The notes: a model not told the origin generated them from the sequence alone. Shown: positions 1-64,000, counted from the stretch's first letter. The stretch is 64,000 bases of DNA from an uncultured Verrucomicrobiota bacterium (GCA_903953565.1 CAJBKE010000027.1:1-64000); one strand, 5' to 3'. Made by a program: numbers and translations.

Positions 1-33
1 AAGGCACCGACGGTCACAGACCGCCGCTACAAG
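1..33. repeat. Family T hairpin repeat, right arm, cut by window edge
   Basis: The first 30 bases are identical to positions 50221-50250. They contain a perfect short hairpin, CGGTC-ACA-GACCG, followed by the family end CCGCTACAAG. The left arm presumably lies outside the window. See the copies at 38061-38133 and 50181-50253. It sits just upstream of the anion permease gene. Confidence 0.75.
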
Positions 34-77
34 TGGGGGTGGGGATTTTGCTGCGGTCTTGGAGGTGGTTGGGGTAG

Positions 78-1610
78 ATGTCTTGCCTTCTTATGGGTGT
101 CCGCTTTTTCGAGGTCCTGCACGCGCATTGGCCGGTCTTCGCTTTGCTGGCCTTGCTGGCCGGGGTGATGCTCGCGTTCTCGCTCTGGCGTGGTCGTCAG
201 GCTGGGGTTGGGTCCGTGCCAGGACAGGTGGTAGCCGGTTGGGCTTGCGTGTTCGTCTTGCCGCCGCTGGTTTACGTGCTCGGCTTGGCTTCGGGGCTGG
301 GCGTGGAGGCGGCGATTTTCTCGGCGTTGCTTGGGGCGGCCGTCTTGCTTTGGGTTTTCGGGCTGGTTGAGGAATTTGTGCCGGCCCTCATTGTGGTGGT
401 GGCGGCGCTTTTCATCGGTCTGGCGCCGTCGAATATCGCTTTGGCCGGGTTTTCCTCGCCCAGTCTCCTCCTGCTGCTCGGGGTTTATGCGCTGTCGGCC
501 GTGATCAGTTCGTCGGGCCTGAGTTACCGCCTCATGCTGCGCTTGCTCCTGCGTTTGCCGGACAAACCCTTCTGGCACCAGCTGACTTTTCTCATCTCGG
601 GCTACGTTCTTTCGCCGCTTATTCCCTCGACCAACACGCGACTGTCCCTGCTCAAGCCGCTGTTCGAGGACATGGCCAACGGACTGAAACTACCCCCGCG
701 CGGACCGGCCATCACGGCGTTGCTTGTTGCCATGTTCGGAGGCGCGCTGCTTTTTTCGCCGATGATGGCGACGAGCAAGTCATCGAATATCGCCGCGCTT
801 AACTTTCTCCCCGCGCAAGTGCAGGCGGAGTTCGCCGGATTTTTCTGGTTGGTGGCGGCTGGGGTGGCCGCGCTGGTCGTCACCGCCGTGCATCTGCTTG
901 TTATCCCGCGCCTCTTCCCGACGACCGGCGAGGGGCCGCTGCCGCGGGAGAGTCTCAGTCGTCAGCTCGCGGGGATGGGCCCGCTGAAACCATCCGAGTG
1001 GATCGCGGCGGCGGGCTTTGTTTTCTTCCTCGTCGGATGCGCCACGGTGTCGTGGCACCACGTGGCACCGGCTTATCTGGCGGGGTGCGTGCTGCTCGGT
1101 CTGCTCCTCACGGGAACCCTGCTGCGCAAGGATTTCCAGCAGCGGGTGGACTGGCCGATGATTTTTTTCCTCCTCGGGATGGACAGCATGATGCGGATCA
1201 TGACCCACCTCGGTCTGGCCCGGGCGCTGTCCGATGCTGTGGGGGAGGCTTACGGGTTCGTCGACGGAAAAATCGGGCTTTTCATTCTCGCGACACTCCT
1301 TACCACGCTCGCGGTGCGCCTGGTGCTGCCGGTCACGGCGGGGATGCTGACTTCGGCCATCATTCTTCTGCCGGTGGCGGCTGCGCAGGGGATCCATCCG
1401 TGGATCTGTATTTTTTGCACCGCGATTTTCAGCGACATTTCGTTTTTCCGGCATCAAGGCACCAATGGAATCCTGCAGATCCAGTCGGCGGGGTTGTTCG
1501 AGACGACCGATGAGCGCGGATTCATGCGCTACAACCTGTTCATGAATGCGGCGCGGGTCGCCGCGGTTTACGCCTCGATCCCATGGTGGAAATGGCTCGG
1601 ACTGCTATGA
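78..1610 (+). CDS. DASS/SLC13-type anion permease
   Basis: This is a polytopic inner-membrane protein of 510 residues with about 12 hydrophobic segments, in the range normal for the divalent anion:sodium symporter (DASS/SLC13) and wider ion transporter superfamily. Two loop motifs fit the family's paired sodium/substrate loops: PSTNTR in the first half and HQGTNG in the second. The substrate (sulfate, dicarboxylate or another anion) cannot be read from sequence. A GGAGG-like ribosome site lies about 10 bases before the chosen ATG. Its stop codon overlaps the start of the next gene in an ATGA junction, so the two products are probably made together. The function class is a family-level inference. 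Confidence 0.8.
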   Translation: MSCLLMGVRFFEVLHAHWPVFALLALLAGVMLAFSLWRGRQAGVGSVPGQVVAGWACVFVLPPLVYVLGLASGLGVEAAIFSALLGAAVLLWVFGLVEEFVPALIVVVAALFIGLAPSNIALAGFSSPSLLLLLGVYALSAVISSSGLSYRLMLRLLLRLPDKPFWHQLTFLISGYVLSPLIPSTNTRLSLLKPLFEDMANGLKLPPRGPAITALLVAMFGGALLFSPMMATSKSSNIAALNFLPAQVQAEFAGFFWLVAAGVAALVVTAVHLLVIPRLFPTTGEGPLPRESLSRQLAGMGPLKPSEWIAAAGFVFFLVGCATVSWHHVAPAYLAGCVLLGLLLTGTLLRKDFQQRVDWPMIFFLLGMDSMMRIMTHLGLARALSDAVGEAYGFVDGKIGLFILATLLTTLAVRLVLPVTAGMLTSAIILLPVAAAQGIHPWICIFCTAIFSDISFFRHQGTNGILQIQSAGLFETTDERGFMRYNLFMNAARVAAVYASIPWWKWLGLL

Positions 1611-2620
1611 CAAATCTCTGGAAAAACCTCCTGGTCGGCGGCTTCCTGATCGCCTTCATTGTGCTGCTCGGATTTTTCAATGCGACCAAACCGCGGATCC
1701 TTGTGCTCCACTCGGCAGGCGCGGACTCCTCGTGGGCCCGGCAGGTCGATCGCGGCATGCGGGAGGCGCTCGACCGCAACCGGCGTCCTCTTGCTGTGGA
1801 GTGGAACTATCTCGGTATCGACTCCCCGGCGGCGCGGAACCGCACCGAAGGGGTGCGGGCGCAGGCGCATCGCGCCATGGCTCGTTTCGAACCAGATGTG
1901 CTCATTGCCGTGGACGATGAAGCGAATTCCCTCGTGGCTCGGGATTACGTAGGCCGTGCGCGTCCGCGCATCCTCTATGTCTCGCTTAATCGCCCGCCCG
2001 CGGATTTCGGCTACGCCGGCGCGACGAATGTTTCAGGCATTTCCGAACAAATGCCTTTGGCTGCAATCCGTGATGCCGTGATTGCGATGTTTCCCGGGCG
2101 CAACCCGCGGGTTCATGTCCTCGGGGTCGACGGCGAAACGGGCCGTGCTGAAATGGACGAGGCCAAGGCGTTCGACTGGGCGCCGCTGCAGCTCGGCAAG
2201 ACCGCGTTGGTCACGCAAGCCGCAGGGTGGCATGACTTTGTCAAACGAACGGGCGCCGAGGATATTCTGCTCCTGCTCGGGACCAAGGATCTGCCCGATG
2301 AAAACGGCGTGATGACGGTGGCGGAGATCAACCGCTGGACCGAGGAGAACTCGCCCGCTTTGCCCATCGGCACGGAAGTGGATTTCGTCTCCGATGGCGG
2401 CGGTCTGAGCTTTTCGCCGCCGCCGGATAATTACGGCGAAAAGGCGATCGAGTTGGCTCTCGATTGGCTTGATGACCGCGACACGCCGGGGGCACCGTCG
2501 CCGCTGGTATCCGATCATTTCGAAGTGGCCGTGCGGCGCGGCCGAATGACCGAGCGCGGCATTGCGCTGCCTCCGATTTACATCGAGGCGGCACGCGAAA
2601 ACGGAACGCTGCACCGCTGA
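1607..2620 (+). CDS. Membrane-anchored ABC-type solute-binding-like protein
   Basis: This 337-residue protein has an N-terminal hydrophobic segment (about residues 9-25) that could be a signal anchor or an uncleaved signal. A two-lobed periplasmic-binding-like body follows, resembling the ABC_sub_bind family (PF04392). Segments such as RILVLHSAG, DVLIAVDDEA and ILYVSLNRP look like alternating beta strands and loops of that fold. The start at 1607 is chosen over an in-frame ATG at 1583 because it gives a 4-base ATGA overlap with the permease gene. No ABC permease or ATPase is nearby, so it may deliver substrate to, or sense substrate for, the adjacent permease. That partnership is inference. 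Confidence 0.7.
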   Translation: MTNLWKNLLVGGFLIAFIVLLGFFNATKPRILVLHSAGADSSWARQVDRGMREALDRNRRPLAVEWNYLGIDSPAARNRTEGVRAQAHRAMARFEPDVLIAVDDEANSLVARDYVGRARPRILYVSLNRPPADFGYAGATNVSGISEQMPLAAIRDAVIAMFPGRNPRVHVLGVDGETGRAEMDEAKAFDWAPLQLGKTALVTQAAGWHDFVKRTGAEDILLLLGTKDLPDENGVMTVAEINRWTEENSPALPIGTEVDFVSDGGGLSFSPPPDNYGEKAIELALDWLDDRDTPGAPSPLVSDHFEVAVRRGRMTERGIALPPIYIEAARENGTLHR

Positions 2621-2626
2621 CCGTGG

Positions 2627-3874
2627 TCAAAAGTCGATCGTGGCGCTCAGTCCGAGAACGAGCGCACCCGGCAGCGCGGTGCTTCCGCCGGGCTGCATGA
2701 TGAATTGCAGGTCCGGTTGCAGCTCGAACCATGGGGTGAGCTGCGCTTCGTAGGTCGCCTCGATCATGAATTCGTTGCCGCGGTTGGCACCCGCGAGTTC
2801 CGCCGACTCTGCGGAGGTGAGGCGCGCCCAGACAAAGGCGAGTCCCGCGGTGTCGTCCTCGCGGCCGGGCACGAGGCCTCCCCACGTGAACCCCGAATTG
2901 AAGAGCACGCCGAGCGGATCGCGGTCCGGTGTGCCGCTGACGAACAAACGACCGAAGCAGGCGAGACCTTGTTGCGCATCGGTGCCCGTTCCCGGTTCGC
3001 GCCAAAGCATCTGGTCAACTATTCCGTAGACATACGAACCGCCCCAAGGATCCCCGCCGCGGGAGACATAATCCTGGTAACCGTTCTCGAGCATGGTGCC
3101 GAGTTGGACCGAGCCGGGGAGAGGAGCGCTCGCCCACGCATACTGCGCCTCGCCGAGGAAAAGCAGCCCGTTGTCGCGGTTGATGCGCCAGTAGAAATTC
3201 GTCGGATTTTCCGACGGAGGCCAGACGACGCCCTGCATCGCTGCGGCACGGAATGTCCATCCACCTCCGGGTTCGATTGCGGCGTAAAGACCCGGTGCGG
3301 CGAAAGGATAAGACGGCGGTCCGCCCAGCGAACCATCGTAAAGGATCGGCCAACCGAATGCGGAATTGAGGAAGAGCTGCGCGCCTTGCGAAACGGTGAA
3401 ATCGCGGTCGGCATTGAACATGCCCGCCCGAAGGGTCAGCACATCGTCGAACAGTTTCTGCTGCACCCAGAGGTCGAGCGCGCGGAAACTGTTCGGTGCC
3501 TCGATGCCGCTGGCGGGAAAGAGCGCGCCGGTCAGCGACGTCGTCGGATTCCCCCCGTAAATCCAAAGCCATGTCGTGCAGAACGACCCGCCTTTCCATC
3601 CGACGAGCTTCTCGAAATCGAGTTCGGCGCCGAATTGCAGCAGCCCCGCATAGGTTGCGCCTTGCTGGATTCCGCCGGTCACATTGCCCCATGTCTGCGA
3701 GGTGTAGGTGGCGATGAATTTACTGCCTTGGTCTTCGAGCAGTGCGCGGTTGCGGTTCCAGTCACCGGTGGCGAGATCCCACTGGGTCCAAGGCTGCGGT
3801 TGCAGTTCGGCGTTCTCTGCCCAGCCTGTAACCACCGGGAAGAAGGCGCAAAAAACCAGCGCCCGCGTCCTCAT
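2627..3874 (-). CDS. OprB-type carbohydrate-selective porin
   Basis: This is a 415-residue outer-membrane beta-barrel protein. A cleavable signal peptide (MRTRALVFCAFFPVVTGWA) is followed by alternating, aromatic-rich strands typical of OprB porins, for example the early WTQWDLATGDWNRNR and repeated Trp/Tyr/Gly pairs. It ends in a short strand closing with Phe (LSATIDF), the C-terminal aromatic used for outer-membrane insertion. OprB proteins pass sugars across the outer membrane. The start ATG overlaps the stop codon of the upstream P-type ATPase (ATGA), an unexpected partner for a sugar porin. The substrate here is unproven. Confidence 0.8.
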   Translation of the reverse strand: MRTRALVFCAFFPVVTGWAENAELQPQPWTQWDLATGDWNRNRALLEDQGSKFIATYTSQTWGNVTGGIQQGATYAGLLQFGAELDFEKLVGWKGGSFCTTWLWIYGGNPTTSLTGALFPASGIEAPNSFRALDLWVQQKLFDDVLTLRAGMFNADRDFTVSQGAQLFLNSAFGWPILYDGSLGGPPSYPFAAPGLYAAIEPGGGWTFRAAAMQGVVWPPSENPTNFYWRINRDNGLLFLGEAQYAWASAPLPGSVQLGTMLENGYQDYVSRGGDPWGGSYVYGIVDQMLWREPGTGTDAQQGLACFGRLFVSGTPDRDPLGVLFNSGFTWGGLVPGREDDTAGLAFVWARLTSAESAELAGANRGNEFMIEATYEAQLTPWFELQPDLQFIMQPGGSTALPGALVLGLSATIDF

Positions 3875-6489
3875 CGGCGCTGTGCGAACAATCGTGCCGC
3901 TTCGCATCCGGCCAGCATGCCGAGACACATACCGATGACCATCGCGGCGTAGGTGAGGAAAAATTGGGCGGGGGCGGAATTGGCATCGATGGGAAGTCCG
4001 GCCAGCGCCATGGCTCCGACCTCCATGCCGAGGAACATGCCGATCAGTCCCGCGATCCAGCACCAAACGCGCGAGGAGAAGGAGAGGAAGATGTCTTTGT
4101 CGACGAACAATCCCGGTAACGCGGCGAGCAGCATGCCGGCGTCCATCCAGGTGAATTTGGCGAGAAGGCCGAGGCCCATGTTCGATTGCGCGCAACCGCA
4201 CAGGCACACGCCGTCGCGCACCACGGCGGTGAAACCGGCGTCGGCCCACCAGCCTCCAAGCATGGCGAGTCCGCCCACGCTGAACATGGCCATGGTCATA
4301 CGTGCGGCGGGTGTCCAGGGGCGTTCGCGAGACCAGAGCAGGACGGCGCCCGCAGCAGCCAGAAAAAGTATGACAAACCCGGCGGCGCCCGCACCGTGAA
4401 ATCCGCCGAGCCATGCGATGACCGGCCCCTGCACGGCGAGCGCGGCGGCGAAAACGAGGCGCTCGACTTGCGGTAAGTCCCAAGCCCTGTGCGCGGTGAG
4501 GGGACGGTCTTTGGCGGCCGCTTTTTGCAGCGCGGTATCGGAAGTTTCGCGCAGCACGCGCCAGGTGACGGTGAGGCTCGAGACGAGCATGATGAGGGCG
4601 GCGGCGATCGGATGGAGGATCCCCGCAGCGGCGAGGCCGATGCCGAAAATGTTGTAGCAGGCGGCGAAGGCAATGTTGCGGCGGATGGCCCGCACGGTGG
4701 CGCGGCAGAGGGCGATGGATTGCGGGACAACGCGCAGGTCCTGTCCGTTGAGTTCCAGTCCGGCCGTCTCGCGGGGCAATTCGCTACCCGCGCCCATGGC
4801 GATGCTCGCCGTGGCGGCGGCCATGGCGGGGGCGTCGTTGATGCCGTCGCCGATGAAGAGGACTCTGCTTCCGGCCGCGCGCAATTTTTCCACCTCGCGC
4901 AATTTCGCGTCGGGGGAGAGTCCGGCCAGACACTCGTCGAAGCCGAAGCGCGCCGCGTTCTCCTCGCGGTCGCCGGTCATGACGATGGTGCGGATGCCGA
5001 GGGATTTCATCTGCGCCATGGCTTCGCGGGCCGAATCGCGGAGTGACTCGCGAACCACAGCCAGACCGCAAAGGCGTCCGTCGCGGCGGATGAAAATCTC
5101 GTGGCCGCCTTTTTCCTCCGTGGCGAGCTGGGTGTGCAACGTTTCGCGTCCGTCACCGGGTGCGAGGATGCCGTCGTTGCCGATTTGCAGCGCCGTGCCG
5201 TCGGGCAAGGTGCCTTCGATGCCTGCGCCTGGCAGCACGCGGATAGCGCGGGCCAACAGCGTGGAGTTTGTGGTTGCGGCGGACCGGAAGGCGCGGGCGA
5301 TGGGGTGTCCGCTGCCGGTTTGCACCGCGGCGATTTCGCGCAGCAGTTGCGCGCGGTCCGTGCCGGGCGCGACAACGAAGTCGACGATGCGCGCATCGCT
5401 TTCGCTCAGCGTTCCAGTTTTGTCGAAGACGGCCGTATCGATCAAAGCGAGCGCTTCGATCGCATCGCCGCCGCGGGCGAAGAGTCCGCGTTTGGCCAAC
5501 GCGGCGAGAGCCGACCAGATGGCGACCGGGGTGGCCAGTCCCATCGCGCAGGGGCAAGCCACGAGAAGGACGGCGAGGCCGTTGAAAACGCCGGTGATCC
5601 ATCCGCTCTGCAGGGTCCAGCCGAGGGTGGTCAGCGCGGCGATGACAAGCACGAGAGGAAGGAACCACGAGACCAGACGATCGGCCTCGCGCTGGATGCG
5701 TCCGGGATTCCGGCGCGCTTCTTCGATCGAGCGCAGCAAGGTGTCGAGCCGGCGGGAGCGTCCGCGCGAGGTAGCGGCAATCCGCAGCGTGCTGTCTTCC
5801 ACCCTGCTGCCGGCTTGGACCGCGTCGCCGGCGCGTTTGACCACGGGGTAGGGTTCGCCGGTCAGCGCGGCTTCATCGACCAGAGCCACTCCATCGGAAA
5901 CCTTGCCATCGACAGGGATGCCTTCACCCGCACCGACCAGAACTTCGTCGCCGGGTACGATGCGGTCGACGGTGACCGTTTCGCGGTGGCCGGCGGAGTC
6001 GACGCGTTGGCAAAGATCGAAGGCTGCGCCGATTTTTTCGATGGAACGCCGTAGGACGTCGCGGCGTTGGCGCGCGAGGATGGTGCCGAAGGTGTAGATG
6101 GCGACCAGCACGGCAACCACTTCGTAATAGACGCTGCCTGTTCCGGTGAGCGAGCTGTGCACCGAGGCAAAAAACGCGCCGAAGATGCCGACGAGGAAAA
6201 ATTGTTCGAAGACGATCCTGCCGTGGCGGATCGCGTCCCATGACTCACGCAGGATGGGAAGACCGGCGAGGAGGAAGACGCCGAGAGCCGAGAGGGCGAG
6301 GGCGCCGTGGAGGATCCAGCGCGCGTTGCCTTCGACCGGCGACATGTTGACCGCGAGGCTGAAAATCATGGCCTGCGCGGCGAGGAGTCCGGCCATGCCG
6401 ATGCGCAGCCAAGTCTTGGCTTCGCGGTTGAGCACGAGCTGATCGGACGGATCCTCGCAAGTTGTCGGGTTGTGACAGCAGGCGGACAT
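3871..6489 (-). CDS. P1B-type heavy-metal ATPase with extra C-terminal membrane domain
   Basis: This is an inner-membrane metal pump of 872 residues. It has the transport motif CPC (Cys312-Pro-Cys314), the phosphorylation site DKTGT (Asp356), the SGHP motif of P1B pumps, TGD and the hinge GDGINDAP. CPC suggests Cu(I)/Ag(I) or a related soft metal. There is no N-terminal HMA domain. Instead the first 13 residues are Cys/His-rich (MSACCHNPTTCED). After the normal last helix pair the protein continues for about 200 residues with some six hydrophobic segments and a CLCGC cluster (Cys762, 764, 766). Usual CPC pumps end near residue 650-700, so this tail is a fusion or extension. It is translationally coupled to the OprB-like porin. 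Confidence 0.9.
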   Translation of the reverse strand: MSACCHNPTTCEDPSDQLVLNREAKTWLRIGMAGLLAAQAMIFSLAVNMSPVEGNARWILHGALALSALGVFLLAGLPILRESWDAIRHGRIVFEQFFLVGIFGAFFASVHSSLTGTGSVYYEVVAVLVAIYTFGTILARQRRDVLRRSIEKIGAAFDLCQRVDSAGHRETVTVDRIVPGDEVLVGAGEGIPVDGKVSDGVALVDEAALTGEPYPVVKRAGDAVQAGSRVEDSTLRIAATSRGRSRRLDTLLRSIEEARRNPGRIQREADRLVSWFLPLVLVIAALTTLGWTLQSGWITGVFNGLAVLLVACPCAMGLATPVAIWSALAALAKRGLFARGGDAIEALALIDTAVFDKTGTLSESDARIVDFVVAPGTDRAQLLREIAAVQTGSGHPIARAFRSAATTNSTLLARAIRVLPGAGIEGTLPDGTALQIGNDGILAPGDGRETLHTQLATEEKGGHEIFIRRDGRLCGLAVVRESLRDSAREAMAQMKSLGIRTIVMTGDREENAARFGFDECLAGLSPDAKLREVEKLRAAGSRVLFIGDGINDAPAMAAATASIAMGAGSELPRETAGLELNGQDLRVVPQSIALCRATVRAIRRNIAFAACYNIFGIGLAAAGILHPIAAALIMLVSSLTVTWRVLRETSDTALQKAAAKDRPLTAHRAWDLPQVERLVFAAALAVQGPVIAWLGGFHGAGAAGFVILFLAAAGAVLLWSRERPWTPAARMTMAMFSVGGLAMLGGWWADAGFTAVVRDGVCLCGCAQSNMGLGLLAKFTWMDAGMLLAALPGLFVDKDIFLSFSSRVWCWIAGLIGMFLGMEVGAMALAGLPIDANSAPAQFFLTYAAMVIGMCLGMLAGCEAARLFAQRR

Positions 6490-6546
6490 GAAGGGAATTT
6501 AAGGCCGATGAGGGCGGTGATGCAATGGGGACGAGCGGCTAGGAAA

Positions 6547-6613
6547 AGGTGGATCGCGCCGTCCCGGCGCGATAGATCGGGGCCAATCGCGATGGGGACA
6601 TCGCGATCCACCT
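6547..6613. repeat. Family A paired-hairpin repeat, copy 1
   Basis: This 67-bp element has inverted ends AGGTGG/CCACCT. The left arm folds as ATCGCGCCG-TCC-CGGCGCGAT. The right arm folds as ATCGCGATG-GGGA-CATCGCGAT. It lies between the divergent ATPase and fabI genes, so it cannot be acting there simply as a terminator of converging genes. Confidence 0.9.
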
Positions 6614-6667
6614 GAGGCTACGGCGCGATTGACCTGAGCGCGGCGGTTCTGGGATGATTGTCGGCTT

Positions 6668-7444
6668 ATGAGCAAAGGAATTCTGGAAGGCAAAACAGGG
6701 GTGGTTTTCGGCGTGGCCAACAAGCGGAGCATTGCGTGGGCCATCGCCAAAGCGTGGAAAGAGGCGGGGGCGAAACTTATCTTCAACTACCAGGGCGAGC
6801 GAGTGAAAGAGAACGTGGAGGAGTTGGTTTCGGAATTCGGATCAGACGTTCCGGTCTATCCCTGCGATGTTTCGAAAGACGAGGAAATCGCGGCGTTTTT
6901 CGACAAGGTGAAGGGGCACACCAACAAGCTCGATCTGCTTCTGCATTCCGTGGCCTTCGCCCCGAAAGAAGCGCTCGAGGGGGATTTTGTTTCGACCTCG
7001 CGGGCGGCGTTTTCTTCCGCGTTGGACATCAGCGCTTACTCGCTGGTCGCGCTGTCGCGTGCGGCGGCGCCGATGATGACCGATGGCGGCAGTGTTGTGG
7101 CCATGAGTTATCTCGGCAGCGTGAAGGTCGTGCCGCACTACAATGTGATGGGTGTGGCCAAAGCTGCCCTCGAATCTTCGACGCGTTATCTCGCCTACGA
7201 CCTCGGCGCGCACAAGATTCGCGTGAATTGCATCAGCGCGGGGCCGGTGCAGACCCTCGCGGCTCGGGGCATTGCCGGATTTTCCTCCATGATGAAGCAC
7301 TACGAAGAACACGCGCCGCTCAAGCGGAGTTGCGAGACCTCCGAGCTTGGCGCAACGGGCGTGTTTCTAGCCAGCGATGGCGCAGCTTCAATCACCGGCC
7401 AAGTGCTTTACGTCGACGGCGGCTACGAGATCATGGGGATGTAG
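6668..7444 (+). CDS. fabI: Enoyl-[acyl-carrier-protein] reductase (NADH)
   Basis: This cytoplasmic enzyme reduces trans-2-enoyl-ACP in the last step of each fatty acid elongation cycle. It is 258 residues long, normal for FabI. It has an atypical SDR nucleotide-binding start (GVVFGVANKRSIAWAIA) and the FabI catalytic arrangement Tyr158-x6-Lys165 with a second Tyr about ten residues earlier. The C-terminal VDGGYEIMGM is typical of the family. It is transcribed away from the metal ATPase, with a family A repeat in between, and is followed after six bases by the FAD oxidase gene. FabI and FabD (partial, at the window's far end) belong to the same pathway but are not linked here. Confidence 0.95.
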   Translation: MSKGILEGKTGVVFGVANKRSIAWAIAKAWKEAGAKLIFNYQGERVKENVEELVSEFGSDVPVYPCDVSKDEEIAAFFDKVKGHTNKLDLLLHSVAFAPKEALEGDFVSTSRAAFSSALDISAYSLVALSRAAAPMMTDGGSVVAMSYLGSVKVVPHYNVMGVAKAALESSTRYLAYDLGAHKIRVNCISAGPVQTLAARGIAGFSSMMKHYEEHAPLKRSCETSELGATGVFLASDGAASITGQVLYVDGGYEIMGM

Positions 7445-7450
7445 TCGCGC

Positions 7451-8827
7451 ATGGACGCGCGGATCATCGACGAACTGCGCAAGGTCGCCGGTATCGACGG
7501 CGTGCGTCTTGATGACGCGGCGCGCGAGGAGGCGGCGGCCGACAAATGGTTTGCCCGGACCGTTCCGGACGCGGTGGTTTTTGCCCGCTCCACCGCCTCG
7601 GTCGCCGGCGTGATGAAGATCGCATCGCGGGAAAAGATTCCCGTGACGACCCGCGGCGCAGGCCACGGATACGTCGGCGGCTGTGTGCCGGTGCGCGGTG
7701 GGATTGTTCTTTCCACGGCTCGCATGGACCGCATCAAAGAGGTAAGCGCGGAGGATTTTGTCGCGGTGGTCGAACCGGGAGCGATCACCGGGCATTTGCA
7801 GGATGCCGCGCGGGGCAAAGGACTTTTTTATCCGCCCGATCCGGCGAGCCTCAAAGATTGCAGCATCGGCGGGAACATCGCGACGAATGCGGGTGGTCCG
7901 CGGTGCTTGAAATACGGGGTGACGCGCAACTATGTGCTCGGCTTGGAAGTCGTGCTGGCCGACGGCACGGTGGCGCGGGTCGGGGGGCGGACGCATAAAA
8001 ACAAAACGGGGTTCGACCTCGTGGGAATTTTCACCGGCTCGGAAGGCATGCTCGGGATCGTGACCGAGGCGACGCTGCGGTTGCTGCCGTGGCCGCCGGC
8101 TCGGGCGGTTTTGTCAGCCAGCTTTCCCGACATGCCGAAAGCAGCCGCCGCGGTGCAGTCGATCTTCGCGCACGGACATTTGCCGAGCGCGGCGGAAATC
8201 GCCGACCGCTTCACCCTCGAGGCGGCGCGGAAGCATGCGGGTGCCGAGACGGCCATTCCCCCGGGAGAAGCGCATCTTCTGGTCGAGATCGACGGTCAGG
8301 AGGCCAGTGTGCGGGCGGAGGCGGCGGAGTTGACCGGTCTTTTGCGGGACGCGTACGCCGTTTCGGTCGAGAGCGCGACGACAAATGAGGGCTGCGATCG
8401 TCTATGGGCTTTGCGGCGCGGATTTTCCGCCTCACTCAAGGCGACCGGAATGAAAAAGCTCAACGAAGACATTGTGGTGCCGCGGGGGAGATTGGTGGAA
8501 TTGGTGGAGTTCGGCGCGCAACTCGGTCGCGAATATGACGTTCCTGTGGCCTGCTTCGGTCACGCGGGTGACGGCAACATCCATGTGAACCTCATGGTGG
8601 AAAATCCCGATGATCCTGCGACCAAGGCACGCATGGAGCGCGCGTTGGATGCCCTGTTCCAGGGTGTGCTGGCCATGGGTGGATCGATCACCGGCGAGCA
8701 CGGCGTCGGGCTGGCCAAGAAACGTTGGTGGAAGCAGGCGATCGATGCGGGCTCGGACGATTTGCACCGTCGCATCAAGCGGGCGCTGGATCCGGAGGAT
8801 TTGCTGAATCCGGGGAAGTTTCTTTAG
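7451..8827 (+). CDS. FAD-linked oxidase, GlcD-like (glycolate/D-lactate oxidase type)
   Basis: This 458-residue flavoprotein has an N-terminal FAD_binding_4 (PCMH-type) domain, seen in TTRGAGHGYVGG and CSIGGNIATNAGG, and a C-terminal FAD-oxidase domain ending ALDPEDLLNPGKF. This matches GlcD, the FAD subunit of glycolate oxidase, and related D-lactate dehydrogenases. Such enzymes oxidise 2-hydroxy acids and pass electrons to the quinone pool. The usual partners GlcE and GlcF (Fe-S) are not adjacent, so it may work alone or with subunits encoded elsewhere. It follows fabI by six bases and is probably co-transcribed. A family A repeat lies just after its stop. Confidence 0.85.
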   Translation: MDARIIDELRKVAGIDGVRLDDAAREEAAADKWFARTVPDAVVFARSTASVAGVMKIASREKIPVTTRGAGHGYVGGCVPVRGGIVLSTARMDRIKEVSAEDFVAVVEPGAITGHLQDAARGKGLFYPPDPASLKDCSIGGNIATNAGGPRCLKYGVTRNYVLGLEVVLADGTVARVGGRTHKNKTGFDLVGIFTGSEGMLGIVTEATLRLLPWPPARAVLSASFPDMPKAAAAVQSIFAHGHLPSAAEIADRFTLEAARKHAGAETAIPPGEAHLLVEIDGQEASVRAEAAELTGLLRDAYAVSVESATTNEGCDRLWALRRGFSASLKATGMKKLNEDIVVPRGRLVELVEFGAQLGREYDVPVACFGHAGDGNIHVNLMVENPDDPATKARMERALDALFQGVLAMGGSITGEHGVGLAKKRWWKQAIDAGSDDLHRRIKRALDPEDLLNPGKFL

Positions 8828-8900
8828 GCCAGCGCGAATAAAAACAGAGGTCTGTCCGGGGGCGCCATGGCACCTGCTCCGAGGTTCGGTAATTTTTGCC

Positions 8901-8968
8901 GGGTGGATCGCGCCCTCCGGGCGCGATTTTTTACCGTGGAAATCGCGATGGGACATCGCGATCCACCC
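8901..8968. repeat. Family A paired-hairpin repeat, copy 2
   Basis: This 68-bp element has inverted ends GGGTGG/CCACCC. Its left hairpin is ATCGCGCCC-TCC-GGGCGCGAT, where both sides of the stem changed relative to copy 1 and pairing is kept. The right arm is ATCGCGATG-GGA-CATCGCGAT. It fills most of the gap between two convergent genes and could terminate both transcripts. Confidence 0.9.
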
Positions 8969-8969
8969 T

Positions 8970-10127
8970 TCAGTAAATCAGGCCAATCGAGGCGGTGTAG
9001 CCGTGGAGGAAATTTGATCCGCTGACTGGGCCGATTTCACCATTGCAGAAGAAGCCGGCGGAAGGCGTGGCGCCGAGCGTGTCGGCGACGAGTTTGGCAT
9101 CGTGGTCGGGTGTGCCGAAGAGATTTTTTCCCCGTCCGTTGCAGCAGAAGAGGAGGGAGGCGACCGGTTTTTCTTGGCGCGCGGCGTGCGGTGCGAGGAG
9201 CGCTTTCAACTCCTCGTCCGCGCTGGCGGCGTCGCGCAGTTGGTATTGCAGGGTCTGTCCGGTGCGCGGATGAGAGCCGACCACAACGGCGCCGGTGGCG
9301 GGGTCGGCACCGAGGATATTGCGCACCAGAAAATCACCGCGGGCGAATTGCTCTTTGTATTCGTCGACGACCAACCCGGCGAAAAGATTGCCGCGGGCGC
9401 GTTGTTTGTCCGCATCAGCCAGCGTGTTGAAGGCTTGCTCGAGCACTTGGTAGGCGGGGCGGGAACCGAGTTCGAAAAGAAGATGCTCGTCGGCCCGCGT
9501 GACGGGCAGAGCTTCGCCGATCGGCCGGCAACCTTGGCTGACCACGGTTTCGACGTGCACGCCGTCGAGGGCGATGGCGAGGGCATCGGAGGTCTGTCCG
9601 ATCGTCGGACCGAAGACTGTGACGTCTTCTTCGCCTTGCGGACCGCTGGCCAGTCCTCCGAGGACGGGCACGCCGGGGAAAGCGCTGTTCCATTCGCGCA
9701 ACCACGTGTCGGTGTCGAAGCGGAAAGGGTTGGCCAGGGTAAGCCATATCGTGGCGGATGACTGTCCGGCTTTCTCGCGCCAGAACGCATCGCCGTTCGA
9801 AGTTTCGACCTCGGCCTGTGCGATCGGCACGGCGCGGATCTTGGCGGCGGGCAGATGAAGAAAGAGGAGCGAGAAGCCTTCGGTCATCTCCGCTTCGCTG
9901 GCGGTGCCGATAAGACCGGATCCGGTGCAACCGCAGAAAACGGCGGCGTGTCCATGCACGGCGATGATTTCTTGGAACTCGGGGAGATGGCCGGTGTAGC
10001 CGGGAGTGACAAAGGCCAGCGCGAGCGATGGGGCAGCGCCCAATTCGGCGCGCATTTCTTCGGCCGCCGCGCGGACGCGCGCTTCGTCGAAACGGTGCAA
10101 AACAAGGCGGGAAACGGCGCGGTTCAT
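8970..10127 (-). CDS. FIST N/C sensor-domain protein
   Basis: This 385-residue cytoplasmic protein matches the FIST_N plus FIST_C architecture. The first half carries CGCTGSGLIG and PVLGGLASG. The second half carries ARGDFLVRNILGADP and a C-terminal stretch with FCCNGRGKNLFG and GFFCNGEIGPV, all characteristic of the family. FIST domains are proposed small-ligand (possibly amino acid) sensors usually attached to signalling modules. Here they stand alone with no kinase, GGDEF or chemotaxis gene nearby. It converges on the FAD oxidase gene across a family A repeat. Its ligand and output are unknown. Confidence 0.85.
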   Translation of the reverse strand: MNRAVSRLVLHRFDEARVRAAAEEMRAELGAAPSLALAFVTPGYTGHLPEFQEIIAVHGHAAVFCGCTGSGLIGTASEAEMTEGFSLLFLHLPAAKIRAVPIAQAEVETSNGDAFWREKAGQSSATIWLTLANPFRFDTDTWLREWNSAFPGVPVLGGLASGPQGEEDVTVFGPTIGQTSDALAIALDGVHVETVVSQGCRPIGEALPVTRADEHLLFELGSRPAYQVLEQAFNTLADADKQRARGNLFAGLVVDEYKEQFARGDFLVRNILGADPATGAVVVGSHPRTGQTLQYQLRDAASADEELKALLAPHAARQEKPVASLLFCCNGRGKNLFGTPDHDAKLVADTLGATPSAGFFCNGEIGPVSGSNFLHGYTASIGLIY

Positions 10128-10214
10128 GGCCGCGCACGATGGGGCCAGTTCGGCCCGCCGTCAACCGCGGCCGGAATTTCAAACGATCGTTGGTTTTGCT
10201 GAACGCCCGGCTGC

Positions 10215-10241
10215 TTGCGTTGTCTATTTTTTATGTATAAT
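10215..10241 (+). promoter_or_regulatory. Candidate promoter of the giant amylase gene
   Basis: TTGCGT at 10215-10220 and a perfect TATAAT at 10236-10241 are separated by 15 bases, slightly short of the optimum. If real, transcription would start near 10248. The ATG at 10233 would then lie inside the promoter, favouring the TTG at 10293 as the translation start. Confidence 0.4.
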
Positions 10242-10292
10242 TTGGCTGGTTCGCGGTCGGTCCCCCCGGTCGCTCTTTCATCTCAACACCCC

Positions 10293-13200
10293 TTGAACAC
10301 GAACCTGATACGTAGGTCTCTCCTCGCTGTGGCGGTTCTCTGGTCGCTGGGAGCGGGTGTCCGCGCTGAAGTCATCATCCAGTATTTCGAGACGCGCTGG
10401 GACGAGATCTATCAGAGGCTGCCGGAGATTGCGGAACTCGGTTACGAGTCCGTCTGGACCCCGCCCCCGGGCAAATCGCCGATCGGCGGTCCTTACCCCC
10501 ATGCTTACGGCGGCAATGTAGGTTACAACTCCCTCGACCGTTTCGATCTCGGTGATCATCCGCAACGCGGCCATTGGGAGACGCGCTACGGTTCGCGCAC
10601 GTCAATGCGCAACATGGTGGACAACGCCCACCAGATGGATCTCAAGATTTATCCGGATATCGTTTTCAACCACACGGGCAACGGACCGGACTACCGCACT
10701 TATCCCGGCATGGTGCCGCAGGATTTTCATATTTTTGTGGACGCCAACCAGCCCGGAGGCTTCCGCCGTCCGCCCCGCATGTTCCAGTGGACTCCAGACA
10801 ATGGTTACGGCGGCACGCTGCACCAGGAGTTGGTCAGCTTGATGGATATCGTGCTGGAGTTCGACGGCCGTTTCCAAGGCGGTAATTCTCCCAACTACGC
10901 CTCGGACCCGGCGCCGTTCGTCCGCCACCCCGGCGATCTGGAGAAATACCCGTATTTCAACCAGACCGGCTATCCGAACGAAAACGCGCGCGATTTCGTG
11001 ACGCGTTGGATCAACTGGCTTGGCTACGCCATGGACTATGACGGTGTGCGCCTCGATGCACCGAAGCACGTGGGTAAGGAGTATTTCGGTCTCCCGGCTC
11101 AGGACGAAACGACGCGTAACAAAACGCTCATCTACAACATCCAGAAAAATTTCAACGAGCGCCGCGGATTAACGGACGCGGATCCGTTCGACGACATGTA
11201 TGCGAACTACCTCCGCCGCGACGATGCGCTGGTTTATTCGGAATTTTTCATCGGGTCGGTGGGCGAAGTGGATTACTGGCGCAGCCCGACCAACCCGAGC
11301 CAAGGTATCAAAACGCGCTATCTCGATTTTCCGCGCAAGTCGCAGATGATCGGGGATGCTTTCAACAACGGGAACCTGGGTGCACTGGCCGGTTTTGCCG
11401 GTTTCAGTCCGGAGGAAGGTGTCATGTTCGCCCACAGCCACGACGAGGATGCGCCGGTCAAGTTGGAGCTCGCCTACGCCTACATCCTCACCCGCGTCGG
11501 CACGCCGGTGGTCTATTTCACCGGCAACAACCTCGCCGACAACGAGGACAAAGAAGAGAACGGCATCACTTGGATGCGCAAGGGCTACGACGGCGCGCTC
11601 GGCGACTTCAACATGGGGACCATCCCCAACCTAATCCACATCCACAACCAATTCGCCCGCGGGAAGGAATGGACCCGTTGGGCCGAAGGCGACTTCTTCG
11701 CCCACGAGCGCTATCAGGACGCGAACAACAACGGCACCCCCGACTCCGGCGAGGGCCTCCTCTTGGTCGCGCTCAACGATTCCGGTTTCGATCAGACGCG
11801 CAACGGCATCCAGACGTCCTTTGCACCCGGCACGCTTTTGAAGGATTACACCGGTCGCAATCTCGACGTGGTCACCGTCGGCAGCGACGGAAAAGTCAAT
11901 CTCCGCGTGCCCGGCTGGTGGGGGCAGGGATTTGTCTGCTACGCGCCGTTCAACGCGCAAGGTCCGGCCAGCGGAAGCCCGATCACTTTCGAAGGCCAAG
12001 GCGTCGCAACCATGCCGTGGATCGTCCCGGGCGGACGCGATGCCGCGTCCAAGCCGCGCACGATCACACGCCTGACCGGCAACACAGCCACGATCAATGT
12101 CTTCTACCGGCAACCCGCGCAGGGCGGCGAGACCGTGGACAATGTCCTCCTTAAGTGGGGTCAAGGCCGCAACCTCAACGCCAGTGCCCTGGATTTCGGC
12201 GGCAAGGACGTGGTCATCGGTGGCTTCGAGCAAATGACCAAAATGACCGATGGCCATTACAAATTGGATGTGGATCTGACCAACGTTCCCGAGGGGCTGC
12301 ATACCGTGAAGGCCCGCATCTTCAACGGACGCACGAACAGCAAACCGGCACTTTTCCAGACGTTCACCACCACCGTGTATGTCGATCGGCGCGGACCGGA
12401 TCTGGCTTTTGCCAATCTCAACGAGGGCGAAACGGTCGAGGGAGCGCGTGTGGTCACGGTGGAGAATGCCGACCGCACGCTCCACAATCTGACTTACTCG
12501 CTCAACGGCGGACCGCAGCAGCAGGCCGACCAAGTCATCCAAGGTCGTTGGCGCATCGCGCTCGACGGACTCCCTGCCGGACCCAATGCTATCACCCTTA
12601 CCGCAACGGAGGCGGACCGCGGTTCCAACCGCTCGGTCATCAATACTTCCACGCTCACGCGGAACTTCACGGCCAACACCACCGGAGAATCCATCGCGAT
12701 CAACCACGCCAATGGCGCGACGATTGCGGAGCCGTTCTTCAAGACGGTTGTCACTGTTCCTGCGGATAAAGGTATCACGGCGAGCGACATCAAACTTTTC
12801 TGGAACGGCTACGAACAGTTGCCGCTGGTCGAGAATCCCGTCGGCAGCGGGAAATTCGAGTCCACCTTCACCGGCCGCTACCGGCAGGGCGGGGTGGACA
12901 AAATTTTCTACGGAGCCTTTGTCAACGGTTCACATTTCTTCGAGGCCGTGGTCACCAAGGGCGGCCAAGAAAACCGTTCCGCGCGTCGCGTGGTCTTCAA
13001 CCTCTACGGTCAAAATCTGCACGATTCGGACGGTGACGGTCTGCCTGACGATATCGAGCTGAACAACTTCCTGAGCGGACGCAACCCCGGTCCCAATCGC
13101 GCGTTGCCCGGCGATGGCCCTGGTTTGGACAACATTCCGAACTACGGCGAGAACTGGACCCGTCTCAACCCGATGAACGCCGAGACGTATTACAACGGCC

Positions 13201-16200
13201 AATGGGACGGTGACCGCGACTCGGATGGCGATGGCGTCAGCAACATTCAGGAACTGCTCCGCGGCCTCCGCATCAGCGGCAACGTTTACGCTTATGACAT
13301 GTATAACGGCGCCAGCGTCCCGCCCGCCACGGTGGGTTCGTTCGCCACTTCGAACCTCACCATGTCCGGCGGCAACAAGATCGTCACCATCACCTACCGC
13401 CCGAACGACGGACCTCTGGCCAATGCCTCGGCCGTGACGGTCAACATCACCCCGGTCGGCGGCGGTTCGGCCCAGAGCTTCACCATGACCGGTGGTCCGA
13501 CCGAGTTCACCTACTCCTATACCGTGCCGGCAAACGCCACGGCGGTGAACTACAACTTCGGGAGCGGCGGGACGACGGACAACACGGGTGGTGCGTCCTG
13601 GTCTGCCTCGACCACGGCCGCGTTCGTCATGGATGGTCAGTTCGACAGCCAAAACTTCGTTGTTTCGGACAACGGCATGCGCATCTACGCGGCCGTCCGC
13701 GGCAACAAACTTTACACCGCGACGTGGTCGCCGAAGAGCGGAGTCAATGATCACGTCATCTACATCACGGATCAGTTCGGCAATCCGGTCACGGCCGGTC
13801 CGGCCACGGATTCGGATTCAGCCTCCAATTACACGACTTGGGCCAATGGTAGTAACCAAGGAACCGGATTCGGACCATGGTCGATCGTCAGCAGTGGCAA
13901 TGTGTCTGGAGTTTTTACGGGAAATCCCAGCGCGGCGGGAATTTCCGGAATGGACGCCAAGTCTTTTGGTCTTTACGCCAAAGGCGGCTCAGGTTCGAGC
14001 GTGCAGGCCTTCCGCACGCTGACAACTCCGCTCGCGGTTGGGGACTCGCTTGCTTTCCAGTGGGCCATGAATTGGGAAAGCGGTGCCGGTGGAGAGAAGG
14101 GTTTCAACATTCGCGCGGGCAGCACCTTCTTGCTCAACGTAAAAAACCAGAACGATGCGAGGATTCTGGTCGCAGATGTAGACTCCGGGATGGCTTACGG
14201 CTCGCAAGCTATGAACTGGTCGATCACCCGGTCGGCGAACAACGTATTGAGCGTCAGAGCTACGACGCGGGATGGAAAGAGTGTTTTCTCGCGCGATGTT
14301 ACGGTTAGCGCAGCTGCACCGAGCCAAATTGAGTTCTATGCACAAAACCTTGCGGGAGACGATCAACGTCAGCCCTACTTCAACGACCTGCGCATTTACC
14401 GCAACAGCGCCTCGGCCAAGGGCGGGCAAGTCTACGGTGCATTCAACGGCACGGCGAATTCCAAGCCGTGGCTCTTCTCCACGCCGAATGTCGCCTCGCA
14501 ATACGGCTTCAAGACTTCCGGAAGAAATTGGCTCGGCAATCAGGGTGCGGCTCTCGAGTCGGAACTCGATTTGGTCGAGGCTTTCGGCTCGGTTCCTAAA
14601 ACGATTTTCATCGCGGTCGGCGCCTACTCGGGAGGCTTTGGCGGCACGCTGCTTTCCCAAGCCCCGGCCAAATTCGGAAACTCGGACAACGACATCGAAG
14701 TTCCGGAATACCAGCCGCTCAACATCGAGTCACTCCGCGACGATGACCTTGACGGAAATTTCGACATCGGCAATCCGGAAATGATTGTGGCGGTCAATGG
14801 CAACGAGACCGATGGCAACTACGGCCTGCGCCGCTTTTATCTCGACGAGGTGGCGGGTGACACCTCCGCACTGACGGTCAAATTCCGGCCGAATGTGGGG
14901 GGCTCCGTCTCCAACGTGGAAGTTTTCACCAACCTCAACCGCCGCGACAAAGCTGTCCTCGATGAGAATCCATCCACAGTAACCACTTCGTCGGACACCT
15001 ATTTCCGCGCCTACGCAATGTCCGGCCCCGATGCGAATGGCTACTACACAGCCACGCTGCCGGTGGAACTCTGCGGCGCCTATCGCCTGCAAGTGCGCTA
15101 CAAAGTCGCCGGGGTCAACGGCGGCAACTACATCTACTACACCGACAACGGCCTCCGCCGCGATTGTGCCGTTGTCGTCTCGCCGAAGAAGGCGCTCGAG
15201 ATGAACATGTATGAGGTCAACCCGCTCATCGTCGAAGCCAAGGACACCACGATCAACGGACGCAGCACGTTCCTCGATCTGGTCAATGATCCCGCGTTGC
15301 CCGGCGAATCTGGCGGCTTCGACGGGCGTCCCGACGCGTTGAACAAGGATCACTACGCCGCGTTGGGCATCAACATGCTCTGGCTGCAGCCCATCCACCC
15401 GATCGGTATCGAGGGTCGCGATATCAACCCTGAGACTAGTGCGGCCTTCGATCCCGGCAGCCCCTATGCCGTGCGCGACTATTGGAAGGTGGCCGGGATG
15501 CTCGGACGCAGCAACAACGAGGGCAATGCGATGTCCGAGTTCCAGACATTCGTCCAGCGCCTCGACCAATGGGGTGTCGGCGTGATGATGGATGGCACCT
15601 TCAATCACAGCTCACCCGATGCGATCATGGGTCAGGGCGCGGTCGATCTTGGTATCAGCGGAGATGGAACCCAGCAGATCCGCAACTTCAACACCGGTTG
15701 GTATGCCAAGGAGGGCTTCCCTGCCACGCCGGCAGCCAACACGAGCGAAATCGCCATCGCGCCGGACCGCAACGACTTCGGCAATTGGACTGACGTGCGC
15801 GAATTCTATTTCGGCGATTACGATGCGCTGGTCAAAGAGAAGGGGACGCAGAATCCCGACAAGAGCTATCCGGACAACGCCTACAAGCTCGCCTTCCTGC
15901 TCGAGCGCGACGAGTTCGCCGGTCACACCGCGACCACGCGCCAAGTCTGGAACTACTTCGCCTACTATCCGATCTACTGGCTGGAAAAATCCGGTCATAC
16001 CGCCTCGACCCCGAAGAACCAGTCGTACCTTGGCATCGACGGCCTGCGCTGCGACTTCGCGCAGGGTCTGCCCTCGCAGTTCTGGGAGTATGCCATTAAC
16101 AAAACCCGCGCCCGGAAGTGGGACTTCATCTTCATGGCAGAGTCGCTTGATGGCGCCCGTGAAGTTGCCGGCAGCAGACGCCACGGCGTGGGCTACCGCT

Positions 16201-18011
16201 CGGCGCGCCATTTCGACGTGCTCAACGAAAATATCGTCTTCTACTGGCGCGACACCTTCTTCGGTTACCCGGCCAACGGGGGAGCGGGCGAAGTCAAAAA
16301 CCCGAAAACCTTCGACACGTGGAAAGCCTACGACGACCGCCGCAACGCGTTCGACAACGTCACCCTGCTCAACAACCTGACCAGCCACGACGAGGTCTTC
16401 CCGCACAACGACGTGTGGAGTATCGCTTACGGCTATGCGCAGGTCGGGGCTCTCGATGGCATCCCTATGCTCATGTATGGGCAGGAGGCCGGCGGGCAGA
16501 ACAGCAAGACTGCTTACAGCGCCAGCGAAACGAACTTCGGCGCGATCAATCCGACCAACAACTTCGGCAAATACGAGGCGAACTTCGGCAAGAACATCCC
16601 GAACTTCAAGGTCTACAACAATATGGCCTCGATTTGGAACAACCGCACGGCTGACGAGTGGCGGCTCCAGACCTTCTACGGCCGCGTGAACAAAGCCCGC
16701 TTGGCCGCGCCGGCGTTGCAAAGCCAGAATGTCTACTTCCTCTCCAAACTCCAGCAAGGCGGCGGCTACGACGACAAAATCTTCGCCGTCGGCAAGGTTA
16801 TCACCCCCGGCCAATCCGCCGGTGCCGTCGGACAGAGCGTGGTCTTCGCCTTCGCGAACAACAATTACCGCGTCAATGCGAATGTCGCGGCCTTGTATGA
16901 TCTCAACGCGAAAATCACCGGCACGGAACTGAACTACTTCGGCATCGAGCGCGGCCGCAGCTACAACGTCAGGGATCTGCTCGCCGATAACCCGAATGCT
17001 TTCGTCTGGCCGACCGCCCGCACCGGCGCGGATCTTCTCGACAACGGGCTTTATGTCGGACTGCCCAACAGCGCACCCGCCACCGGCAGCTACCAGGCGC
17101 AATACCTCCAACTGGTCGACACCTCGTCGCCTGCGGTCAGCTTCGTGCCGCCGCAGTTCGCGACCTTCGGCGAAACATTGTCGCTGTCTGCCACGGTCTC
17201 GCCGGATTCGCCGGTCACCTATTCGGTGGTCGGTGGTGACGCCGGCAAAGTCACGCTCAACGGCAACCAGTTGACGGTCAACTCGGGCACAGGCTCCGTG
17301 ACCATTCGCGCCACCGTGGCCGCTACCGCCGATCGCCCCGGTGCCAGTGTCGATGCGATCATCACCTTCAAGAAGGCCGCGCAAACGATCGCCTTCGACT
17401 TGGAGAACAACACCTACCCGACCAGCAATCCGCCGGTCACGCTCGCGGCCACAGCCAGCTCGGGACTCACTGTCAGCTATCTCTCCTCGCTTCCGGCGAT
17501 TGCGTCGGTCAATGGCAGCCTGCTCAACTTCCATTCGGCCGGCTCGACCATCATCACGGCCAGCCAAGCGGGCAACGACAACTACGAAGCGGCCACAATC
17601 ATCACGCTAACCGTCGTGGTCTATCAAAGCTCGACGCCTTCCTTCGAGGAAACCTTCCCCGGTCAGGCGGCCACGAGCGACATCGACTTCGACGGTATTC
17701 CTGCGCTGATCGAATACGGCATCGGCGGCACGTCCACCGGCAACGATAACGATCTGCTGCCGGAAATGGTCGAAGATTCCAAGCTGACAATGAGAGCGAT
17801 TGTCCGCACGAATGATCCGCGTCTGTCGGCCGGCGCCCAAGTGAGCACCAACTTCGCCAACGGCTGGTCCGGAACGCTGTTGCCGGGCACGCGGGACACT
17901 GATCAGAATGGCGTGACCGAAGGCTTCGAGCGCCGCATCTATTCGATCGATGCCTCGGCGCACACCCAGACGTTCATCCGGATGCAGTTCGACTTGGCGC
18001 CTCAGCAGTAA
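10293..18011 (+). CDS. Giant secreted tandem GH13 alpha-amylase-family protein
   Basis: This exported protein has about 2,572 residues. A signal peptide (MNTNLIRRSLLAVAVLWSL, then GAGVRA) leads to a first GH13 barrel with catalytic residues Asp255 (GVRLDAP), Glu317 (VYSEFF) and Asp384 (HSHDED). The middle holds calcium-loop repeats (DSDGDG twice), Ig-like modules and a carbohydrate-binding/lectin-like region. A second GH13 barrel begins near residue 1634 with Asp1921 (GLRCDFA), Glu1950 (FMAESLD) and Asp2033 (TSHDEV). Bacterial Ig-like repeats and a verrucomicrobial-type tail close the protein. Both barrels keep all three acidic residues, so both are probably active on alpha-glucans. The TTG start at 10293 is chosen for its signal peptide; the open frame extends up to 10215. 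Confidence 0.9.
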   Translation: MNTNLIRRSLLAVAVLWSLGAGVRAEVIIQYFETRWDEIYQRLPEIAELGYESVWTPPPGKSPIGGPYPHAYGGNVGYNSLDRFDLGDHPQRGHWETRYGSRTSMRNMVDNAHQMDLKIYPDIVFNHTGNGPDYRTYPGMVPQDFHIFVDANQPGGFRRPPRMFQWTPDNGYGGTLHQELVSLMDIVLEFDGRFQGGNSPNYASDPAPFVRHPGDLEKYPYFNQTGYPNENARDFVTRWINWLGYAMDYDGVRLDAPKHVGKEYFGLPAQDETTRNKTLIYNIQKNFNERRGLTDADPFDDMYANYLRRDDALVYSEFFIGSVGEVDYWRSPTNPSQGIKTRYLDFPRKSQMIGDAFNNGNLGALAGFAGFSPEEGVMFAHSHDEDAPVKLELAYAYILTRVGTPVVYFTGNNLADNEDKEENGITWMRKGYDGALGDFNMGTIPNLIHIHNQFARGKEWTRWAEGDFFAHERYQDANNNGTPDSGEGLLLVALNDSGFDQTRNGIQTSFAPGTLLKDYTGRNLDVVTVGSDGKVNLRVPGWWGQGFVCYAPFNAQGPASGSPITFEGQGVATMPWIVPGGRDAASKPRTITRLTGNTATINVFYRQPAQGGETVDNVLLKWGQGRNLNASALDFGGKDVVIGGFEQMTKMTDGHYKLDVDLTNVPEGLHTVKARIFNGRTNSKPALFQTFTTTVYVDRRGPDLAFANLNEGETVEGARVVTVENADRTLHNLTYSLNGGPQQQADQVIQGRWRIALDGLPAGPNAITLTATEADRGSNRSVINTSTLTRNFTANTTGESIAINHANGATIAEPFFKTVVTVPADKGITASDIKLFWNGYEQLPLVENPVGSGKFESTFTGRYRQGGVDKIFYGAFVNGSHFFEAVVTKGGQENRSARRVVFNLYGQNLHDSDGDGLPDDIELNNFLSGRNPGPNRALPGDGPGLDNIPNYGENWTRLNPMNAETYYNGQWDGDRDSDGDGVSNIQELLRGLRISGNVYAYDMYNGASVPPATVGSFATSNLTMSGGNKIVTITYRPNDGPLANASAVTVNITPVGGGSAQSFTMTGGPTEFTYSYTVPANATAVNYNFGSGGTTDNTGGASWSASTTAAFVMDGQFDSQNFVVSDNGMRIYAAVRGNKLYTATWSPKSGVNDHVIYITDQFGNPVTAGPATDSDSASNYTTWANGSNQGTGFGPWSIVSSGNVSGVFTGNPSAAGISGMDAKSFGLYAKGGSGSSVQAFRTLTTPLAVGDSLAFQWAMNWESGAGGEKGFNIRAGSTFLLNVKNQNDARILVADVDSGMAYGSQAMNWSITRSANNVLSVRATTRDGKSVFSRDVTVSAAAPSQIEFYAQNLAGDDQRQPYFNDLRIYRNSASAKGGQVYGAFNGTANSKPWLFSTPNVASQYGFKTSGRNWLGNQGAALESELDLVEAFGSVPKTIFIAVGAYSGGFGGTLLSQAPAKFGNSDNDIEVPEYQPLNIESLRDDDLDGNFDIGNPEMIVAVNGNETDGNYGLRRFYLDEVAGDTSALTVKFRPNVGGSVSNVEVFTNLNRRDKAVLDENPSTVTTSSDTYFRAYAMSGPDANGYYTATLPVELCGAYRLQVRYKVAGVNGGNYIYYTDNGLRRDCAVVVSPKKALEMNMYEVNPLIVEAKDTTINGRSTFLDLVNDPALPGESGGFDGRPDALNKDHYAALGINMLWLQPIHPIGIEGRDINPETSAAFDPGSPYAVRDYWKVAGMLGRSNNEGNAMSEFQTFVQRLDQWGVGVMMDGTFNHSSPDAIMGQGAVDLGISGDGTQQIRNFNTGWYAKEGFPATPAANTSEIAIAPDRNDFGNWTDVREFYFGDYDALVKEKGTQNPDKSYPDNAYKLAFLLERDEFAGHTATTRQVWNYFAYYPIYWLEKSGHTASTPKNQSYLGIDGLRCDFAQGLPSQFWEYAINKTRARKWDFIFMAESLDGAREVAGSRRHGVGYRSARHFDVLNENIVFYWRDTFFGYPANGGAGEVKNPKTFDTWKAYDDRRNAFDNVTLLNNLTSHDEVFPHNDVWSIAYGYAQVGALDGIPMLMYGQEAGGQNSKTAYSASETNFGAINPTNNFGKYEANFGKNIPNFKVYNNMASIWNNRTADEWRLQTFYGRVNKARLAAPALQSQNVYFLSKLQQGGGYDDKIFAVGKVITPGQSAGAVGQSVVFAFANNNYRVNANVAALYDLNAKITGTELNYFGIERGRSYNVRDLLADNPNAFVWPTARTGADLLDNGLYVGLPNSAPATGSYQAQYLQLVDTSSPAVSFVPPQFATFGETLSLSATVSPDSPVTYSVVGGDAGKVTLNGNQLTVNSGTGSVTIRATVAATADRPGASVDAIITFKKAAQTIAFDLENNTYPTSNPPVTLAATASSGLTVSYLSSLPAIASVNGSLLNFHSAGSTIITASQAGNDNYEAATIITLTVVVYQSSTPSFEETFPGQAATSDIDFDGIPALIEYGIGGTSTGNDNDLLPEMVEDSKLTMRAIVRTNDPRLSAGAQVSTNFANGWSGTLLPGTRDTDQNGVTEGFERRIYSIDASAHTQTFIRMQFDLAPQQ

Positions 18012-18020
18012 GTTCCTCCG

Positions 18021-18662
18021 GTGCGCGGTGCATGCCTCATGCTAATGGTGCTGGCAGCTTTGCTGCCAGCGTCCTGTCAGCGCACGCCGCAGCCGGCTCC
18101 GGGCACTCCTGAATCACCCCCTGAAGCAACCGAGATGCCACTTCCCGAACCTGCGGAAGCGAATGATCCTCTGACCTCGCTCGCCAGCGAAGGCCAACAA
18201 GCCTTTACCAGCCTCCAAGTGCGGCAGGACACCCACCACGGCACAGCATGGTATCAAGGCAGCGTTCCAGCCCGCGGCAGCACCGCCTACCTCTATCTCG
18301 GCAGGCTGGGCGAGGGGGCGTCCACTTTGCGTTGCGTCATACGCTACCAGGGAACGCGCCGCGCGGATCTTGGTCAATGCACAGTCCTCGTTGACGGCAT
18401 CGAAGTCGGATCATTCACACCTACTCCCAATCGCATCGACCAACCAACCGATGGTTCCGTCCTGCAGTTAGCAGACATCCACTTCGACGAGGTGCGTCCG
18501 ATCTTGCTGGCCATGGTCGGCGGCCAATCTGCCATCGTCCGCACCGCGGACGGTGCGACCATTCCTTTGGGGCGCGGTGAATTGAACGAAATGCGCAAAG
18601 TGCTGGCTGCTTATCTGCATTTGCAGGGCTCGCGCGAAGTCGCGCCCAATCCCGCGCCTTGA
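18021..18662 (+). CDS. Small probable lipoprotein, function unknown
   Basis: This 213-residue protein has a short hydrophobic N-terminus ending LLPASC, a weak lipobox. A Pro/Glu-rich linker and a compact domain follow, in which YLGRLGEGA and LRCVIRYQG look like beta strands. No family is recognised. The GTG at 18021 keeps a positively charged signal; an ATG at 18039 is an alternative. It begins nine bases after the giant amylase gene on the same strand, so it is likely co-transcribed and may act at the cell surface with that enzyme (inference). Confidence 0.6.
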   Translation: MRGACLMLMVLAALLPASCQRTPQPAPGTPESPPEATEMPLPEPAEANDPLTSLASEGQQAFTSLQVRQDTHHGTAWYQGSVPARGSTAYLYLGRLGEGASTLRCVIRYQGTRRADLGQCTVLVDGIEVGSFTPTPNRIDQPTDGSVLQLADIHFDEVRPILLAMVGGQSAIVRTADGATIPLGRGELNEMRKVLAAYLHLQGSREVAPNPAP

Positions 18663-18690
18663 CGCTGCGTGAGAGTGGGTCTTTTATCAT
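18659..18690 (+). promoter_or_regulatory. Weak candidate promoter for tRNA-Thr(TGT)
   Basis: TTGACG at 18659-18664 is a good -35 box. TATCAT at 18685-18690 resembles a -10 box but leaves 20 bases between them, longer than usual. TTTTAT at 18682-18687 gives 17 bases with a poorer match. It lies ten bases before the tRNA. Confidence 0.3.
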
Positions 18691-18699
18691 AGTTTGCGC

Positions 18700-18772
18700 G
18701 CCGGTATAGCTCAGCTGGTAGAGCACCTGATTTGTAATCAGGCGGTCGTCGGTTCGAATCCGACTGCCGGCT
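18700..18772 (+). tRNA. tRNA-Thr (anticodon TGT)
   Basis: This is a complete cloverleaf. The acceptor GCCGGTA pairs with TGCCGGC. The D arm contains AGCTCAGCTGGTAGAGC. The anticodon stem CCTGA/TCAGG holds loop TTTGTAA with anticodon TGT. The T arm is GTCGG-TTCGAAT-CCGAC. The 3' CCA is not encoded (TTTT follows the discriminator), unlike the other tRNA-Thr in this window. Confidence 0.95.
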
Positions 18773-18928
18773 TTTCTCAGCGCTGGATGACGCGGGCGTC
18801 GGTCGCGGATGGATGCCGGTGAAGTCCGAGGCCGCGTTTTCCCGCCTCAACTGCCCCCGGACCCCCCTGGGGCTTGACCTTGCAGATTGCGGGCCGGCTG
18901 CTACAGTTGTAAGGCTGGGATAAAAGCC

Positions 18929-21109
18929 ATGACCGACCGCGAAACCTCCGCCGTGCAGGAAGCCAAACTGCACTTCCTCGATTACTGGCGCGTCATCCGA
19001 TTGCGCCTCCCGATCATCATTCTCGCTTTCCTGCTGGTCGTGGTCACCGCGGGCGTGACGACTTACTTCCTGCCTCGCCAATACCAGTCGAACGTCATCA
19101 TCGAGGTCGAACAAAACGAGCAAAAGATCCGGATTTTCACCGAAGGTTACCAAGGCGCGATGGGCATGGATCCGCGCTTTGCCACGACGCAGTTCCAGAT
19201 CATCCAGCGGAAAGAGATGCTTTACCCGGTGATCGACTCGCTGAATCTGGTCGACAGGTGGAGCCAGGAATTCGGCATCCGCACGAAGGAACAAGCTTAT
19301 TTCAGACTGCGCAGCATGATCGACGTGCGCGAGGTGCGTAACACCAACCTCCTGCAGATCAGCGTCGAGAGCACGGACCCTCAGGAAGCATCCGATTTGG
19401 CCAACAGCATCGCGCAGGAATACCAGCGCAAACGCATCGAGGAGCAGCAAAAGATTCTGGCCCGATCCCTCTCCACCTTGGAGGACGAAGTTTCCAAGCA
19501 GCGCAAGAAAGTGCAGGAAGCCAACGACGAAATGAGCCGGATCCGCACGGAGCTTGGTATCACGGACCTCAATCCCGACAGCCTCGAGGATCCCATGCAG
19601 TCGCAGGAAACCGTGCTGCAGCAGCAGGAACAGCTCGCGAGCGAGGCGCGCACCCAGGCTTCCAATCTTCGCACCAAATACAACGAGATCGAAAAGCTCA
19701 CCGGTGACGAGCTGATGCGCTCGTTGCCGACGCTTGAGATCGAGGATCAGACTGTTGCCACGATCCTGCCGCAGTATCAGGAGATCAGCTCCGAGTTGGC
19801 CCGCGCCTTGCAATCGGGGCTCGGCGCACGCCACCCCAACATCCTTTCCTTGCAGGCCAAAAAATCCACCTATGAGCAGCAGTTGTCCGAGCAGATCAAC
19901 AGCATCCGCCGCACGCTCGTGGCCAACCTGCAGATTACCGAGCGCTCCATGGCCAAGATGGAAGAAGACCTCGAGAAATCCCGCTTGGATCAGCGCGAAG
20001 CCAAGACCCGCGGTTCGGAATACGGGCGCGCCAAAAACAATTACATTCAGGCCAAAAAAGTCCTCGAAGCTGCCGAACTGCGTCTCTCGACCGAGACCAT
20101 GCAGCGCAGTATGCCGATGAGTCCGGCACGCATCTGGGAAAAAGCGGAGCCTGCCTCCGCTCCGTCCAAACCGCAAGTCCTGCTCAACATGGCGCTCGCC
20201 GTCATTGTCGGACTGATTCTCGGCATCGGCTTGGCATTCTTCCTCGAGTATCTCGATACCAGCGTGAAGACGATGGAGGACGTGGAGAACTTCCTCCAAG
20301 TGCCCGTGCTGGCCGTCGTGCCCAAGAATATCTCGCTGCTCTACGAACACCCCGATGCCACGGCCGATGCGGAGGCTTACCGTATCTTGCGCACCAACCT
20401 CGAGTTCAACCGGCCGTCAGCCGATGCCAATACCGTGACCTTCGTCAGCGGCGGCGCCGGGGAGGGAAAATCGACCACCTTGTCCAATCTCGCCTTCACC
20501 TTCGCGCAGGGGGGCTACAACACGCTTATCGTCGACGCCGACCTTCGTCGCCCCTCGCAGCACCGCATCATGGGAATGAACGGGGATTATGGTCTGAGCG
20601 ATTTCTTGACGACCGATGTGGACCTTGAAGATGTGGTCCTAGCGACGGAGTTCCCGAATCTTTTCCTCTTGCCCAGCGGCAAGCTGCCGTTCGATGCGGT
20701 CGGCGTGCTCAACTCCCAGCGGATGATGGACCTCATTGCCCAAGTAAAAAGCCGCTTCGATATCGTGTTCTTCGACTCGCCGCCCATTCTCGGGGTGAGC
20801 GATGCGTCCGTCTTGGTCCGCGCTCTCGACCTCACCATCATTGTCGTGCAGCACCGCCGCTTCCCGCGTGCCATGCTGCAGCGCGTCAAGCAGGCCGTGC
20901 TCAATGTCGGCGGCAATATCCTTGGCGTCGTCCTGAACAACGTCGATGTCCGTCACGACCAGTATTACGAGTATTACACCAACTATTATAACTACTACTA
21001 CACGCCGCGGAACGCGCCCGATGGCGTCAACGGCTCGGCGGCGAAAGAGAACAAGGCCCCGGCCCGCGCCCGCCGCGCCGCTCGTGTCGCTCAGGAAGAC
21101 GACTATTGA
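18929..21109 (+). CDS. Chain-length determinant / BY-kinase (Wzc-like) for exopolysaccharide
   Basis: This 726-residue inner-membrane protein controls polymerisation and export of surface polysaccharide. An N-terminal Wzz domain with one helix (about residues 31-52) is followed by long coiled coil and a second helix near residue 420. A cytoplasmic bacterial tyrosine kinase domain follows, with Walker A GGAGEGKST (Lys514), the DADLRRP motif and FDSPP. Near the C-terminus is a tyrosine cluster, YYEYYTNYYNYYY, the usual autophosphorylation tail. The ATG at 18929 is preferred to 18887 because it gives the normal short cytoplasmic lead. The export gene follows after one base. No glycosyltransferases or flippase are adjacent, so the synthetic genes must lie elsewhere. 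Confidence 0.9.
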   Translation: MTDRETSAVQEAKLHFLDYWRVIRLRLPIIILAFLLVVVTAGVTTYFLPRQYQSNVIIEVEQNEQKIRIFTEGYQGAMGMDPRFATTQFQIIQRKEMLYPVIDSLNLVDRWSQEFGIRTKEQAYFRLRSMIDVREVRNTNLLQISVESTDPQEASDLANSIAQEYQRKRIEEQQKILARSLSTLEDEVSKQRKKVQEANDEMSRIRTELGITDLNPDSLEDPMQSQETVLQQQEQLASEARTQASNLRTKYNEIEKLTGDELMRSLPTLEIEDQTVATILPQYQEISSELARALQSGLGARHPNILSLQAKKSTYEQQLSEQINSIRRTLVANLQITERSMAKMEEDLEKSRLDQREAKTRGSEYGRAKNNYIQAKKVLEAAELRLSTETMQRSMPMSPARIWEKAEPASAPSKPQVLLNMALAVIVGLILGIGLAFFLEYLDTSVKTMEDVENFLQVPVLAVVPKNISLLYEHPDATADAEAYRILRTNLEFNRPSADANTVTFVSGGAGEGKSTTLSNLAFTFAQGGYNTLIVDADLRRPSQHRIMGMNGDYGLSDFLTTDVDLEDVVLATEFPNLFLLPSGKLPFDAVGVLNSQRMMDLIAQVKSRFDIVFFDSPPILGVSDASVLVRALDLTIIVVQHRRFPRAMLQRVKQAVLNVGGNILGVVLNNVDVRHDQYYEYYTNYYNYYYTPRNAPDGVNGSAAKENKAPARARRAARVAQEDDY

Positions 21110-21110
21110 T

Positions 21111-21674
21111 ATGTTCCGCCTGCCCCGCATTTTCTTCATCGCGGTCTCGCTGGTTTGGATTCCGGGCCACGTGCTTGCTTCCGACGCGGCTTTCCGGAAC
21201 GGAGACACCATCGAACTGCGCATTGGCGGGGTTCCGTCCGAAGAGACACAGCTGATCACCGGCTCTTACACCGTGGATGGGGAGGGGTTCATCAATTTGC
21301 CGCATGTCGGCAAAGTGCGTGCCGCCGGCCTGGGTCAGGCGGCACTGCAGCGGGCCGTCGAGGCGGCCTACCGTGGCGGGGAGATCTATACCAACCCGAC
21401 GATCACGGTCACCGTGCCGACCACGCTGCGGTTTGTGAACGTCAGCGGCGATGTTCGCCAACCGCGCCGCGTCGAATACACCTCCGATCTCACCGTTCTC
21501 GGGGCGATCAGTGCAGCGGGCGGATTCACCGACTACGCCGACCAGCGCAAGGTCCGTCTCATGCGCGGCGGAAGTGCCCAGCTCGTGGATATCAAGGCCG
21601 TCCGATCCAATCCGTCTCTCGACATCATCCTCCTCCCCGGCGACCAGATCGAAGTTCCGCAAAGCTTTTGGTGA
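21111..21674 (+). CDS. Polysaccharide export protein (OPX/Wza-like, SLBB)
   Basis: This 187-residue exported protein has a signal peptide (MFRLPRIFFIAVSLVWIPG) followed by a Poly_export domain (YTVDGEGFINLPHVGKV) and one SLBB domain (VNVSGDVRQPRRVEY ... LLPGDQIEVPQ). It starts one base after the BY-kinase stop, so the two form a unit. Such proteins form the periplasmic and outer-membrane part of the exopolysaccharide exporter. It is shorter than Wza (about 380 residues), lacks further SLBB repeats and a C-terminal outer-membrane helix, and no lipobox is visible. A separate outer-membrane partner is therefore likely. Confidence 0.85.
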   Translation: MFRLPRIFFIAVSLVWIPGHVLASDAAFRNGDTIELRIGGVPSEETQLITGSYTVDGEGFINLPHVGKVRAAGLGQAALQRAVEAAYRGGEIYTNPTITVTVPTTLRFVNVSGDVRQPRRVEYTSDLTVLGAISAAGGFTDYADQRKVRLMRGGSAQLVDIKAVRSNPSLDIILLPGDQIEVPQSFW

Positions 21675-21725
21675 GGCTGGGTGTGGAGTTTGACCACCCC
21701 CGCGAGTGTGTCTAAGTTCACCGGA

Positions 21726-22184
21726 ATGTCCGGGAGGCCCTCCATCCTGTTGATGTTGTGCGGCTTGCTGCTGGTCAATCCGGTCCTCGGTCAATCCTTG
21801 CCGCTCGGTGCCACGATCAACTGGTCGGGTTCAATCATCACCGGAGTGACCTTGCGTGTCTGGGCGCCCAATGCCACAGCCGTGACGGTGCGCGGTCAAT
21901 TCAACAACTGGGGGCGGGACGGCCATGACCAAGGACAATGCCACCGACTATTGGACCGCCACGGTGGCCAACGCGCGCCCGAACCAGAAATACCAATTTT
22001 TCCCCGCTGGATCGGCGTCCCGCAGATGAGCACAGATCTCACCACGGAAAGCGGGTGGATGCCCGTCAACTCGACCGGGGTCGCTAACGAGGCCGGTGAT
22101 CTCCCGGGTTTCCAAAGACGCGCGGTGTCCCTACGGATGCAGGATGCGGCCGGTTTCCTCCGGCTCGGCGTAAGCGCGCCTTGA
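21726..22184 (+). pseudogene. Decayed CBM48/alpha-amylase-family gene
   Basis: The first frame encodes a signal peptide (MSGRPSILLMLCGLLLVNP) and the beginning of a CBM48-type domain ending QFNNWG. An extra G in the G5 run at 21910-21914 then shifts the frame. Removing it lets translation continue naturally as MTKDNATDYWTATV and PNQKYQFFP until a stop at 22027-22029. The rest, back in the first frame, resembles the C-terminal tail of verrucomicrobial secreted proteins (AAGFLRLG). The whole catalytic barrel expected between CBM48 and tail is missing. This indicates at least one frameshift and a large internal deletion. It lies between the polysaccharide export gene and a small unknown gene. 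Confidence 0.75.
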
Positions 22185-22195
22185 TTTGATCTTTT

Positions 22196-22678
22196 ATGCG
22201 ACGGCTGCCGCGACCCAGGCTGGTTTATCGCGCGCAGCGCGATCCGGGCAAGAAACCCAAGGGCGCCAAGGATGGTTGGATCGGGGTGGTGGTGGAGCGC
22301 GACGATCCGACGGACCGGCGCTCGCCGGGTACGATGTATGTTTACGGCCAGCAGGGATATCTAGGTGATTTCCGCACCAACGAGAACGGTTTCATCGGAA
22401 AATCGCGCGGCGTGCCGGCGGGGCATTACACACTGCAACCAAAGCGCAAAAGCGGAGCAAACTGGCCCGCGCAAACACCGGCCATCACGGGTCCGGGTCA
22501 GCCGGTGGGCAAGCCCGGGTCGGGTTACAAGGCGGACGCCATCCTTTTGCATCCCGGTGGCCGTCCCGGGGTTCCAGACTCGCTTTCGTGCATCACGACC
22601 AATGCCGAGGGCTTCCGCCGCGTCATGCACATCATGCATCAGGCTCCGGATTCGACTGTGCCGCTTATGGTGATCTAG
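22196..22678 (+). CDS. Small protein with L,D-transpeptidase-like HPG...SC motif, unknown
   Basis: This 160-residue protein has no signal peptide and a basic N-terminus. The second half carries GVPAGHYTL and then [10 protein letters not shown] followed shortly by DSLSCI. That order (basic turn, His-x-Gly, Ser-x-x-Cys-Ile) resembles the active site of L,D-transpeptidase-like families such as DUF2778 and DUF5675, whose usual ending is GCI. I cannot place it firmly in one of them. If correct, it could act on peptidoglycan peptides, yet nothing shows export. It follows the amylase pseudogene by 11 bases and is followed by a family A repeat. Confidence 0.6.
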
Positions 22679-22745
22679 GCGGATCGCGCCGTCCCATCGC
22701 GATTTTTCACCCAAGAACAACGTGCCGGGACGGCGCGATCCACCT
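22677..22745. repeat. Family A paired-hairpin repeat, copy 3 (chimeric)
   Basis: This 69-bp element has inverted ends AGGCGG/CCACCT. Its left arm, GATCGCGCCGTCCCATCGCGAT, joins the left half of a CCG-type stem to the right half of an ATG-type stem, so the inner stem is broken. The right arm is the CCG type (GTGCCGGGACGGCGCGATCC, slightly decayed). It reads as a recombinant between the two arm types. Confidence 0.85.
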
Positions 22746-22816
22746 CTAAGCCGATCCACCGCCATTGACACCGCGCGCTGCCCCCCGCATAGTCCGCCCT
22801 CCTTTTTCGAACCCGC

Positions 22817-24631
22817 ATGGAAAACATCCGCAACGTCGCTATCATCGCCCACGTCGACCACGGCAAAACAACCCTCGTCGACCAGCTGCTCCGGCAGTCC
22901 GGCACCTTTCAGGCCCACGAGAAACTCGAAGAGCGGGTCATGGACTCGATGGATCTCGAAAAAGAGAAGGGCATCACCATCCGGGCCAAGAACGCTTCGC
23001 TCAAGTGGGACAAATACCAGATCAATATCGTCGATACCCCGGGCCACGCCGACTTCGGAGGAGAGGTCGAACGCATCATGAAAATGGTCGATGGCGTGCT
23101 GCTCGTCGTCGACGCGTATGAAGGTCCGCAGGCCCAGACAAAATTCGTCCTGCGCAAGGCGATGGAAAACGGCCTCAAGCCGGTCGTGGTCATCAACAAG
23201 ATCGACCGCGAGAACGCCCGTCCGCACAAGGTTCTTGATATGGTGTTCGAGCTCTTCCTCGAACTCAACGCGACCGACGAGCAGCTCGATTTCCCGCACA
23301 TCTACGCCAGCGCCAAAGCCGGCTTTGCCAAGCGCGAGCTGGTCGATCCGAGCGATTCGATGGTGCCGCTTTACGAGGCCATCGCGTGGCACATTCCGGC
23401 GCCGAAAAAGTCGGAATCCGATTATTTCCAGATGCTCGTGTCGAATCTCGACTACAGCGATTACCTCGGGCGTATCGCCTACGGGCGTGTCATCAGCGGT
23501 TCGGTCAAGGTCGGGCAAAGCATCGTCTGCATCCACGCCGACGGACGCAAGGAGCGGGCCAATGTCACGGCCATCTTCGGCCACCAGGGCATGGAGAAGG
23601 TGAAGATCGAGTCGGCCTCGGAAGGCGACATCATCGGGTTGGCCGGATTTGAGGATGTCTTCATCGGCGAGACGCTGGTCGACAATGAGGAGCGCGAGGC
23701 GCTGCCTTTCATCCAGATCGACCCGCCGACCATCAGCATGCGGATTTGCGTCAACGATTCCCCCCTGGCCGGACGCGAGGGAAAACTGCTCACCGCGCGC
23801 CAGATCAAAGACCGTCTTATCCGCGAAACCAGGACCAATGTGTCCCTGCAGGTCTCGGAAACCGAGGCGGCCGGGCAATTCGAAGTCAAAGCCCGTGGCG
23901 AGATGCAGATTGCCATCCTCGTCGAGCAGATGCGTCGCGAGGGATTCGAGCTGCTCGTTTCGCGTCCCGAAGTGATTTTCCAACGTGACGCCAGCGGTTC
24001 GCTGCTCGAGCCGATGGAGACCCTTTACGTCGACGTGCCGCCGGACAATTTGGGCGACATCCTGCAGTCCCTTGCCGCGCGCAAGGCCGACATCGTCAAC
24101 ATGGAACACCATCCGCACAGCGTGCTGGTGGAGGCCGTCATCCCGACGCGCGGCATCATCGGGTTGGAGACCGACTTGGTCAACGCGACCAAGGGTCTCG
24201 GCACCATGAGCCACCTGTTCAAGGAATACGGACCGCACAAAGGCGAGATCCCGAGCCGCGGCAAAGGCGTGCTCATTTCCATGGAAGGCGGAATCAGCAT
24301 GGCTTACGCGCTCGATACCATCCAGGAACGCGGACGCCTTTTCATCGGACCGCAGGAGGAAATCTACGAGGGCATGATCGTCGGCGAGAACGCGCGTCCG
24401 GATGATTTGCCGGTCAATCCCTGCAAGGCGAAAAAGCTGACCAACATGCGCAGCCAGGGCGATGGCAAGGGCATCCAGTTGGCTCCTCCCATCCAGATGA
24501 CCCTCGAGCGCTCGCTCGAATACATCGCGCCGGACGAATACGTCGAAGTCACACCCAAGACCCTGCGTCTCCGCAAGAAGCTCCTGGATGCCACCGCCCG
24601 CAAGCGCGCCTCGTCGAAGACGGGAGGCTGA
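22817..24631 (+). CDS. typA: Translational GTPase TypA/BipA
   Basis: This 604-residue ribosome-binding GTPase related to EF-G helps large-subunit assembly and growth under stress. The GTPase motifs are plain: AHVDHGKTT (P loop), the switch region [19 protein letters not shown] and NKID. EF-G-like domains III and V and the TypA-specific C-terminal domain (around KLTNMRSQG) follow. Length and order match the family. The next genes downstream are a yebC remnant and rho, and a family T repeat lies right after the stop. Confidence 0.97.
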
Positions 24632-24642
24632 GCATCGCCTCC

Positions 24643-24705
24643 TGTAGCCGCGGCACTCTGTGCCGCGCCGGGGAGGAGAATGCGGCACAAAGTGCCGCGG
24701 CTAGA
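24643..24705. repeat. Family T paired-hairpin repeat (GCGGCAC stems)
   Basis: Ends TGTAGCCGC and GCGGCTAGA are inverted. The left arm forms the perfect hairpin GCGGCAC-TCT-GTGCCGC and the right arm forms GCGGCAC-AAA-GTGCCGC. The stem sequence differs from the other family T copies although the outer TGTAG end and the paired layout are the same. It could also terminate typA transcription. Confidence 0.85.
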
Positions 24706-24906
24706 TTGTTTTTCCACCTTGGGGGGTTGACATGGGGGGCAAGACGCTGTTTTATTCCATTCGTTCCGATTGTCCGCGCCGTTCGTCGCGCTCCCCTTCG
24801 AGGCGATTCCGGCAACTGGTTGCCAAAGAGCGGCGCACAATCCTCCGAGAACAAAAAGATAACCTATTCCTATCGAAGGAGTCCGAGCCGAATCTCGGGC
24901 ACTTTC
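24706..24906. other. Unassigned stretch between repeat and yebC remnant
   Basis: I see no convincing gene here. Short open frames exist on both strands, but none has a recognisable product. The segment may belong to the same decayed locus as the yebC remnant that follows. Confidence 0.4.
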
Positions 24907-25091
24907 TTAGCCGGTTGCAACAAGTGGTCCAAAGTTAAGCGCATCAAGGGCGCGCTCGACGCCAAGCGGGGAAAGTTCCATCCACGCGGGTGAAAGAGGT
25001 CGCCTTCGACAAAAACAACGACGTGCTCCGCGTCTACTCCCATTTCATTTTTCCTGCCCTCCAGCTCGAGGGCCTTTCCGGCTCCAACTGA
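24907..25091 (+). pseudogene. yebC: Internally deleted remnant of yebC (TACO1-family regulator)
   Basis: The frame from 24907 reads LAGCNKWSKVKRIKGALDAK, close to the conserved YebC N-terminus (MAGHxKWxxxKxxKxxxDAKRGK). The start codon is replaced by TTA and the conserved His by Cys. After KRGKF the frame breaks. A second frame from 24990 to the stop at 25089-25091 reads VAFDKNNDVLRVYSHFIFP, resembling the YebC C-terminus, where DDVQxVYxNF is usual. The roughly 200 residues in between are gone. This looks like a deletion scar. Whether an intact yebC exists elsewhere cannot be seen. Confidence 0.6.
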
Positions 25092-25106
25092 TTTCCCGAT
25101 AACACC

Positions 25107-26507
25107 ATGGAAGACAACAAATCCCCTGAAACCCCGGCCTTGCCGGCTCATGAACGCGAAGCGGCTTTGCCCGCTCACCGGCCCGATCCGGCGCTGCCTG
25201 CGCCCGAGGGCGATGGCCAGCGCGAGGGCGGCATGCGCCGCAACCGTCACCGCAACTTTCGCCGGGGACGCGATCGGCGCTTCCGTGGCGGCGGTGGTGG
25301 TGAGCGCGACGACCGTGGTCCGCGTGATGATCGCGGCCCTCGCGGCGGCGGTCAGGATGGTCCGTCCGATGCGGGCGTTCCTCTCGAGGACGAACCGACG
25401 GGCGAACCGGTTTTTGCCGAAGGCATTGTCGAAGTCAGCGGCAAAGGCTTCGGCTTCCTCCGCAACCCGAAGCGCAACTTCACCCAGTCGAACAACGACA
25501 TCTTTGTCACCCCCGAAGTTGTCCGCGCCTTCAACCTGCGCGACGGCGTCTGGATCAAAGGCGAGATCCGCAAGGGCAGCCGCGGTCCGCAGCTTTTCCG
25601 CTGCACCGAGATCGAGGGCGAAGACCCGGCCAAATACGCCAACATCCCGTATTTCGAGGAGCTGACCACGATCAATCCGAACTCCCGGATCAATCTCGAG
25701 ACCGATCCCGCCCGTTACACCACGCGCGTCATGGACATCATGACGCCGATCGGGAAGGGCCAGCGCGGACTGATCGTTGCCCCGCCGCGCACCGGAAAAA
25801 CAACGCTTTTGCAGCACATTGCCGAGGCCGTGGTGAAGAACCACCCCGAGATGAAGCTCATCATTTTGCTCGTCGATGAGCGTCCGGAGGAAGTGACCGA
25901 AATCCGCCGCACCGTGCCGCAGGCCGAGCTGATGGCCAGCTCGAACGACAGCGACATCAAGAGCCACACGCGCATCGCCATCCTTGCCATCGAGCGCGCC
26001 AAGCGCCTCGTCGAGATGGGCAAGGATGTCTTCGTCCTCATGGACTCGCTCACCCGCATCGGCCGCGCTTTCAATAACGCGACCGGCGGCGGCGGACGCA
26101 CCATGAGTGGCGGCGTCGATTCGCGTGCGCTGGAAATTCCGCGCAAACTTTTCGCTGCGGCCCGCAATACCGAGGAAGCCGGTTCACTCACCATTATGGC
26201 TACCGCGCTCATCGAGACCGGCAGCCGCATGGATGAACTTATTTTCCAGGAGTTCAAAGGCACGGGAAACATGGAGTTGGTCCTCGACCGCAAGGTCAGC
26301 GAACAGCGTATTTACCCGGCGGTGGACATTTTCCTCTCCGGCACGCGCCGCGAGGAATTGCTCCTGCCCGAAGAGCAGTTGCACAAAATCAACGTCATCC
26401 GCCGCGGTCTCGCCGGGCACAAGCCGATCGAGGCGATCGAGCGCCTGCTCCACTTTGTGCGGAAGTATCCAACCAATGCGGAGATGCTGAAGAGCATTCC
26501 GGGTTGA
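25107..26507 (+). CDS. rho: Transcription termination factor Rho
   Basis: This 466-residue hexameric RNA-dependent ATPase ends untranslated transcripts. A lineage-variable N-terminal insert rich in Arg, Gly and Asp (about residues 30-85) is followed by the RNA-binding cold-shock-like domain (GKGFGFLRNPKRNF). The RecA-like motor has Walker A PPRTGKTTLL (Lys231) and the R-loop/Q-loop stretch GGVDSRALEIPRKLF. The Arg/Gly-rich insert is a known kind of extension in some bacterial Rho proteins and probably adds RNA contacts. It converges on prfB with a family A repeat between the two stops. Confidence 0.97.
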   Translation: MEDNKSPETPALPAHEREAALPAHRPDPALPAPEGDGQREGGMRRNRHRNFRRGRDRRFRGGGGGERDDRGPRDDRGPRGGGQDGPSDAGVPLEDEPTGEPVFAEGIVEVSGKGFGFLRNPKRNFTQSNNDIFVTPEVVRAFNLRDGVWIKGEIRKGSRGPQLFRCTEIEGEDPAKYANIPYFEELTTINPNSRINLETDPARYTTRVMDIMTPIGKGQRGLIVAPPRTGKTTLLQHIAEAVVKNHPEMKLIILLVDERPEEVTEIRRTVPQAELMASSNDSDIKSHTRIAILAIERAKRLVEMGKDVFVLMDSLTRIGRAFNNATGGGGRTMSGGVDSRALEIPRKLFAAARNTEEAGSLTIMATALIETGSRMDELIFQEFKGTGNMELVLDRKVSEQRIYPAVDIFLSGTRREELLLPEEQLHKINVIRRGLAGHKPIEAIERLLHFVRKYPTNAEMLKSIPG

Positions 26508-26514
26508 TTTCTGC

Positions 26515-26581
26515 GGTGGATCGCACCGTCCCGGCGCGATATTTCGATGAAGAAATCGCGATGGGGACATCGCGATCCACC
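26515..26581. repeat. Family A paired-hairpin repeat, copy 4
   Basis: This 67-bp element has inverted ends GGTGG/CCACC. The left arm carries one unpaired base (ATCGCACCG-TCC-CGGCGCGAT) and the right arm is perfect (ATCGCGATG-GGGA-CATCGCGAT). It lies between the convergent rho and prfB genes. Confidence 0.9.
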
Positions 26582-26593
26582 TGACATTCGGGA

Positions 26594-27743
26594 TTACAAA
26601 TCCTCGTCTTCGTCCGCGGCGCCTTTTTTGTAGGTGAGGCCGCGGAGTTTTCCGTGGATGAAGGCGTCGAGGTCACCATCCATCACGCCCTGCACGTCGC
26701 TGGTTTGCACGCCGGTGCGGAGATCTTTGACCATCTGGTAGGGTTGGAAGACGTAGCTGCGGATTTGGTTGCCCCAGGCGATGTCGCCTTTTTCGCCGTA
26801 TTGGCGTTCAACCTCCGCGCGTTTTTTGTCCTGCTCGACCTGGTAAAGCTTCGCCTTGAGCAACTTCATGGCGAGGTTGCGGTTTTTCAGCTGGCTGCGC
26901 TCGGCCTGGCAGGCCACGACAATGCCGGAGGGCATGTGCGTGATGCGGACAGCGGTTTCCACTTTGTTGACGTTTTGTCCGCCTTTGCCGCCGCTGCGGT
27001 AGGTGTCGATGCGGAGGTCGCGCTCCTCGACTTCGATCGGGGCATCTTCGGGAATTTCCGGGGTGGCGTCGATGCTGGCGAAGGAGGTGTGGCGGCGCTT
27101 GTTGCTGTCGAACGGACTGATGCGGACGAGGCGGTGCACGCCGCGCTCGGTTTGCAGGTAGCCGTAGGCGTAGTCGCCGGTGACTTTGAGCGTGGCCCAT
27201 TTGACCCCCGTCTCGTCACCGGGCTGGATGTCGAGAATTTCGGATTTCATGCCGTGCTGCTCGATCCAACGCTGATACATGCGCATGAGCATGTCGGCCC
27301 AATCGCACGCTTCGGTGCCGCCGGCGCCGGAATGAATCGTGAGGTAGGCGGCATTGCGGTCGAACTCGCCACCGAGCAGGCAGGTGATCTCGAAGGCATC
27401 GAGTGCTTTCTCGAGATCGTGACATTCTTTGACCGCTTCCTGCTCGGCCTGGTTGCGGGCGTCGCCGGCGGCCTCCTCGGCGGCCATTTCGTGGAGGACG
27501 GCGAGGTCGCTGATGCGGGTCTCGAGGCTGCGGAAAGGTTCGATCAGTCCGCGCAGACGCGAAACTTTGGCCACGTCCGCTTGGGCTTGGTCCTTGTTGT
27601 CCCAGAACCCGGGTTCGGCCATGCGGCCTTCAACGGCCGTCAGTTCGGAAGCGAGCTTGTCGTAGTCAAAGAAACCTCCGCAACTGCGTCAGGCGGGACG
27701 CGAGCCCGGAGGTGTCGAGGGAGTCGAATTCAGGAAGAGACAT
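26594..27743 (-). CDS. prfB: Peptide chain release factor 2, made by programmed +1 frameshift
   Basis: RF2 releases finished proteins at UGA and UAA. The main frame (27667 to 26594) carries the RF2 codon-recognition motif SPF (in RISPFDSNKR) and the catalytic GGQ (SGGKGGQNVNK). Translation starts at the ATG at 27741-27743 and reads 25 codons to CTT, where an in-frame TGA follows. A +1 shift skips one T and continues as GAC. The total is about 382 residues, as expected for RF2. An internal GGAGG three bases upstream of CTT matches the known autoregulatory site, so low RF2 raises frameshifting. It lies downstream of ftsB. Confidence 0.95.
27665..27679 (-). promoter_or_regulatory. prfB programmed frameshift site
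   Basis: Read on the coding strand this is GGAGG-TTT-CTT-TGA-C. The Shine-Dalgarno-like GGAGG, the slippery CTT, the weak-context TGA and the following C match the classic prfB recoding signal element by element. Confidence 0.95.
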
Positions 27744-27802
27744 GGGAAATCAGGAAGAAAAATTAACCACGGAGTCCGCGGATGGCACGGATAAATGGCG
27801 GG

Positions 27803-27871
27803 AGGTGGATTGCGCCGTCCGGGCGCGACGAGGTCACCAACAAATCGCGATGGGGACATCGCGATCCACCT
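27803..27871. repeat. Family A paired-hairpin repeat, copy 5
   Basis: This 69-bp element has inverted ends AGGTGG/CCACCT. The left stem is partly decayed (ATTGCGCCG and GGGCGCGAC, paired with a G-T wobble). The right arm is perfect (ATCGCGATG-GGGA-CATCGCGAT). It lies between ftsB and prfB, which are transcribed in the same direction. Confidence 0.9.
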
Positions 27872-27873
27872 TG

Positions 27874-31432
<3,559 letters not shown>

Positions 31433-31518
31433 AGTGCGTCAGTGAACTTAACGGCTTGGATGCGGGGCGGCGATTGAAAATTTGCCGCAGCCTTCCGGCG
31501 CGGTAGAGTGCCGCGGCA

Positions 31519-32187
31519 ATGGAGACCGGCAAACGTCATGGCCACGACCATGAACACCCCCCGCAGGCGCTTCGTTTGAGCAAGGAATTGGAGAGTCTGC
31601 TGGCCATCGCGCCGGGGCGTCCGATGAAGCTGCGCACCATCGTCGAACACCTGCATTTCCGCGGCTTGCCGGCCCTCATTGTCCTGCTCTGCGTGCCGTT
31701 CCTCTTTCCTGTTTCCATTCCGGGGCTGTCCATTCCCTTGGGCGCAGCCATCGCGCTCTGCGGTCTACGCCTCGGGTTGGGACACAATTTCTGGATGCCG
31801 GATTTTCTCCTGCGGCGGGAGATTCCCTACGACCTGCTGCAGAAGCTGGTGGGGTCGGCGGCCAAATTTTACCGCAAGGTGGAAAAGTTGGTGCGCCCGC
31901 GCATGCATTTCCTCCAGCGCTGGCCGGGCATGATCAACCTTATGGGCTTCATGATCATGATTGGTGGCATCTTGCTCAGCCTGCCGATCCCACCGCCGTT
32001 CCCGCTGACCAACACCATTCCCGGTTTGGCCATCATTTTCATGGCACTGGGTATCATGGAGCGGGATGGGGTTTGCACGCTCATCGGCTACGCCTTTGCC
32101 CTCGTCGGCTTGTGCTATGTCGGGTTGATCTTTTTCCTCGGCACTGCGGGCGTGCGGTATATCTGGGCGTGGCTCACGGGAGACTGA
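31519..32187 (+). CDS. ExoD-family membrane protein
   Basis: This 222-residue protein has a His-rich cytoplasmic start (GKRHGHDHEHPP), a conserved amphipathic region (ELESLLAIAPGRPMKLRTIV) and about four hydrophobic segments with Pro-rich turns (LLSLPIPPPFPLTNTIPG). This pattern fits the ExoD family, named for an exopolysaccharide and alkali-tolerance gene of rhizobia. Its biochemical role is unsettled. It is divergent from the GreA-like gene and overlaps the convergent Rrf2 gene by 14 bases at the 3' end. Confidence 0.85.
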   Translation: METGKRHGHDHEHPPQALRLSKELESLLAIAPGRPMKLRTIVEHLHFRGLPALIVLLCVPFLFPVSIPGLSIPLGAAIALCGLRLGLGHNFWMPDFLLRREIPYDLLQKLVGSAAKFYRKVEKLVRPRMHFLQRWPGMINLMGFMIMIGGILLSLPIPPPFPLTNTIPGLAIIFMALGIMERDGVCTLIGYAFALVGLCYVGLIFFLGTAGVRYIWAWLTGD

Positions 32188-32644
32188 GCGGCCATGCCGT
32201 GCCTGACGCCTGCATTTTGGCGATCGAGCGGCGCACGCTGTCGGCCAGAGTGTGCCGGTCGAGGATATCGGCGAGGGAATTGCGCACATCGAGCATGATC
32301 ATGCGCAGGGCGCACGTGTCCTCGTCGGGGCAGGAGCACTTCTCGTATTTGCTCTGGCTCACGCAGCGGATGGGGGCCAGGGGTCCGTCGATAAGGCGGA
32401 TGACTTGGCCGAGCGTGATACTCTCCATCGGCCGGTCGAGGAAGTAGCCGCCATTTTTTCCGCGCTTGGTGCCGATGAATCCGGCCTTGCGCAGTTGCAT
32501 GAGGATTTGGTCGAGGAAACCTTTGGGCAGATTCTCGCGGGCGACGATTTCCTGCGCGCGGAGCAGGGGTCGCCCGACCTCCGCGGCGATGCCGAGATCG
32601 ATCAACGCGCGGAGGGCGTATTCGCCCCGTTTGGACATTCTCAT
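32174..32644 (-). CDS. Rrf2-family transcriptional regulator with Cys triad
   Basis: This 156-residue winged-helix DNA-binding protein begins MRMSKRGEYALRALIDLG, the classic Rrf2 N-terminus, with the recognition region GFLDQILMQLRKAGF and wing GKNGGYFL. Near residue 105 it has three cysteines (KCSCPDEDTCALR), the spacing type used by IscR and NsrR to hold an Fe-S cluster, so it may sense iron-sulfur, redox or nitric oxide status. Some relatives without a cluster (CymR) control cysteine metabolism. The start is the double MRM at 32644. It is divergent from argG and may control that promoter (inference). Confidence 0.88.
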   Translation of the reverse strand: MRMSKRGEYALRALIDLGIAAEVGRPLLRAQEIVARENLPKGFLDQILMQLRKAGFIGTKRGKNGGYFLDRPMESITLGQVIRLIDGPLAPIRCVSQSKYEKCSCPDEDTCALRMIMLDVRNSLADILDRHTLADSVRRSIAKMQASGTAWPLSLP

Positions 32645-32737
32645 GGCAGGGAGGGGAAATGTGGCCCCGCGGACGGAAGGCTGCAAGCTCGCCGCGGCAT
32701 TGCCAGAGATGAACGAGCGATGTAGGAAGGTAATCTG

Positions 32738-34018
32738 ATGAAGATTGTATGCGCTTACTCGGGCGGTTTGGACACCTCGGTCCTGCTGCAGTGGTTGAAA
32801 GAAACTTACGATGCGGAGGTCATCGCCTTCTGCGCGAATGTCGGGCAAGAGGAGGAGTTGGACGGTTTGGAAAAGAAGGCGCTGAGCACCGGCGCGGCCA
32901 GGTGTTTTGTCGACGATCTTCAGGAAGAATTCGCCCGGGACTTTATTTTTCCCATGTTCCGGGCAGGGGCGCTTTACGAAGGTCAATATTTTCTCGGCAC
33001 GAGCATTGCGCGTCCGCTGATCGCCAAGCGCATGGTCGAAATCGCCCGTGCGGAGGGCGCACATGCCGTGGCACACGGCGCGACGGGCAAGGGGAATGAC
33101 CAAGTGCGTTTCGAACTGGCGGCGGCGGCGCTTGCGCCGGAATTGGAAGTAATTGCGCCCTGGCGCCAGGAACGCTTCCGCGAAAAATTTCCCGGCCGCG
33201 CGGAAATGATCGCTTACGCCGAAACGCATGGGATTCCCGTGCCGGTGACGGCGAAGAAGTCGTATTCGATGGACCGCAATCTCCTGCACATCAGCTATGA
33301 AAGCGGGATCCTCGAAGACACTTGGTTTGATGCGAGCGATGAAGAGAACAAAGACATGTTCCGTTTGAGCGTGTCACCCGAAGACGCGCCGGACGCGGCG
33401 GCGCGCGTAACGTTGCACTTCGAGAAGGGCAATTGCGTCGGAATCGAGGGCGATGGCGTGGCGGCGGTGCTGGCGGAACTGGGACACAAGGGTGACGGGA
33501 AGAAGCTCGGTCCGCTCGCGGTCATGAAGGCGCTCAACAAGCTTGGCGGGAAGCATGGCATCGGCCGCGTCGATATGGTGGAAAACCGCTTTGTCGGCAT
33601 GAAGAGCCGCGGGGTTTACGAGACGCCGGGCGGGGCGATTTTGCATTTTGCCCACCGGCAGATGGAGTCGTTGACCATGGACCGCGAGGCGATGCATTTG
33701 CGCGATTCGCTCATCCCGCAATACAGCACGATGGTTTACAATGGATTCTGGTTCGCGCCCGAGCGGCATGCATTGCAGGCGCTGGTCGAGGAAACGCAGA
33801 GGAATGTGACCGGCGAGGTGCGGGTCAAACTTTACAAAGGCAATGTCATCGCGGCGGGACGGCGCAGTCCGCTCAGCCTGTACAATCCGCACATGGCGAC
33901 CATGGAGGCCGATCCGACGCAGGCCTACAATCAGTCGGATGCCACCGGCTTTATCCGCCTCAACGCGCTGCGCCTCAAAGTCGCGGCGGCGGTCGGCGGG
34001 TCAAATCAGGCTCATTAG
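32738..34018 (+). CDS. argG: Argininosuccinate synthase
   Basis: This enzyme condenses citrulline and aspartate with ATP in arginine synthesis. It has 426 residues with the ATP pyrophosphatase loop [12 protein letters not shown] at the N-terminus, then [11 protein letters not shown] and [14 protein letters not shown], all hallmark ArgG segments. A good ribosome site (AGGAAGG) sits about nine bases before the ATG. The 3' end overlaps the convergent GYF-like gene by 18 bases. No argH is adjacent. The divergent Rrf2 gene 93 bases upstream is a possible regulator. Confidence 0.97.
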
Positions 34019-34531
34019 CAGGAGGATGCCTGCCGTGAGCAGCACGGCGAGCAGCACAGCCCCGATCACAACGAGACGTCCGCCGATCTGGCCCCGCGTC
34101 GGTTTCGTCGCGCGGTTCCGGTGACTGCGGCGCCGGCGCTTTTCTCCGGAGGACGAGGAGCGCGAGCGGCTGCCGGGCCAGGCTGGCTTGATGCCTTCGG
34201 GGGGAGGCGGGTGGTGCCGCGCTTCCCGCGGCAAGTCTGCTGAGGTGTCCCCGAAGAGCGCGGACAACTCCGCGACCGGACGCCATTCATCGCGACCCTC
34301 GAACCAGAAGAGCGCGTCTTCCTCGAAATAGGAGGTGCGCACGCCGCTGAGCACATCATCGATCGCGGCGGGTCCGTAGACCTGCTCACCCCACGAGACG
34401 TAGACATTGGGCTCGCCGTTGCGCGTGCGCGCGGCGGGGTTGTCCCCCTGGGGCAGGAGAAAATCCGGCGGACGCAATCCGGATCGCGGCGTTTGGCGCG
34501 CCGGGGGTGTGGGCATGTTTTCCGGCGTCAT
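34001..34531 (-). CDS. GYF_2-like domain, tail-anchored membrane protein
   Basis: This 176-residue protein has an N-terminal Pro-rich lead and a central segment from about residue 43 ([19 protein letters not shown] ... [17 protein letters not shown]) with the Trp-Gly-Pro...Trp pattern of bacterial GYF_2 domains, which bind proline-rich peptides. A very basic Ser/Arg/Lys linker follows, then one C-terminal transmembrane helix ([19 protein letters not shown]). It is therefore a cytoplasmic domain anchored by its tail. Its start overlaps the lipocalin stop as ATGA. The partner and role are unknown. Confidence 0.7.
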
Positions 34532-35058
34532 TGATCGGTCGAGACTTTGCCTGCGGCCGGTGTGCGGCGCAGGCGGTTGATATCATAGCCTTTGGCCGCG
34601 AGCTTCGCGCGGATGCTTGCCAACTCCGCGGGATCGAGTTGCGGGTCACGGGCGAGGATCCACAGGTATTTGCGATTGGGATGCCCTACGGCGGCCCAGC
34701 GGTAGGCGGGATCGAGATCGAGGATCCAGTAGTCGCCTTCGAACGGCCAGAAGAACCGGACTTTGAGTTTGCTGTTGTTGCTGCCGCGGACGACGCGGGC
34801 AACCCCTTCGATGCTGACCGGTTTTTCGCTACGCGTGCAGGTGTTGATCACGCGGATGCGTCCGTCCGGAGCCGGCGTGTAGTTCGCTTTCGTGCCTGTG
34901 CATCCGCGCTGGAACCAAGCAGGGAAAGATTCGATCTCGTACCAATCTCCCGCGTAGCGGGCGAGGTCGACTGAGGGGACTGTTGCCGGGGGAGGCAGGG
35001 AGGCGCAGGATGCAAGCATGACGGTCGAAGCGAGGTAGCCCGCGAGTCGCAATGTCAT
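34528..35058 (-). CDS. Bacterial lipocalin (Blc-like outer-membrane lipoprotein)
   Basis: This 176-residue lipoprotein has a lipobox at LASC (signal MTLRLAGYLASTVMLASC). The lipocalin signature DLARYAGDWYEIESFP, with its invariant Gly-x-Trp, follows. FWPFEGDYWILDLD and YLWILARDPQLD are the expected later strands of the Blc family. Blc-type proteins bind lysophospholipids or fatty acids at the outer membrane and are often stress-induced. It sits between the HYDIN-like protein gene (50 bases upstream) and the GYF-like gene, all on the same strand. Confidence 0.93.
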   Translation of the reverse strand: MTLRLAGYLASTVMLASCASLPPPATVPSVDLARYAGDWYEIESFPAWFQRGCTGTKANYTPAPDGRIRVINTCTRSEKPVSIEGVARVVRGSNNSKLKVRFFWPFEGDYWILDLDPAYRWAAVGHPNRKYLWILARDPQLDPAELASIRAKLAAKGYDINRLRRTPAAGKVSTDQ

Positions 35059-35108
35059 AGAGGAAGTTTGACGCGGTAAAGCCGCCTTGGCCAGAGGAAA
35101 TCCAACGG

Positions 35109-37382
35109 TCAGGCCGGTGGCCGGTTGATCTTCCAACGAAGGTAAAGCACACCGGCCAGAAGAAGAACGAGGGCCCCGAGAAGCACGGTGTTCCACGGGA
35201 AGGGAGGACGCGGCAGGGTGTCGACAAGCATGACGGTTGTCGGCGGGAGCGCGCCCTTTTCTCCTTCCGGAACAATTCGCCAATAGGTGCGCGAGCCTGG
35301 ATGCAGCTCGCTGATGCGCGCCGCGCAAATGGTAAACTTCTTTCCATCAGCTTCTCCCTCGGCGAGTCCGAGGTATTCCACCTCTGCCTCTGGTGGATCG
35401 ATTTTCTCGAAGAGAGGAGCCTGCGGAATTCCGGTCTTCGCGTCGATCTGTGCAACCATGGAGCCGCGCTCGAGCCGGAATCCCCGGATGCCAAGGCTGC
35501 TGTCGAAAGCCACCTGCACCACGGCCGCGTTGCGTTCGGGGCGGGTGCTGGCGGAAGCAATTTTCGTGACAGGCCCGATGTTGCGCCGCTCGAGGGACTG
35601 GGGCGAAGGTGGCGGTGCTGGTGTTGCGGCCTGCGGGGTGTCTTGCGGGACAGGGCGTGACGGCGCCGCTGGCACGAGTGTGCCGGACTTGATTTGGAAT
35701 TCCTCCGAGACAGGGCGCTGGATGGATTCGCCTTGGCGCGCGGCCAGAAGTCGCCAGACATCGGAACCGTTGGTTTCCTCTACGGCAATTTCCTGCCGCC
35801 CGAAACGCTCCTCTGGTTGGAGGCCATCGACCTCGGTTCGCTTTATCGGTGTGTCGAGTCGTTCTTGGATGCGCCGCGCGAGGCCCTTCATCCAGCCGAG
35901 GAGTCCCTCGTGCGGTGCGGGCAGCTGATAACCTTGCCATTCACCCGTGCCATCGGGGCGATGTTGCAAGACGAAGTCGGTCCAGCCCGGCTCCTCCCGA
36001 TAAGCGATGAAGGCCGCACCGTTTTTGCTCTCGAACTTGATGCCGCTGTTGAGCGCCAGAGGCGTGGGTGTCGGGGTGGGTGTAGGAGTCGGCGTGGGAG
36101 TCGGGGTCACGATAGTCTCCGCCCAAACTGCGGTGACCGGAATGCTCAGCTCCGTATCGCGGAATGCGACGATCACGTTGGTCGGCAGATCTTCATCTTT
36201 TCTCGGCACCAGTCGGAGCGCGACGGTGTGCGCGGTGTTCGGAGCAATGGAGAAGGCCGTTGCGCCATCGACAGTCGTCAAATTCTTTCCACTTTGCAGC
36301 CGGCACTGCGCCACTGCTCCGCCTGTATTGCTGAGCACGAGTGCCGCCCGCGCCGCGGTGCCGGGTTTGACCGCACCGAAATCGGGGGCGGACACGGGGA
36401 ACACTTCGGGCGGGGTGGGAGGGGCTTGGAAATCGAGTGCGACGGTATGGGCTGCGCTTTCGAAGCGGACGCTGAAGGGCGCGACGTTGGTCTTTTGCGC
36501 AGACGGTATGCGCAAGGTCACCTCGGTGGCTTCACCGGGCGCGAGGTCGAGAGGCAGAACCGGTTCGACGAGGGTTTCCGATGGAAAGACCACGGAAATT
36601 TGCTGTGGGCTTTGCGATTGGTTTGTGACCGTGGCCCGCGCTGTGCGCGATCCATCGGACTGCTCCTTGAATATGGAGCTGGCGGCCTCGACCGCAAAGG
36701 GATGCTTGGCTTCACCCTTCAGCGTGAGCACAGCCGGATCACCGGGCACGGGCTGGATGGGAAACGAGTAGGGTCCGGCGCTTTGCGGCGCAAAAATGAT
36801 CGGGATTCTGGTTTTCTCGCCGCGACGCAGAACGAACATGCCATCGTCCGCCAAGGCAAATGGTTCGGGAACTTCGAGAAATCCTTGGATGGATCCGCCG
36901 CCGACATTGGCCAATTCGACCGAGAGGCTGGCCGGTGCGTCACCGATCGCGGTCGCGCCAAAGTCGAGTGTTGCTGGTGTGATGCGCAACTGTGCGATTG
37001 CATCAATGATGCGAATGGTGACGCGGCCGCGTCCTTTCAGACCCGTAGTCGGCGCTCTGACTTCGAAAGCAAAGGTGTCCTCATTGGAATCCTCATCGTT
37101 TCCGTGTGTGTAGGTGACGAAGCCGGGGCCTTGGCGTTCCGGCCCGTTGTATTGCTCTAACTGCGATAGTCTCCCGTAGCGCGGCGAACCGATCGGTCTG
37201 TATTCAAGGCGGTTCAAATTCCGTTCGAAGCCGCGCAGCGGAATCCGCACCGAGCCGCCGCGCATCACCTCGACCACGATGCTTTTGCCTGCTGGTCGCG
37301 CGGGGCGCGCTTTCTCCGCCGCAGCTTCGCCGGCAAGCACCGCGAGCAGAAGCACGGTGCCGGCGAGAAGGCGGGGGTTCAC
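35109..37382 (-). CDS. Large exported protein with HYDIN/ASPM-like repeats and (TP)n linker
   Basis: This protein has about 757 residues, starting from a GTG that gives a signal peptide (MNPRLLAGTVLLLAVLAGEA). The first domain resembles cadherin/CSPG-type repeats (GPGFVTYTHGNDEDSNEDTF). Several Ig-like modules of the HYDIN/ASPM-SPD-2 kind follow (LDFGATAIGDAP; DFGAVKPGTAARAALVLSN), then an eight-unit Thr-Pro run near residue 430. A second, Pro-rich region and one C-terminal helix (VLLGALVLLLAGVLYL) close it. It is probably anchored in the inner membrane with a long periplasmic stalk. The Thr-Pro run is encoded by varied codons, so slippage is not obvious. No enzyme motif is seen. Confidence 0.7.
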   Translation of the reverse strand: MNPRLLAGTVLLLAVLAGEAAAEKARPARPAGKSIVVEVMRGGSVRIPLRGFERNLNRLEYRPIGSPRYGRLSQLEQYNGPERQGPGFVTYTHGNDEDSNEDTFAFEVRAPTTGLKGRGRVTIRIIDAIAQLRITPATLDFGATAIGDAPASLSVELANVGGGSIQGFLEVPEPFALADDGMFVLRRGEKTRIPIIFAPQSAGPYSFPIQPVPGDPAVLTLKGEAKHPFAVEAASSIFKEQSDGSRTARATVTNQSQSPQQISVVFPSETLVEPVLPLDLAPGEATEVTLRIPSAQKTNVAPFSVRFESAAHTVALDFQAPPTPPEVFPVSAPDFGAVKPGTAARAALVLSNTGGAVAQCRLQSGKNLTTVDGATAFSIAPNTAHTVALRLVPRKDEDLPTNVIVAFRDTELSIPVTAVWAETIVTPTPTPTPTPTPTPTPLALNSGIKFESKNGAAFIAYREEPGWTDFVLQHRPDGTGEWQGYQLPAPHEGLLGWMKGLARRIQERLDTPIKRTEVDGLQPEERFGRQEIAVEETNGSDVWRLLAARQGESIQRPVSEEFQIKSGTLVPAAPSRPVPQDTPQAATPAPPPSPQSLERRNIGPVTKIASASTRPERNAAVVQVAFDSSLGIRGFRLERGSMVAQIDAKTGIPQAPLFEKIDPPEAEVEYLGLAEGEADGKKFTICAARISELHPGSRTYWRIVPEGEKGALPPTTVMLVDTLPRPPFPWNTVLLGALVLLLAGVLYLRWKINRPPA

Positions 37383-37440
37383 GGGGGTGACACAAGCAAA
37401 TGAGTTTGAAAAAAGCGAGCCGAACCCTAATTTGCCCTCG

Positions 37441-38019
37441 ATGCGAGGTTTACCGATCGGATGGATGGCGCTGGTGGTGGCTGCCGCCACAGTCTGGGCG
37501 CAAGACGAGCCGGCGATGAAGGGCCCGGGTGATCTTGTTCTCCCGCAGGATCCTCCCAAGTCGGTTCCCCGCGTTCTCGACCGCGCCACCACGGAAAACA
37601 CGAGCATTGTGGTCTCCCTCGGGCGGCAACGGGTTTATCTCTATGTCGACGGGGAAATGGCGATCGATGCGGCGGCCTCCACGGGCAAGCGCCGCGGCCA
37701 GACCCCGACCGGGGAATTCACCGTGCAAGACAAAGCCGCTTCCCACGAGACCCACCTGCACGGTGACTTCGTCGATCGCGATGGCAATACGGTCCGCCAC
37801 GGTGTGAGTACCCGGATCGACGCCGCACCGAGCGGCACGACGTTCCGCGCCGTGCCGGTTCAGTATTATCTCCGGCTCAACGACGAGGGGCTGTCTCTCC
37901 ATGCGGGGCGATTGCCGGGTTATCCGGCTTCGGATACCGCGGTGCGTCTGCCCGCCGATATCGCGCCGCTTGTTTTCCAGCGCGTCAAGCAGGGCACGCC
38001 GGTGAAGATCGAGGAGTAA
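37441..38019 (+). CDS. L,D-transpeptidase-like (YkuD) protein lacking the catalytic Cys
   Basis: This 192-residue exported protein has a signal peptide (MRGLPIGWMALVVAAATVWA) and a YkuD-type domain, seen in IVVSLGRQRVYLYVDG, STGKRRGQTPTGEF and LHAGRLPGYPAS. In active enzymes the last motif continues as H-G-C followed by Val/Ile-Arg. Here it reads SDTAVRLP, so the nucleophilic Cys is Ala and the neighbouring His is Asp. It is therefore probably a non-catalytic, peptidoglycan-binding relative, unless another residue takes over. It is divergent from the HYDIN-like protein gene with 58 bases between the starts. Confidence 0.8.
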   Translation: MRGLPIGWMALVVAAATVWAQDEPAMKGPGDLVLPQDPPKSVPRVLDRATTENTSIVVSLGRQRVYLYVDGEMAIDAAASTGKRRGQTPTGEFTVQDKAASHETHLHGDFVDRDGNTVRHGVSTRIDAAPSGTTFRAVPVQYYLRLNDEGLSLHAGRLPGYPASDTAVRLPADIAPLVFQRVKQGTPVKIEE

Positions 38020-38060
38020 GACCGGGTCCCGCGTCCTCTGGGTGCGAAGGCGTGTCAACC

Positions 38061-38133
38061 TTGTAGGGGCGCTCTATGAGCGTCGGCACCTTGCAATAAG
38101 AGTGGTCCGGCGCTCATAGAGCGCCGCTACAAG
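38061..38133. repeat. Family T paired-hairpin repeat (GGCGCTC stems)
   Basis: Ends TTGTAG and CTACAAG are inverted. The left arm folds as CGCTC-TAT-GAGCG. The right arm is perfect, GGCGCTC-ATA-GAGCGCC. A spacer of about 27 bases separates them. It lies between the convergent transpeptidase-like and sugar porter genes. Confidence 0.9.
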
Positions 38134-38148
38134 CGGGGGCTTTACCGT

Positions 38149-39663
38149 TCAGCGTCCGATATCCTTGAGCGGGATTCCGCCGAGCAGTTTCTTTTCAATC
38201 GACTCGAGCGAGACGCCTTTGGTTTCAGGCACGAGCGCGAGGAAGAACGCAATGAATACGGCATTGAGCGCGCCGTAGATCAGGAAGGTATTTCCCGGCC
38301 CGAGGGCGTTCAGCATGGTCAGGAAGGTCATGCCGACGATGGCGTTGGCCGTCCAGTTGGTCACCGTGCTGCAAGTGATGCCGAAGTCGCGCCCGGCCAG
38401 CGGGAAGATTTCCGCGCAGAGAATCCAGATGATCGGTCCGGCACTCATGGCGAAGCCGATGATGAAGACGACGAGAGAAGCCACGGCGAGGTAGCTCATG
38501 GTGATGTTGCCGCTGCCGATGCCCAGATGGAAGAGGGCGCCGAGCGAGAGCATGCCGAAGCCCATAATGGCGAAGCCGGCATACATGATCGGTTTGCGTC
38601 CGAGTCGGTCGACGAAAGCGATGGCGATGAAGGTGGCCAGGACGTTGATCGTGCCGATGAGCACGGTGCCCCACATCTGCTCGGCCGTGGTGTTGAACCC
38701 TGCTTCGTTGAGGATGCGCGGGGCGTAATACATGATGACATTGATCCCCGTGAATTGCTGGATGACCTGCAGGCCGACGCCGAGGAAGACGGCCCGGCGG
38801 AAGTTGCTGTTTTCGCGGAAGAGACTGAATCCTTTTTGTTCCACCTTCAGGCTGTTCTCGATCTCGTTGAGTTCGTGCTCGGCTTCCTCGTGGCTGCTGG
38901 CCAGGCGCTGGAGAACGCCGCGTGCCTGCGGGAGGCGGTTTTTGAGGACGAGCCAACGCGGGCTCTCCGGCAGAAAAAGCATGCCGAGGAACATGAGGAG
39001 GGCGGGGATGGCAATGACACCGAGCATCCAGCGCCACGGCACCGCGAAGTAAGCTTCCATGACCATCTGGCCGCGTCCGCCGGCCACGGAACTGACAGAC
39101 TCGCTGATGGTGGTGGCGAGCGGTTGGAGGTTCGCGTAGGTGGAGAAAAAGGTGTCGCTCAAAAAGGCCAGGACGATGCCGATGGTGATCATCAGCTGAT
39201 ACATCGAGATGAGAGCGCCGCGCACGCTTTGCGGGGCGATCTCCGAGAGGTAGAGCGGGGCGACGAATGAAGCCATGCCCACGGCGATGCCGAGAAAAAA
39301 CCGTGCGGCAATGAGCGCACCGGGCGAGGGGGCCAGAGCGCAGAAAATCGAACCGGCGGCGAAGACGAGCGCGCTGATCAGGATGGTTCCGCGGCGGCCG
39401 AGGCGGAGGGAAAAAAATCCACTGACCAAAACCCCGAAGACCGCGCCCCAGAGCAGGGCGCTGACGATGTTTTCGATGGTGCGATCGTCGACGCCAAAAT
39501 CTTTCTGGATGAATTCATTCGCACCGGAGATGACGCCGACATCGAGACCGAAAAGAAGACCGGCCAGCGCAGCGGTCAGACCGACGAAATAGACGATGGG
39601 TTTGGTTTTTCCGGCGAAGGGATGCGCAGCGGCGGAGCCGGATGGGGGGATGACAGCGGCCAT
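38149..39663 (-). CDS. MFS sugar porter (XylE/GalP-like)
   Basis: This 504-residue inner-membrane transporter has 12 expected helices. Sugar-porter signatures are present: FGLDVGVISGA in helix 1, RLGRRG in the first loop, PESPRWL after helix 6 and PETKGVSLE at the end. These identify the SP family of proton-coupled or facilitative monosaccharide transporters. The exact sugar is unknown. The loop between helices 3 and 5 region (about residues 175-200) is longer than in E. coli XylE. It lies just downstream of glgC on the same strand, which suggests a link between sugar uptake and glycogen storage. Confidence 0.93.
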   Translation of the reverse strand: MAAVIPPSGSAAAHPFAGKTKPIVYFVGLTAALAGLLFGLDVGVISGANEFIQKDFGVDDRTIENIVSALLWGAVFGVLVSGFFSLRLGRRGTILISALVFAAGSIFCALAPSPGALIAARFFLGIAVGMASFVAPLYLSEIAPQSVRGALISMYQLMITIGIVLAFLSDTFFSTYANLQPLATTISESVSSVAGGRGQMVMEAYFAVPWRWMLGVIAIPALLMFLGMLFLPESPRWLVLKNRLPQARGVLQRLASSHEEAEHELNEIENSLKVEQKGFSLFRENSNFRRAVFLGVGLQVIQQFTGINVIMYYAPRILNEAGFNTTAEQMWGTVLIGTINVLATFIAIAFVDRLGRKPIMYAGFAIMGFGMLSLGALFHLGIGSGNITMSYLAVASLVVFIIGFAMSAGPIIWILCAEIFPLAGRDFGITCSTVTNWTANAIVGMTFLTMLNALGPGNTFLIYGALNAVFIAFFLALVPETKGVSLESIEKKLLGGIPLKDIGR

Positions 39664-39703
39664 TCTTGAGTCGAGGGTTGAGAACTTTAGGGTCGAGGGA
39701 AAT

Positions 39704-41008
39704 TCAGATCCAGGAACCGTCGGGGATCACGGCGTTTTTCGGAATGATAACGATACCGTCGCGGATGTAGAAGTTTTCCCCGTCGTATTCGGACGGCTTG
39801 CCCTCGGGGCTGATGACCACGCGTTCCCCGATGCGGGCGTTCTTGTCGACGATGGCGTCATTGATGGTCGTATTGCGTCCGATGCCGACCGGCGGGGTGC
39901 CGGAGCGGGGCGCGGCCTCGGCTTCGTAAAAGTCCGCGCCCATCATGACGACATTCCGCAGCACCGCCCCCGACTCGATGATGCTGCGGATGCCGATCAC
40001 GCAGCGCTCGAGCGATGCATCGGTGATGATGCAACCGTCCGAGACCACGGCACGCTGCATCGTGGCGCCGTTGATTTTGCTGGCCGGCAGGAAGCGCGGG
40101 CGCGAGTAGACGGTGGATTCGGGACGGTAAAAACTGAAAGGTGGTTCGATTTCGGCCAGCGCCAAGTTCGCCTCGAAGAAAGAACGGATCGTCCCGATAT
40201 CCTCCCAGTAACCTTGAAAGATGTGCGCGTGCACGCGGCGGTCCTTGATCGCGGCGGGAATGACATTCTTGCCGAAGTCCTCGAAGTTGTTCTCGAGGCA
40301 TTGCCCGAGGGCTTCGCGGTTGAAGAGGTAAATGCCCATCGAGGCCTGGTAACGTTCGGCCGACGGGTCGAGGCCCAGTTCGGAAAGAAGCGGACCGGGA
40401 ATACGCAAGCTATCGAGCACGGCGGGGTCGGTCGGTTTTTCCACGAACCGCGTGATACGTCGCGCCGCATCGGTCTGCATGATGCCGAATCCCTCGGCCG
40501 CTTGCCGGTCGACCGGCAGGGTGGCGATGGTCAGATCGGCGCCGGATGCGAGGTGGTCCGCCATGAGGACTTCGAAATCCATCTGGTAAAGTTGGTCGCC
40601 GCTGAGGATGAGGAAATAATCCCACGGGCGCTCGAGGAAGTAGGAAAGATTCTGGCGGACGGCATCGGCGGTGCCTTGATACCAGCCGGCACCGGTCGGC
40701 GTTTGCTGGGCGGCGAGAATTTCCACGAAGCTGCCCGCGCTGAAGATGTCGAATTTGTAGGTCGCGCTGATGTGCTGGTGAAGCGATACGCTGTTGAATT
40801 GCGTGAGCAGGTAGATGCCGCGGATGCCGGAGTTGAGGCAATTGCTGATCGGGATGTCGACGAGGCGGTATTTGCCGCCCAGCGGGACGGCGGGCTTCGA
40901 GCGGTCCTTGGTCAGTGGGAAGAGTCGCTTGCCCGCGCCGCCACCCATGATGATGCCGAGGGTGCGGGCAAGGGCTTCGCCGGCTTGGGGGGAATTTTTT
41001 CCGGCCAT
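39704..41008 (-). CDS. glgC: Glucose-1-phosphate adenylyltransferase
   Basis: This enzyme makes ADP-glucose, the precursor for glycogen. A nucleotidyltransferase domain with the GGGAGKRLFPLT loop, KPAVPLGGKYRLVDIPISN and the substrate region FVEKPTDP and GYWEDIGTI is followed by a left-handed beta-helix domain (hexapeptide repeats such as CIITDASLERCVIG). The enzyme class is usually controlled by sugar phosphates binding at the domain interface. The start is the ATG at 41006-41008; an upstream TTG would add three residues. The sugar porter gene follows 40 bases later. The other glg genes are not here. Confidence 0.96.
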   Translation of the reverse strand: MAGKNSPQAGEALARTLGIIMGGGAGKRLFPLTKDRSKPAVPLGGKYRLVDIPISNCLNSGIRGIYLLTQFNSVSLHQHISATYKFDIFSAGSFVEILAAQQTPTGAGWYQGTADAVRQNLSYFLERPWDYFLILSGDQLYQMDFEVLMADHLASGADLTIATLPVDRQAAEGFGIMQTDAARRITRFVEKPTDPAVLDSLRIPGPLLSELGLDPSAERYQASMGIYLFNREALGQCLENNFEDFGKNVIPAAIKDRRVHAHIFQGYWEDIGTIRSFFEANLALAEIEPPFSFYRPESTVYSRPRFLPASKINGATMQRAVVSDGCIITDASLERCVIGIRSIIESGAVLRNVVMMGADFYEAEAAPRSGTPPVGIGRNTTINDAIVDKNARIGERVVISPEGKPSEYDGENFYIRDGIVIIPKNAVIPDGSWI

Positions 41009-41127
41009 GACAGCCAAAGGGAGTCGCGCAAACCGGCCGCGATGTCACGCTGGTAATTTGGAGGGTTTCTCCCCGTGTCGCTGGGGTTGCCATGCGGCGC
41101 GGGGTGCACCACTATCTCCTCTTACTT

Positions 41128-42975
41128 ATGTGCGGCATTGTCGGTTACGTCGGTCCAGCCGAGGCGGCTCCCATCCTTTTGGATGGGTTGCGTCGCCTCG
41201 AATATCGCGGATATGACTCCGCTGGTGTGGCCTTGGGCAACAAGGGCTCGCTGGAGATCCGCAGGTCCGTCGGCCGCATCCAGAATCTCGCCCAGCTGCT
41301 CAGCGAAAATCCTGTCCATGGGAACCGAGGAATCTGCCACACGCGTTGGGCCACGCACGGCGCCGTGACCAAAGAAAACGCCCACCCGCATACCGACCAG
41401 AGCGGCCGTCTTGCGCTGGTCCACAATGGCGTGATCGAGAACTACGAAAAGCTCCGCGCCGAACTCGAGAGCGAGGGGCACATTTTCCTATCCGAGACGG
41501 ACACCGAGGTGCTGGCGCACCTGATCGGGAAGTTCGCCGTCCAGCTCGGCGAGCCCTCGGTTGATCATCTGGTCGAGGCGGTGCGGATGGCCTTGCGCGA
41601 GGTGCACGGGACTTACGGGATCGCGGTGATGCATCGAGATGTGCCGGACCTGCTCATCGGCGCGCGGCGCGGCAGTCCGCTCGTCCTCGGCGTCGGCAAG
41701 GGCGAGAACTTTCTGGCCAGCGACCCGTTGGCGCTGGTCAACCACACGCGCGACGTCGTTTATCTCAAAGATTTCGAGATTGTCCTGCTGCGTCCCGATA
41801 ATTTCCAGATCCAGTCCTTGGCCGGGGACGGGCAGGACTACGAGATAAGCACGGTGGATTTCGATGCGGAGGAAGCTTCCAAGGGGGATTATCCGCACTA
41901 CATGCTCAAGGAAATCTACGAGCAGTCTTCTTCGGTGCGCGATGCCATGCGCGGCCGGCTTTCGGCCGAAGAAGCGACGGCCAAGCTCGGCGGACTGAAC
42001 ATGACGGCCAGCGAATTGCGCGAGGTCGAGCGTATCGTTCTCATCGGCTGCGGCACAGCCTACCACGCGGCGATCGTCGGCGAATACGCCATGGAGACAC
42101 TCGCCTCGTTGCCCACGGAGGTGGAGATCGCCAGCGAATTCCGCTACCGGAACATGCCGCTCGACAAATACACCCTCACTTTCGTCATCAGCCAGAGCGG
42201 CGAGACAGCCGATACGCTTGCGGCACTGCGCGAAAGCCAGCGCAAAGGGCACCGCACGCTCGGCATTTGCAACAATGTGGCCAGCACTATCGCCCGCGAG
42301 AGCGATGGTGGCGTCTACATGCACGCAGGACCGGAGATCGGCGTGGCTGCGACAAAGTCATTCACTTCCCAGGTCACCATTCTCACGCTGCTCTCGCTCT
42401 TGATGGGGCGGATCCGCAACCTCTCCAGTTCGGACGGTCTGCGCATCATCGAGGAACTGGAGTCTCTGCCGGAAAAAGTCGCGCGCGTCCTCGAAATGAA
42501 CCCGCACCTTCCCGAGGTGGCAAAAAAATATGCCAACTCTCACGGCATGCTTTTCATGGGGCGCCAATTCCAATATCCCGTCGCCCTCGAAGCCGCCCTC
42601 AAGCTGAAAGAAATCAGCTACATGTTCTGCTCGGGCTACCCGAGCGCCGAATTGAAGCACGGCGTCATCGCCTTGGTTAATCCCGACACGCCTTCGGTCT
42701 TTATTGCGCCCGACGACGCGCTCTTCGAGAAAAACGCGAGCAACATCCAGGAAGTCCGCGCGCGCAAGGGTCCAGTCATTGGCGTGGGCACGGAGAAGCA
42801 TTCCGCCCTCGAGAGGATTGTCGACGACGTGCTCTGGGTGCCCGATGCGGCGGACTGGATCATGCCGGTGTTGACCGTCATTCCGCTGCAGTTGCTTTCT
42901 TACCACATCGCGGTGCAACGCGGTTGCGACGTGGACAAGCCCCGTAATCTGGCGAAGAGCGTGACCGTGGAGTAG
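41128..42975 (+). CDS. glmS: Glutamine-fructose-6-phosphate aminotransferase (isomerizing)
   Basis: This 615-residue enzyme makes glucosamine-6-phosphate, the first step towards peptidoglycan and lipopolysaccharide amino sugars. The ATG at 41128 is chosen because the enzyme must begin Met-Cys: MCGIVGYVG places the N-terminal nucleophile Cys2. The glutaminase domain (THTRWATHG-like CHTRWATHG, NGVIENY) is followed by two SIS sugar isomerase domains (FVISQSGETADT, GVAATKSFTSQ) and the typical end NLAKSVTVE. The 110-base leader before the ATG shows no glmS-ribozyme-like structure that I can recognise. A family A repeat follows the stop. Confidence 0.98.
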   Translation: MCGIVGYVGPAEAAPILLDGLRRLEYRGYDSAGVALGNKGSLEIRRSVGRIQNLAQLLSENPVHGNRGICHTRWATHGAVTKENAHPHTDQSGRLALVHNGVIENYEKLRAELESEGHIFLSETDTEVLAHLIGKFAVQLGEPSVDHLVEAVRMALREVHGTYGIAVMHRDVPDLLIGARRGSPLVLGVGKGENFLASDPLALVNHTRDVVYLKDFEIVLLRPDNFQIQSLAGDGQDYEISTVDFDAEEASKGDYPHYMLKEIYEQSSSVRDAMRGRLSAEEATAKLGGLNMTASELREVERIVLIGCGTAYHAAIVGEYAMETLASLPTEVEIASEFRYRNMPLDKYTLTFVISQSGETADTLAALRESQRKGHRTLGICNNVASTIARESDGGVYMHAGPEIGVAATKSFTSQVTILTLLSLLMGRIRNLSSSDGLRIIEELESLPEKVARVLEMNPHLPEVAKKYANSHGMLFMGRQFQYPVALEAALKLKEISYMFCSGYPSAELKHGVIALVNPDTPSVFIAPDDALFEKNASNIQEVRARKGPVIGVGTEKHSALERIVDDVLWVPDAADWIMPVLTVIPLQLLSYHIAVQRGCDVDKPRNLAKSVTVE

Positions 42976-42979
42976 TTGT

Positions 42980-43046
42980 GGCGGATCGCGATGTTCCATC
43001 GCGATTTCTGCCTGAGTGATATCGCGCCGGGACGGCGCGATCCACC
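42980..43046. repeat. Family A paired-hairpin repeat, copy 6 (inverted)
   Basis: This 67-bp element has inverted ends GGCGG/CCACC. Here the ATG-type hairpin is on the left (ATCGCGATG-TTC-CATCGCGAT) and the CCG-type on the right (ATCGCGCCG-GGA-CGGCGCGAT), the reverse of copy 1. It lies between the convergent glmS and esterase genes. Confidence 0.9.
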
Positions 43047-43055
43047 TAAGTGGCA

Positions 43056-43652
43056 TCAAGGAGCGAAGTTGGCGTCCATCCACTCCTTGGCTGTTTTCAC
43101 GTCCATCGGACCGAGGCCGTGTCCGGTATCCTGCCATTCGAGTGTGACGTCCGCTCCGGCGCCAAGAAGCAGCGCGGCGAGGCGTTGCGGTTGGTCGGGG
43201 GACATCATTTCATCATGGCGCCCGGCAAGGATGAGGACCGGGAGTCCGGCCAGGTCCGGCGGATGCGCTAATTCGAGCGGAACCATGGCGCGAAGAAGGA
43301 TCGCGCCGGAAAGAAGACCCGGGCGCAGGAGCAGCATTGAGGCTGCGATATTGGCACCGTTCGAGTAACCGACGGCGACAATTTTGCGGAAATGATGGCG
43401 CTCGCTCTGATCCTCGACGAAATCGGCGAGTTGGTGCGTGCGATGGACCAGATCTGCCTCGTCGAAGACGCCGGGTGCAAGGCGGCGGAAGAAGCGGAGC
43501 TGCCCGTTTTCATCGACCTCGCCGCGCGGGCTGAGCATCGCTGCACCCGGACGGATCAGTTGTCCGAGCGGAATGAGGTCGTTCTCATCCCCGCCCGTGC
43601 CGTGCAGCAAGAGCAAGGTCGGCGAGGTGCCGGGTTCGAAGCGGTGCTTCAT
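43056..43652 (-). CDS. Alpha/beta-hydrolase, phospholipase/carboxylesterase family
   Basis: This 198-residue cytoplasmic serine hydrolase has the oxyanion-hole region LLLHGTGGDENDL, nucleophile elbow GYSNG and a late Asp/His pair (ILAGRHDEM and DTGHGL). Size and motifs fit the Abhydrolase_2 (carboxylesterase/YpfH-like) group, which cleaves short-chain esters or thioesters. The natural substrate is unknown. It converges on glmS over a family A repeat and follows the isocitrate dehydrogenase gene after 21 bases on the same strand. Confidence 0.88.
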   Translation of the reverse strand: MKHRFEPGTSPTLLLLHGTGGDENDLIPLGQLIRPGAAMLSPRGEVDENGQLRFFRRLAPGVFDEADLVHRTHQLADFVEDQSERHHFRKIVAVGYSNGANIAASMLLLRPGLLSGAILLRAMVPLELAHPPDLAGLPVLILAGRHDEMMSPDQPQRLAALLLGAGADVTLEWQDTGHGLGPMDVKTAKEWMDANFAP

Positions 43653-43673
43653 TGGTGATCCGCCTCGCTTCGG

Positions 43674-45932
<2,259 letters not shown>

Positions 45933-45953
45933 TCAGGGTCAAAGCAAAGGCGG

Positions 45954-46268
45954 TCAGGCTTCCGTCGCCGCGGGATCCAGCCTCCGTAGGTAACCGACAG
46001 AAAAGATCCCCGTGCTGTGCCCGTCTGCCCATTTGGGCTGCCAGCCATAGCCGCCGACCATTTCGTACGAGTCCAACTCAAAGCTGGCCGACGTGTGCTT
46101 GACCTCCGGCTTCTCTCCCCGGCCGAGCACGTCGGGTTCGCCATTGCAGACGGCGCAGGGGCAGGCTTTGCGCACGTCTTCGAGCAAGAGATAGCTCTCA
46201 TGCCCGTCGCTCCACGCTATGGCCAGTTCCTTGCCGATGATCTGCAGGTTTTTGATTTGCGGGGTCAT
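45954..46268 (-). CDS. DUF971 (GBBH-like N-terminal) protein
   Basis: This 104-residue protein matches DUF971, the small domain also found at the N-terminus of gamma-butyrobetaine hydroxylases. It has the opening ELAIAWSDGHESYLLLEDVR, the Cys pair cluster CPCAVC (probable metal site) and the ending GIFSVGYLRRL. Standalone members often sit near Fe-S cluster or Mrp/ApbC genes, which are absent here. The start at 46268 matches the family length; the open frame extends further upstream into a low-complexity stretch. Function unknown. Confidence 0.85.
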   Translation of the reverse strand: MTPQIKNLQIIGKELAIAWSDGHESYLLLEDVRKACPCAVCNGEPDVLGRGEKPEVKHTSASFELDSYEMVGGYGWQPKWADGHSTGIFSVGYLRRLDPAATEA

Positions 46269-46347
46269 GAGAGAAGGCAGAAGGAAGAATGCAGAATGAA
46301 GAAGTCCGCAGCCGTGCGGTGATGGCAAATTTCGCGTTCTGCGTTCA

Positions 46348-47046
46348 TCATTCTTTGTTCGGTCGCGGGCGAGTGCCGAAGATGGACGATCCGACGCGCA
46401 CGAGGGTTGCTCCTTCTTCGATAGCGGGCTCGAAGTCGCCGCTCATGCCCATGGACAATTCGGGCAGGGGATGCTGGTGGGCGGATTGCAATTCGTCGCG
46501 CAATTCGTGCAGCTTGCGGAAAACAGGCCGCGCATCCTCCGGGTTGTCGCTGTAAGGCGCCATGGTCATGAGTCCGCGGATGCGGAGATGCGGAAGTTTC
46601 GCCAAGGCGGGAAATTGCGCGCGGAGCTCGTCGGGCGTGAATCCATGTTTGGACTCCTCGCCGGAAACATTCACTTCGAGCAGTCCCTGAGCTTTCGCTC
46701 CGGTTTCGCCCGCAATGCGATCGATGGCTCCGGCCAGAGCGGCGCTGTCGATGCTGTGGAAGAAGGGGAAAAGCGGGAGGGCCTGGCGGACTTTGTTTTT
46801 TTGCAGGTGGCCGATGAAGTGCCACTCCAGGTCTGATGGGCAGGCCGGTATTTTCTCGCGCGCTTCCTGAACACGGCTCTCGCCGAAGATGCGCTGGCCG
46901 GTGGAGGCTGCTGCGCCGACCGCTTCAGCGGGGTAGGTTTTGGAGACTGCAACGAGGCGGACGGACGCCGGATCGCGCCCGGCACGCTCCGCCGCGGCGG
47001 TCAGCCGGCTGCGGATTTCCTCCAAGTTGGCCGCGATGGCGTCCAT
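46348..47046 (-). CDS. YggS/PROSC-type PLP-binding homeostasis protein
   Basis: This 232-residue protein has the alanine-racemase-like barrel of the YggS family. The PLP lysine lies in LVAVSKTYP near residue 33. GESRVQEAREK, WHFIGHLQKNK and LSMGMSGDFEPAIEEG are hallmark blocks. These proteins have no known catalytic activity and buffer free pyridoxal phosphate. It starts 50 bases from, and divergent to, the LysR-type regulator gene, sharing a small intergenic region with an inverted repeat. Confidence 0.95.
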   Translation of the reverse strand: MDAIAANLEEIRSRLTAAAERAGRDPASVRLVAVSKTYPAEAVGAAASTGQRIFGESRVQEAREKIPACPSDLEWHFIGHLQKNKVRQALPLFPFFHSIDSAALAGAIDRIAGETGAKAQGLLEVNVSGEESKHGFTPDELRAQFPALAKLPHLRIRGLMTMAPYSDNPEDARPVFRKLHELRDELQSAHQHPLPELSMGMSGDFEPAIEEGATLVRVGSSIFGTRPRPNKE

Positions 47047-47054
47047 CAGATTTG

Positions 47055-47080
47055 CTTATAGTTAAAGTGGCTTGTATAAG
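47055..47080. promoter_or_regulatory. Inverted repeat in yggS-lysR intergenic region, candidate operator
   Basis: CTTATA at 47055-47060 and TATAAG at 47075-47080 form a perfect 6-base inverted repeat with 14 bases between. It lies between the two divergent starts (47046 and 47097). LysR-type proteins commonly bind such AT-rich dyads to control themselves and the divergent gene. TATAAG could alternatively be a -10 box for the regulator. Confidence 0.4.
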
Positions 47081-47096
47081 ATGGTTTCATACGTCT

Positions 47097-48017
47097 GTGC
47101 AGACCCTGCTTTTCAAAGTATTCCGCGATCTGGCCGAAACCGCCAGTTTTTCGCAGGCCGCGCAGCTCAACGGCGTCACGCAGAGCGCGGTGAGCCAGCA
47201 GGTCAAGGCTCTGGAAAAGCGTTACGGCGTGCGCCTCATCGAGCGGGGCAAGAAAAGTTTTTCGCTGACCGCCGAGGGACGGGTCTTTCTCGGGGCGGCG
47301 CGCGAAATTCTGTCCGTGGTCGATGGCCTCGACGCGCGTTTGCGCCAGTTGAGCGAAGTGGTGACGGGTGACCTGAGACTTGTGGCGGTCCTGAGCGTGG
47401 GCCTGCATGAGTTACCCGTTTACACGCGGCAGTTCGCGCGCCTTTATCCCCAAGTGAAAATCCACACGGACTACCTGCGATCTGCCGAGGTTTACGCGGC
47501 CGTGCTTTCCGGCCAGGCGGAGGCCGGCTTGGTCGCTTATCCGTCGCCGCGCCGGGGACTGAGTTCGGAGGTCCTGTGGCGCGACCGCATGGTTCTGGTC
47601 TGCAGTCCATCGCACCGTTTGGCCCGCCGTTCGCGCGTCCCGCTCGGGGAGTTGACCTCGGAAAAATTCATCGCTTTCGCCGCCGACCTCCCGACCCGCA
47701 AAGCGCTCGACCGCGCATTTCGCGCGGCCGGGGTCCGCGTGCGTCCGGAGCGCGAGTTCGACAACATCGAGACGGTCAAACGCACCGTGGAGATCGACGG
47801 TGCGGTTTCCATCCTTCCGGAGACGGCCTTGACCACCGAGCGCCGTGCCGGCTCTCTTATTCCGGTGGAAATCGCCTCGCCGGACATGTGGCGGCCGGTG
47901 GGTTTGGTGACTAGGCGCAACCGCGCGGGATCACCCGCGTTGAGGCGTTTTCTCGAGTTGCTCCGCAGCAACTCGCTGCGGCCCAGGCTTGCCAGCAAAC
48001 GCCTTCTGGCGAATTAG
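47097..48017 (+). CDS. LysR-type transcriptional regulator
   Basis: This 306-residue regulator has an N-terminal helix-turn-helix (FRDLAETASFSQAAQLNGVT, then QSAVSQQVKALEKRYG), a linker helix and a two-lobed effector domain (GDLRLVAVLSVGLHELP ... ILPETALTTER). The GTG at 47097 is chosen because it gives the standard LysR start (MQTLLFKVFRDLAE); the open frame extends far upstream without a better site. The effector is unknown. It is divergent from yggS across a 50-base gap holding an inverted repeat and is followed after 29 bases by the deacetylase gene. Confidence 0.9.
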   Translation: MQTLLFKVFRDLAETASFSQAAQLNGVTQSAVSQQVKALEKRYGVRLIERGKKSFSLTAEGRVFLGAAREILSVVDGLDARLRQLSEVVTGDLRLVAVLSVGLHELPVYTRQFARLYPQVKIHTDYLRSAEVYAAVLSGQAEAGLVAYPSPRRGLSSEVLWRDRMVLVCSPSHRLARRSRVPLGELTSEKFIAFAADLPTRKALDRAFRAAGVRVRPEREFDNIETVKRTVEIDGAVSILPETALTTERRAGSLIPVEIASPDMWRPVGLVTRRNRAGSPALRRFLELLRSNSLRPRLASKRLLAN

Positions 48018-48046
48018 TGTGCATCATGGTAACAGGAAAGACCTTC

Positions 48047-48874
48047 ATGAAGTTCACGACTCCTCTGGTTGCTGCGGCCGCTATGCTGGTTGCAGCTTGT
48101 GCGCAAGAAAACGCCCCACGGGCCGTGCCTGCCGCCACACCGGCGGCGCGCCACCAACCATCCATCAGCATCGGAGCCTCGGGGCCACTGGAATCACGTC
48201 CCGCGCGTGTTCCCTCCAGCTACAATTCCGTCAATACCTCGCGTCCGGTAGTGGCCCTCACATTCGATGACGGGCCGCATCCGGAGTTCACGCCCCGCCT
48301 TCTTGATATCCTCCGCCATGAGGGAATCCGCGCGACGTTTTACGTCATCGGCCGCAACGTCCAGACCTATCCCGAGATCGCGCGCCGCATCGTGGCCGAG
48401 GGACATGAGATCGCCAACCACTCCTGGAGTCATCCGCGCCTCACGGCCCTGAGCGCTTCACGGCTCAAGACCGAAATGACAAACACGTCGGACATCATCC
48501 AAAAGGTGACCGGTCGCCGTCCGACGAACATGCGTCCGCCCTACGGCGCGATCAACGATCGTGTGCGTCAAACCATCACTCGCGACCACGGCCTCGACGT
48601 CATCATGTGGTCGGTCGATCCGCTCGACTGGAAGCGGCCCGGCGCCGAAGTGGTGCGCCGCCGCATGGTCGAGGGCGCCACACCCGGAGGAATCCTTCTC
48701 GCCCACGACATCCATCCGGGGACGATCGATGCCATGCCCGGAACAATCAAAGACCTCAAAGCGAAAGGCTACGGATTCGCCACGGTCAGCCAATTGCTCG
48801 CGCTCCAGGACCATCCGTCCTCGCCGCGCACGGCAACCCCTGTTGCGCAGGAGCAACAGACGGTTGTGCGTTGA
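48047..48874 (+). CDS. Polysaccharide deacetylase (NodB homology), lipoprotein
   Basis: This 275-residue exported enzyme removes acetyl groups from N-acetylated sugars such as peptidoglycan or chitin. A signal with lipobox VAAC (MKFTTPLVAAAAMLVAAC) leads to the CE4 domain. Its motifs are TFDDGPHPE (catalytic Asp pair), NHSWSHPRL (metal-binding His-Ser-x-x-His), RPPYGAIN and the late LLAHDIHPG. All metal ligands are present, so it should be active. The ATG at 48047 has a good AGGAAAG ribosome site and gives the signal peptide; earlier starts at 48017 or 48026 are less likely. Confidence 0.92.
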   Translation: MKFTTPLVAAAAMLVAACAQENAPRAVPAATPAARHQPSISIGASGPLESRPARVPSSYNSVNTSRPVVALTFDDGPHPEFTPRLLDILRHEGIRATFYVIGRNVQTYPEIARRIVAEGHEIANHSWSHPRLTALSASRLKTEMTNTSDIIQKVTGRRPTNMRPPYGAINDRVRQTITRDHGLDVIMWSVDPLDWKRPGAEVVRRRMVEGATPGGILLAHDIHPGTIDAMPGTIKDLKAKGYGFATVSQLLALQDHPSSPRTATPVAQEQQTVVR

Positions 48875-50137
48875 TCAGATCAGCCAAGCGGCGAGACCGG
48901 CGCAGAGGGCGGTTGCGCCGAGAACGAGCAGGACAGGTCTCCTCATTGACGCGCTGCCGAGCGCCACGGCGATGCCTGCTTTGAGCAAGGCATTGGCCAT
49001 CGCGGCAATGACCAGCGCGCGGGCTCCCTCGTTGGCCAGAACGTGTCCGGTTTTTTGCAGCTGTGCGAGGGAAAGCGAGATGGCATCGAGATCGGTCAGT
49101 CCGGACAAAAAGCTGGCGACATAAAGTCCGGCTCCGCCGAAGACATCCTGCGCCCACTTCACGAGCAGGACGATCAGGGCGTAGAGGATGGCGAACTGGA
49201 TGGCCACGCGCAGGTTGAGAGGGTTGTGCGCCTCGGCGGGATTGGCCGTGCCGGCGGCTTCCTCGTCGCGGAAGTGTCGCCAACTCCATGCGGCAAAGAT
49301 GATCGCCGGCACCGCCATGAGCGCGAGCCATGGTGCGGCGGCGCCGAGAAGTGTCGGACTGACCGCCCCGACAAGGACGGCGACGCGCGCCAGCATGACC
49401 GTGCAGGCCAGAATCACGGCCAACGCGCAGACCTGTCCGAGCCCGGGCTGATCCCGGCTTTCGCGGCTCATGGCCAGCGTGGTCGCAGTGCTCGAAGCGA
49501 GGCCGCCGAGCAATCCGGTCATGGCCAGTCCGCGATGCCCGCCGAAAATCCGCACCGCGACATACCCGGCGAAGCCCAACCCCGAGACGAGCACGACCAT
49601 GAGCCAGATGTTGAAGGGATTGAATGCGCCGTAGGGTCCGTAGGGATGATCCGGCACCAGCGGAAGGACAATGCCCGTGACGGCGGCAAATTGGAGGGCC
49701 TGGTAGACGTCGGCGCTGGTGAATTTTTGCGACATCTTGTGCAGCCAGTCTTTCGACGCGAGCAGCACGACAAGCGAAACGGCCACGACCACCGAAGTTT
49801 TCACTTCGCCGTAGGAAACCAGCCCGCCGAGCAGATACGTGGCAAGGCTGACCCCTGCGGTGGTCAGTCCGATGTCGCGGTCGCGGACGGCGCGACGGTA
49901 AAGGAAAAGCGAAACAAGCAGGACCATGCCGACGAATCCGGCGAGAAAGATTCCCGGCTGGTGTCCGCGATCGATCCACGCGCACAAGGTCCCCAGCGCT
50001 CCCCACACCGCGAAGGTCCTCGCCCCGGCGACGGTTTCCGCCTTCGGATGGTGGCGCTGCCCGCTCCACTGCCGTTCGAGGCCGAGCAGCGCGCCGAGCG
50101 ATGCGCTGACCAGCAGGGCTTTGAGCAGTTCCGGCAT
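48875..50137 (-). CDS. MgtC/SapB N-domain plus DUF4010 membrane protein
   Basis: This 420-residue inner-membrane protein has an MgtC-like N-terminal part (SLGALLGLERQWSG, AGARTFAVWGALG) and a C-terminal DUF4010 region with many helices (AMTGLLGGLASSTATTLAMS; FLSGLTDLDAISLSLAQL). This two-part layout is common and distinct from the short virulence MgtC. A transport or magnesium-related role has been suggested for relatives but not proved. It converges on the deacetylase gene with no gap, the two stop codons being adjacent. Confidence 0.88.
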   Translation of the reverse strand: MPELLKALLVSASLGALLGLERQWSGQRHHPKAETVAGARTFAVWGALGTLCAWIDRGHQPGIFLAGFVGMVLLVSLFLYRRAVRDRDIGLTTAGVSLATYLLGGLVSYGEVKTSVVVAVSLVVLLASKDWLHKMSQKFTSADVYQALQFAAVTGIVLPLVPDHPYGPYGAFNPFNIWLMVVLVSGLGFAGYVAVRIFGGHRGLAMTGLLGGLASSTATTLAMSRESRDQPGLGQVCALAVILACTVMLARVAVLVGAVSPTLLGAAAPWLALMAVPAIIFAAWSWRHFRDEEAAGTANPAEAHNPLNLRVAIQFAILYALIVLLVKWAQDVFGGAGLYVASFLSGLTDLDAISLSLAQLQKTGHVLANEGARALVIAAMANALLKAGIAVALGSASMRRPVLLVLGATALCAGLAAWLI

Positions 50138-50180
50138 GGGTTCAGTTTATGCGGTCGCCTTGGGCGTCCGTCGATCGCTT

Positions 50181-50253
50181 TTGTAGAGGCGCTCTATGAA
50201 CGGCGGACCAGAAATTCAGAAAGGCACCGACGGTCACAGACCGCCGCTACTAG
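50181..50253. repeat. Family T paired-hairpin repeat (mixed stems)
   Basis: The left arm TTGTAGAGGCGCTCTATGAA matches the left arm at 38061 with a partly decayed stem. The right arm carries the different stem CGGTC-ACA-GACCG followed by CCGCTAC, and 50221-50250 is identical to window bases 1-30. The copy therefore combines two stem types in one element. It lies between two genes on the same strand. Confidence 0.88.
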
Positions 50254-50266
50254 CATAGGAAGAGCC

Positions 50267-50776
50267 TCACACCCCCGCATCGACCGGCAAACGCGCCCGT
50301 CGCGGCGGGTGTTGCGGCGTCGGCGCCGGATCGCGCGGGACATTCCCGCCGCCGTCGCCACCCTCGCGTTCGTGCGGATCGAAGAAATGATCCCATGCCA
50401 CGAAAATCGCCTTGGAATGCCGGGCGAAGAGAAGATTGAAAAAGATGACGGGAACAACGACCGCCACGATGAGTGTCCAGACCGGCCAGTCGAAAAAGAC
50501 CTCGAAGGCAACATAGAGCGCGAGACCGAAGAGTGCGGCGATACCGTAGTTGATCGCCCAGATCGAAAGCAAAAAATATCCCGGTTCGCGGTCGTAGGCG
50601 TAGCCGCAGCGTGGACAGCCGTCCAATGGAGTGAACCAGTCGTGCAGATTGCGGGTGCGAAACACCGCGGGGAACATGGGGGATTGACCGCAGACCGGGC
50701 AGCGCAGGCGCAGGGCGCGGGACAGGTAGGCGCGGGCTTTGCTCCACGAGAGTTCGCTGGTCACGAAGGATTCCAT
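50267..50776 (-). CDS. DUF983 zinc-ribbon membrane protein
   Basis: This 169-residue protein has a zinc-ribbon-like pair of Cys knuckles, RCPVCGQSPMF and GCPRCGYAYDREPGYFL, the second being the DUF983 hallmark. Two transmembrane helices follow (about residues 73-95 and 99-118), then a Pro/Arg/Gly-rich tail. Function is unknown; members are widespread in alphaproteobacteria and related groups. The ATG at 50776 is preferred; a TTG upstream would add eight residues. It lies between a family T and a family A repeat. Confidence 0.87.
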   Translation of the reverse strand: MESFVTSELSWSKARAYLSRALRLRCPVCGQSPMFPAVFRTRNLHDWFTPLDGCPRCGYAYDREPGYFLLSIWAINYGIAALFGLALYVAFEVFFDWPVWTLIVAVVVPVIFFNLLFARHSKAIFVAWDHFFDPHEREGGDGGGNVPRDPAPTPQHPPRRARLPVDAGV

Positions 50777-50811
50777 ACGCCCGAAGAGGCGCTGGGTCAA
50801 AGGTGTTGAGG

Positions 50812-50865
50812 GGTGGATCGTGCTGTCCCAGCACGATCATCGCGATGGGGACACCGCGATCCGCC
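50812..50865. repeat. Family A paired-hairpin repeat, copy 7 (covarying stem)
   Basis: This is a short 54-bp copy with ends GGTGG/CCGCC. The left stem reads ATCGTGCTG-TCC-CAGCACGAT: two positions changed on each side relative to copy 1 and pairing is intact. The right arm is ATCGCGATG-GGGA-CACCGCGAT with one mismatch. The spacer between arms is only a few bases. Confidence 0.88.
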
Positions 50866-50870
50866 GCCGA

Positions 50871-52037
50871 CTACTTCCGCAGGGCGGCGACGAATTTCGC
50901 CATGCGTTCCATGGCGATTTTGATTTGTTCGAGCGAGGTGGCGTAGCTGCACCGCACGAACCCCTCGCCATCGGCGCCGAAAGCCGTGCCGGGAACCACT
51001 GCGACTTTTTGTTCCTCGAGAAGCCGGAGGGAAAATTCGCGGCTGGTCAGACCGGTTGGGCGGATGTCGGCGAAGACGTAGAAGGCGCCGCGCGGTGTGG
51101 GGCAGGGAAGGCCCATGTCGTTGAGGGCGGATACGATGTAATTGCGCCGGAGCTCGTATTTCTCGCGCATATGCTCCACGGCTGCATCGCCGTGATCGAG
51201 CGCCTCGATGGCGGCATCCTGCGTCATGGTCGGCGCGCAAAGAATGGCATATTGGTGAATTTTCATCATCGCCTCGATGAGCGGCGCGGGAGCGCAGGCG
51301 TAGCCGATACGGAATCCGGTCATGGCCCAGCCTTTGCTCAAGCCATGGAGGAACACGGTGCGCTCCCGCATGCCCGGGAGCGTGGCGATGGAAACGTGCT
51401 CGGCCCCGTCGTAGGTCAGCTCGGCATAGATTTCGTCCGAAAGCACGATGAGGTCGTGCTTCACGCACAGTTCGGCGATCGGCTCGAGCGCCTCGCGCGG
51501 CATGGTCGCGCCGGTGGGGTTGGTCGGGAAATTGAGTAGCAGGATTTTCGATTTCGGCGTGATCCGCTTGGCCAACTCGTCGGCACGGAGTTGGAAATTG
51601 TCCTTTTCGTGCACCGGCACGGACACCGCTTTGCCGTGGGCAAGGGTGACACTCGGATTGTAGCTCACGTAGCAGGGCTCGTGGTAGAGCACCTCGTCGC
51701 CGGGATTGAGGAGCGCGCGCAGGGCGATATCGATCGCCTCGGATACGCCGACCGAGACCAGCACCTCGGAGGGGGCGTGGTATTGCACGTGGAACTTGCG
51801 GGCCACGTAGTTGGCGATCGATTCACGGAGCTTGGGCAATCCGAGATTCGAGGTGTAGCCAGTGCGTCCTTTTTCCAGCGAGAAGAGCGCGGCCTCGCGG
51901 ATATGCCAAGGGGTGACGAAGTCCGGTTCGCCGATGCCGAGCGAGATGACATCGTGCATCGACTGTACGATTTCGAAGAAATCGCGGATACCCGAGCGCG
52001 GGATGTCGCGCACGTGCGCGGCAATTTTGTTTTCCAT
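50871..52037 (-). CDS. PLP-dependent aminotransferase, class I/II
   Basis: This 388-residue fold-type I enzyme has the family blocks LGIGEPDF near the start, GYTSNLGLPKLRESIA, NFPTNPTGA and the PLP-binding lysine in HGLSKGWAMTGFRIGY. The closest named relatives are aspartate- or alanine-type aminotransferases, but the substrate cannot be assigned. The ATG at 52037 is preferred to the TTG at 52049. It is followed upstream on the same strand by the Lrp/AsnC regulator gene, 12 bases away. Such pairing suggests amino-acid-responsive control. Confidence 0.92.
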   Translation of the reverse strand: MENKIAAHVRDIPRSGIRDFFEIVQSMHDVISLGIGEPDFVTPWHIREAALFSLEKGRTGYTSNLGLPKLRESIANYVARKFHVQYHAPSEVLVSVGVSEAIDIALRALLNPGDEVLYHEPCYVSYNPSVTLAHGKAVSVPVHEKDNFQLRADELAKRITPKSKILLLNFPTNPTGATMPREALEPIAELCVKHDLIVLSDEIYAELTYDGAEHVSIATLPGMRERTVFLHGLSKGWAMTGFRIGYACAPAPLIEAMMKIHQYAILCAPTMTQDAAIEALDHGDAAVEHMREKYELRRNYIVSALNDMGLPCPTPRGAFYVFADIRPTGLTSREFSLRLLEEQKVAVVPGTAFGADGEGFVRCSYATSLEQIKIAMERMAKFVAALRK

Positions 52038-52049
52038 GGCCGGCGGCAA

Positions 52050-52529
52050 TCAGGGGCTGACCGAAAGCCGGTCTTCCGGCGTCTCGGACGAGAAGAGTGT
52101 GCCGTTTTCCTTGTAGGTCTTGAGCCGGAAAAGCGTGGCGGTGGAAATGACCGATTCGATGGTGCTCAGCTTTTCCGAAACAAAACTGGCCACTTCCCGC
52201 AGGCTGGTGCCTTGCACCACCACGAGCAGGTCGTAGCCGCCGCTGATCAGGTAACAGCTGACCACTTGGTCGAATTTGGCGATGCGTTCGGCGATGCGAT
52301 CGAATCCGCCACCGCGCTCCGGGGTAATGCGGACCTCGATAAAGGCGGTGACCGTGTTTTTGTCGAACCGCTCGCGATCGACGATGGCTTGGTAGCCGCG
52401 GATCACGCCATCCTTCTCGAGGTCGGCGATGCGGGTGTTAACCTCCTCGACAGAGAGATTCAGCTGACGCGCCAGGTCCTCGCGGGATACATTGGCGTCC
52501 TGTTGCAGGAGTCGGAGTAGGGTTTCCAT
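52050..52529 (-). CDS. Lrp/AsnC-family transcriptional regulator
   Basis: This 159-residue regulator has a winged helix-turn-helix (ANVSREDLARQLNLSVEEVN, then TRIADLEKDGVIRGY) and a C-terminal RAM (ActR-like) ligand domain with VSCYLISGGYDLLVVVQG. Proteins of this type sense amino acids and form octamers. The gene sits immediately before the aminotransferase gene on the same strand, so it probably controls that gene. The start at 52529 gives the standard METLLRLL opening. Confidence 0.93.
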   Translation of the reverse strand: METLLRLLQQDANVSREDLARQLNLSVEEVNTRIADLEKDGVIRGYQAIVDRERFDKNTVTAFIEVRITPERGGGFDRIAERIAKFDQVVSCYLISGGYDLLVVVQGTSLREVASFVSEKLSTIESVISTATLFRLKTYKENGTLFSSETPEDRLSVSP

Positions 52530-52621
52530 GGCAATCGGCGCAGTATGGGGGTGCCGGCGCCACGTGGCAAGAGGCGGGGCTTGCCAACGGCTCAGGCTCA
52601 CCGATATTTTCCCTTCCCATC

Positions 52622-52697
52622 GCCGAAGTAGCTCAGTTGGTAGAGCAGCGCATTCGTAATGCGCGGGTCAGGGGTTCGAGTCCCCTCTTCGGCTCCA
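52622..52697 (+). tRNA. tRNA-Thr (anticodon CGT), CCA encoded
   Basis: The acceptor GCCGAAG pairs perfectly with CTTCGGC. The D arm contains AGCTCAGTTGGTAGAGC. The anticodon stem GCGCA/TGCGC holds loop TTCGTAA with anticodon CGT. The T arm is GGGG-TTCGAGT-CCCC. The discriminator T is followed by genome-encoded CCA, in contrast to the tRNA-Thr(TGT) at 18700. Confidence 0.95.
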
Positions 52698-52763
52698 CCT
52701 TTTGTGGAGCCGCGGCAGTCCGAACCCGGAAGAAAAGCCGCAACGGCCGCGGCGCAGGTATTT

Positions 52764-53654
52764 TTACTCCGGTTCTTCGCGCCGCATGCGTTGGCTGAGC
52801 CAGAGACTGAAAATGAAGATGGCGAGGAGCAGGACGCCGAGGGCGGCGCCGAAGGGTTGGTTGCGGGCCTTGGTGAATTGATTGTGGATGACCTCGCCGA
52901 TCGTGGGATTGGACCCGCCGCCCATCAGCGTCGTGATGGCGAACATGGCGATGGCCGGAACGAAAACCAGAAGTATACCCGCGGCAATGCCGGGTTGGGT
53001 GAGGGGAAGAACCACTTGCGCGAAGACGCGGGCGGGACGCGCCCCGAGGTCGTAGGCGGCCTCGATGAGCGAGCCGTCGAGTTTCTCCACGCTCGTGTAG
53101 ATGGGCAGAATCATGAAGGGCAGGAAATTGTAGACGAGGCCGAGCACCACGGCGAAGGGTGTATACATGAACCCGATCGGCGCGGCGGTGAGTTTGAGTC
53201 CCATCAGCGCGGCGTTGAGCAGTCCTTCCTGCGACAGAATGGAAATCCAGGCATACGTGCGGATGAGAAAGCTCGTCCAGAACGGGATCATGACCAGCAT
53301 GATAAGGAGTCCGCGCACACGTTCGCTGGAGCGGCCGATGAAGTAAGCCACCGGATAACCGAGGACCAGGCAGATAACCGTGGTGAGGAAGGCATACCAG
53401 ACGGAGATGCCCAGGATCTTGAGCCACTTCCAGTCGAACGCGCGGATGTAGTTCTCGAAGTTGAACGAGTAGATGACGCGTCCGAGACTGTCTCGTTCGC
53501 AGAAGCTGATCACCACCAGCATGAGGGTGGGGACTATGACAAAAAGAAGCAGCCACCCCATCATGGGGGCGACGGCCAGCCATGGCCCGAGGCCGGCCCG
53601 CCGCTGGAGCGACGGGCCGGGGGCCAAAACTGCTGCTGCCGTCGGGACGGCCAT
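52764..53654 (-). CDS. potB: Spermidine/putrescine ABC transporter permease (PotB-like)
   Basis: This 296-residue inner-membrane protein has six predicted helices. The binding-protein-dependent permease loop is EAAYDLGARPARVFAQVVLP, which contacts the transport ATPase. Relatedness to PotB rather than PotC is shown by the long first periplasmic region (SFCERDSLGRVIYSFNFENY) and the early position of helix 1 (WLLLFVIVPTLML). It is the last gene of the potC-potD-potB set, two bases after potD. No potA ATPase is present in the set. Confidence 0.92.
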   Translation of the reverse strand: MAVPTAAAVLAPGPSLQRRAGLGPWLAVAPMMGWLLLFVIVPTLMLVVISFCERDSLGRVIYSFNFENYIRAFDWKWLKILGISVWYAFLTTVICLVLGYPVAYFIGRSSERVRGLLIMLVMIPFWTSFLIRTYAWISILSQEGLLNAALMGLKLTAAPIGFMYTPFAVVLGLVYNFLPFMILPIYTSVEKLDGSLIEAAYDLGARPARVFAQVVLPLTQPGIAAGILLVFVPAIAMFAITTLMGGGSNPTIGEVIHNQFTKARNQPFGAALGVLLLAIFIFSLWLSQRMRREEPE

Positions 53655-53656
53655 GG

Positions 53657-54694
53657 TTACTGGACTTTGATGGTGGTGATCAGCTCATCCACCTTGGATC
53701 CCTGTTCGCCGATATCGCTGAAGAGCTGGGCCTTGGTGACGTCCAGGCCCGGCGGGTAGCTGGCCGGATTGTTGCGCTCCGCTTCGGTGAGCAACTCGCG
53801 CGCCGCCGCGTTCGGGTTGTAGTAAGGGAAGTCGGCCGAAATCATGCGGCTGATGTCGGGGCGGAGGATGAAGTTCATGAATTTCTCCGCGAGTTCCTTG
53901 TGCCGTGCGGTCTTGGGAATGGCGAGGTTGTCGACAAACATGTGGAAGCCCTCGGCGGGAAGGACCCACTGGAATTTCGGATTCTCGTTGAAGAGGATGG
54001 CCGCCTCACCGCTCCAGACGACACCGAGATCGACGTCGCCGTTGCTCAGCGCGGTCTTCGGGCTGTCGGAGTCGAAGACTTTGACCTTGGAAAGCCAGTC
54101 CTTGAGCAGCGGTGTGATGGTGGCGAGGTTCTGATCGCTCACGTCGTTGATCGGAATGCCGGCGGTGGCCAGGCCCCAGCTGACGATTTCGCGGGCATCG
54201 TCGAGAACAACGATGCGGCCCTTGTGTGCGTCGGTGAAGACGTCGCGGTAGCCGACGATCGGTCCGGGTACAACTTCGGAGTTGTAGACGATGCCGACGA
54301 AGCCGGCCATCCACGGAACGGAGTATTTGTTGCCCGGGTCGAAGGACAGATTGCGGAATTCGGGTGCGAGGTTTTTGAGGTTGGGGATTTTTTCGTGGTC
54401 GAGTTCCTGGAGTTGCCCGTCTTTGATCAGGGCTTCGACCGTGTATTCGCTCGGTTGGATCAGGTCGTAGGACCCGCCGCCGGCGAGCAGTTTGGCCAGC
54501 ATCTCCTCGTTCGAGGTGTAGTTCTCGACGGCGACCCTGATGCCCGTCTCTTCGGTGAACTTGTCGATGACCGCTTGCGGGACGTATTCGGTCCAGCAGA
54601 ACAGGCTGAGCACTTCCTCTTTTTTCCCGCAACCGGCGAGGAGCAAGGCTCCGACGCAGGCCGCGGCCAGCAGTTTGGTTTTGTGTTTTTTCAT
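53657..54694 (-). CDS. potD: Polyamine-binding lipoprotein (PotD-like)
   Basis: This 345-residue periplasmic binding protein has a lipobox at LAGC (MKKHKTKLLAAACVGALLLAGC). It has the PotD/PotF opening SLFCWTEYVPQAVIDKFTEE, TGIRVAVENYTSNEEML and later DLGVVWSGEAA, all typical of the spermidine/putrescine class. It captures polyamine for the PotB/PotC channel. Its ATG overlaps the potC stop as ATGA, giving tight coupling. As a lipoprotein it would be anchored, unlike soluble E. coli PotD. Confidence 0.94.
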   Translation of the reverse strand: MKKHKTKLLAAACVGALLLAGCGKKEEVLSLFCWTEYVPQAVIDKFTEETGIRVAVENYTSNEEMLAKLLAGGGSYDLIQPSEYTVEALIKDGQLQELDHEKIPNLKNLAPEFRNLSFDPGNKYSVPWMAGFVGIVYNSEVVPGPIVGYRDVFTDAHKGRIVVLDDAREIVSWGLATAGIPINDVSDQNLATITPLLKDWLSKVKVFDSDSPKTALSNGDVDLGVVWSGEAAILFNENPKFQWVLPAEGFHMFVDNLAIPKTARHKELAEKFMNFILRPDISRMISADFPYYNPNAAARELLTEAERNNPASYPPGLDVTKAQLFSDIGEQGSKVDELITTIKVQ

Positions 54695-55530
54695 ACGGTT
54701 TTTTTTCGGGTGAAAATCTGGCTGCCGATGACAAGCAGTGCGGTGATGCCGATAAAGAGGGTGCTGAGCGCGTTGAGTTGCGGGTTCAGTCCCACGCGCA
54801 CCATGCCGTAAACCTTGAGCGGGAGCGTCTGCGATTCCGCGCCGCTGGTGAAGACGGTGACGATGTATTCGTCGAACGAAAGGGTGAAAGCCATGAGCGC
54901 CCCGGCCACAATGGCGGGCATGAGATAGGGGACGATGACCAGCCAGAATGCCTTGAGCGGCGTGGCGCCGAGGTCTTGGGCCGCCTCTTCGAGCGAAGGG
55001 TCGAGTCCCTGCAACCGCGCTTGCACGCCGACCAGCACGAAGGGAAAGCAGAAGGTGGTGTGGGCGGCGATCAGTGTCCCGTAGCCCAGCGGAATACCGA
55101 GGGTGACGAAGAGGACAAGCAGGCTGGTGCCCATGAGCACTTCGGGCATGACCATGGGAATGAAGATAAGCAGGCCGATGAGTTGCTGCGCGGGGAATTT
55201 GTAGCGGTAAAGCAGCCAAGCCGCCGTCGTGCCGAGGAAAACAGAAAGCGCCGTGGTCGCCCCGGCTACGATGAGGCTGTTCTTGAAAGCGCGGAGGAGG
55301 ACTTCGTTCTGGAAAAGCGCCCCATACCATTTGGTGGTGAAGCCGACCCAGGTAAGATTGAGTTTCGAGTCGTTGAACGAGTAGACGACGAGCAGCAGGA
55401 TCGGAATGTAGAGGAACACGAACACGCCGACCGTCCATGTTCCGAAGAAAGCGCGCTGGACCGCCGGACCCTGCGGCAACCACCACCGCCGTGCCGAGGG
55501 CACCGGGGATAGTGCGTCCGTCATCGCCAT
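54691..55530 (-). CDS. potC: Spermidine/putrescine ABC transporter permease (PotC-like)
   Basis: This 279-residue permease has six helices. It shows PotC features: the early segment YSFNDSKLNLTWVGFTTKWY and the ATPase-contact loop EEAAQDLGATPLKAFWLVIVP, plus FTLSFDEYIVTVFTSG. It is the first gene of the polyamine transporter set and overlaps potD. The order potC-potD-potB without potA differs from the classic potABCD order; the ATPase must come from elsewhere. folD lies 46 bases upstream on the same strand. Confidence 0.93.
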   Translation of the reverse strand: MAMTDALSPVPSARRWWLPQGPAVQRAFFGTWTVGVFVFLYIPILLLVVYSFNDSKLNLTWVGFTTKWYGALFQNEVLLRAFKNSLIVAGATTALSVFLGTTAAWLLYRYKFPAQQLIGLLIFIPMVMPEVLMGTSLLVLFVTLGIPLGYGTLIAAHTTFCFPFVLVGVQARLQGLDPSLEEAAQDLGATPLKAFWLVIVPYLMPAIVAGALMAFTLSFDEYIVTVFTSGAESQTLPLKVYGMVRVGLNPQLNALSTLFIGITALLVIGSQIFTRKKTV

Positions 55531-55576
55531 GCTCTTTCAATGCGCGTGCTGCCCCGCGCTGGCCAGCACAAAATGC

Positions 55577-56458
55577 CTATTTTTCCCCGCGCAGGACGCG
55601 GCAGGCGCGCACCGTGTTGCGCATGAGCATGGCGATGGTCATCGGACCAACCCCGCCCGGCACCGGGGTGATGGCCCGGCACTTGGGCGCAACAGCCTCG
55701 AAATCGACGTCGCCGACCAACCGGTAACCCCGCGCATCAGCGGGATCGTCGATACGGTTAATACCTACGTCGATGACCACGGCGCCTTCGCGGATGTGCT
55801 CCGCGCGGAGAAATTTCGGGCGTCCGATCGCCGAGATGACGATGTCCGCCTCGCGCGTCACCGCGGCAAGATCGGAGGTGCGCGAATGGGCGATGGTCAC
55901 GGTGGCGTCCGTCCCTTTGGCCACGAGCAACAAAGCCATGGGCTTGCCGACGATAAGGCTGCGTCCGACCACCACCGCGCGCGCTCCGGCCGTGGCAATG
56001 CCGTGGGCGCGGAGCAATTCGAGGCAACCGAGCGGAGTGCAGGGCACAAGGGCGGACGGATCCTCCATGGCCAGAGCCGCGACATTGAGCGGATGAAATC
56101 CGTCGACGTCCTTGCGCGGGTCGATGGCGCGAACCACGGAGCTCTCGTCGATGTGCGGCGGGCAAGGTGATTGCACGAGGATGCCGTGGATGGACGGGTC
56201 GGCATTCAATTCCGCGATGAGCCGGAGCAAATCCTCCTGCGTCGTGCTGGCGGGCAATTCCAGTTTGCGCGAGTGCATGCCGAGCTCGCGGCAGGTTTTG
56301 TCTTTGCTGCGCACATAAGCCTGCGAGGCGGGATGCTCGCCGAGGAGCACGACGGCGAGTCCCGGCGTGATGCCTTGCGTTTGCAGCGCGGCGATGTCGC
56401 GCGCGGTTTCCTCGTTGCAGCGGGCCGCTGTGGCTTTTCCGTCGATGATGGCCGGCAT
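55577..56458 (-). CDS. folD: Methylenetetrahydrofolate dehydrogenase / cyclohydrolase
   Basis: This 293-residue bifunctional enzyme interconverts 5,10-methylene-THF, 5,10-methenyl-THF and 10-formyl-THF, feeding purine and formyl-methionine synthesis. The active-site region YVRSKDKTC holds the catalytic Lys. [10 protein letters not shown], the Rossmann [11 protein letters not shown] and the end signature [10 protein letters not shown] are all present. It lies upstream of potC and just after the DUF374 gene. PurH, which uses 10-formyl-THF, is encoded a few kb away. Confidence 0.97.
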
Positions 56459-56469
56459 AATCGGGGGAT

Positions 56470-57126
56470 TTAACCTGCTTGCTCGCACAAAACCGATTGG
56501 ATTTTTCGTTGCTCCTCGCGCAAGGCGGTCTCGTCGTCCGCAGCTGGTACCTTCAAGAGCGGGCCGAGCGTCACGTCGACGCGGGAGAACGGCTTGGGGA
56601 TGGCAAAACGGTCCCAAGTCCGCAGCCGCCACGCGTTGTGGAAGGTGGCATGGCAGGGGAGGACGGGGAGTTGCGCTTTTTGTGCCAGGTAAACCAGACC
56701 GGGCCCGAGTTCGTAGACCGGCCCGCGCGGTCCGTCAGGCGTGATCGCGATGTCGAATCCCGCTTCGACCCGCTCGAGGAGTTCGCGCATGGCGGTGGCC
56801 CCGCGCCGGCTGCTCGATCCGCGCACTGCGCCCATGCCGAGATGGCGCGTGATCAATCCGAGCCACATCCCGTCCTTGCTTGCGCTGGTCAAAACAAGGA
56901 CTCCGCGGCGGCCCCGGGGATAGCACCGCAGGAAGGCGGCGGTGATGGCCAGAATGCGATTGTGCCAGAATGCGTAGATGGCCGGACCGGGGGGAGGCGC
57001 GGAAAGAAAATTGTGCGGGTCGTCGATCCGGACTCGCAGGGTGGCAAAAAGACCCCGGAGCAGCCCGGCGCCGACCAGCGCGGCGGCACGTTGCAGGAAT
57101 GTGGGGCGGGCGGGCTGTGTGGGCAC
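56470..57126 (-). CDS. DUF374 lysophospholipid-acyltransferase-like protein
   Basis: The conserved part, from about [12 protein letters not shown] through [18 protein letters not shown] to [17 protein letters not shown], matches DUF374, a group related to LpxL/PlsC acyltransferases and found with lipid A or outer-membrane lipid genes. DGPRGP is the hallmark. The start is uncertain. A GTG at 57126 gives 218 residues, the normal family length. An ATG at 57246 would overlap the divergent DUF4159 gene by 29 bases. The gene precedes folD by 11 bases. A role in outer-membrane lipid synthesis is inferred from the family. Confidence 0.85.
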
Positions 57127-57217
57127 GACAAGCAGGTTCGCAAAGCCCGGTGGTCCCGCCAAGCGTCCAGTCAGGCGTTGATTTTCCGGCGCCGGCGGGG
57201 ATATTGGGTGGTCCCCG

Positions 57218-58519
57218 ATGGATTCCCCGGAAAAGTCATCGCTCATCGACCGCCTGATCGAGAAGTTCAACAACTCTCGTTTCTTCACGATCTCGTTCGT
57301 GTTGCACGCTTTGCTTATCGTCATCTTCGGGGGCACGGTGCTCTTCGAGGCCATGCAGGAGCCGCCGGATTTCGAGGGCGGCGAGGGCGGGTTCATCGCG
57401 GGGGGCGAGGAAGTGGCTGCTCCGCCGGCCGCGCAGACCCAGCCGCAGGAAACAACGTTCACCGTGAGCACGCCGACGGTGCAAAACACGACCGTGGCGG
57501 CGATCACCACGACCGGACAGAACCCGCTGAACTTTTCGATGGATGCGATCATCACGCCATCGACCATGGTCGCTCCCACGACGACCACGACGGCCGTTAG
57601 TGCGGCACCTGCGACGTCGGTGAGCGCGGCCGGCATGAGTGCGGCGGTGGCCGGTCAGATCCGCGAATTCACCGGTGGTTGGGGCAAAGGCACCGGCAGC
57701 GGCACGGGCACGCGTCAGCGCGAGTTCGATTTCACCGCCTTCATCGCCAAATACAACGGCGGCAATTGGGACTCGGTGTTCCGCGTGGTCGACAAGATCC
57801 CGCAGGGCGCGTTGCCGAATCTGCTCGAGTTCATGAGCAAAGAATCCCGCGACAAGATCAAAACGAATTACAACAAAGTGGAGGCGGTTCCCTTGGACAG
57901 CGACCGCATCTTTGCCGCCAAGCCGCCGTTCATTTTCTTCACCGGCTCGCGGGATTTCGTGCTGACCGACAAAGAAGTGACCAACTTGCAGAAATATGTG
58001 CGCCTGGGCGGTGCCATTTGGGGTGACAGCTCCGTGCCGGGCCGCGGTTCCGCATTCGACATTGCCTTCCGCCGCGAAATGCGCCGCGTCATCCCCGACA
58101 AAGACAAAGATTTCGAGGCGCTTTCGGCGAACGATGAGATGTTCCGCCGCGCGCCTTATTTCCCCGAGATCCAGGAGCAGCCGGCCGGTCTGAATTACTA
58201 TCAGGAACCCGTCTATGTGATGCGTTACTTCGGCCAGATTGCAGTCATCTACACGGCCAACGACTACGGCGACATGTGGCAATTCGGCATCAAGCAAAAG
58301 GGGCCGCGCGAATGGGAAATCAACAATGACCGCAACGAGCGCGGCGAGCGCATCGCCTTGGACTGGGGTCTCTACCTGAACGGCGGACTCTACATCCACA
58401 ACGTCGACCCGCGCCCGCCGATCAAAGCTCTCCTCGACACCTACAAGTTCGGCACGAACATGGTTCTCCATCTGCTCACGCGGTGGGAGGACAAATTGCG
58501 CAGCGCGCCGCGCCTGTAA
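57218..58519 (+). CDS. DUF4159 protein with TonB-like membrane anchor
   Basis: This 433-residue protein has a short cytoplasmic N-terminus and one helix (about residues 24-44) in the position typical of TonB-like proteins. A low-complexity Thr/Pro/Ala linker (to about residue 145), a Gly-rich hinge (GWGKGTGSGTGTR) and a C-terminal DUF4159 domain follow. The domain is marked by FIFFTGSRDFVLTD, YVRLGGAIWGD and NDYGDMWQFG, and it looks flavodoxin- or GATase-like. DUF4159 proteins are common near MoxR/DUF58 clusters in planctomycetes and verrucomicrobia. That context is absent here. Function unknown. Confidence 0.85.
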   Translation: MDSPEKSSLIDRLIEKFNNSRFFTISFVLHALLIVIFGGTVLFEAMQEPPDFEGGEGGFIAGGEEVAAPPAAQTQPQETTFTVSTPTVQNTTVAAITTTGQNPLNFSMDAIITPSTMVAPTTTTTAVSAAPATSVSAAGMSAAVAGQIREFTGGWGKGTGSGTGTRQREFDFTAFIAKYNGGNWDSVFRVVDKIPQGALPNLLEFMSKESRDKIKTNYNKVEAVPLDSDRIFAAKPPFIFFTGSRDFVLTDKEVTNLQKYVRLGGAIWGDSSVPGRGSAFDIAFRREMRRVIPDKDKDFEALSANDEMFRRAPYFPEIQEQPAGLNYYQEPVYVMRYFGQIAVIYTANDYGDMWQFGIKQKGPREWEINNDRNERGERIALDWGLYLNGGLYIHNVDPRPPIKALLDTYKFGTNMVLHLLTRWEDKLRSAPRL

Positions 58520-58522
58520 GGG

Positions 58523-59161
58523 TCAGGTTCCGAAAATGCGGTCGCCCGCGTCGCCGAGTCCGGGTGTGATGTAACCGCGTGCGTCCAGCGCTTCATCGAG
58601 CGCCGCCCCGTAAAGCGTGATGTCGGGATGTGCCTCGCGCATGCGTTTGACTCCGGGGCGCGAGGCGATGATGCAGCCGCACGTGATGTGCGCGATTCCT
58701 TCCATTTTCAGGCGGTCGGCCGCGGCGGCCAGACTGTTGCCCGTGGCCAGCATCGGGTCGAGCAGGAGCACGTGCGCATCGCTTGCCCCGGGCGGCATGC
58801 GGAAATAGTAGCTGACCGGTTCGAGTGTTTCCTCGTTGCGGAACATGCCGATATGGCCGACGGCGGCCGATGGGAACATGCGCAGGATGCCGTCGGACAT
58901 GGCCAATCCGGCCCTCAGCACCGGCATGATCACGAGCGGGCGCACCGCGCGGGCGCCCTGTGCCTCGCCCAGCGGCGTCTGGATTTTTTGCGGCGTGACC
59001 TCGAAATGGCGCAATGCCTCGTAGGCGACAAGCTGCGACAGCTCCTGCAGCAACCGGCGGAAGTCCGGCGGCGGCGTGTTCTTGTCGCGCAGAGCGGATA
59101 CCTTGAGATCGGCCAGCGGGTGCCGCACGAGATGGAAACCGGGGAAGGGTTGAGAGGTCAT
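58523..59161 (-). CDS. upp: Uracil phosphoribosyltransferase
   Basis: This 212-residue pyrimidine salvage enzyme makes UMP from uracil and PRPP. The PRPP-binding loop is LLDPMLATGNSL. The uracil-binding C-terminal signature is GLGDAGDRIFGT, and RAGLAMSDGI is a further family block. It converges on the DUF4159 gene with three bases between stops. The ATG at 59161 gives the usual length; an upstream ATG at 59176 would add five residues. Confidence 0.96.
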   Translation of the reverse strand: MTSQPFPGFHLVRHPLADLKVSALRDKNTPPPDFRRLLQELSQLVAYEALRHFEVTPQKIQTPLGEAQGARAVRPLVIMPVLRAGLAMSDGILRMFPSAAVGHIGMFRNEETLEPVSYYFRMPPGASDAHVLLLDPMLATGNSLAAAADRLKMEGIAHITCGCIIASRPGVKRMREAHPDITLYGAALDEALDARGYITPGLGDAGDRIFGT

Positions 59162-59251
59162 CGGTGCGCGCAGCATGGCGGTCGCCGGCCGGTCGAGTCA
59201 ATGCACGCCGGGGCTGGCCGCAGGCTCGCGGGCTGATATAATCGGGGCTTG

Positions 59252-60775
59252 ATGAAAATACGCCGCTCCCTTCTTTCCGTGACCGACAAAACCGGGCTTG
59301 TTGACTTTGCCCGCGGCCTGGCCGGGCACGGTGTGGAAATTTTGTCCACCGGCGGCACGGCGGCGGCGCTGCGCGAGGCCGGCCTTGCCGTGATCGACGT
59401 TTCCACACACACCGGATTTCCCGAGATGCTCGACGGGCGGGTGAAGACACTGCATCCCCTGATCCACGGAGGCCTGCTTTTTCGTCGTGATCTTCCGGAG
59501 CACGTCGCGCAAGCCGCCGCGCACGGTATCGCCCCCATCGATCTCGTCGTGGTGAATCTTTACGCTTTCGAAAAGACAGTTTCCCGCGACGGTGTGACGC
59601 GAGGGGAAGCGATCGAAAATATCGATATCGGCGGACCCTCCATGCTGCGCAGCGCGGCGAAGAACCACGAGGCGGTCACCGTGGTCTGCGATCCGGGCGA
59701 TTACGCGGAAGTTCTGCGCGAAATGTCGGAGCATGCAGGCGCCACGACGGTCGAGCTCCGGCGCCGGCTGGCTGCGAAAGTTTTCGATGTGACGGCGCGC
59801 TACGACGGTGCCATTGCCGGCTACCTCGGTCGCGAGCAATCGGCCGGGACTTCATTCCGTCTCTCGCACCCTCTGGCGGCGAGTTTGCGTTATGGTGAGA
59901 ATCCGCACCAGCAAGCCGAGCTTTACGGGAAATTTTCCGATTACCTAGAGCAACTGCACGGCAAGGAACTTTCCTACAACAACATCCTCGATATCACCGC
60001 GGCGGTGGATCTCATCTCCGAATTCACCGAACCGACGGTGGCCATTCTCAAGCACACCAATCCCTGCGGGGTAGGGAGCGATGAAGATCTGGCGGTCGCT
60101 TGGGAGAAAGCTCTCGCCACGGATCGTCAGGCGCCGTTCGGCGGGATTATCATCTCCAACCGCCCCGTGACCGAACTGTTGGCCCGCGCCGTCGCGGAAA
60201 TTTTCAGCGAAGTGATCATCGCGCCGGATTTTGTTCCCGCGGCCTTGGAAATTCTGCAGAAGAAAAAAAATCTACGTCTGATGAAGTTGCGCGCCCGGCC
60301 CGAGCCCGCCGCGCGCGATGTGCGGTCCGTCATCGGGGGTTTGCTCGTGCAGGATCACGATCCGGCGGTCGGTGATTTGTCCGGGGCGCGCGTTGTCACC
60401 GGTCGTGCGCCCACGCCGGAGGAGAAGCGCTCCATGGAATTCGGTTGGAAGGTGGTCAAGCATGTGAAGTCGAATGCCATTGTGTTCGCCGGACCCGACC
60501 GGACCCTCGGAATCGGTGCCGGCCAGATGTCCCGCGTCGATTCGGTGCGCATCGCAGTGTGGAAGGCCGGTGAGGCAGGGCTGCCGCTGGCCGGCTGCGC
60601 CGTGGCCAGTGATGCTTTCTTTCCTTTCCCCGACGGACTTGTCGCCGCCGCCGCGGCCGGGGCCACCGCAGCGATCCAGCCCGGAGGTTCGGTCCGGGAC
60701 GACGAGGTTATCCGGGCGGCCGATGAGCGCGACCTGGCCATGATTTTCACCGGAAAACGCCACTTCCGGCATTAA
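59252..60775 (+). CDS. purH: Bifunctional AICAR formyltransferase / IMP cyclohydrolase
   Basis: This 507-residue enzyme carries out the last two steps of purine synthesis, producing IMP. The N-terminal MGS-like IMP cyclohydrolase domain (LLSVTDKTGLVDFARGL, ILSTGGTA, GRVKTLHP) is followed by the AICAR transformylase domain (SLRYGENPHQQAELYG, ILKHTNPCGVG, and the C-terminal SDAFFPFPD and GGSVRDDEVI). All are typical. It uses 10-formyl-THF, a product of FolD encoded nearby. The ATG at 59252 is used, one codon inside the longest frame. Confidence 0.97.
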   Translation: MKIRRSLLSVTDKTGLVDFARGLAGHGVEILSTGGTAAALREAGLAVIDVSTHTGFPEMLDGRVKTLHPLIHGGLLFRRDLPEHVAQAAAHGIAPIDLVVVNLYAFEKTVSRDGVTRGEAIENIDIGGPSMLRSAAKNHEAVTVVCDPGDYAEVLREMSEHAGATTVELRRRLAAKVFDVTARYDGAIAGYLGREQSAGTSFRLSHPLAASLRYGENPHQQAELYGKFSDYLEQLHGKELSYNNILDITAAVDLISEFTEPTVAILKHTNPCGVGSDEDLAVAWEKALATDRQAPFGGIIISNRPVTELLARAVAEIFSEVIIAPDFVPAALEILQKKKNLRLMKLRARPEPAARDVRSVIGGLLVQDHDPAVGDLSGARVVTGRAPTPEEKRSMEFGWKVVKHVKSNAIVFAGPDRTLGIGAGQMSRVDSVRIAVWKAGEAGLPLAGCAVASDAFFPFPDGLVAAAAAGATAAIQPGGSVRDDEVIRAADERDLAMIFTGKRHFRH

Positions 60776-60815
60776 TTCCTCCGCAACGCGTCGGCGCTTG
60801 GATTAGATTGCGTCC

Positions 60816-62432
60816 GTGAGTTACCAGGTTTTCGCCCGCAAATACCGTCCGCAGTTGTTCGAGGAGGTTCTCGGCCAGGATGCCGTGGTGCGCACGCTGC
60901 GCAACGCGATCAAAAACGGACGATTGGCTCACGCTTATCTCTTTGTCGGACCTCGCGGCGTGGGCAAAACCTCGACGGCACGTATTTTCGCCAAAGCGCT
61001 CAATTGCGTCAACGGGCCTACCGAGACACCTTGCGGAGAGTGCGATCCCTGCCGCGAAATTGCCGCCGGGATCAGTCTCGATGTCCTCGAGATCGACGGC
61101 GCGAGCAACAATGGCGTCGAGCAGGTCCGCGAGCTGCGCGAGAACGTCCGCTTCCTGCCGACACGAGGCCAGTTCCGCATCTACTTGATCGACGAGGTAC
61201 ACATGCTGAGCGGTCCGGCCTTCAACGCCCTGCTCAAAACCCTCGAGGAGCCGCCGGCCCACGTGAAATTCCTCTTCGCCACGACCGAGGCGCACAAACT
61301 TCCGGCCACCATCATCAGCCGCTGCCAGCGCTTCGACCTCCAAGCCATCCGCGATGACGTGGCGGCCAACCATCTGCTGGCCATCGCCGAACAGGAAAAG
61401 GTGAAGCTCGACCCGGCGGCAGCCGAGGTCATCGCGCGCGCGGCCGAAGGCGGCATGCGCGATGCCGAGTCCATGCTCGACCAAGTTGTTTCCTTCTGCG
61501 GCGACAAAGTGAACGAGCAAGACGTGCTTTCCATCTTCGGTTTCGCCTCGGTCGACGACGTCGCGGCGCTGGCCGGGCATATCCTTTCGGGCGATGCCGC
61601 CGCCGCCCTCGATCTCGTGGCGGCGCAGTCTGCCGCGGGCAAAGACCTCGGTCGGCTGCTCTCAGATCTCGTGGCCATGTCGCGCGACTTGCTGGTCAGC
61701 GAGGTCACGGGCAAGGAGTCGTCGGGACGCCGCGGGGAACTTGTTTCGCCTCTGCGCGGACGCTTCACCCCGCGCAAGCTCACGGAGTTGCTGGAAATTC
61801 TTTCAGCGGCCGAGGCCGGGCTGCGTTACTCGGCCGACAAAAAGCTCCCGCTCGAGCTTGCGGTGATCAAAGGCATCCAGCTTTTGCACACCGCCGATTT
61901 GGACGAGGTTCTCGACACGCTGGCCGGCCTGCGCGGTGGCGAGGTTTTGCCGGCGCGCCCCGTGGCCCGTGCCGCGGCGCCGGCGCCGGCACCGGCAGCG
62001 GTGGCCAAGCCGGCGGAACGAAAGTCTGCGCCGGTCGCGGTCGCGGAGTCTGCGGATCCGCAAAAAGTCTGGCAGGATGTGGTTGCTGCCGTCGCCGAGC
62101 GTTACGCAATTCGCAGTGCCTGGCTCGAGCGCACGCAAGAAGTCCACGAGGAGGACGGCGTATTGCGCGTCGTTTTTCCCTCCGACCAGGAAAAATTGCT
62201 CAAGACTCCCGTGGTCAAAGAACACGGTGCGCTCATCGAGGATTTGTGGATGAAAGCAACGGGCCGCAAAATCTCCTTCCGTCCCGAGGCTACGGGAAAA
62301 GTTGTGGCCTCCGCACCGCGAGCGGGATCCGCCACGCCGTTGGCTGACGACTTTGAAAACGATCCCGGTATCGAGGCTGCCATTGAACTTTTCGGGGCGA
62401 CGCTCGAACCGGAAGAAGCGAAAAAATCATGA
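60816..62432 (+). CDS. dnaX: DNA polymerase III subunits gamma and tau
   Basis: This 538-residue clamp-loader ATPase has a GTG start with the canonical SYQVFARKYRPQLFEEVLGQ. Walker A is GPRGVGKTSTAR, the zinc module is CVNGPTETPCGECDPC, Walker B is LIDEVHML and the sensor region is ISRCQRFDLQ. An Ala/Pro-rich linker near residue 390 is followed by a tau-like C-terminal domain. I see no long A-run of the E. coli gamma-frameshift kind, so a single long product is likely. The stop overlaps the ybaB start as ATGA, a widespread dnaX-ybaB arrangement. Confidence 0.97.
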   Translation: MSYQVFARKYRPQLFEEVLGQDAVVRTLRNAIKNGRLAHAYLFVGPRGVGKTSTARIFAKALNCVNGPTETPCGECDPCREIAAGISLDVLEIDGASNNGVEQVRELRENVRFLPTRGQFRIYLIDEVHMLSGPAFNALLKTLEEPPAHVKFLFATTEAHKLPATIISRCQRFDLQAIRDDVAANHLLAIAEQEKVKLDPAAAEVIARAAEGGMRDAESMLDQVVSFCGDKVNEQDVLSIFGFASVDDVAALAGHILSGDAAAALDLVAAQSAAGKDLGRLLSDLVAMSRDLLVSEVTGKESSGRRGELVSPLRGRFTPRKLTELLEILSAAEAGLRYSADKKLPLELAVIKGIQLLHTADLDEVLDTLAGLRGGEVLPARPVARAAAPAPAPAAVAKPAERKSAPVAVAESADPQKVWQDVVAAVAERYAIRSAWLERTQEVHEEDGVLRVVFPSDQEKLLKTPVVKEHGALIEDLWMKATGRKISFRPEATGKVVASAPRAGSATPLADDFENDPGIEAAIELFGATLEPEEAKKS

Positions 62433-62743
62433 ACATCCAAAAAATGATGAAAGAGGCGCAGAAAATGCAGGAGCGCCTCGCCAAAGCGCAGAGTGACCTG
62501 GCGGAACAGACGCTCGAAGTGTCATCCGGCGGCGGGAAAGTCACCGTGACGGTCAACGGTGCCGGGGACATCACCGCGGTGAAAATCTCACCCGATGTGG
62601 TCGATCCGGGCGATGTCGAGATGCTCGAGGATCTCGTGCTCTCCGGAGTGCGCGAGGCGCAAGAGGCCGCACGCAAGGTGCAAGCCGACACGATGGGCAA
62701 AGTGACCGGCGGCCTCGGTGGTTTGCCCGGACTCGGACTCTGA
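62429..62743 (+). CDS. ybaB: YbaB/EbfC nucleoid-associated protein
   Basis: This 104-residue DNA-binding dimer has the typical start MNIQKMMKEAQKMQERLAKA, a coiled-coil helix, and the family core GKVTVTVNGAGDITAVKI and SPDVVDPGDVEMLEDLV. The gene overlaps dnaX by four bases. The third member often found here, recR, is absent; a convergent nadA follows instead. A hairpin lies shortly after the stop. Confidence 0.95.
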   Translation: MNIQKMMKEAQKMQERLAKAQSDLAEQTLEVSSGGGKVTVTVNGAGDITAVKISPDVVDPGDVEMLEDLVLSGVREAQEAARKVQADTMGKVTGGLGGLPGLGL

Positions 62744-62756
62744 TTTGGAGAAGGTT

Positions 62757-62786
62757 CCCGGCGCGTCGGGGACGCCGCGCCCTACC
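62757..62786. repeat. Single-arm hairpin, probable family T singlet
   Basis: The core GCGTC-GGG-GACGC (62763-62775) is a perfect stem. Read on the opposite strand the element begins GGTAGGGCGCGGCG, comparable to the TGTAG-CGGCG end of family T arms, with yet another stem sequence. Only one arm is seen. It lies between the convergent ybaB and nadA genes and may serve as a terminator. Confidence 0.55.
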
Positions 62787-62798
62787 TGTCTCCCCGGG

Positions 62799-63722
62799 TT
62801 ACCGGCTCCACTCGAGCATGCGCCGGATGGGGAGTTCGGCGCGGGCGCGGAGGTCTTCGGGAATAATGATCTGCGAGGAAAGATCGCGCAGACAGTCCCG
62901 CAACTTGTCCAGCGTGTTCATTTTCATGTAACGGCAGTCCGCACAGGCGCAGTGATCGGTAGGGCCGGGGATGAACGTTTTGTCCGGCAATTCGCGGCGC
63001 AGGCGGTGGAGCATGCCGGACTCGGTGACGATGATGAAGGTCTCGGACGGGGAATTTTTGCAGTAACCAACCATTTTTTCGGTCGAGCAAACTTCGTCGG
63101 CCAGAATGCGCACAGCATGGGTGCATTCGGGATGGGCGACGACAGGTGCATCCGGATATTCGGCACGGATGCGTTCGATGCTTTGGCGGGTGAACTCGAC
63201 GTGCACGTAGCAATTGCCCTTCCAGAGCGTCATGGGACGTCCGGTCTGTTCCATGACCCAGGAGCCGAGATTCTCGTCGGGGACAAAAAGAATGTTCCGG
63301 TCGGCTGGGACATTTTCGACGATCTTCACCGCATTGCCGCTCGTGCAGATGACGTCCGAGAGTGCCTTCACTCCCGCCGAGCAGTTGATGTAGGCCACGA
63401 CGTAGAAGTTTTTGTCCGCGTGTTCTTCGAGATAAGCGGCGAGCTTTTCCGGCGGACAGGAGTCGCTGAGCGAGCAGCCGGCATTCAGGTCGGGAATGAC
63501 CACGGTTTTGCCGGGATTCACGATCTTGGCGGTCTCGCCCATGAAATGGACGCCGCAGAAGGCGATGACATCGGCCTCGGTTTCCGCGGCGCGGTAAGCC
63601 AAACCGAGTGAATCTCCCACATGGTCGGCCAACTCCTGGATCTCGGCGATCTGGTAGTTGTGCGCGAGGATGACGGCGTTGCGTTCTTTTTTGAGACGCT
63701 TGATTTCGGCGGCCAGAAACAT
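62799..63722 (-). CDS. nadA: Quinolinate synthase
   Basis: This 307-residue enzyme condenses iminoaspartate with dihydroxyacetone phosphate to give quinolinate in NAD synthesis, using a [4Fe-4S] cluster. Conserved elements are AHNYQ near the start, the cluster Cys in IAFCGVHFMGETAK, PDLNAGCSLSDSCP, YINCSAGVKA and the C-terminal ACADCRYMKMN. The ATG at 63722 matches the family start; the open frame continues upstream only by chance. No nadB or nadC lies in the window. It follows fabD by 35 bases on the same strand. Confidence 0.95.
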   Translation of the reverse strand: MFLAAEIKRLKKERNAVILAHNYQIAEIQELADHVGDSLGLAYRAAETEADVIAFCGVHFMGETAKIVNPGKTVVIPDLNAGCSLSDSCPPEKLAAYLEEHADKNFYVVAYINCSAGVKALSDVICTSGNAVKIVENVPADRNILFVPDENLGSWVMEQTGRPMTLWKGNCYVHVEFTRQSIERIRAEYPDAPVVAHPECTHAVRILADEVCSTEKMVGYCKNSPSETFIIVTESGMLHRLRRELPDKTFIPGPTDHCACADCRYMKMNTLDKLRDCLRDLSSQIIIPEDLRARAELPIRRMLEWSR

Positions 63723-63757
63723 GGTTTTACTATGGCTCCGCGCGGCGCGGCGTGCAA

Positions 63758-64000
63758 TCAGAGCGCGATCTTTGCCGCATCCTCTGCGGTGCCGACCGAG
63801 TGCACAACGGTGCCCTTGCGAATGCGGGCGATCATGCCGGCGAGCGTGGTGCCGGGTCCGAGTTCGAGGAAGGTGTCGCAGCCGATGTCGTCGAGCAGAG
63901 TTGTGACGCAATCCGCCCAGCGCACGCTATCGGTCACTTGGTCGGCGAGGGTGCGGCGGATGTCATCCGCGGAACGGACAACCTTGGCATCGACATTGCA
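63758..64000 (-). CDS. fabD: Malonyl-CoA:ACP transacylase, 3' end only
   Basis: The last 80 codons of a minus-strand gene enter from the window's right edge. The translation contains QVTDSVRWADCV and FLELGPGTTLAGMI, the conserved C-terminal blocks of FabD, which loads malonyl groups onto ACP for fatty acid synthesis. The stop TGA is at 63758-63760. The rest, including the catalytic GHSLG region, lies outside the window, so the gene is incomplete only because of the window edge. Confidence 0.88.
   Translation of the reverse strand, partial: CNVDAKVVRSADDIRRTLADQVTDSVRWADCVTTLLDDIGCDTFLELGPGTTLAGMIARIRKGTVVHSVGTAEDAAKIAL

Follow-up and report, generated by a model that had tools for sequence, protein, structure and literature searches.

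Why would a bacterial copper pump carry a second membrane domain at its C-terminus? One gene in the window, the 64,000-nucleotide stretch from an uncultured Verrucomicrobiota bacterium (GCA_903953565.1, CAJBKE010000027.1:1-64000) analyzed here, raises this question, and with it the broader one of why bacteria import copper and then export it to load their oxidases, and how copper moves without being free. The gene and the features of its pump portion are as follows.

3871-6489, minus strand: P1B-type ATPase (8 TM) with a fused C-terminal domain of 6 TM, 872 aa, ATG start (open reading frame, Pfam, NCBIfam)
4546-6489, minus strand: ATPase core, residues 1-648 (TIGR01525 match, residues 99-645)
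6451-6489, minus strand: Cys-rich N-terminus MSACCHNPTTCED, where an HMA domain would be (sequence; no HMA match)
5548-5556, minus strand: CPC membrane metal site, residues 312-314 (sequence)
5410-5424, minus strand: DKTGT phosphorylation motif, residues 356-360 (sequence)
4828-4851, minus strand: GDGINDAP, residues 547-554 (sequence)
4651-4656, minus strand: YN in TM7, residues 612-613, P1B-1 (copper) signature (sequence)
4576-4590, minus strand: MxxSS in TM8, residues 634-638, P1B-1 (copper) signature (sequence)
4474-4545, minus strand: basic linker from pump to tail, predicted cytoplasmic (K/R counts across homologues)

The only Pfam domains in the 872-residue protein are E1-E2_ATPase and Hydrolase, and the P1B model TIGR01525 matches it with 438.6 bits against a cut-off of 346.25. 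The E1-E2 and HAD domains, the DKTGT, GDGxND and TGE motifs and a membrane CPx place it within the P1B family. CPC, YN and MxxSS in TM6, TM7 and TM8 constitute the established P1B-1 (Cu+/Ag+) signature, and all of its residues are present here as C312-P313-C314, Y612-N613 and M634xxS637S638. The NCBIfam sub-models leave the metal undecided, because the copper model TIGR01511 scores 370.8 bits, under its curated cut-off of 397, and the cadmium model TIGR01512 scores 327.4 bits, over its cut-off of 313.5. By its motifs the pump is of the copper-type P1B-1 class and is predicted to transport Cu(I). An earlier, sequence-only reading of the locus had described an HMA-less copper-type ATPase with a Cys-rich N-terminus, and this description holds: its CPC, DKTGT and GDGINDAP motifs were located, Pfam matched no HMA domain anywhere in the protein, and the chain opens with MSACCHNPTTCED. 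A start of the MSxCC type is found in most members of the same ATPase clade.

The ATPase models stop at about residue 645, which leaves an extension of roughly 225 residues. Its features are listed below.

3874-4473, minus strand: tail domain, residues 673-872, with six predicted TM helices and no match to a known family (hydropathy, AlphaFold; family searches negative)
4249-4287, minus strand: tail helix 3, invariant M735, M743, G746 and W747 (17-row alignment)
4192-4206, minus strand: CLCGC cluster, residues 762-766, on the predicted periplasmic loop that joins tail helices 3 and 4 (sequence, K/R counts)
4132-4146, minus strand: tail helix 4 MxxxM, invariant M782 and M786 (17-row alignment)
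4024-4038, minus strand: tail helix 5 MxxGM, invariant M818, G821 and M822 (17-row alignment)
3904-3942, minus strand: tail helix 6 MxxGMxxGMxxxC, invariant M850, M854 and M858, near-invariant C862 (17-row alignment)

Hydropathy and two AlphaFold runs place the tail helices at residues 673-694, 700-720, 727-749, 771-796, 804-829 and 839-871. The two runs, both built on only seven close homologues, concur on where the helices lie, and hydropathy supports most of them, with helix 3 marginally below the threshold of 1.2. An extension of about 200 residues past the normal C-terminus, some six hydrophobic segments and a CLCGC cluster had been claimed for this protein, and each is borne out; the six helices are predicted in addition to the normal eight of the pump. 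The full-chain structure prediction proposed in the same reading yielded these helix positions and no reliable fold: pLDDT is low, 61.5 for the tail and 42.9 for the full chain, and a Foldseek search returned no match. A total of 14 predicted helices would exceed the 7-12 that a 2023 review gives for P-type ATPases (PMC10654040).

The tail, searched alone and as a profile, matches nothing in Pfam, NCBIfam or the PDB; ten tails run against Pfam hit no family at E<=1, and plasmids and viral contigs contain no match. These searches agree with the earlier statement that no named family has such a layout, and they did not reveal a known C-terminal domain of P1B ATPases. Several identities were considered and rejected. 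None of the ten tails matched a Ctr, CcoA/MFS or DsbD/CcdA domain in Pfam, hhalign against one CcdA was negative, hhalign gave a probability of 0.4% for the CcsA/WWD heme domain, and the tail shows no similarity to the ATPase's own N-terminal helices. The literature searched, outside which most subscription journals lie, holds no description of the pump-tail fusion. The membrane domain and the fused architecture thus appear undescribed, the pump itself being of a known kind, and the tail represents a newly identified, unnamed domain family.

Is the fusion real and maintained? Profile searches recovered the tail from 13 of the 213 genomes searched in the order and from 21 of 384 sampled across the class, 26 distinct genomes in total, and samples of the phylum contained it in this class only. 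A weak match in G327, left out of the order count, is a pilus-assembly-like protein hit by chance. Except at contig ends and in G694, where the frame is broken, every tail shares its reading frame with an ATPase of one and the same clade. A separate gene for it, which the sequence-only reading had proposed looking for, did not emerge: the window's genome holds one copy, in the gene at 3871-6489, and all confident genome matches in relatives lie in the ATPase frame or the broken frame. Ten genomes, among them G338 and G343 of the window's own genus, encode tail-less ATPases of this clade, so the tail is optional. Parsimony on the ATPase tree requires at least 3 changes in its presence, for which gain with repeated loss and several gains are each possible. 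Within-genus dN/dS of the tail is about 0.08-0.25, as in the ATPase core, and tail identity rises with core identity (Spearman 0.66), which together indicate that the tail domain is under selection. The changes on the tree and the G694 frame could be taken as signs of a decaying extension, a functionless read-through or a misassembled fusion. This reading, which we consider next to negligible, is already contradicted by the presence of the same fusion in many families, by the dN/dS values and by the correlated identities. In-frame retention in 26 genomes and low dN/dS confirm that the fusion is more than chance.

The pump's relatives and neighbors point to respiration. In the ATPase-core tree the clade has a support of 100 and lies apart from CopA and ZntA; its nearest references are two CcoI/FixI sequences (SH-aLRT 82-88), from which it remains separate, and its kinship with CcoI/FixI is moderately supported. 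ResB, which with CcsA forms part of System II cytochrome c maturation, adjoins the ATPase in 17 genomes, mostly followed by CcsA. Ten of these ATPases bear the tail (G333, G378, G527, G590, G608, G636, G637, G652, G659 and G694) and seven lack it (G289, G290, G334, G335, G336, G337 and G367). The ATPase of tail-less G424 and that of tail-bearing G591 follow ccoN, ccoO and a ccoP-like gene, the usual place of CcoI. The fusion also links a copper pump with cytochrome c maturation by CcsBA across much of one bacterial class, and the pump is probably used in building respiratory enzymes. Neither the class-wide spread of the tail nor the linkage of the pump to ResB/CcsA and cbb3 oxidase genes was visible to the sequence-only reading. 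The window's own genus differs in having neither oxidase genes nor ResB beside the ATPase, and only there, among the relatives compared, does the following gene follow it.

2627-3874, minus strand: OprB-family porin gene, whose ATG overlaps the ATPase stop (ATGA) (Pfam OprB, 195.7 bits)

The porin, which lies outside the tail domain, is a possible partner of the ATPase. Elsewhere in the window's genome, cbb3 and aa3 oxidases and Sco are clustered on another contig, ccoNOP lies on contig C15, away from the ATPase, and ResB and CcsA are also encoded. PF00122, the P-type ATPase domain, has two matches in this genome; the second protein has SPC, not CPC, and the 872-residue protein is the sole CPC-type P1B ATPase found. 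Neither an HMA-domain protein nor CcoG was found in the assembly, which is 95.7% complete.

An unusual feature of the tail is its pattern of conservation. Seventeen tails, most of them about 30% identical to that of the window, were aligned; 12 columns are invariant, and 9 of these 12 are methionine (735, 743, 782, 786, 818, 822, 850, 854 and 858). D750 is near-invariant, and so is the cysteine at the inner end of helix 6, C862. Relative to the methionine content of the same columns, the enrichment has a binomial P of ~2e-6, and row shuffling gave 0 invariant methionine columns in 300 trials. Within helices 3-6 the invariant methionines lie 4 or 8 residues apart, which gives each helix a methionine face. 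A structural role, in which the tail binds no metal and its helices support the pump or anchor it to CcsBA or oxidase complexes, would be in keeping with the additional support helices known in other P-type ATPases, with the optional nature of the tail and with the GxxxG-type packing motifs of helices 5 and 6. At such low identity, however, docking surfaces seldom keep almost nothing but Met, Gly, Trp and Asp invariant, and the Cys/His loop is retained in all members; we regard this role as quite unlikely. The invariant methionines may also serve helix packing beside the conserved glycines, a point that weighs against a conduit.

At least two Cys or His residues occur in the loop that joins helices 3 and 4 in 17 of 17 tails. 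The usual pattern is CLCxC, and the variants comprise CLCGC, CLCPC, CLCAC, CSSCC, SHSCCH, SCCH, CPCCH, CLCC, SCC and C..H..H; the loop of L031 has one Cys and three His. Given the usual eight pump helices, K/R counts and the positive-inside rule assign this loop to the periplasmic side and the C-terminus to the cytoplasmic side. The shifting Cys/His patterns would fit soft-metal ligands, and an outer soft-ligand cluster joined to a thioether ladder through the membrane is the expected look of a Cu(I) path. That the tail handles Cu(I) in some way is rather probable.

The same residues bear on a thiol-redox function, in which the tail would carry electrons in the manner of CcdA/DsbD and so keep copper, or the thiols of cytochrome c in the periplasm, in the reduced state. 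Six helices, a Cys cluster and near-invariant C862 would suit such a carrier, which would also account for the linkage to ResB and CcsA. The variation of the Cys pattern among tails, as in L031, weakens it, as do the absence of DsbD/CcdA matches in Pfam and by hhalign and the invariant methionines, which a redox carrier would not lead one to expect; we judge it distinctly improbable. Of the roles first suggested for the tail, a metal-delivery or acceptor site and a second channel therefore gain from the nine invariant methionines and the predicted periplasmic loop, and a redox site loses.

These two elements suggest a copper channel or hand-off site built into the pump protein. The main rival to a channel is hand-off on the exit side, where the pump would release Cu(I) outside and the Cys/His loop and upper methionines would retain it until a Sco/PCuAC chaperone or the oxidase takes it over, with no net passage through the tail. 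It owes this standing to an artificial CcoI-SenC fusion that delivers copper to the cbb3 oxidase and is fully functional, SenC being the likely acceptor (PMC8475189). The predicted periplasmic side of the loop and the presence of Sco in the window's genome are consistent with it as well. The methionines, in contrast, span the full depth of the membrane, from M782 and M786 near the outside to M854, M858 and C862 toward the inside, which is beyond the need of a surface acceptor. We hold exit-side hand-off to be unlikely, though well short of improbable.

The reading that we favor, at somewhat less than an even chance, is a CcoI/FixI-like Cu(I) P1B-1 exporter for respiratory maturation fused to a methionine-lined Cu(I) conduit with a periplasmic Cys/His site. 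It is favored because the tail shares chemical elements of the importer CcoA and the channel Ctr1 in one chain with the pump. Cu(I) would bind to the periplasmic Cys/His cluster, here CLCGC, and travel through the membrane along the MxxxM stripes of helices 3-6 to C862, close to the cytoplasmic face and to where copper enters the pump from the cytosol. There the N-terminal CC motif may stand in for an HMA domain. The pump would then export Cu(I) at a defined site to an oxidase or chaperone, loading periplasm-facing respiratory proteins (cbb3-type oxidase, c-type cytochrome assembly) instead of serving detoxification. Motifs, conservation, the fused state and gene neighbors are the observations behind the conduit; from them we infer copper as the ligand and conduction as the function, and from the positive-inside rule the side of the Cys loop. 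Uptake, with the tail feeding the pump, is the least certain part, the alternative being the hand-off on exit. A stricter version, a single-chain importer and exporter whose tail takes periplasmic Cu(I) and hands it to the pump intramolecularly, so that export to a defined respiratory target would need neither an HMA chaperone nor free copper in the cytosol, is rather doubtful. Other observations run against a conduit: the fold is unreliable and unmatched by Foldseek, and sequence homology to CcoA or Ctr is absent; the tail is missing from ten relatives, the neighbor in its own genus is OprB and not an oxidase or ResB, the NCBIfam metal scores are split, and support for the affinity to CcoI is moderate.

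A comparison with known copper systems places the fusion among them. In Rhodobacter, CcoA imports copper for the cbb3 oxidase through MxxxM and HxxxM motifs, both needed for uptake, with periplasmic-loop cysteines thought to contribute (PMC6362234, PMC7558416), and CcoI re-exports the copper imported by CcoA (PMC6362234, PMC7558416, PMC8475189). The tail resembles CcoA/CalT in its membrane MxxxM and loop cysteines and in the link of CcoA to cbb3 assembly. The resemblance is at the motif level only, since the tail has six helices instead of an MFS fold, no MFS match and no conserved HxxxM. Ctr1, the eukaryotic channel, selects Cu(I) with two methionine layers of an MX3M motif (PMC6437178) and shares this filter and GxxxG packing with the tail; it is a trimer, whereas the tail is a single chain with four Met-bearing helices and no sequence match to it. 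The CcoI-SenC fusion likewise has a copper site facing the periplasm attached to one end of a copper ATPase, yet it is engineered and its Sco-type domain is soluble, whereas the tail is natural and membrane-embedded. A CcoI-like pump naturally fused to a membrane domain in which most invariant residues are methionine offers a compact test system for copper import and re-export.

Among the pumps, CopA, the CopA1-type efflux ATPase, shares the core mechanism and CPC/YN/MxxSS; it forms a separate cluster, has the HMA domain missing here, and is surrounded by efflux genes where those of the fusion clade are respiratory. CcoI/FixI (CopA2-type) shares the P1B-1 motifs and, in G424 and G591, the ccoNOP neighbors, and forms the nearest reference branch in the tree (SH-aLRT 82-88). 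It differs from the fusion pumps, which lack HMA, carry the six-helix tail, form their own clade and mostly stand beside ResB/CcsA instead of within ccoGHIS. The likeness extends to the N-terminus: FixI of S. meliloti also starts MSCC, and clade members L117 and L120 have a CxxC...CCYGC N-terminus, which resembles an N-terminal metal site.

Synonymous divergence between the window's ATPase gene (3871-6489) and its relative at locus L006 is 0.42 in the core and 1.3 in the tail, a gap hinting at mosaic recombination inside the gene. The tail of another relative, from genome G363 (L031:6201-8891), carries GCGGVHGGIH in place of the Cys cluster while retaining every one of the methionines.

A CxxC...CCYGC N-terminus, which resembles a CcoI-type metal site, is retained in some tail-bearing relatives (L117:6992-9928 and L120:4601-7387), where HMA is absent as well, and the MSACC of the window's ATPase may be a remnant of it. 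Two tail-less ATPases from the same genus as the window, L042 and L043, end in short Cys-rich C-termini (STCCCSHGS..., SAPCCCAATG), possibly a minimal substitute for the tail domain.

Next to the ATPase gene in the window lies a porin gene:

2627-3874, minus strand, OprB-family porin; its start codon lies within the ATPase stop codon (ATGA overlap)

In several same-genus relatives, the ATPase is adjoined by OprB, a PBP-like protein and a CitMHS/DASS transporter, a neighbourhood that may represent a genus-specific link to copper uptake. Elsewhere, in several families of the class, a copper ATPase directly adjoins the cytochrome c maturation proteins ResB/CcsA (loci L067, L068, L069, L071 and L100), a linkage for which no description was found in the literature searched. 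Farther along the window, a very long ORF (10215-18011, 2598 aa) looks like a repeat-containing extracellular glycoside hydrolase of the alpha-amylase type.
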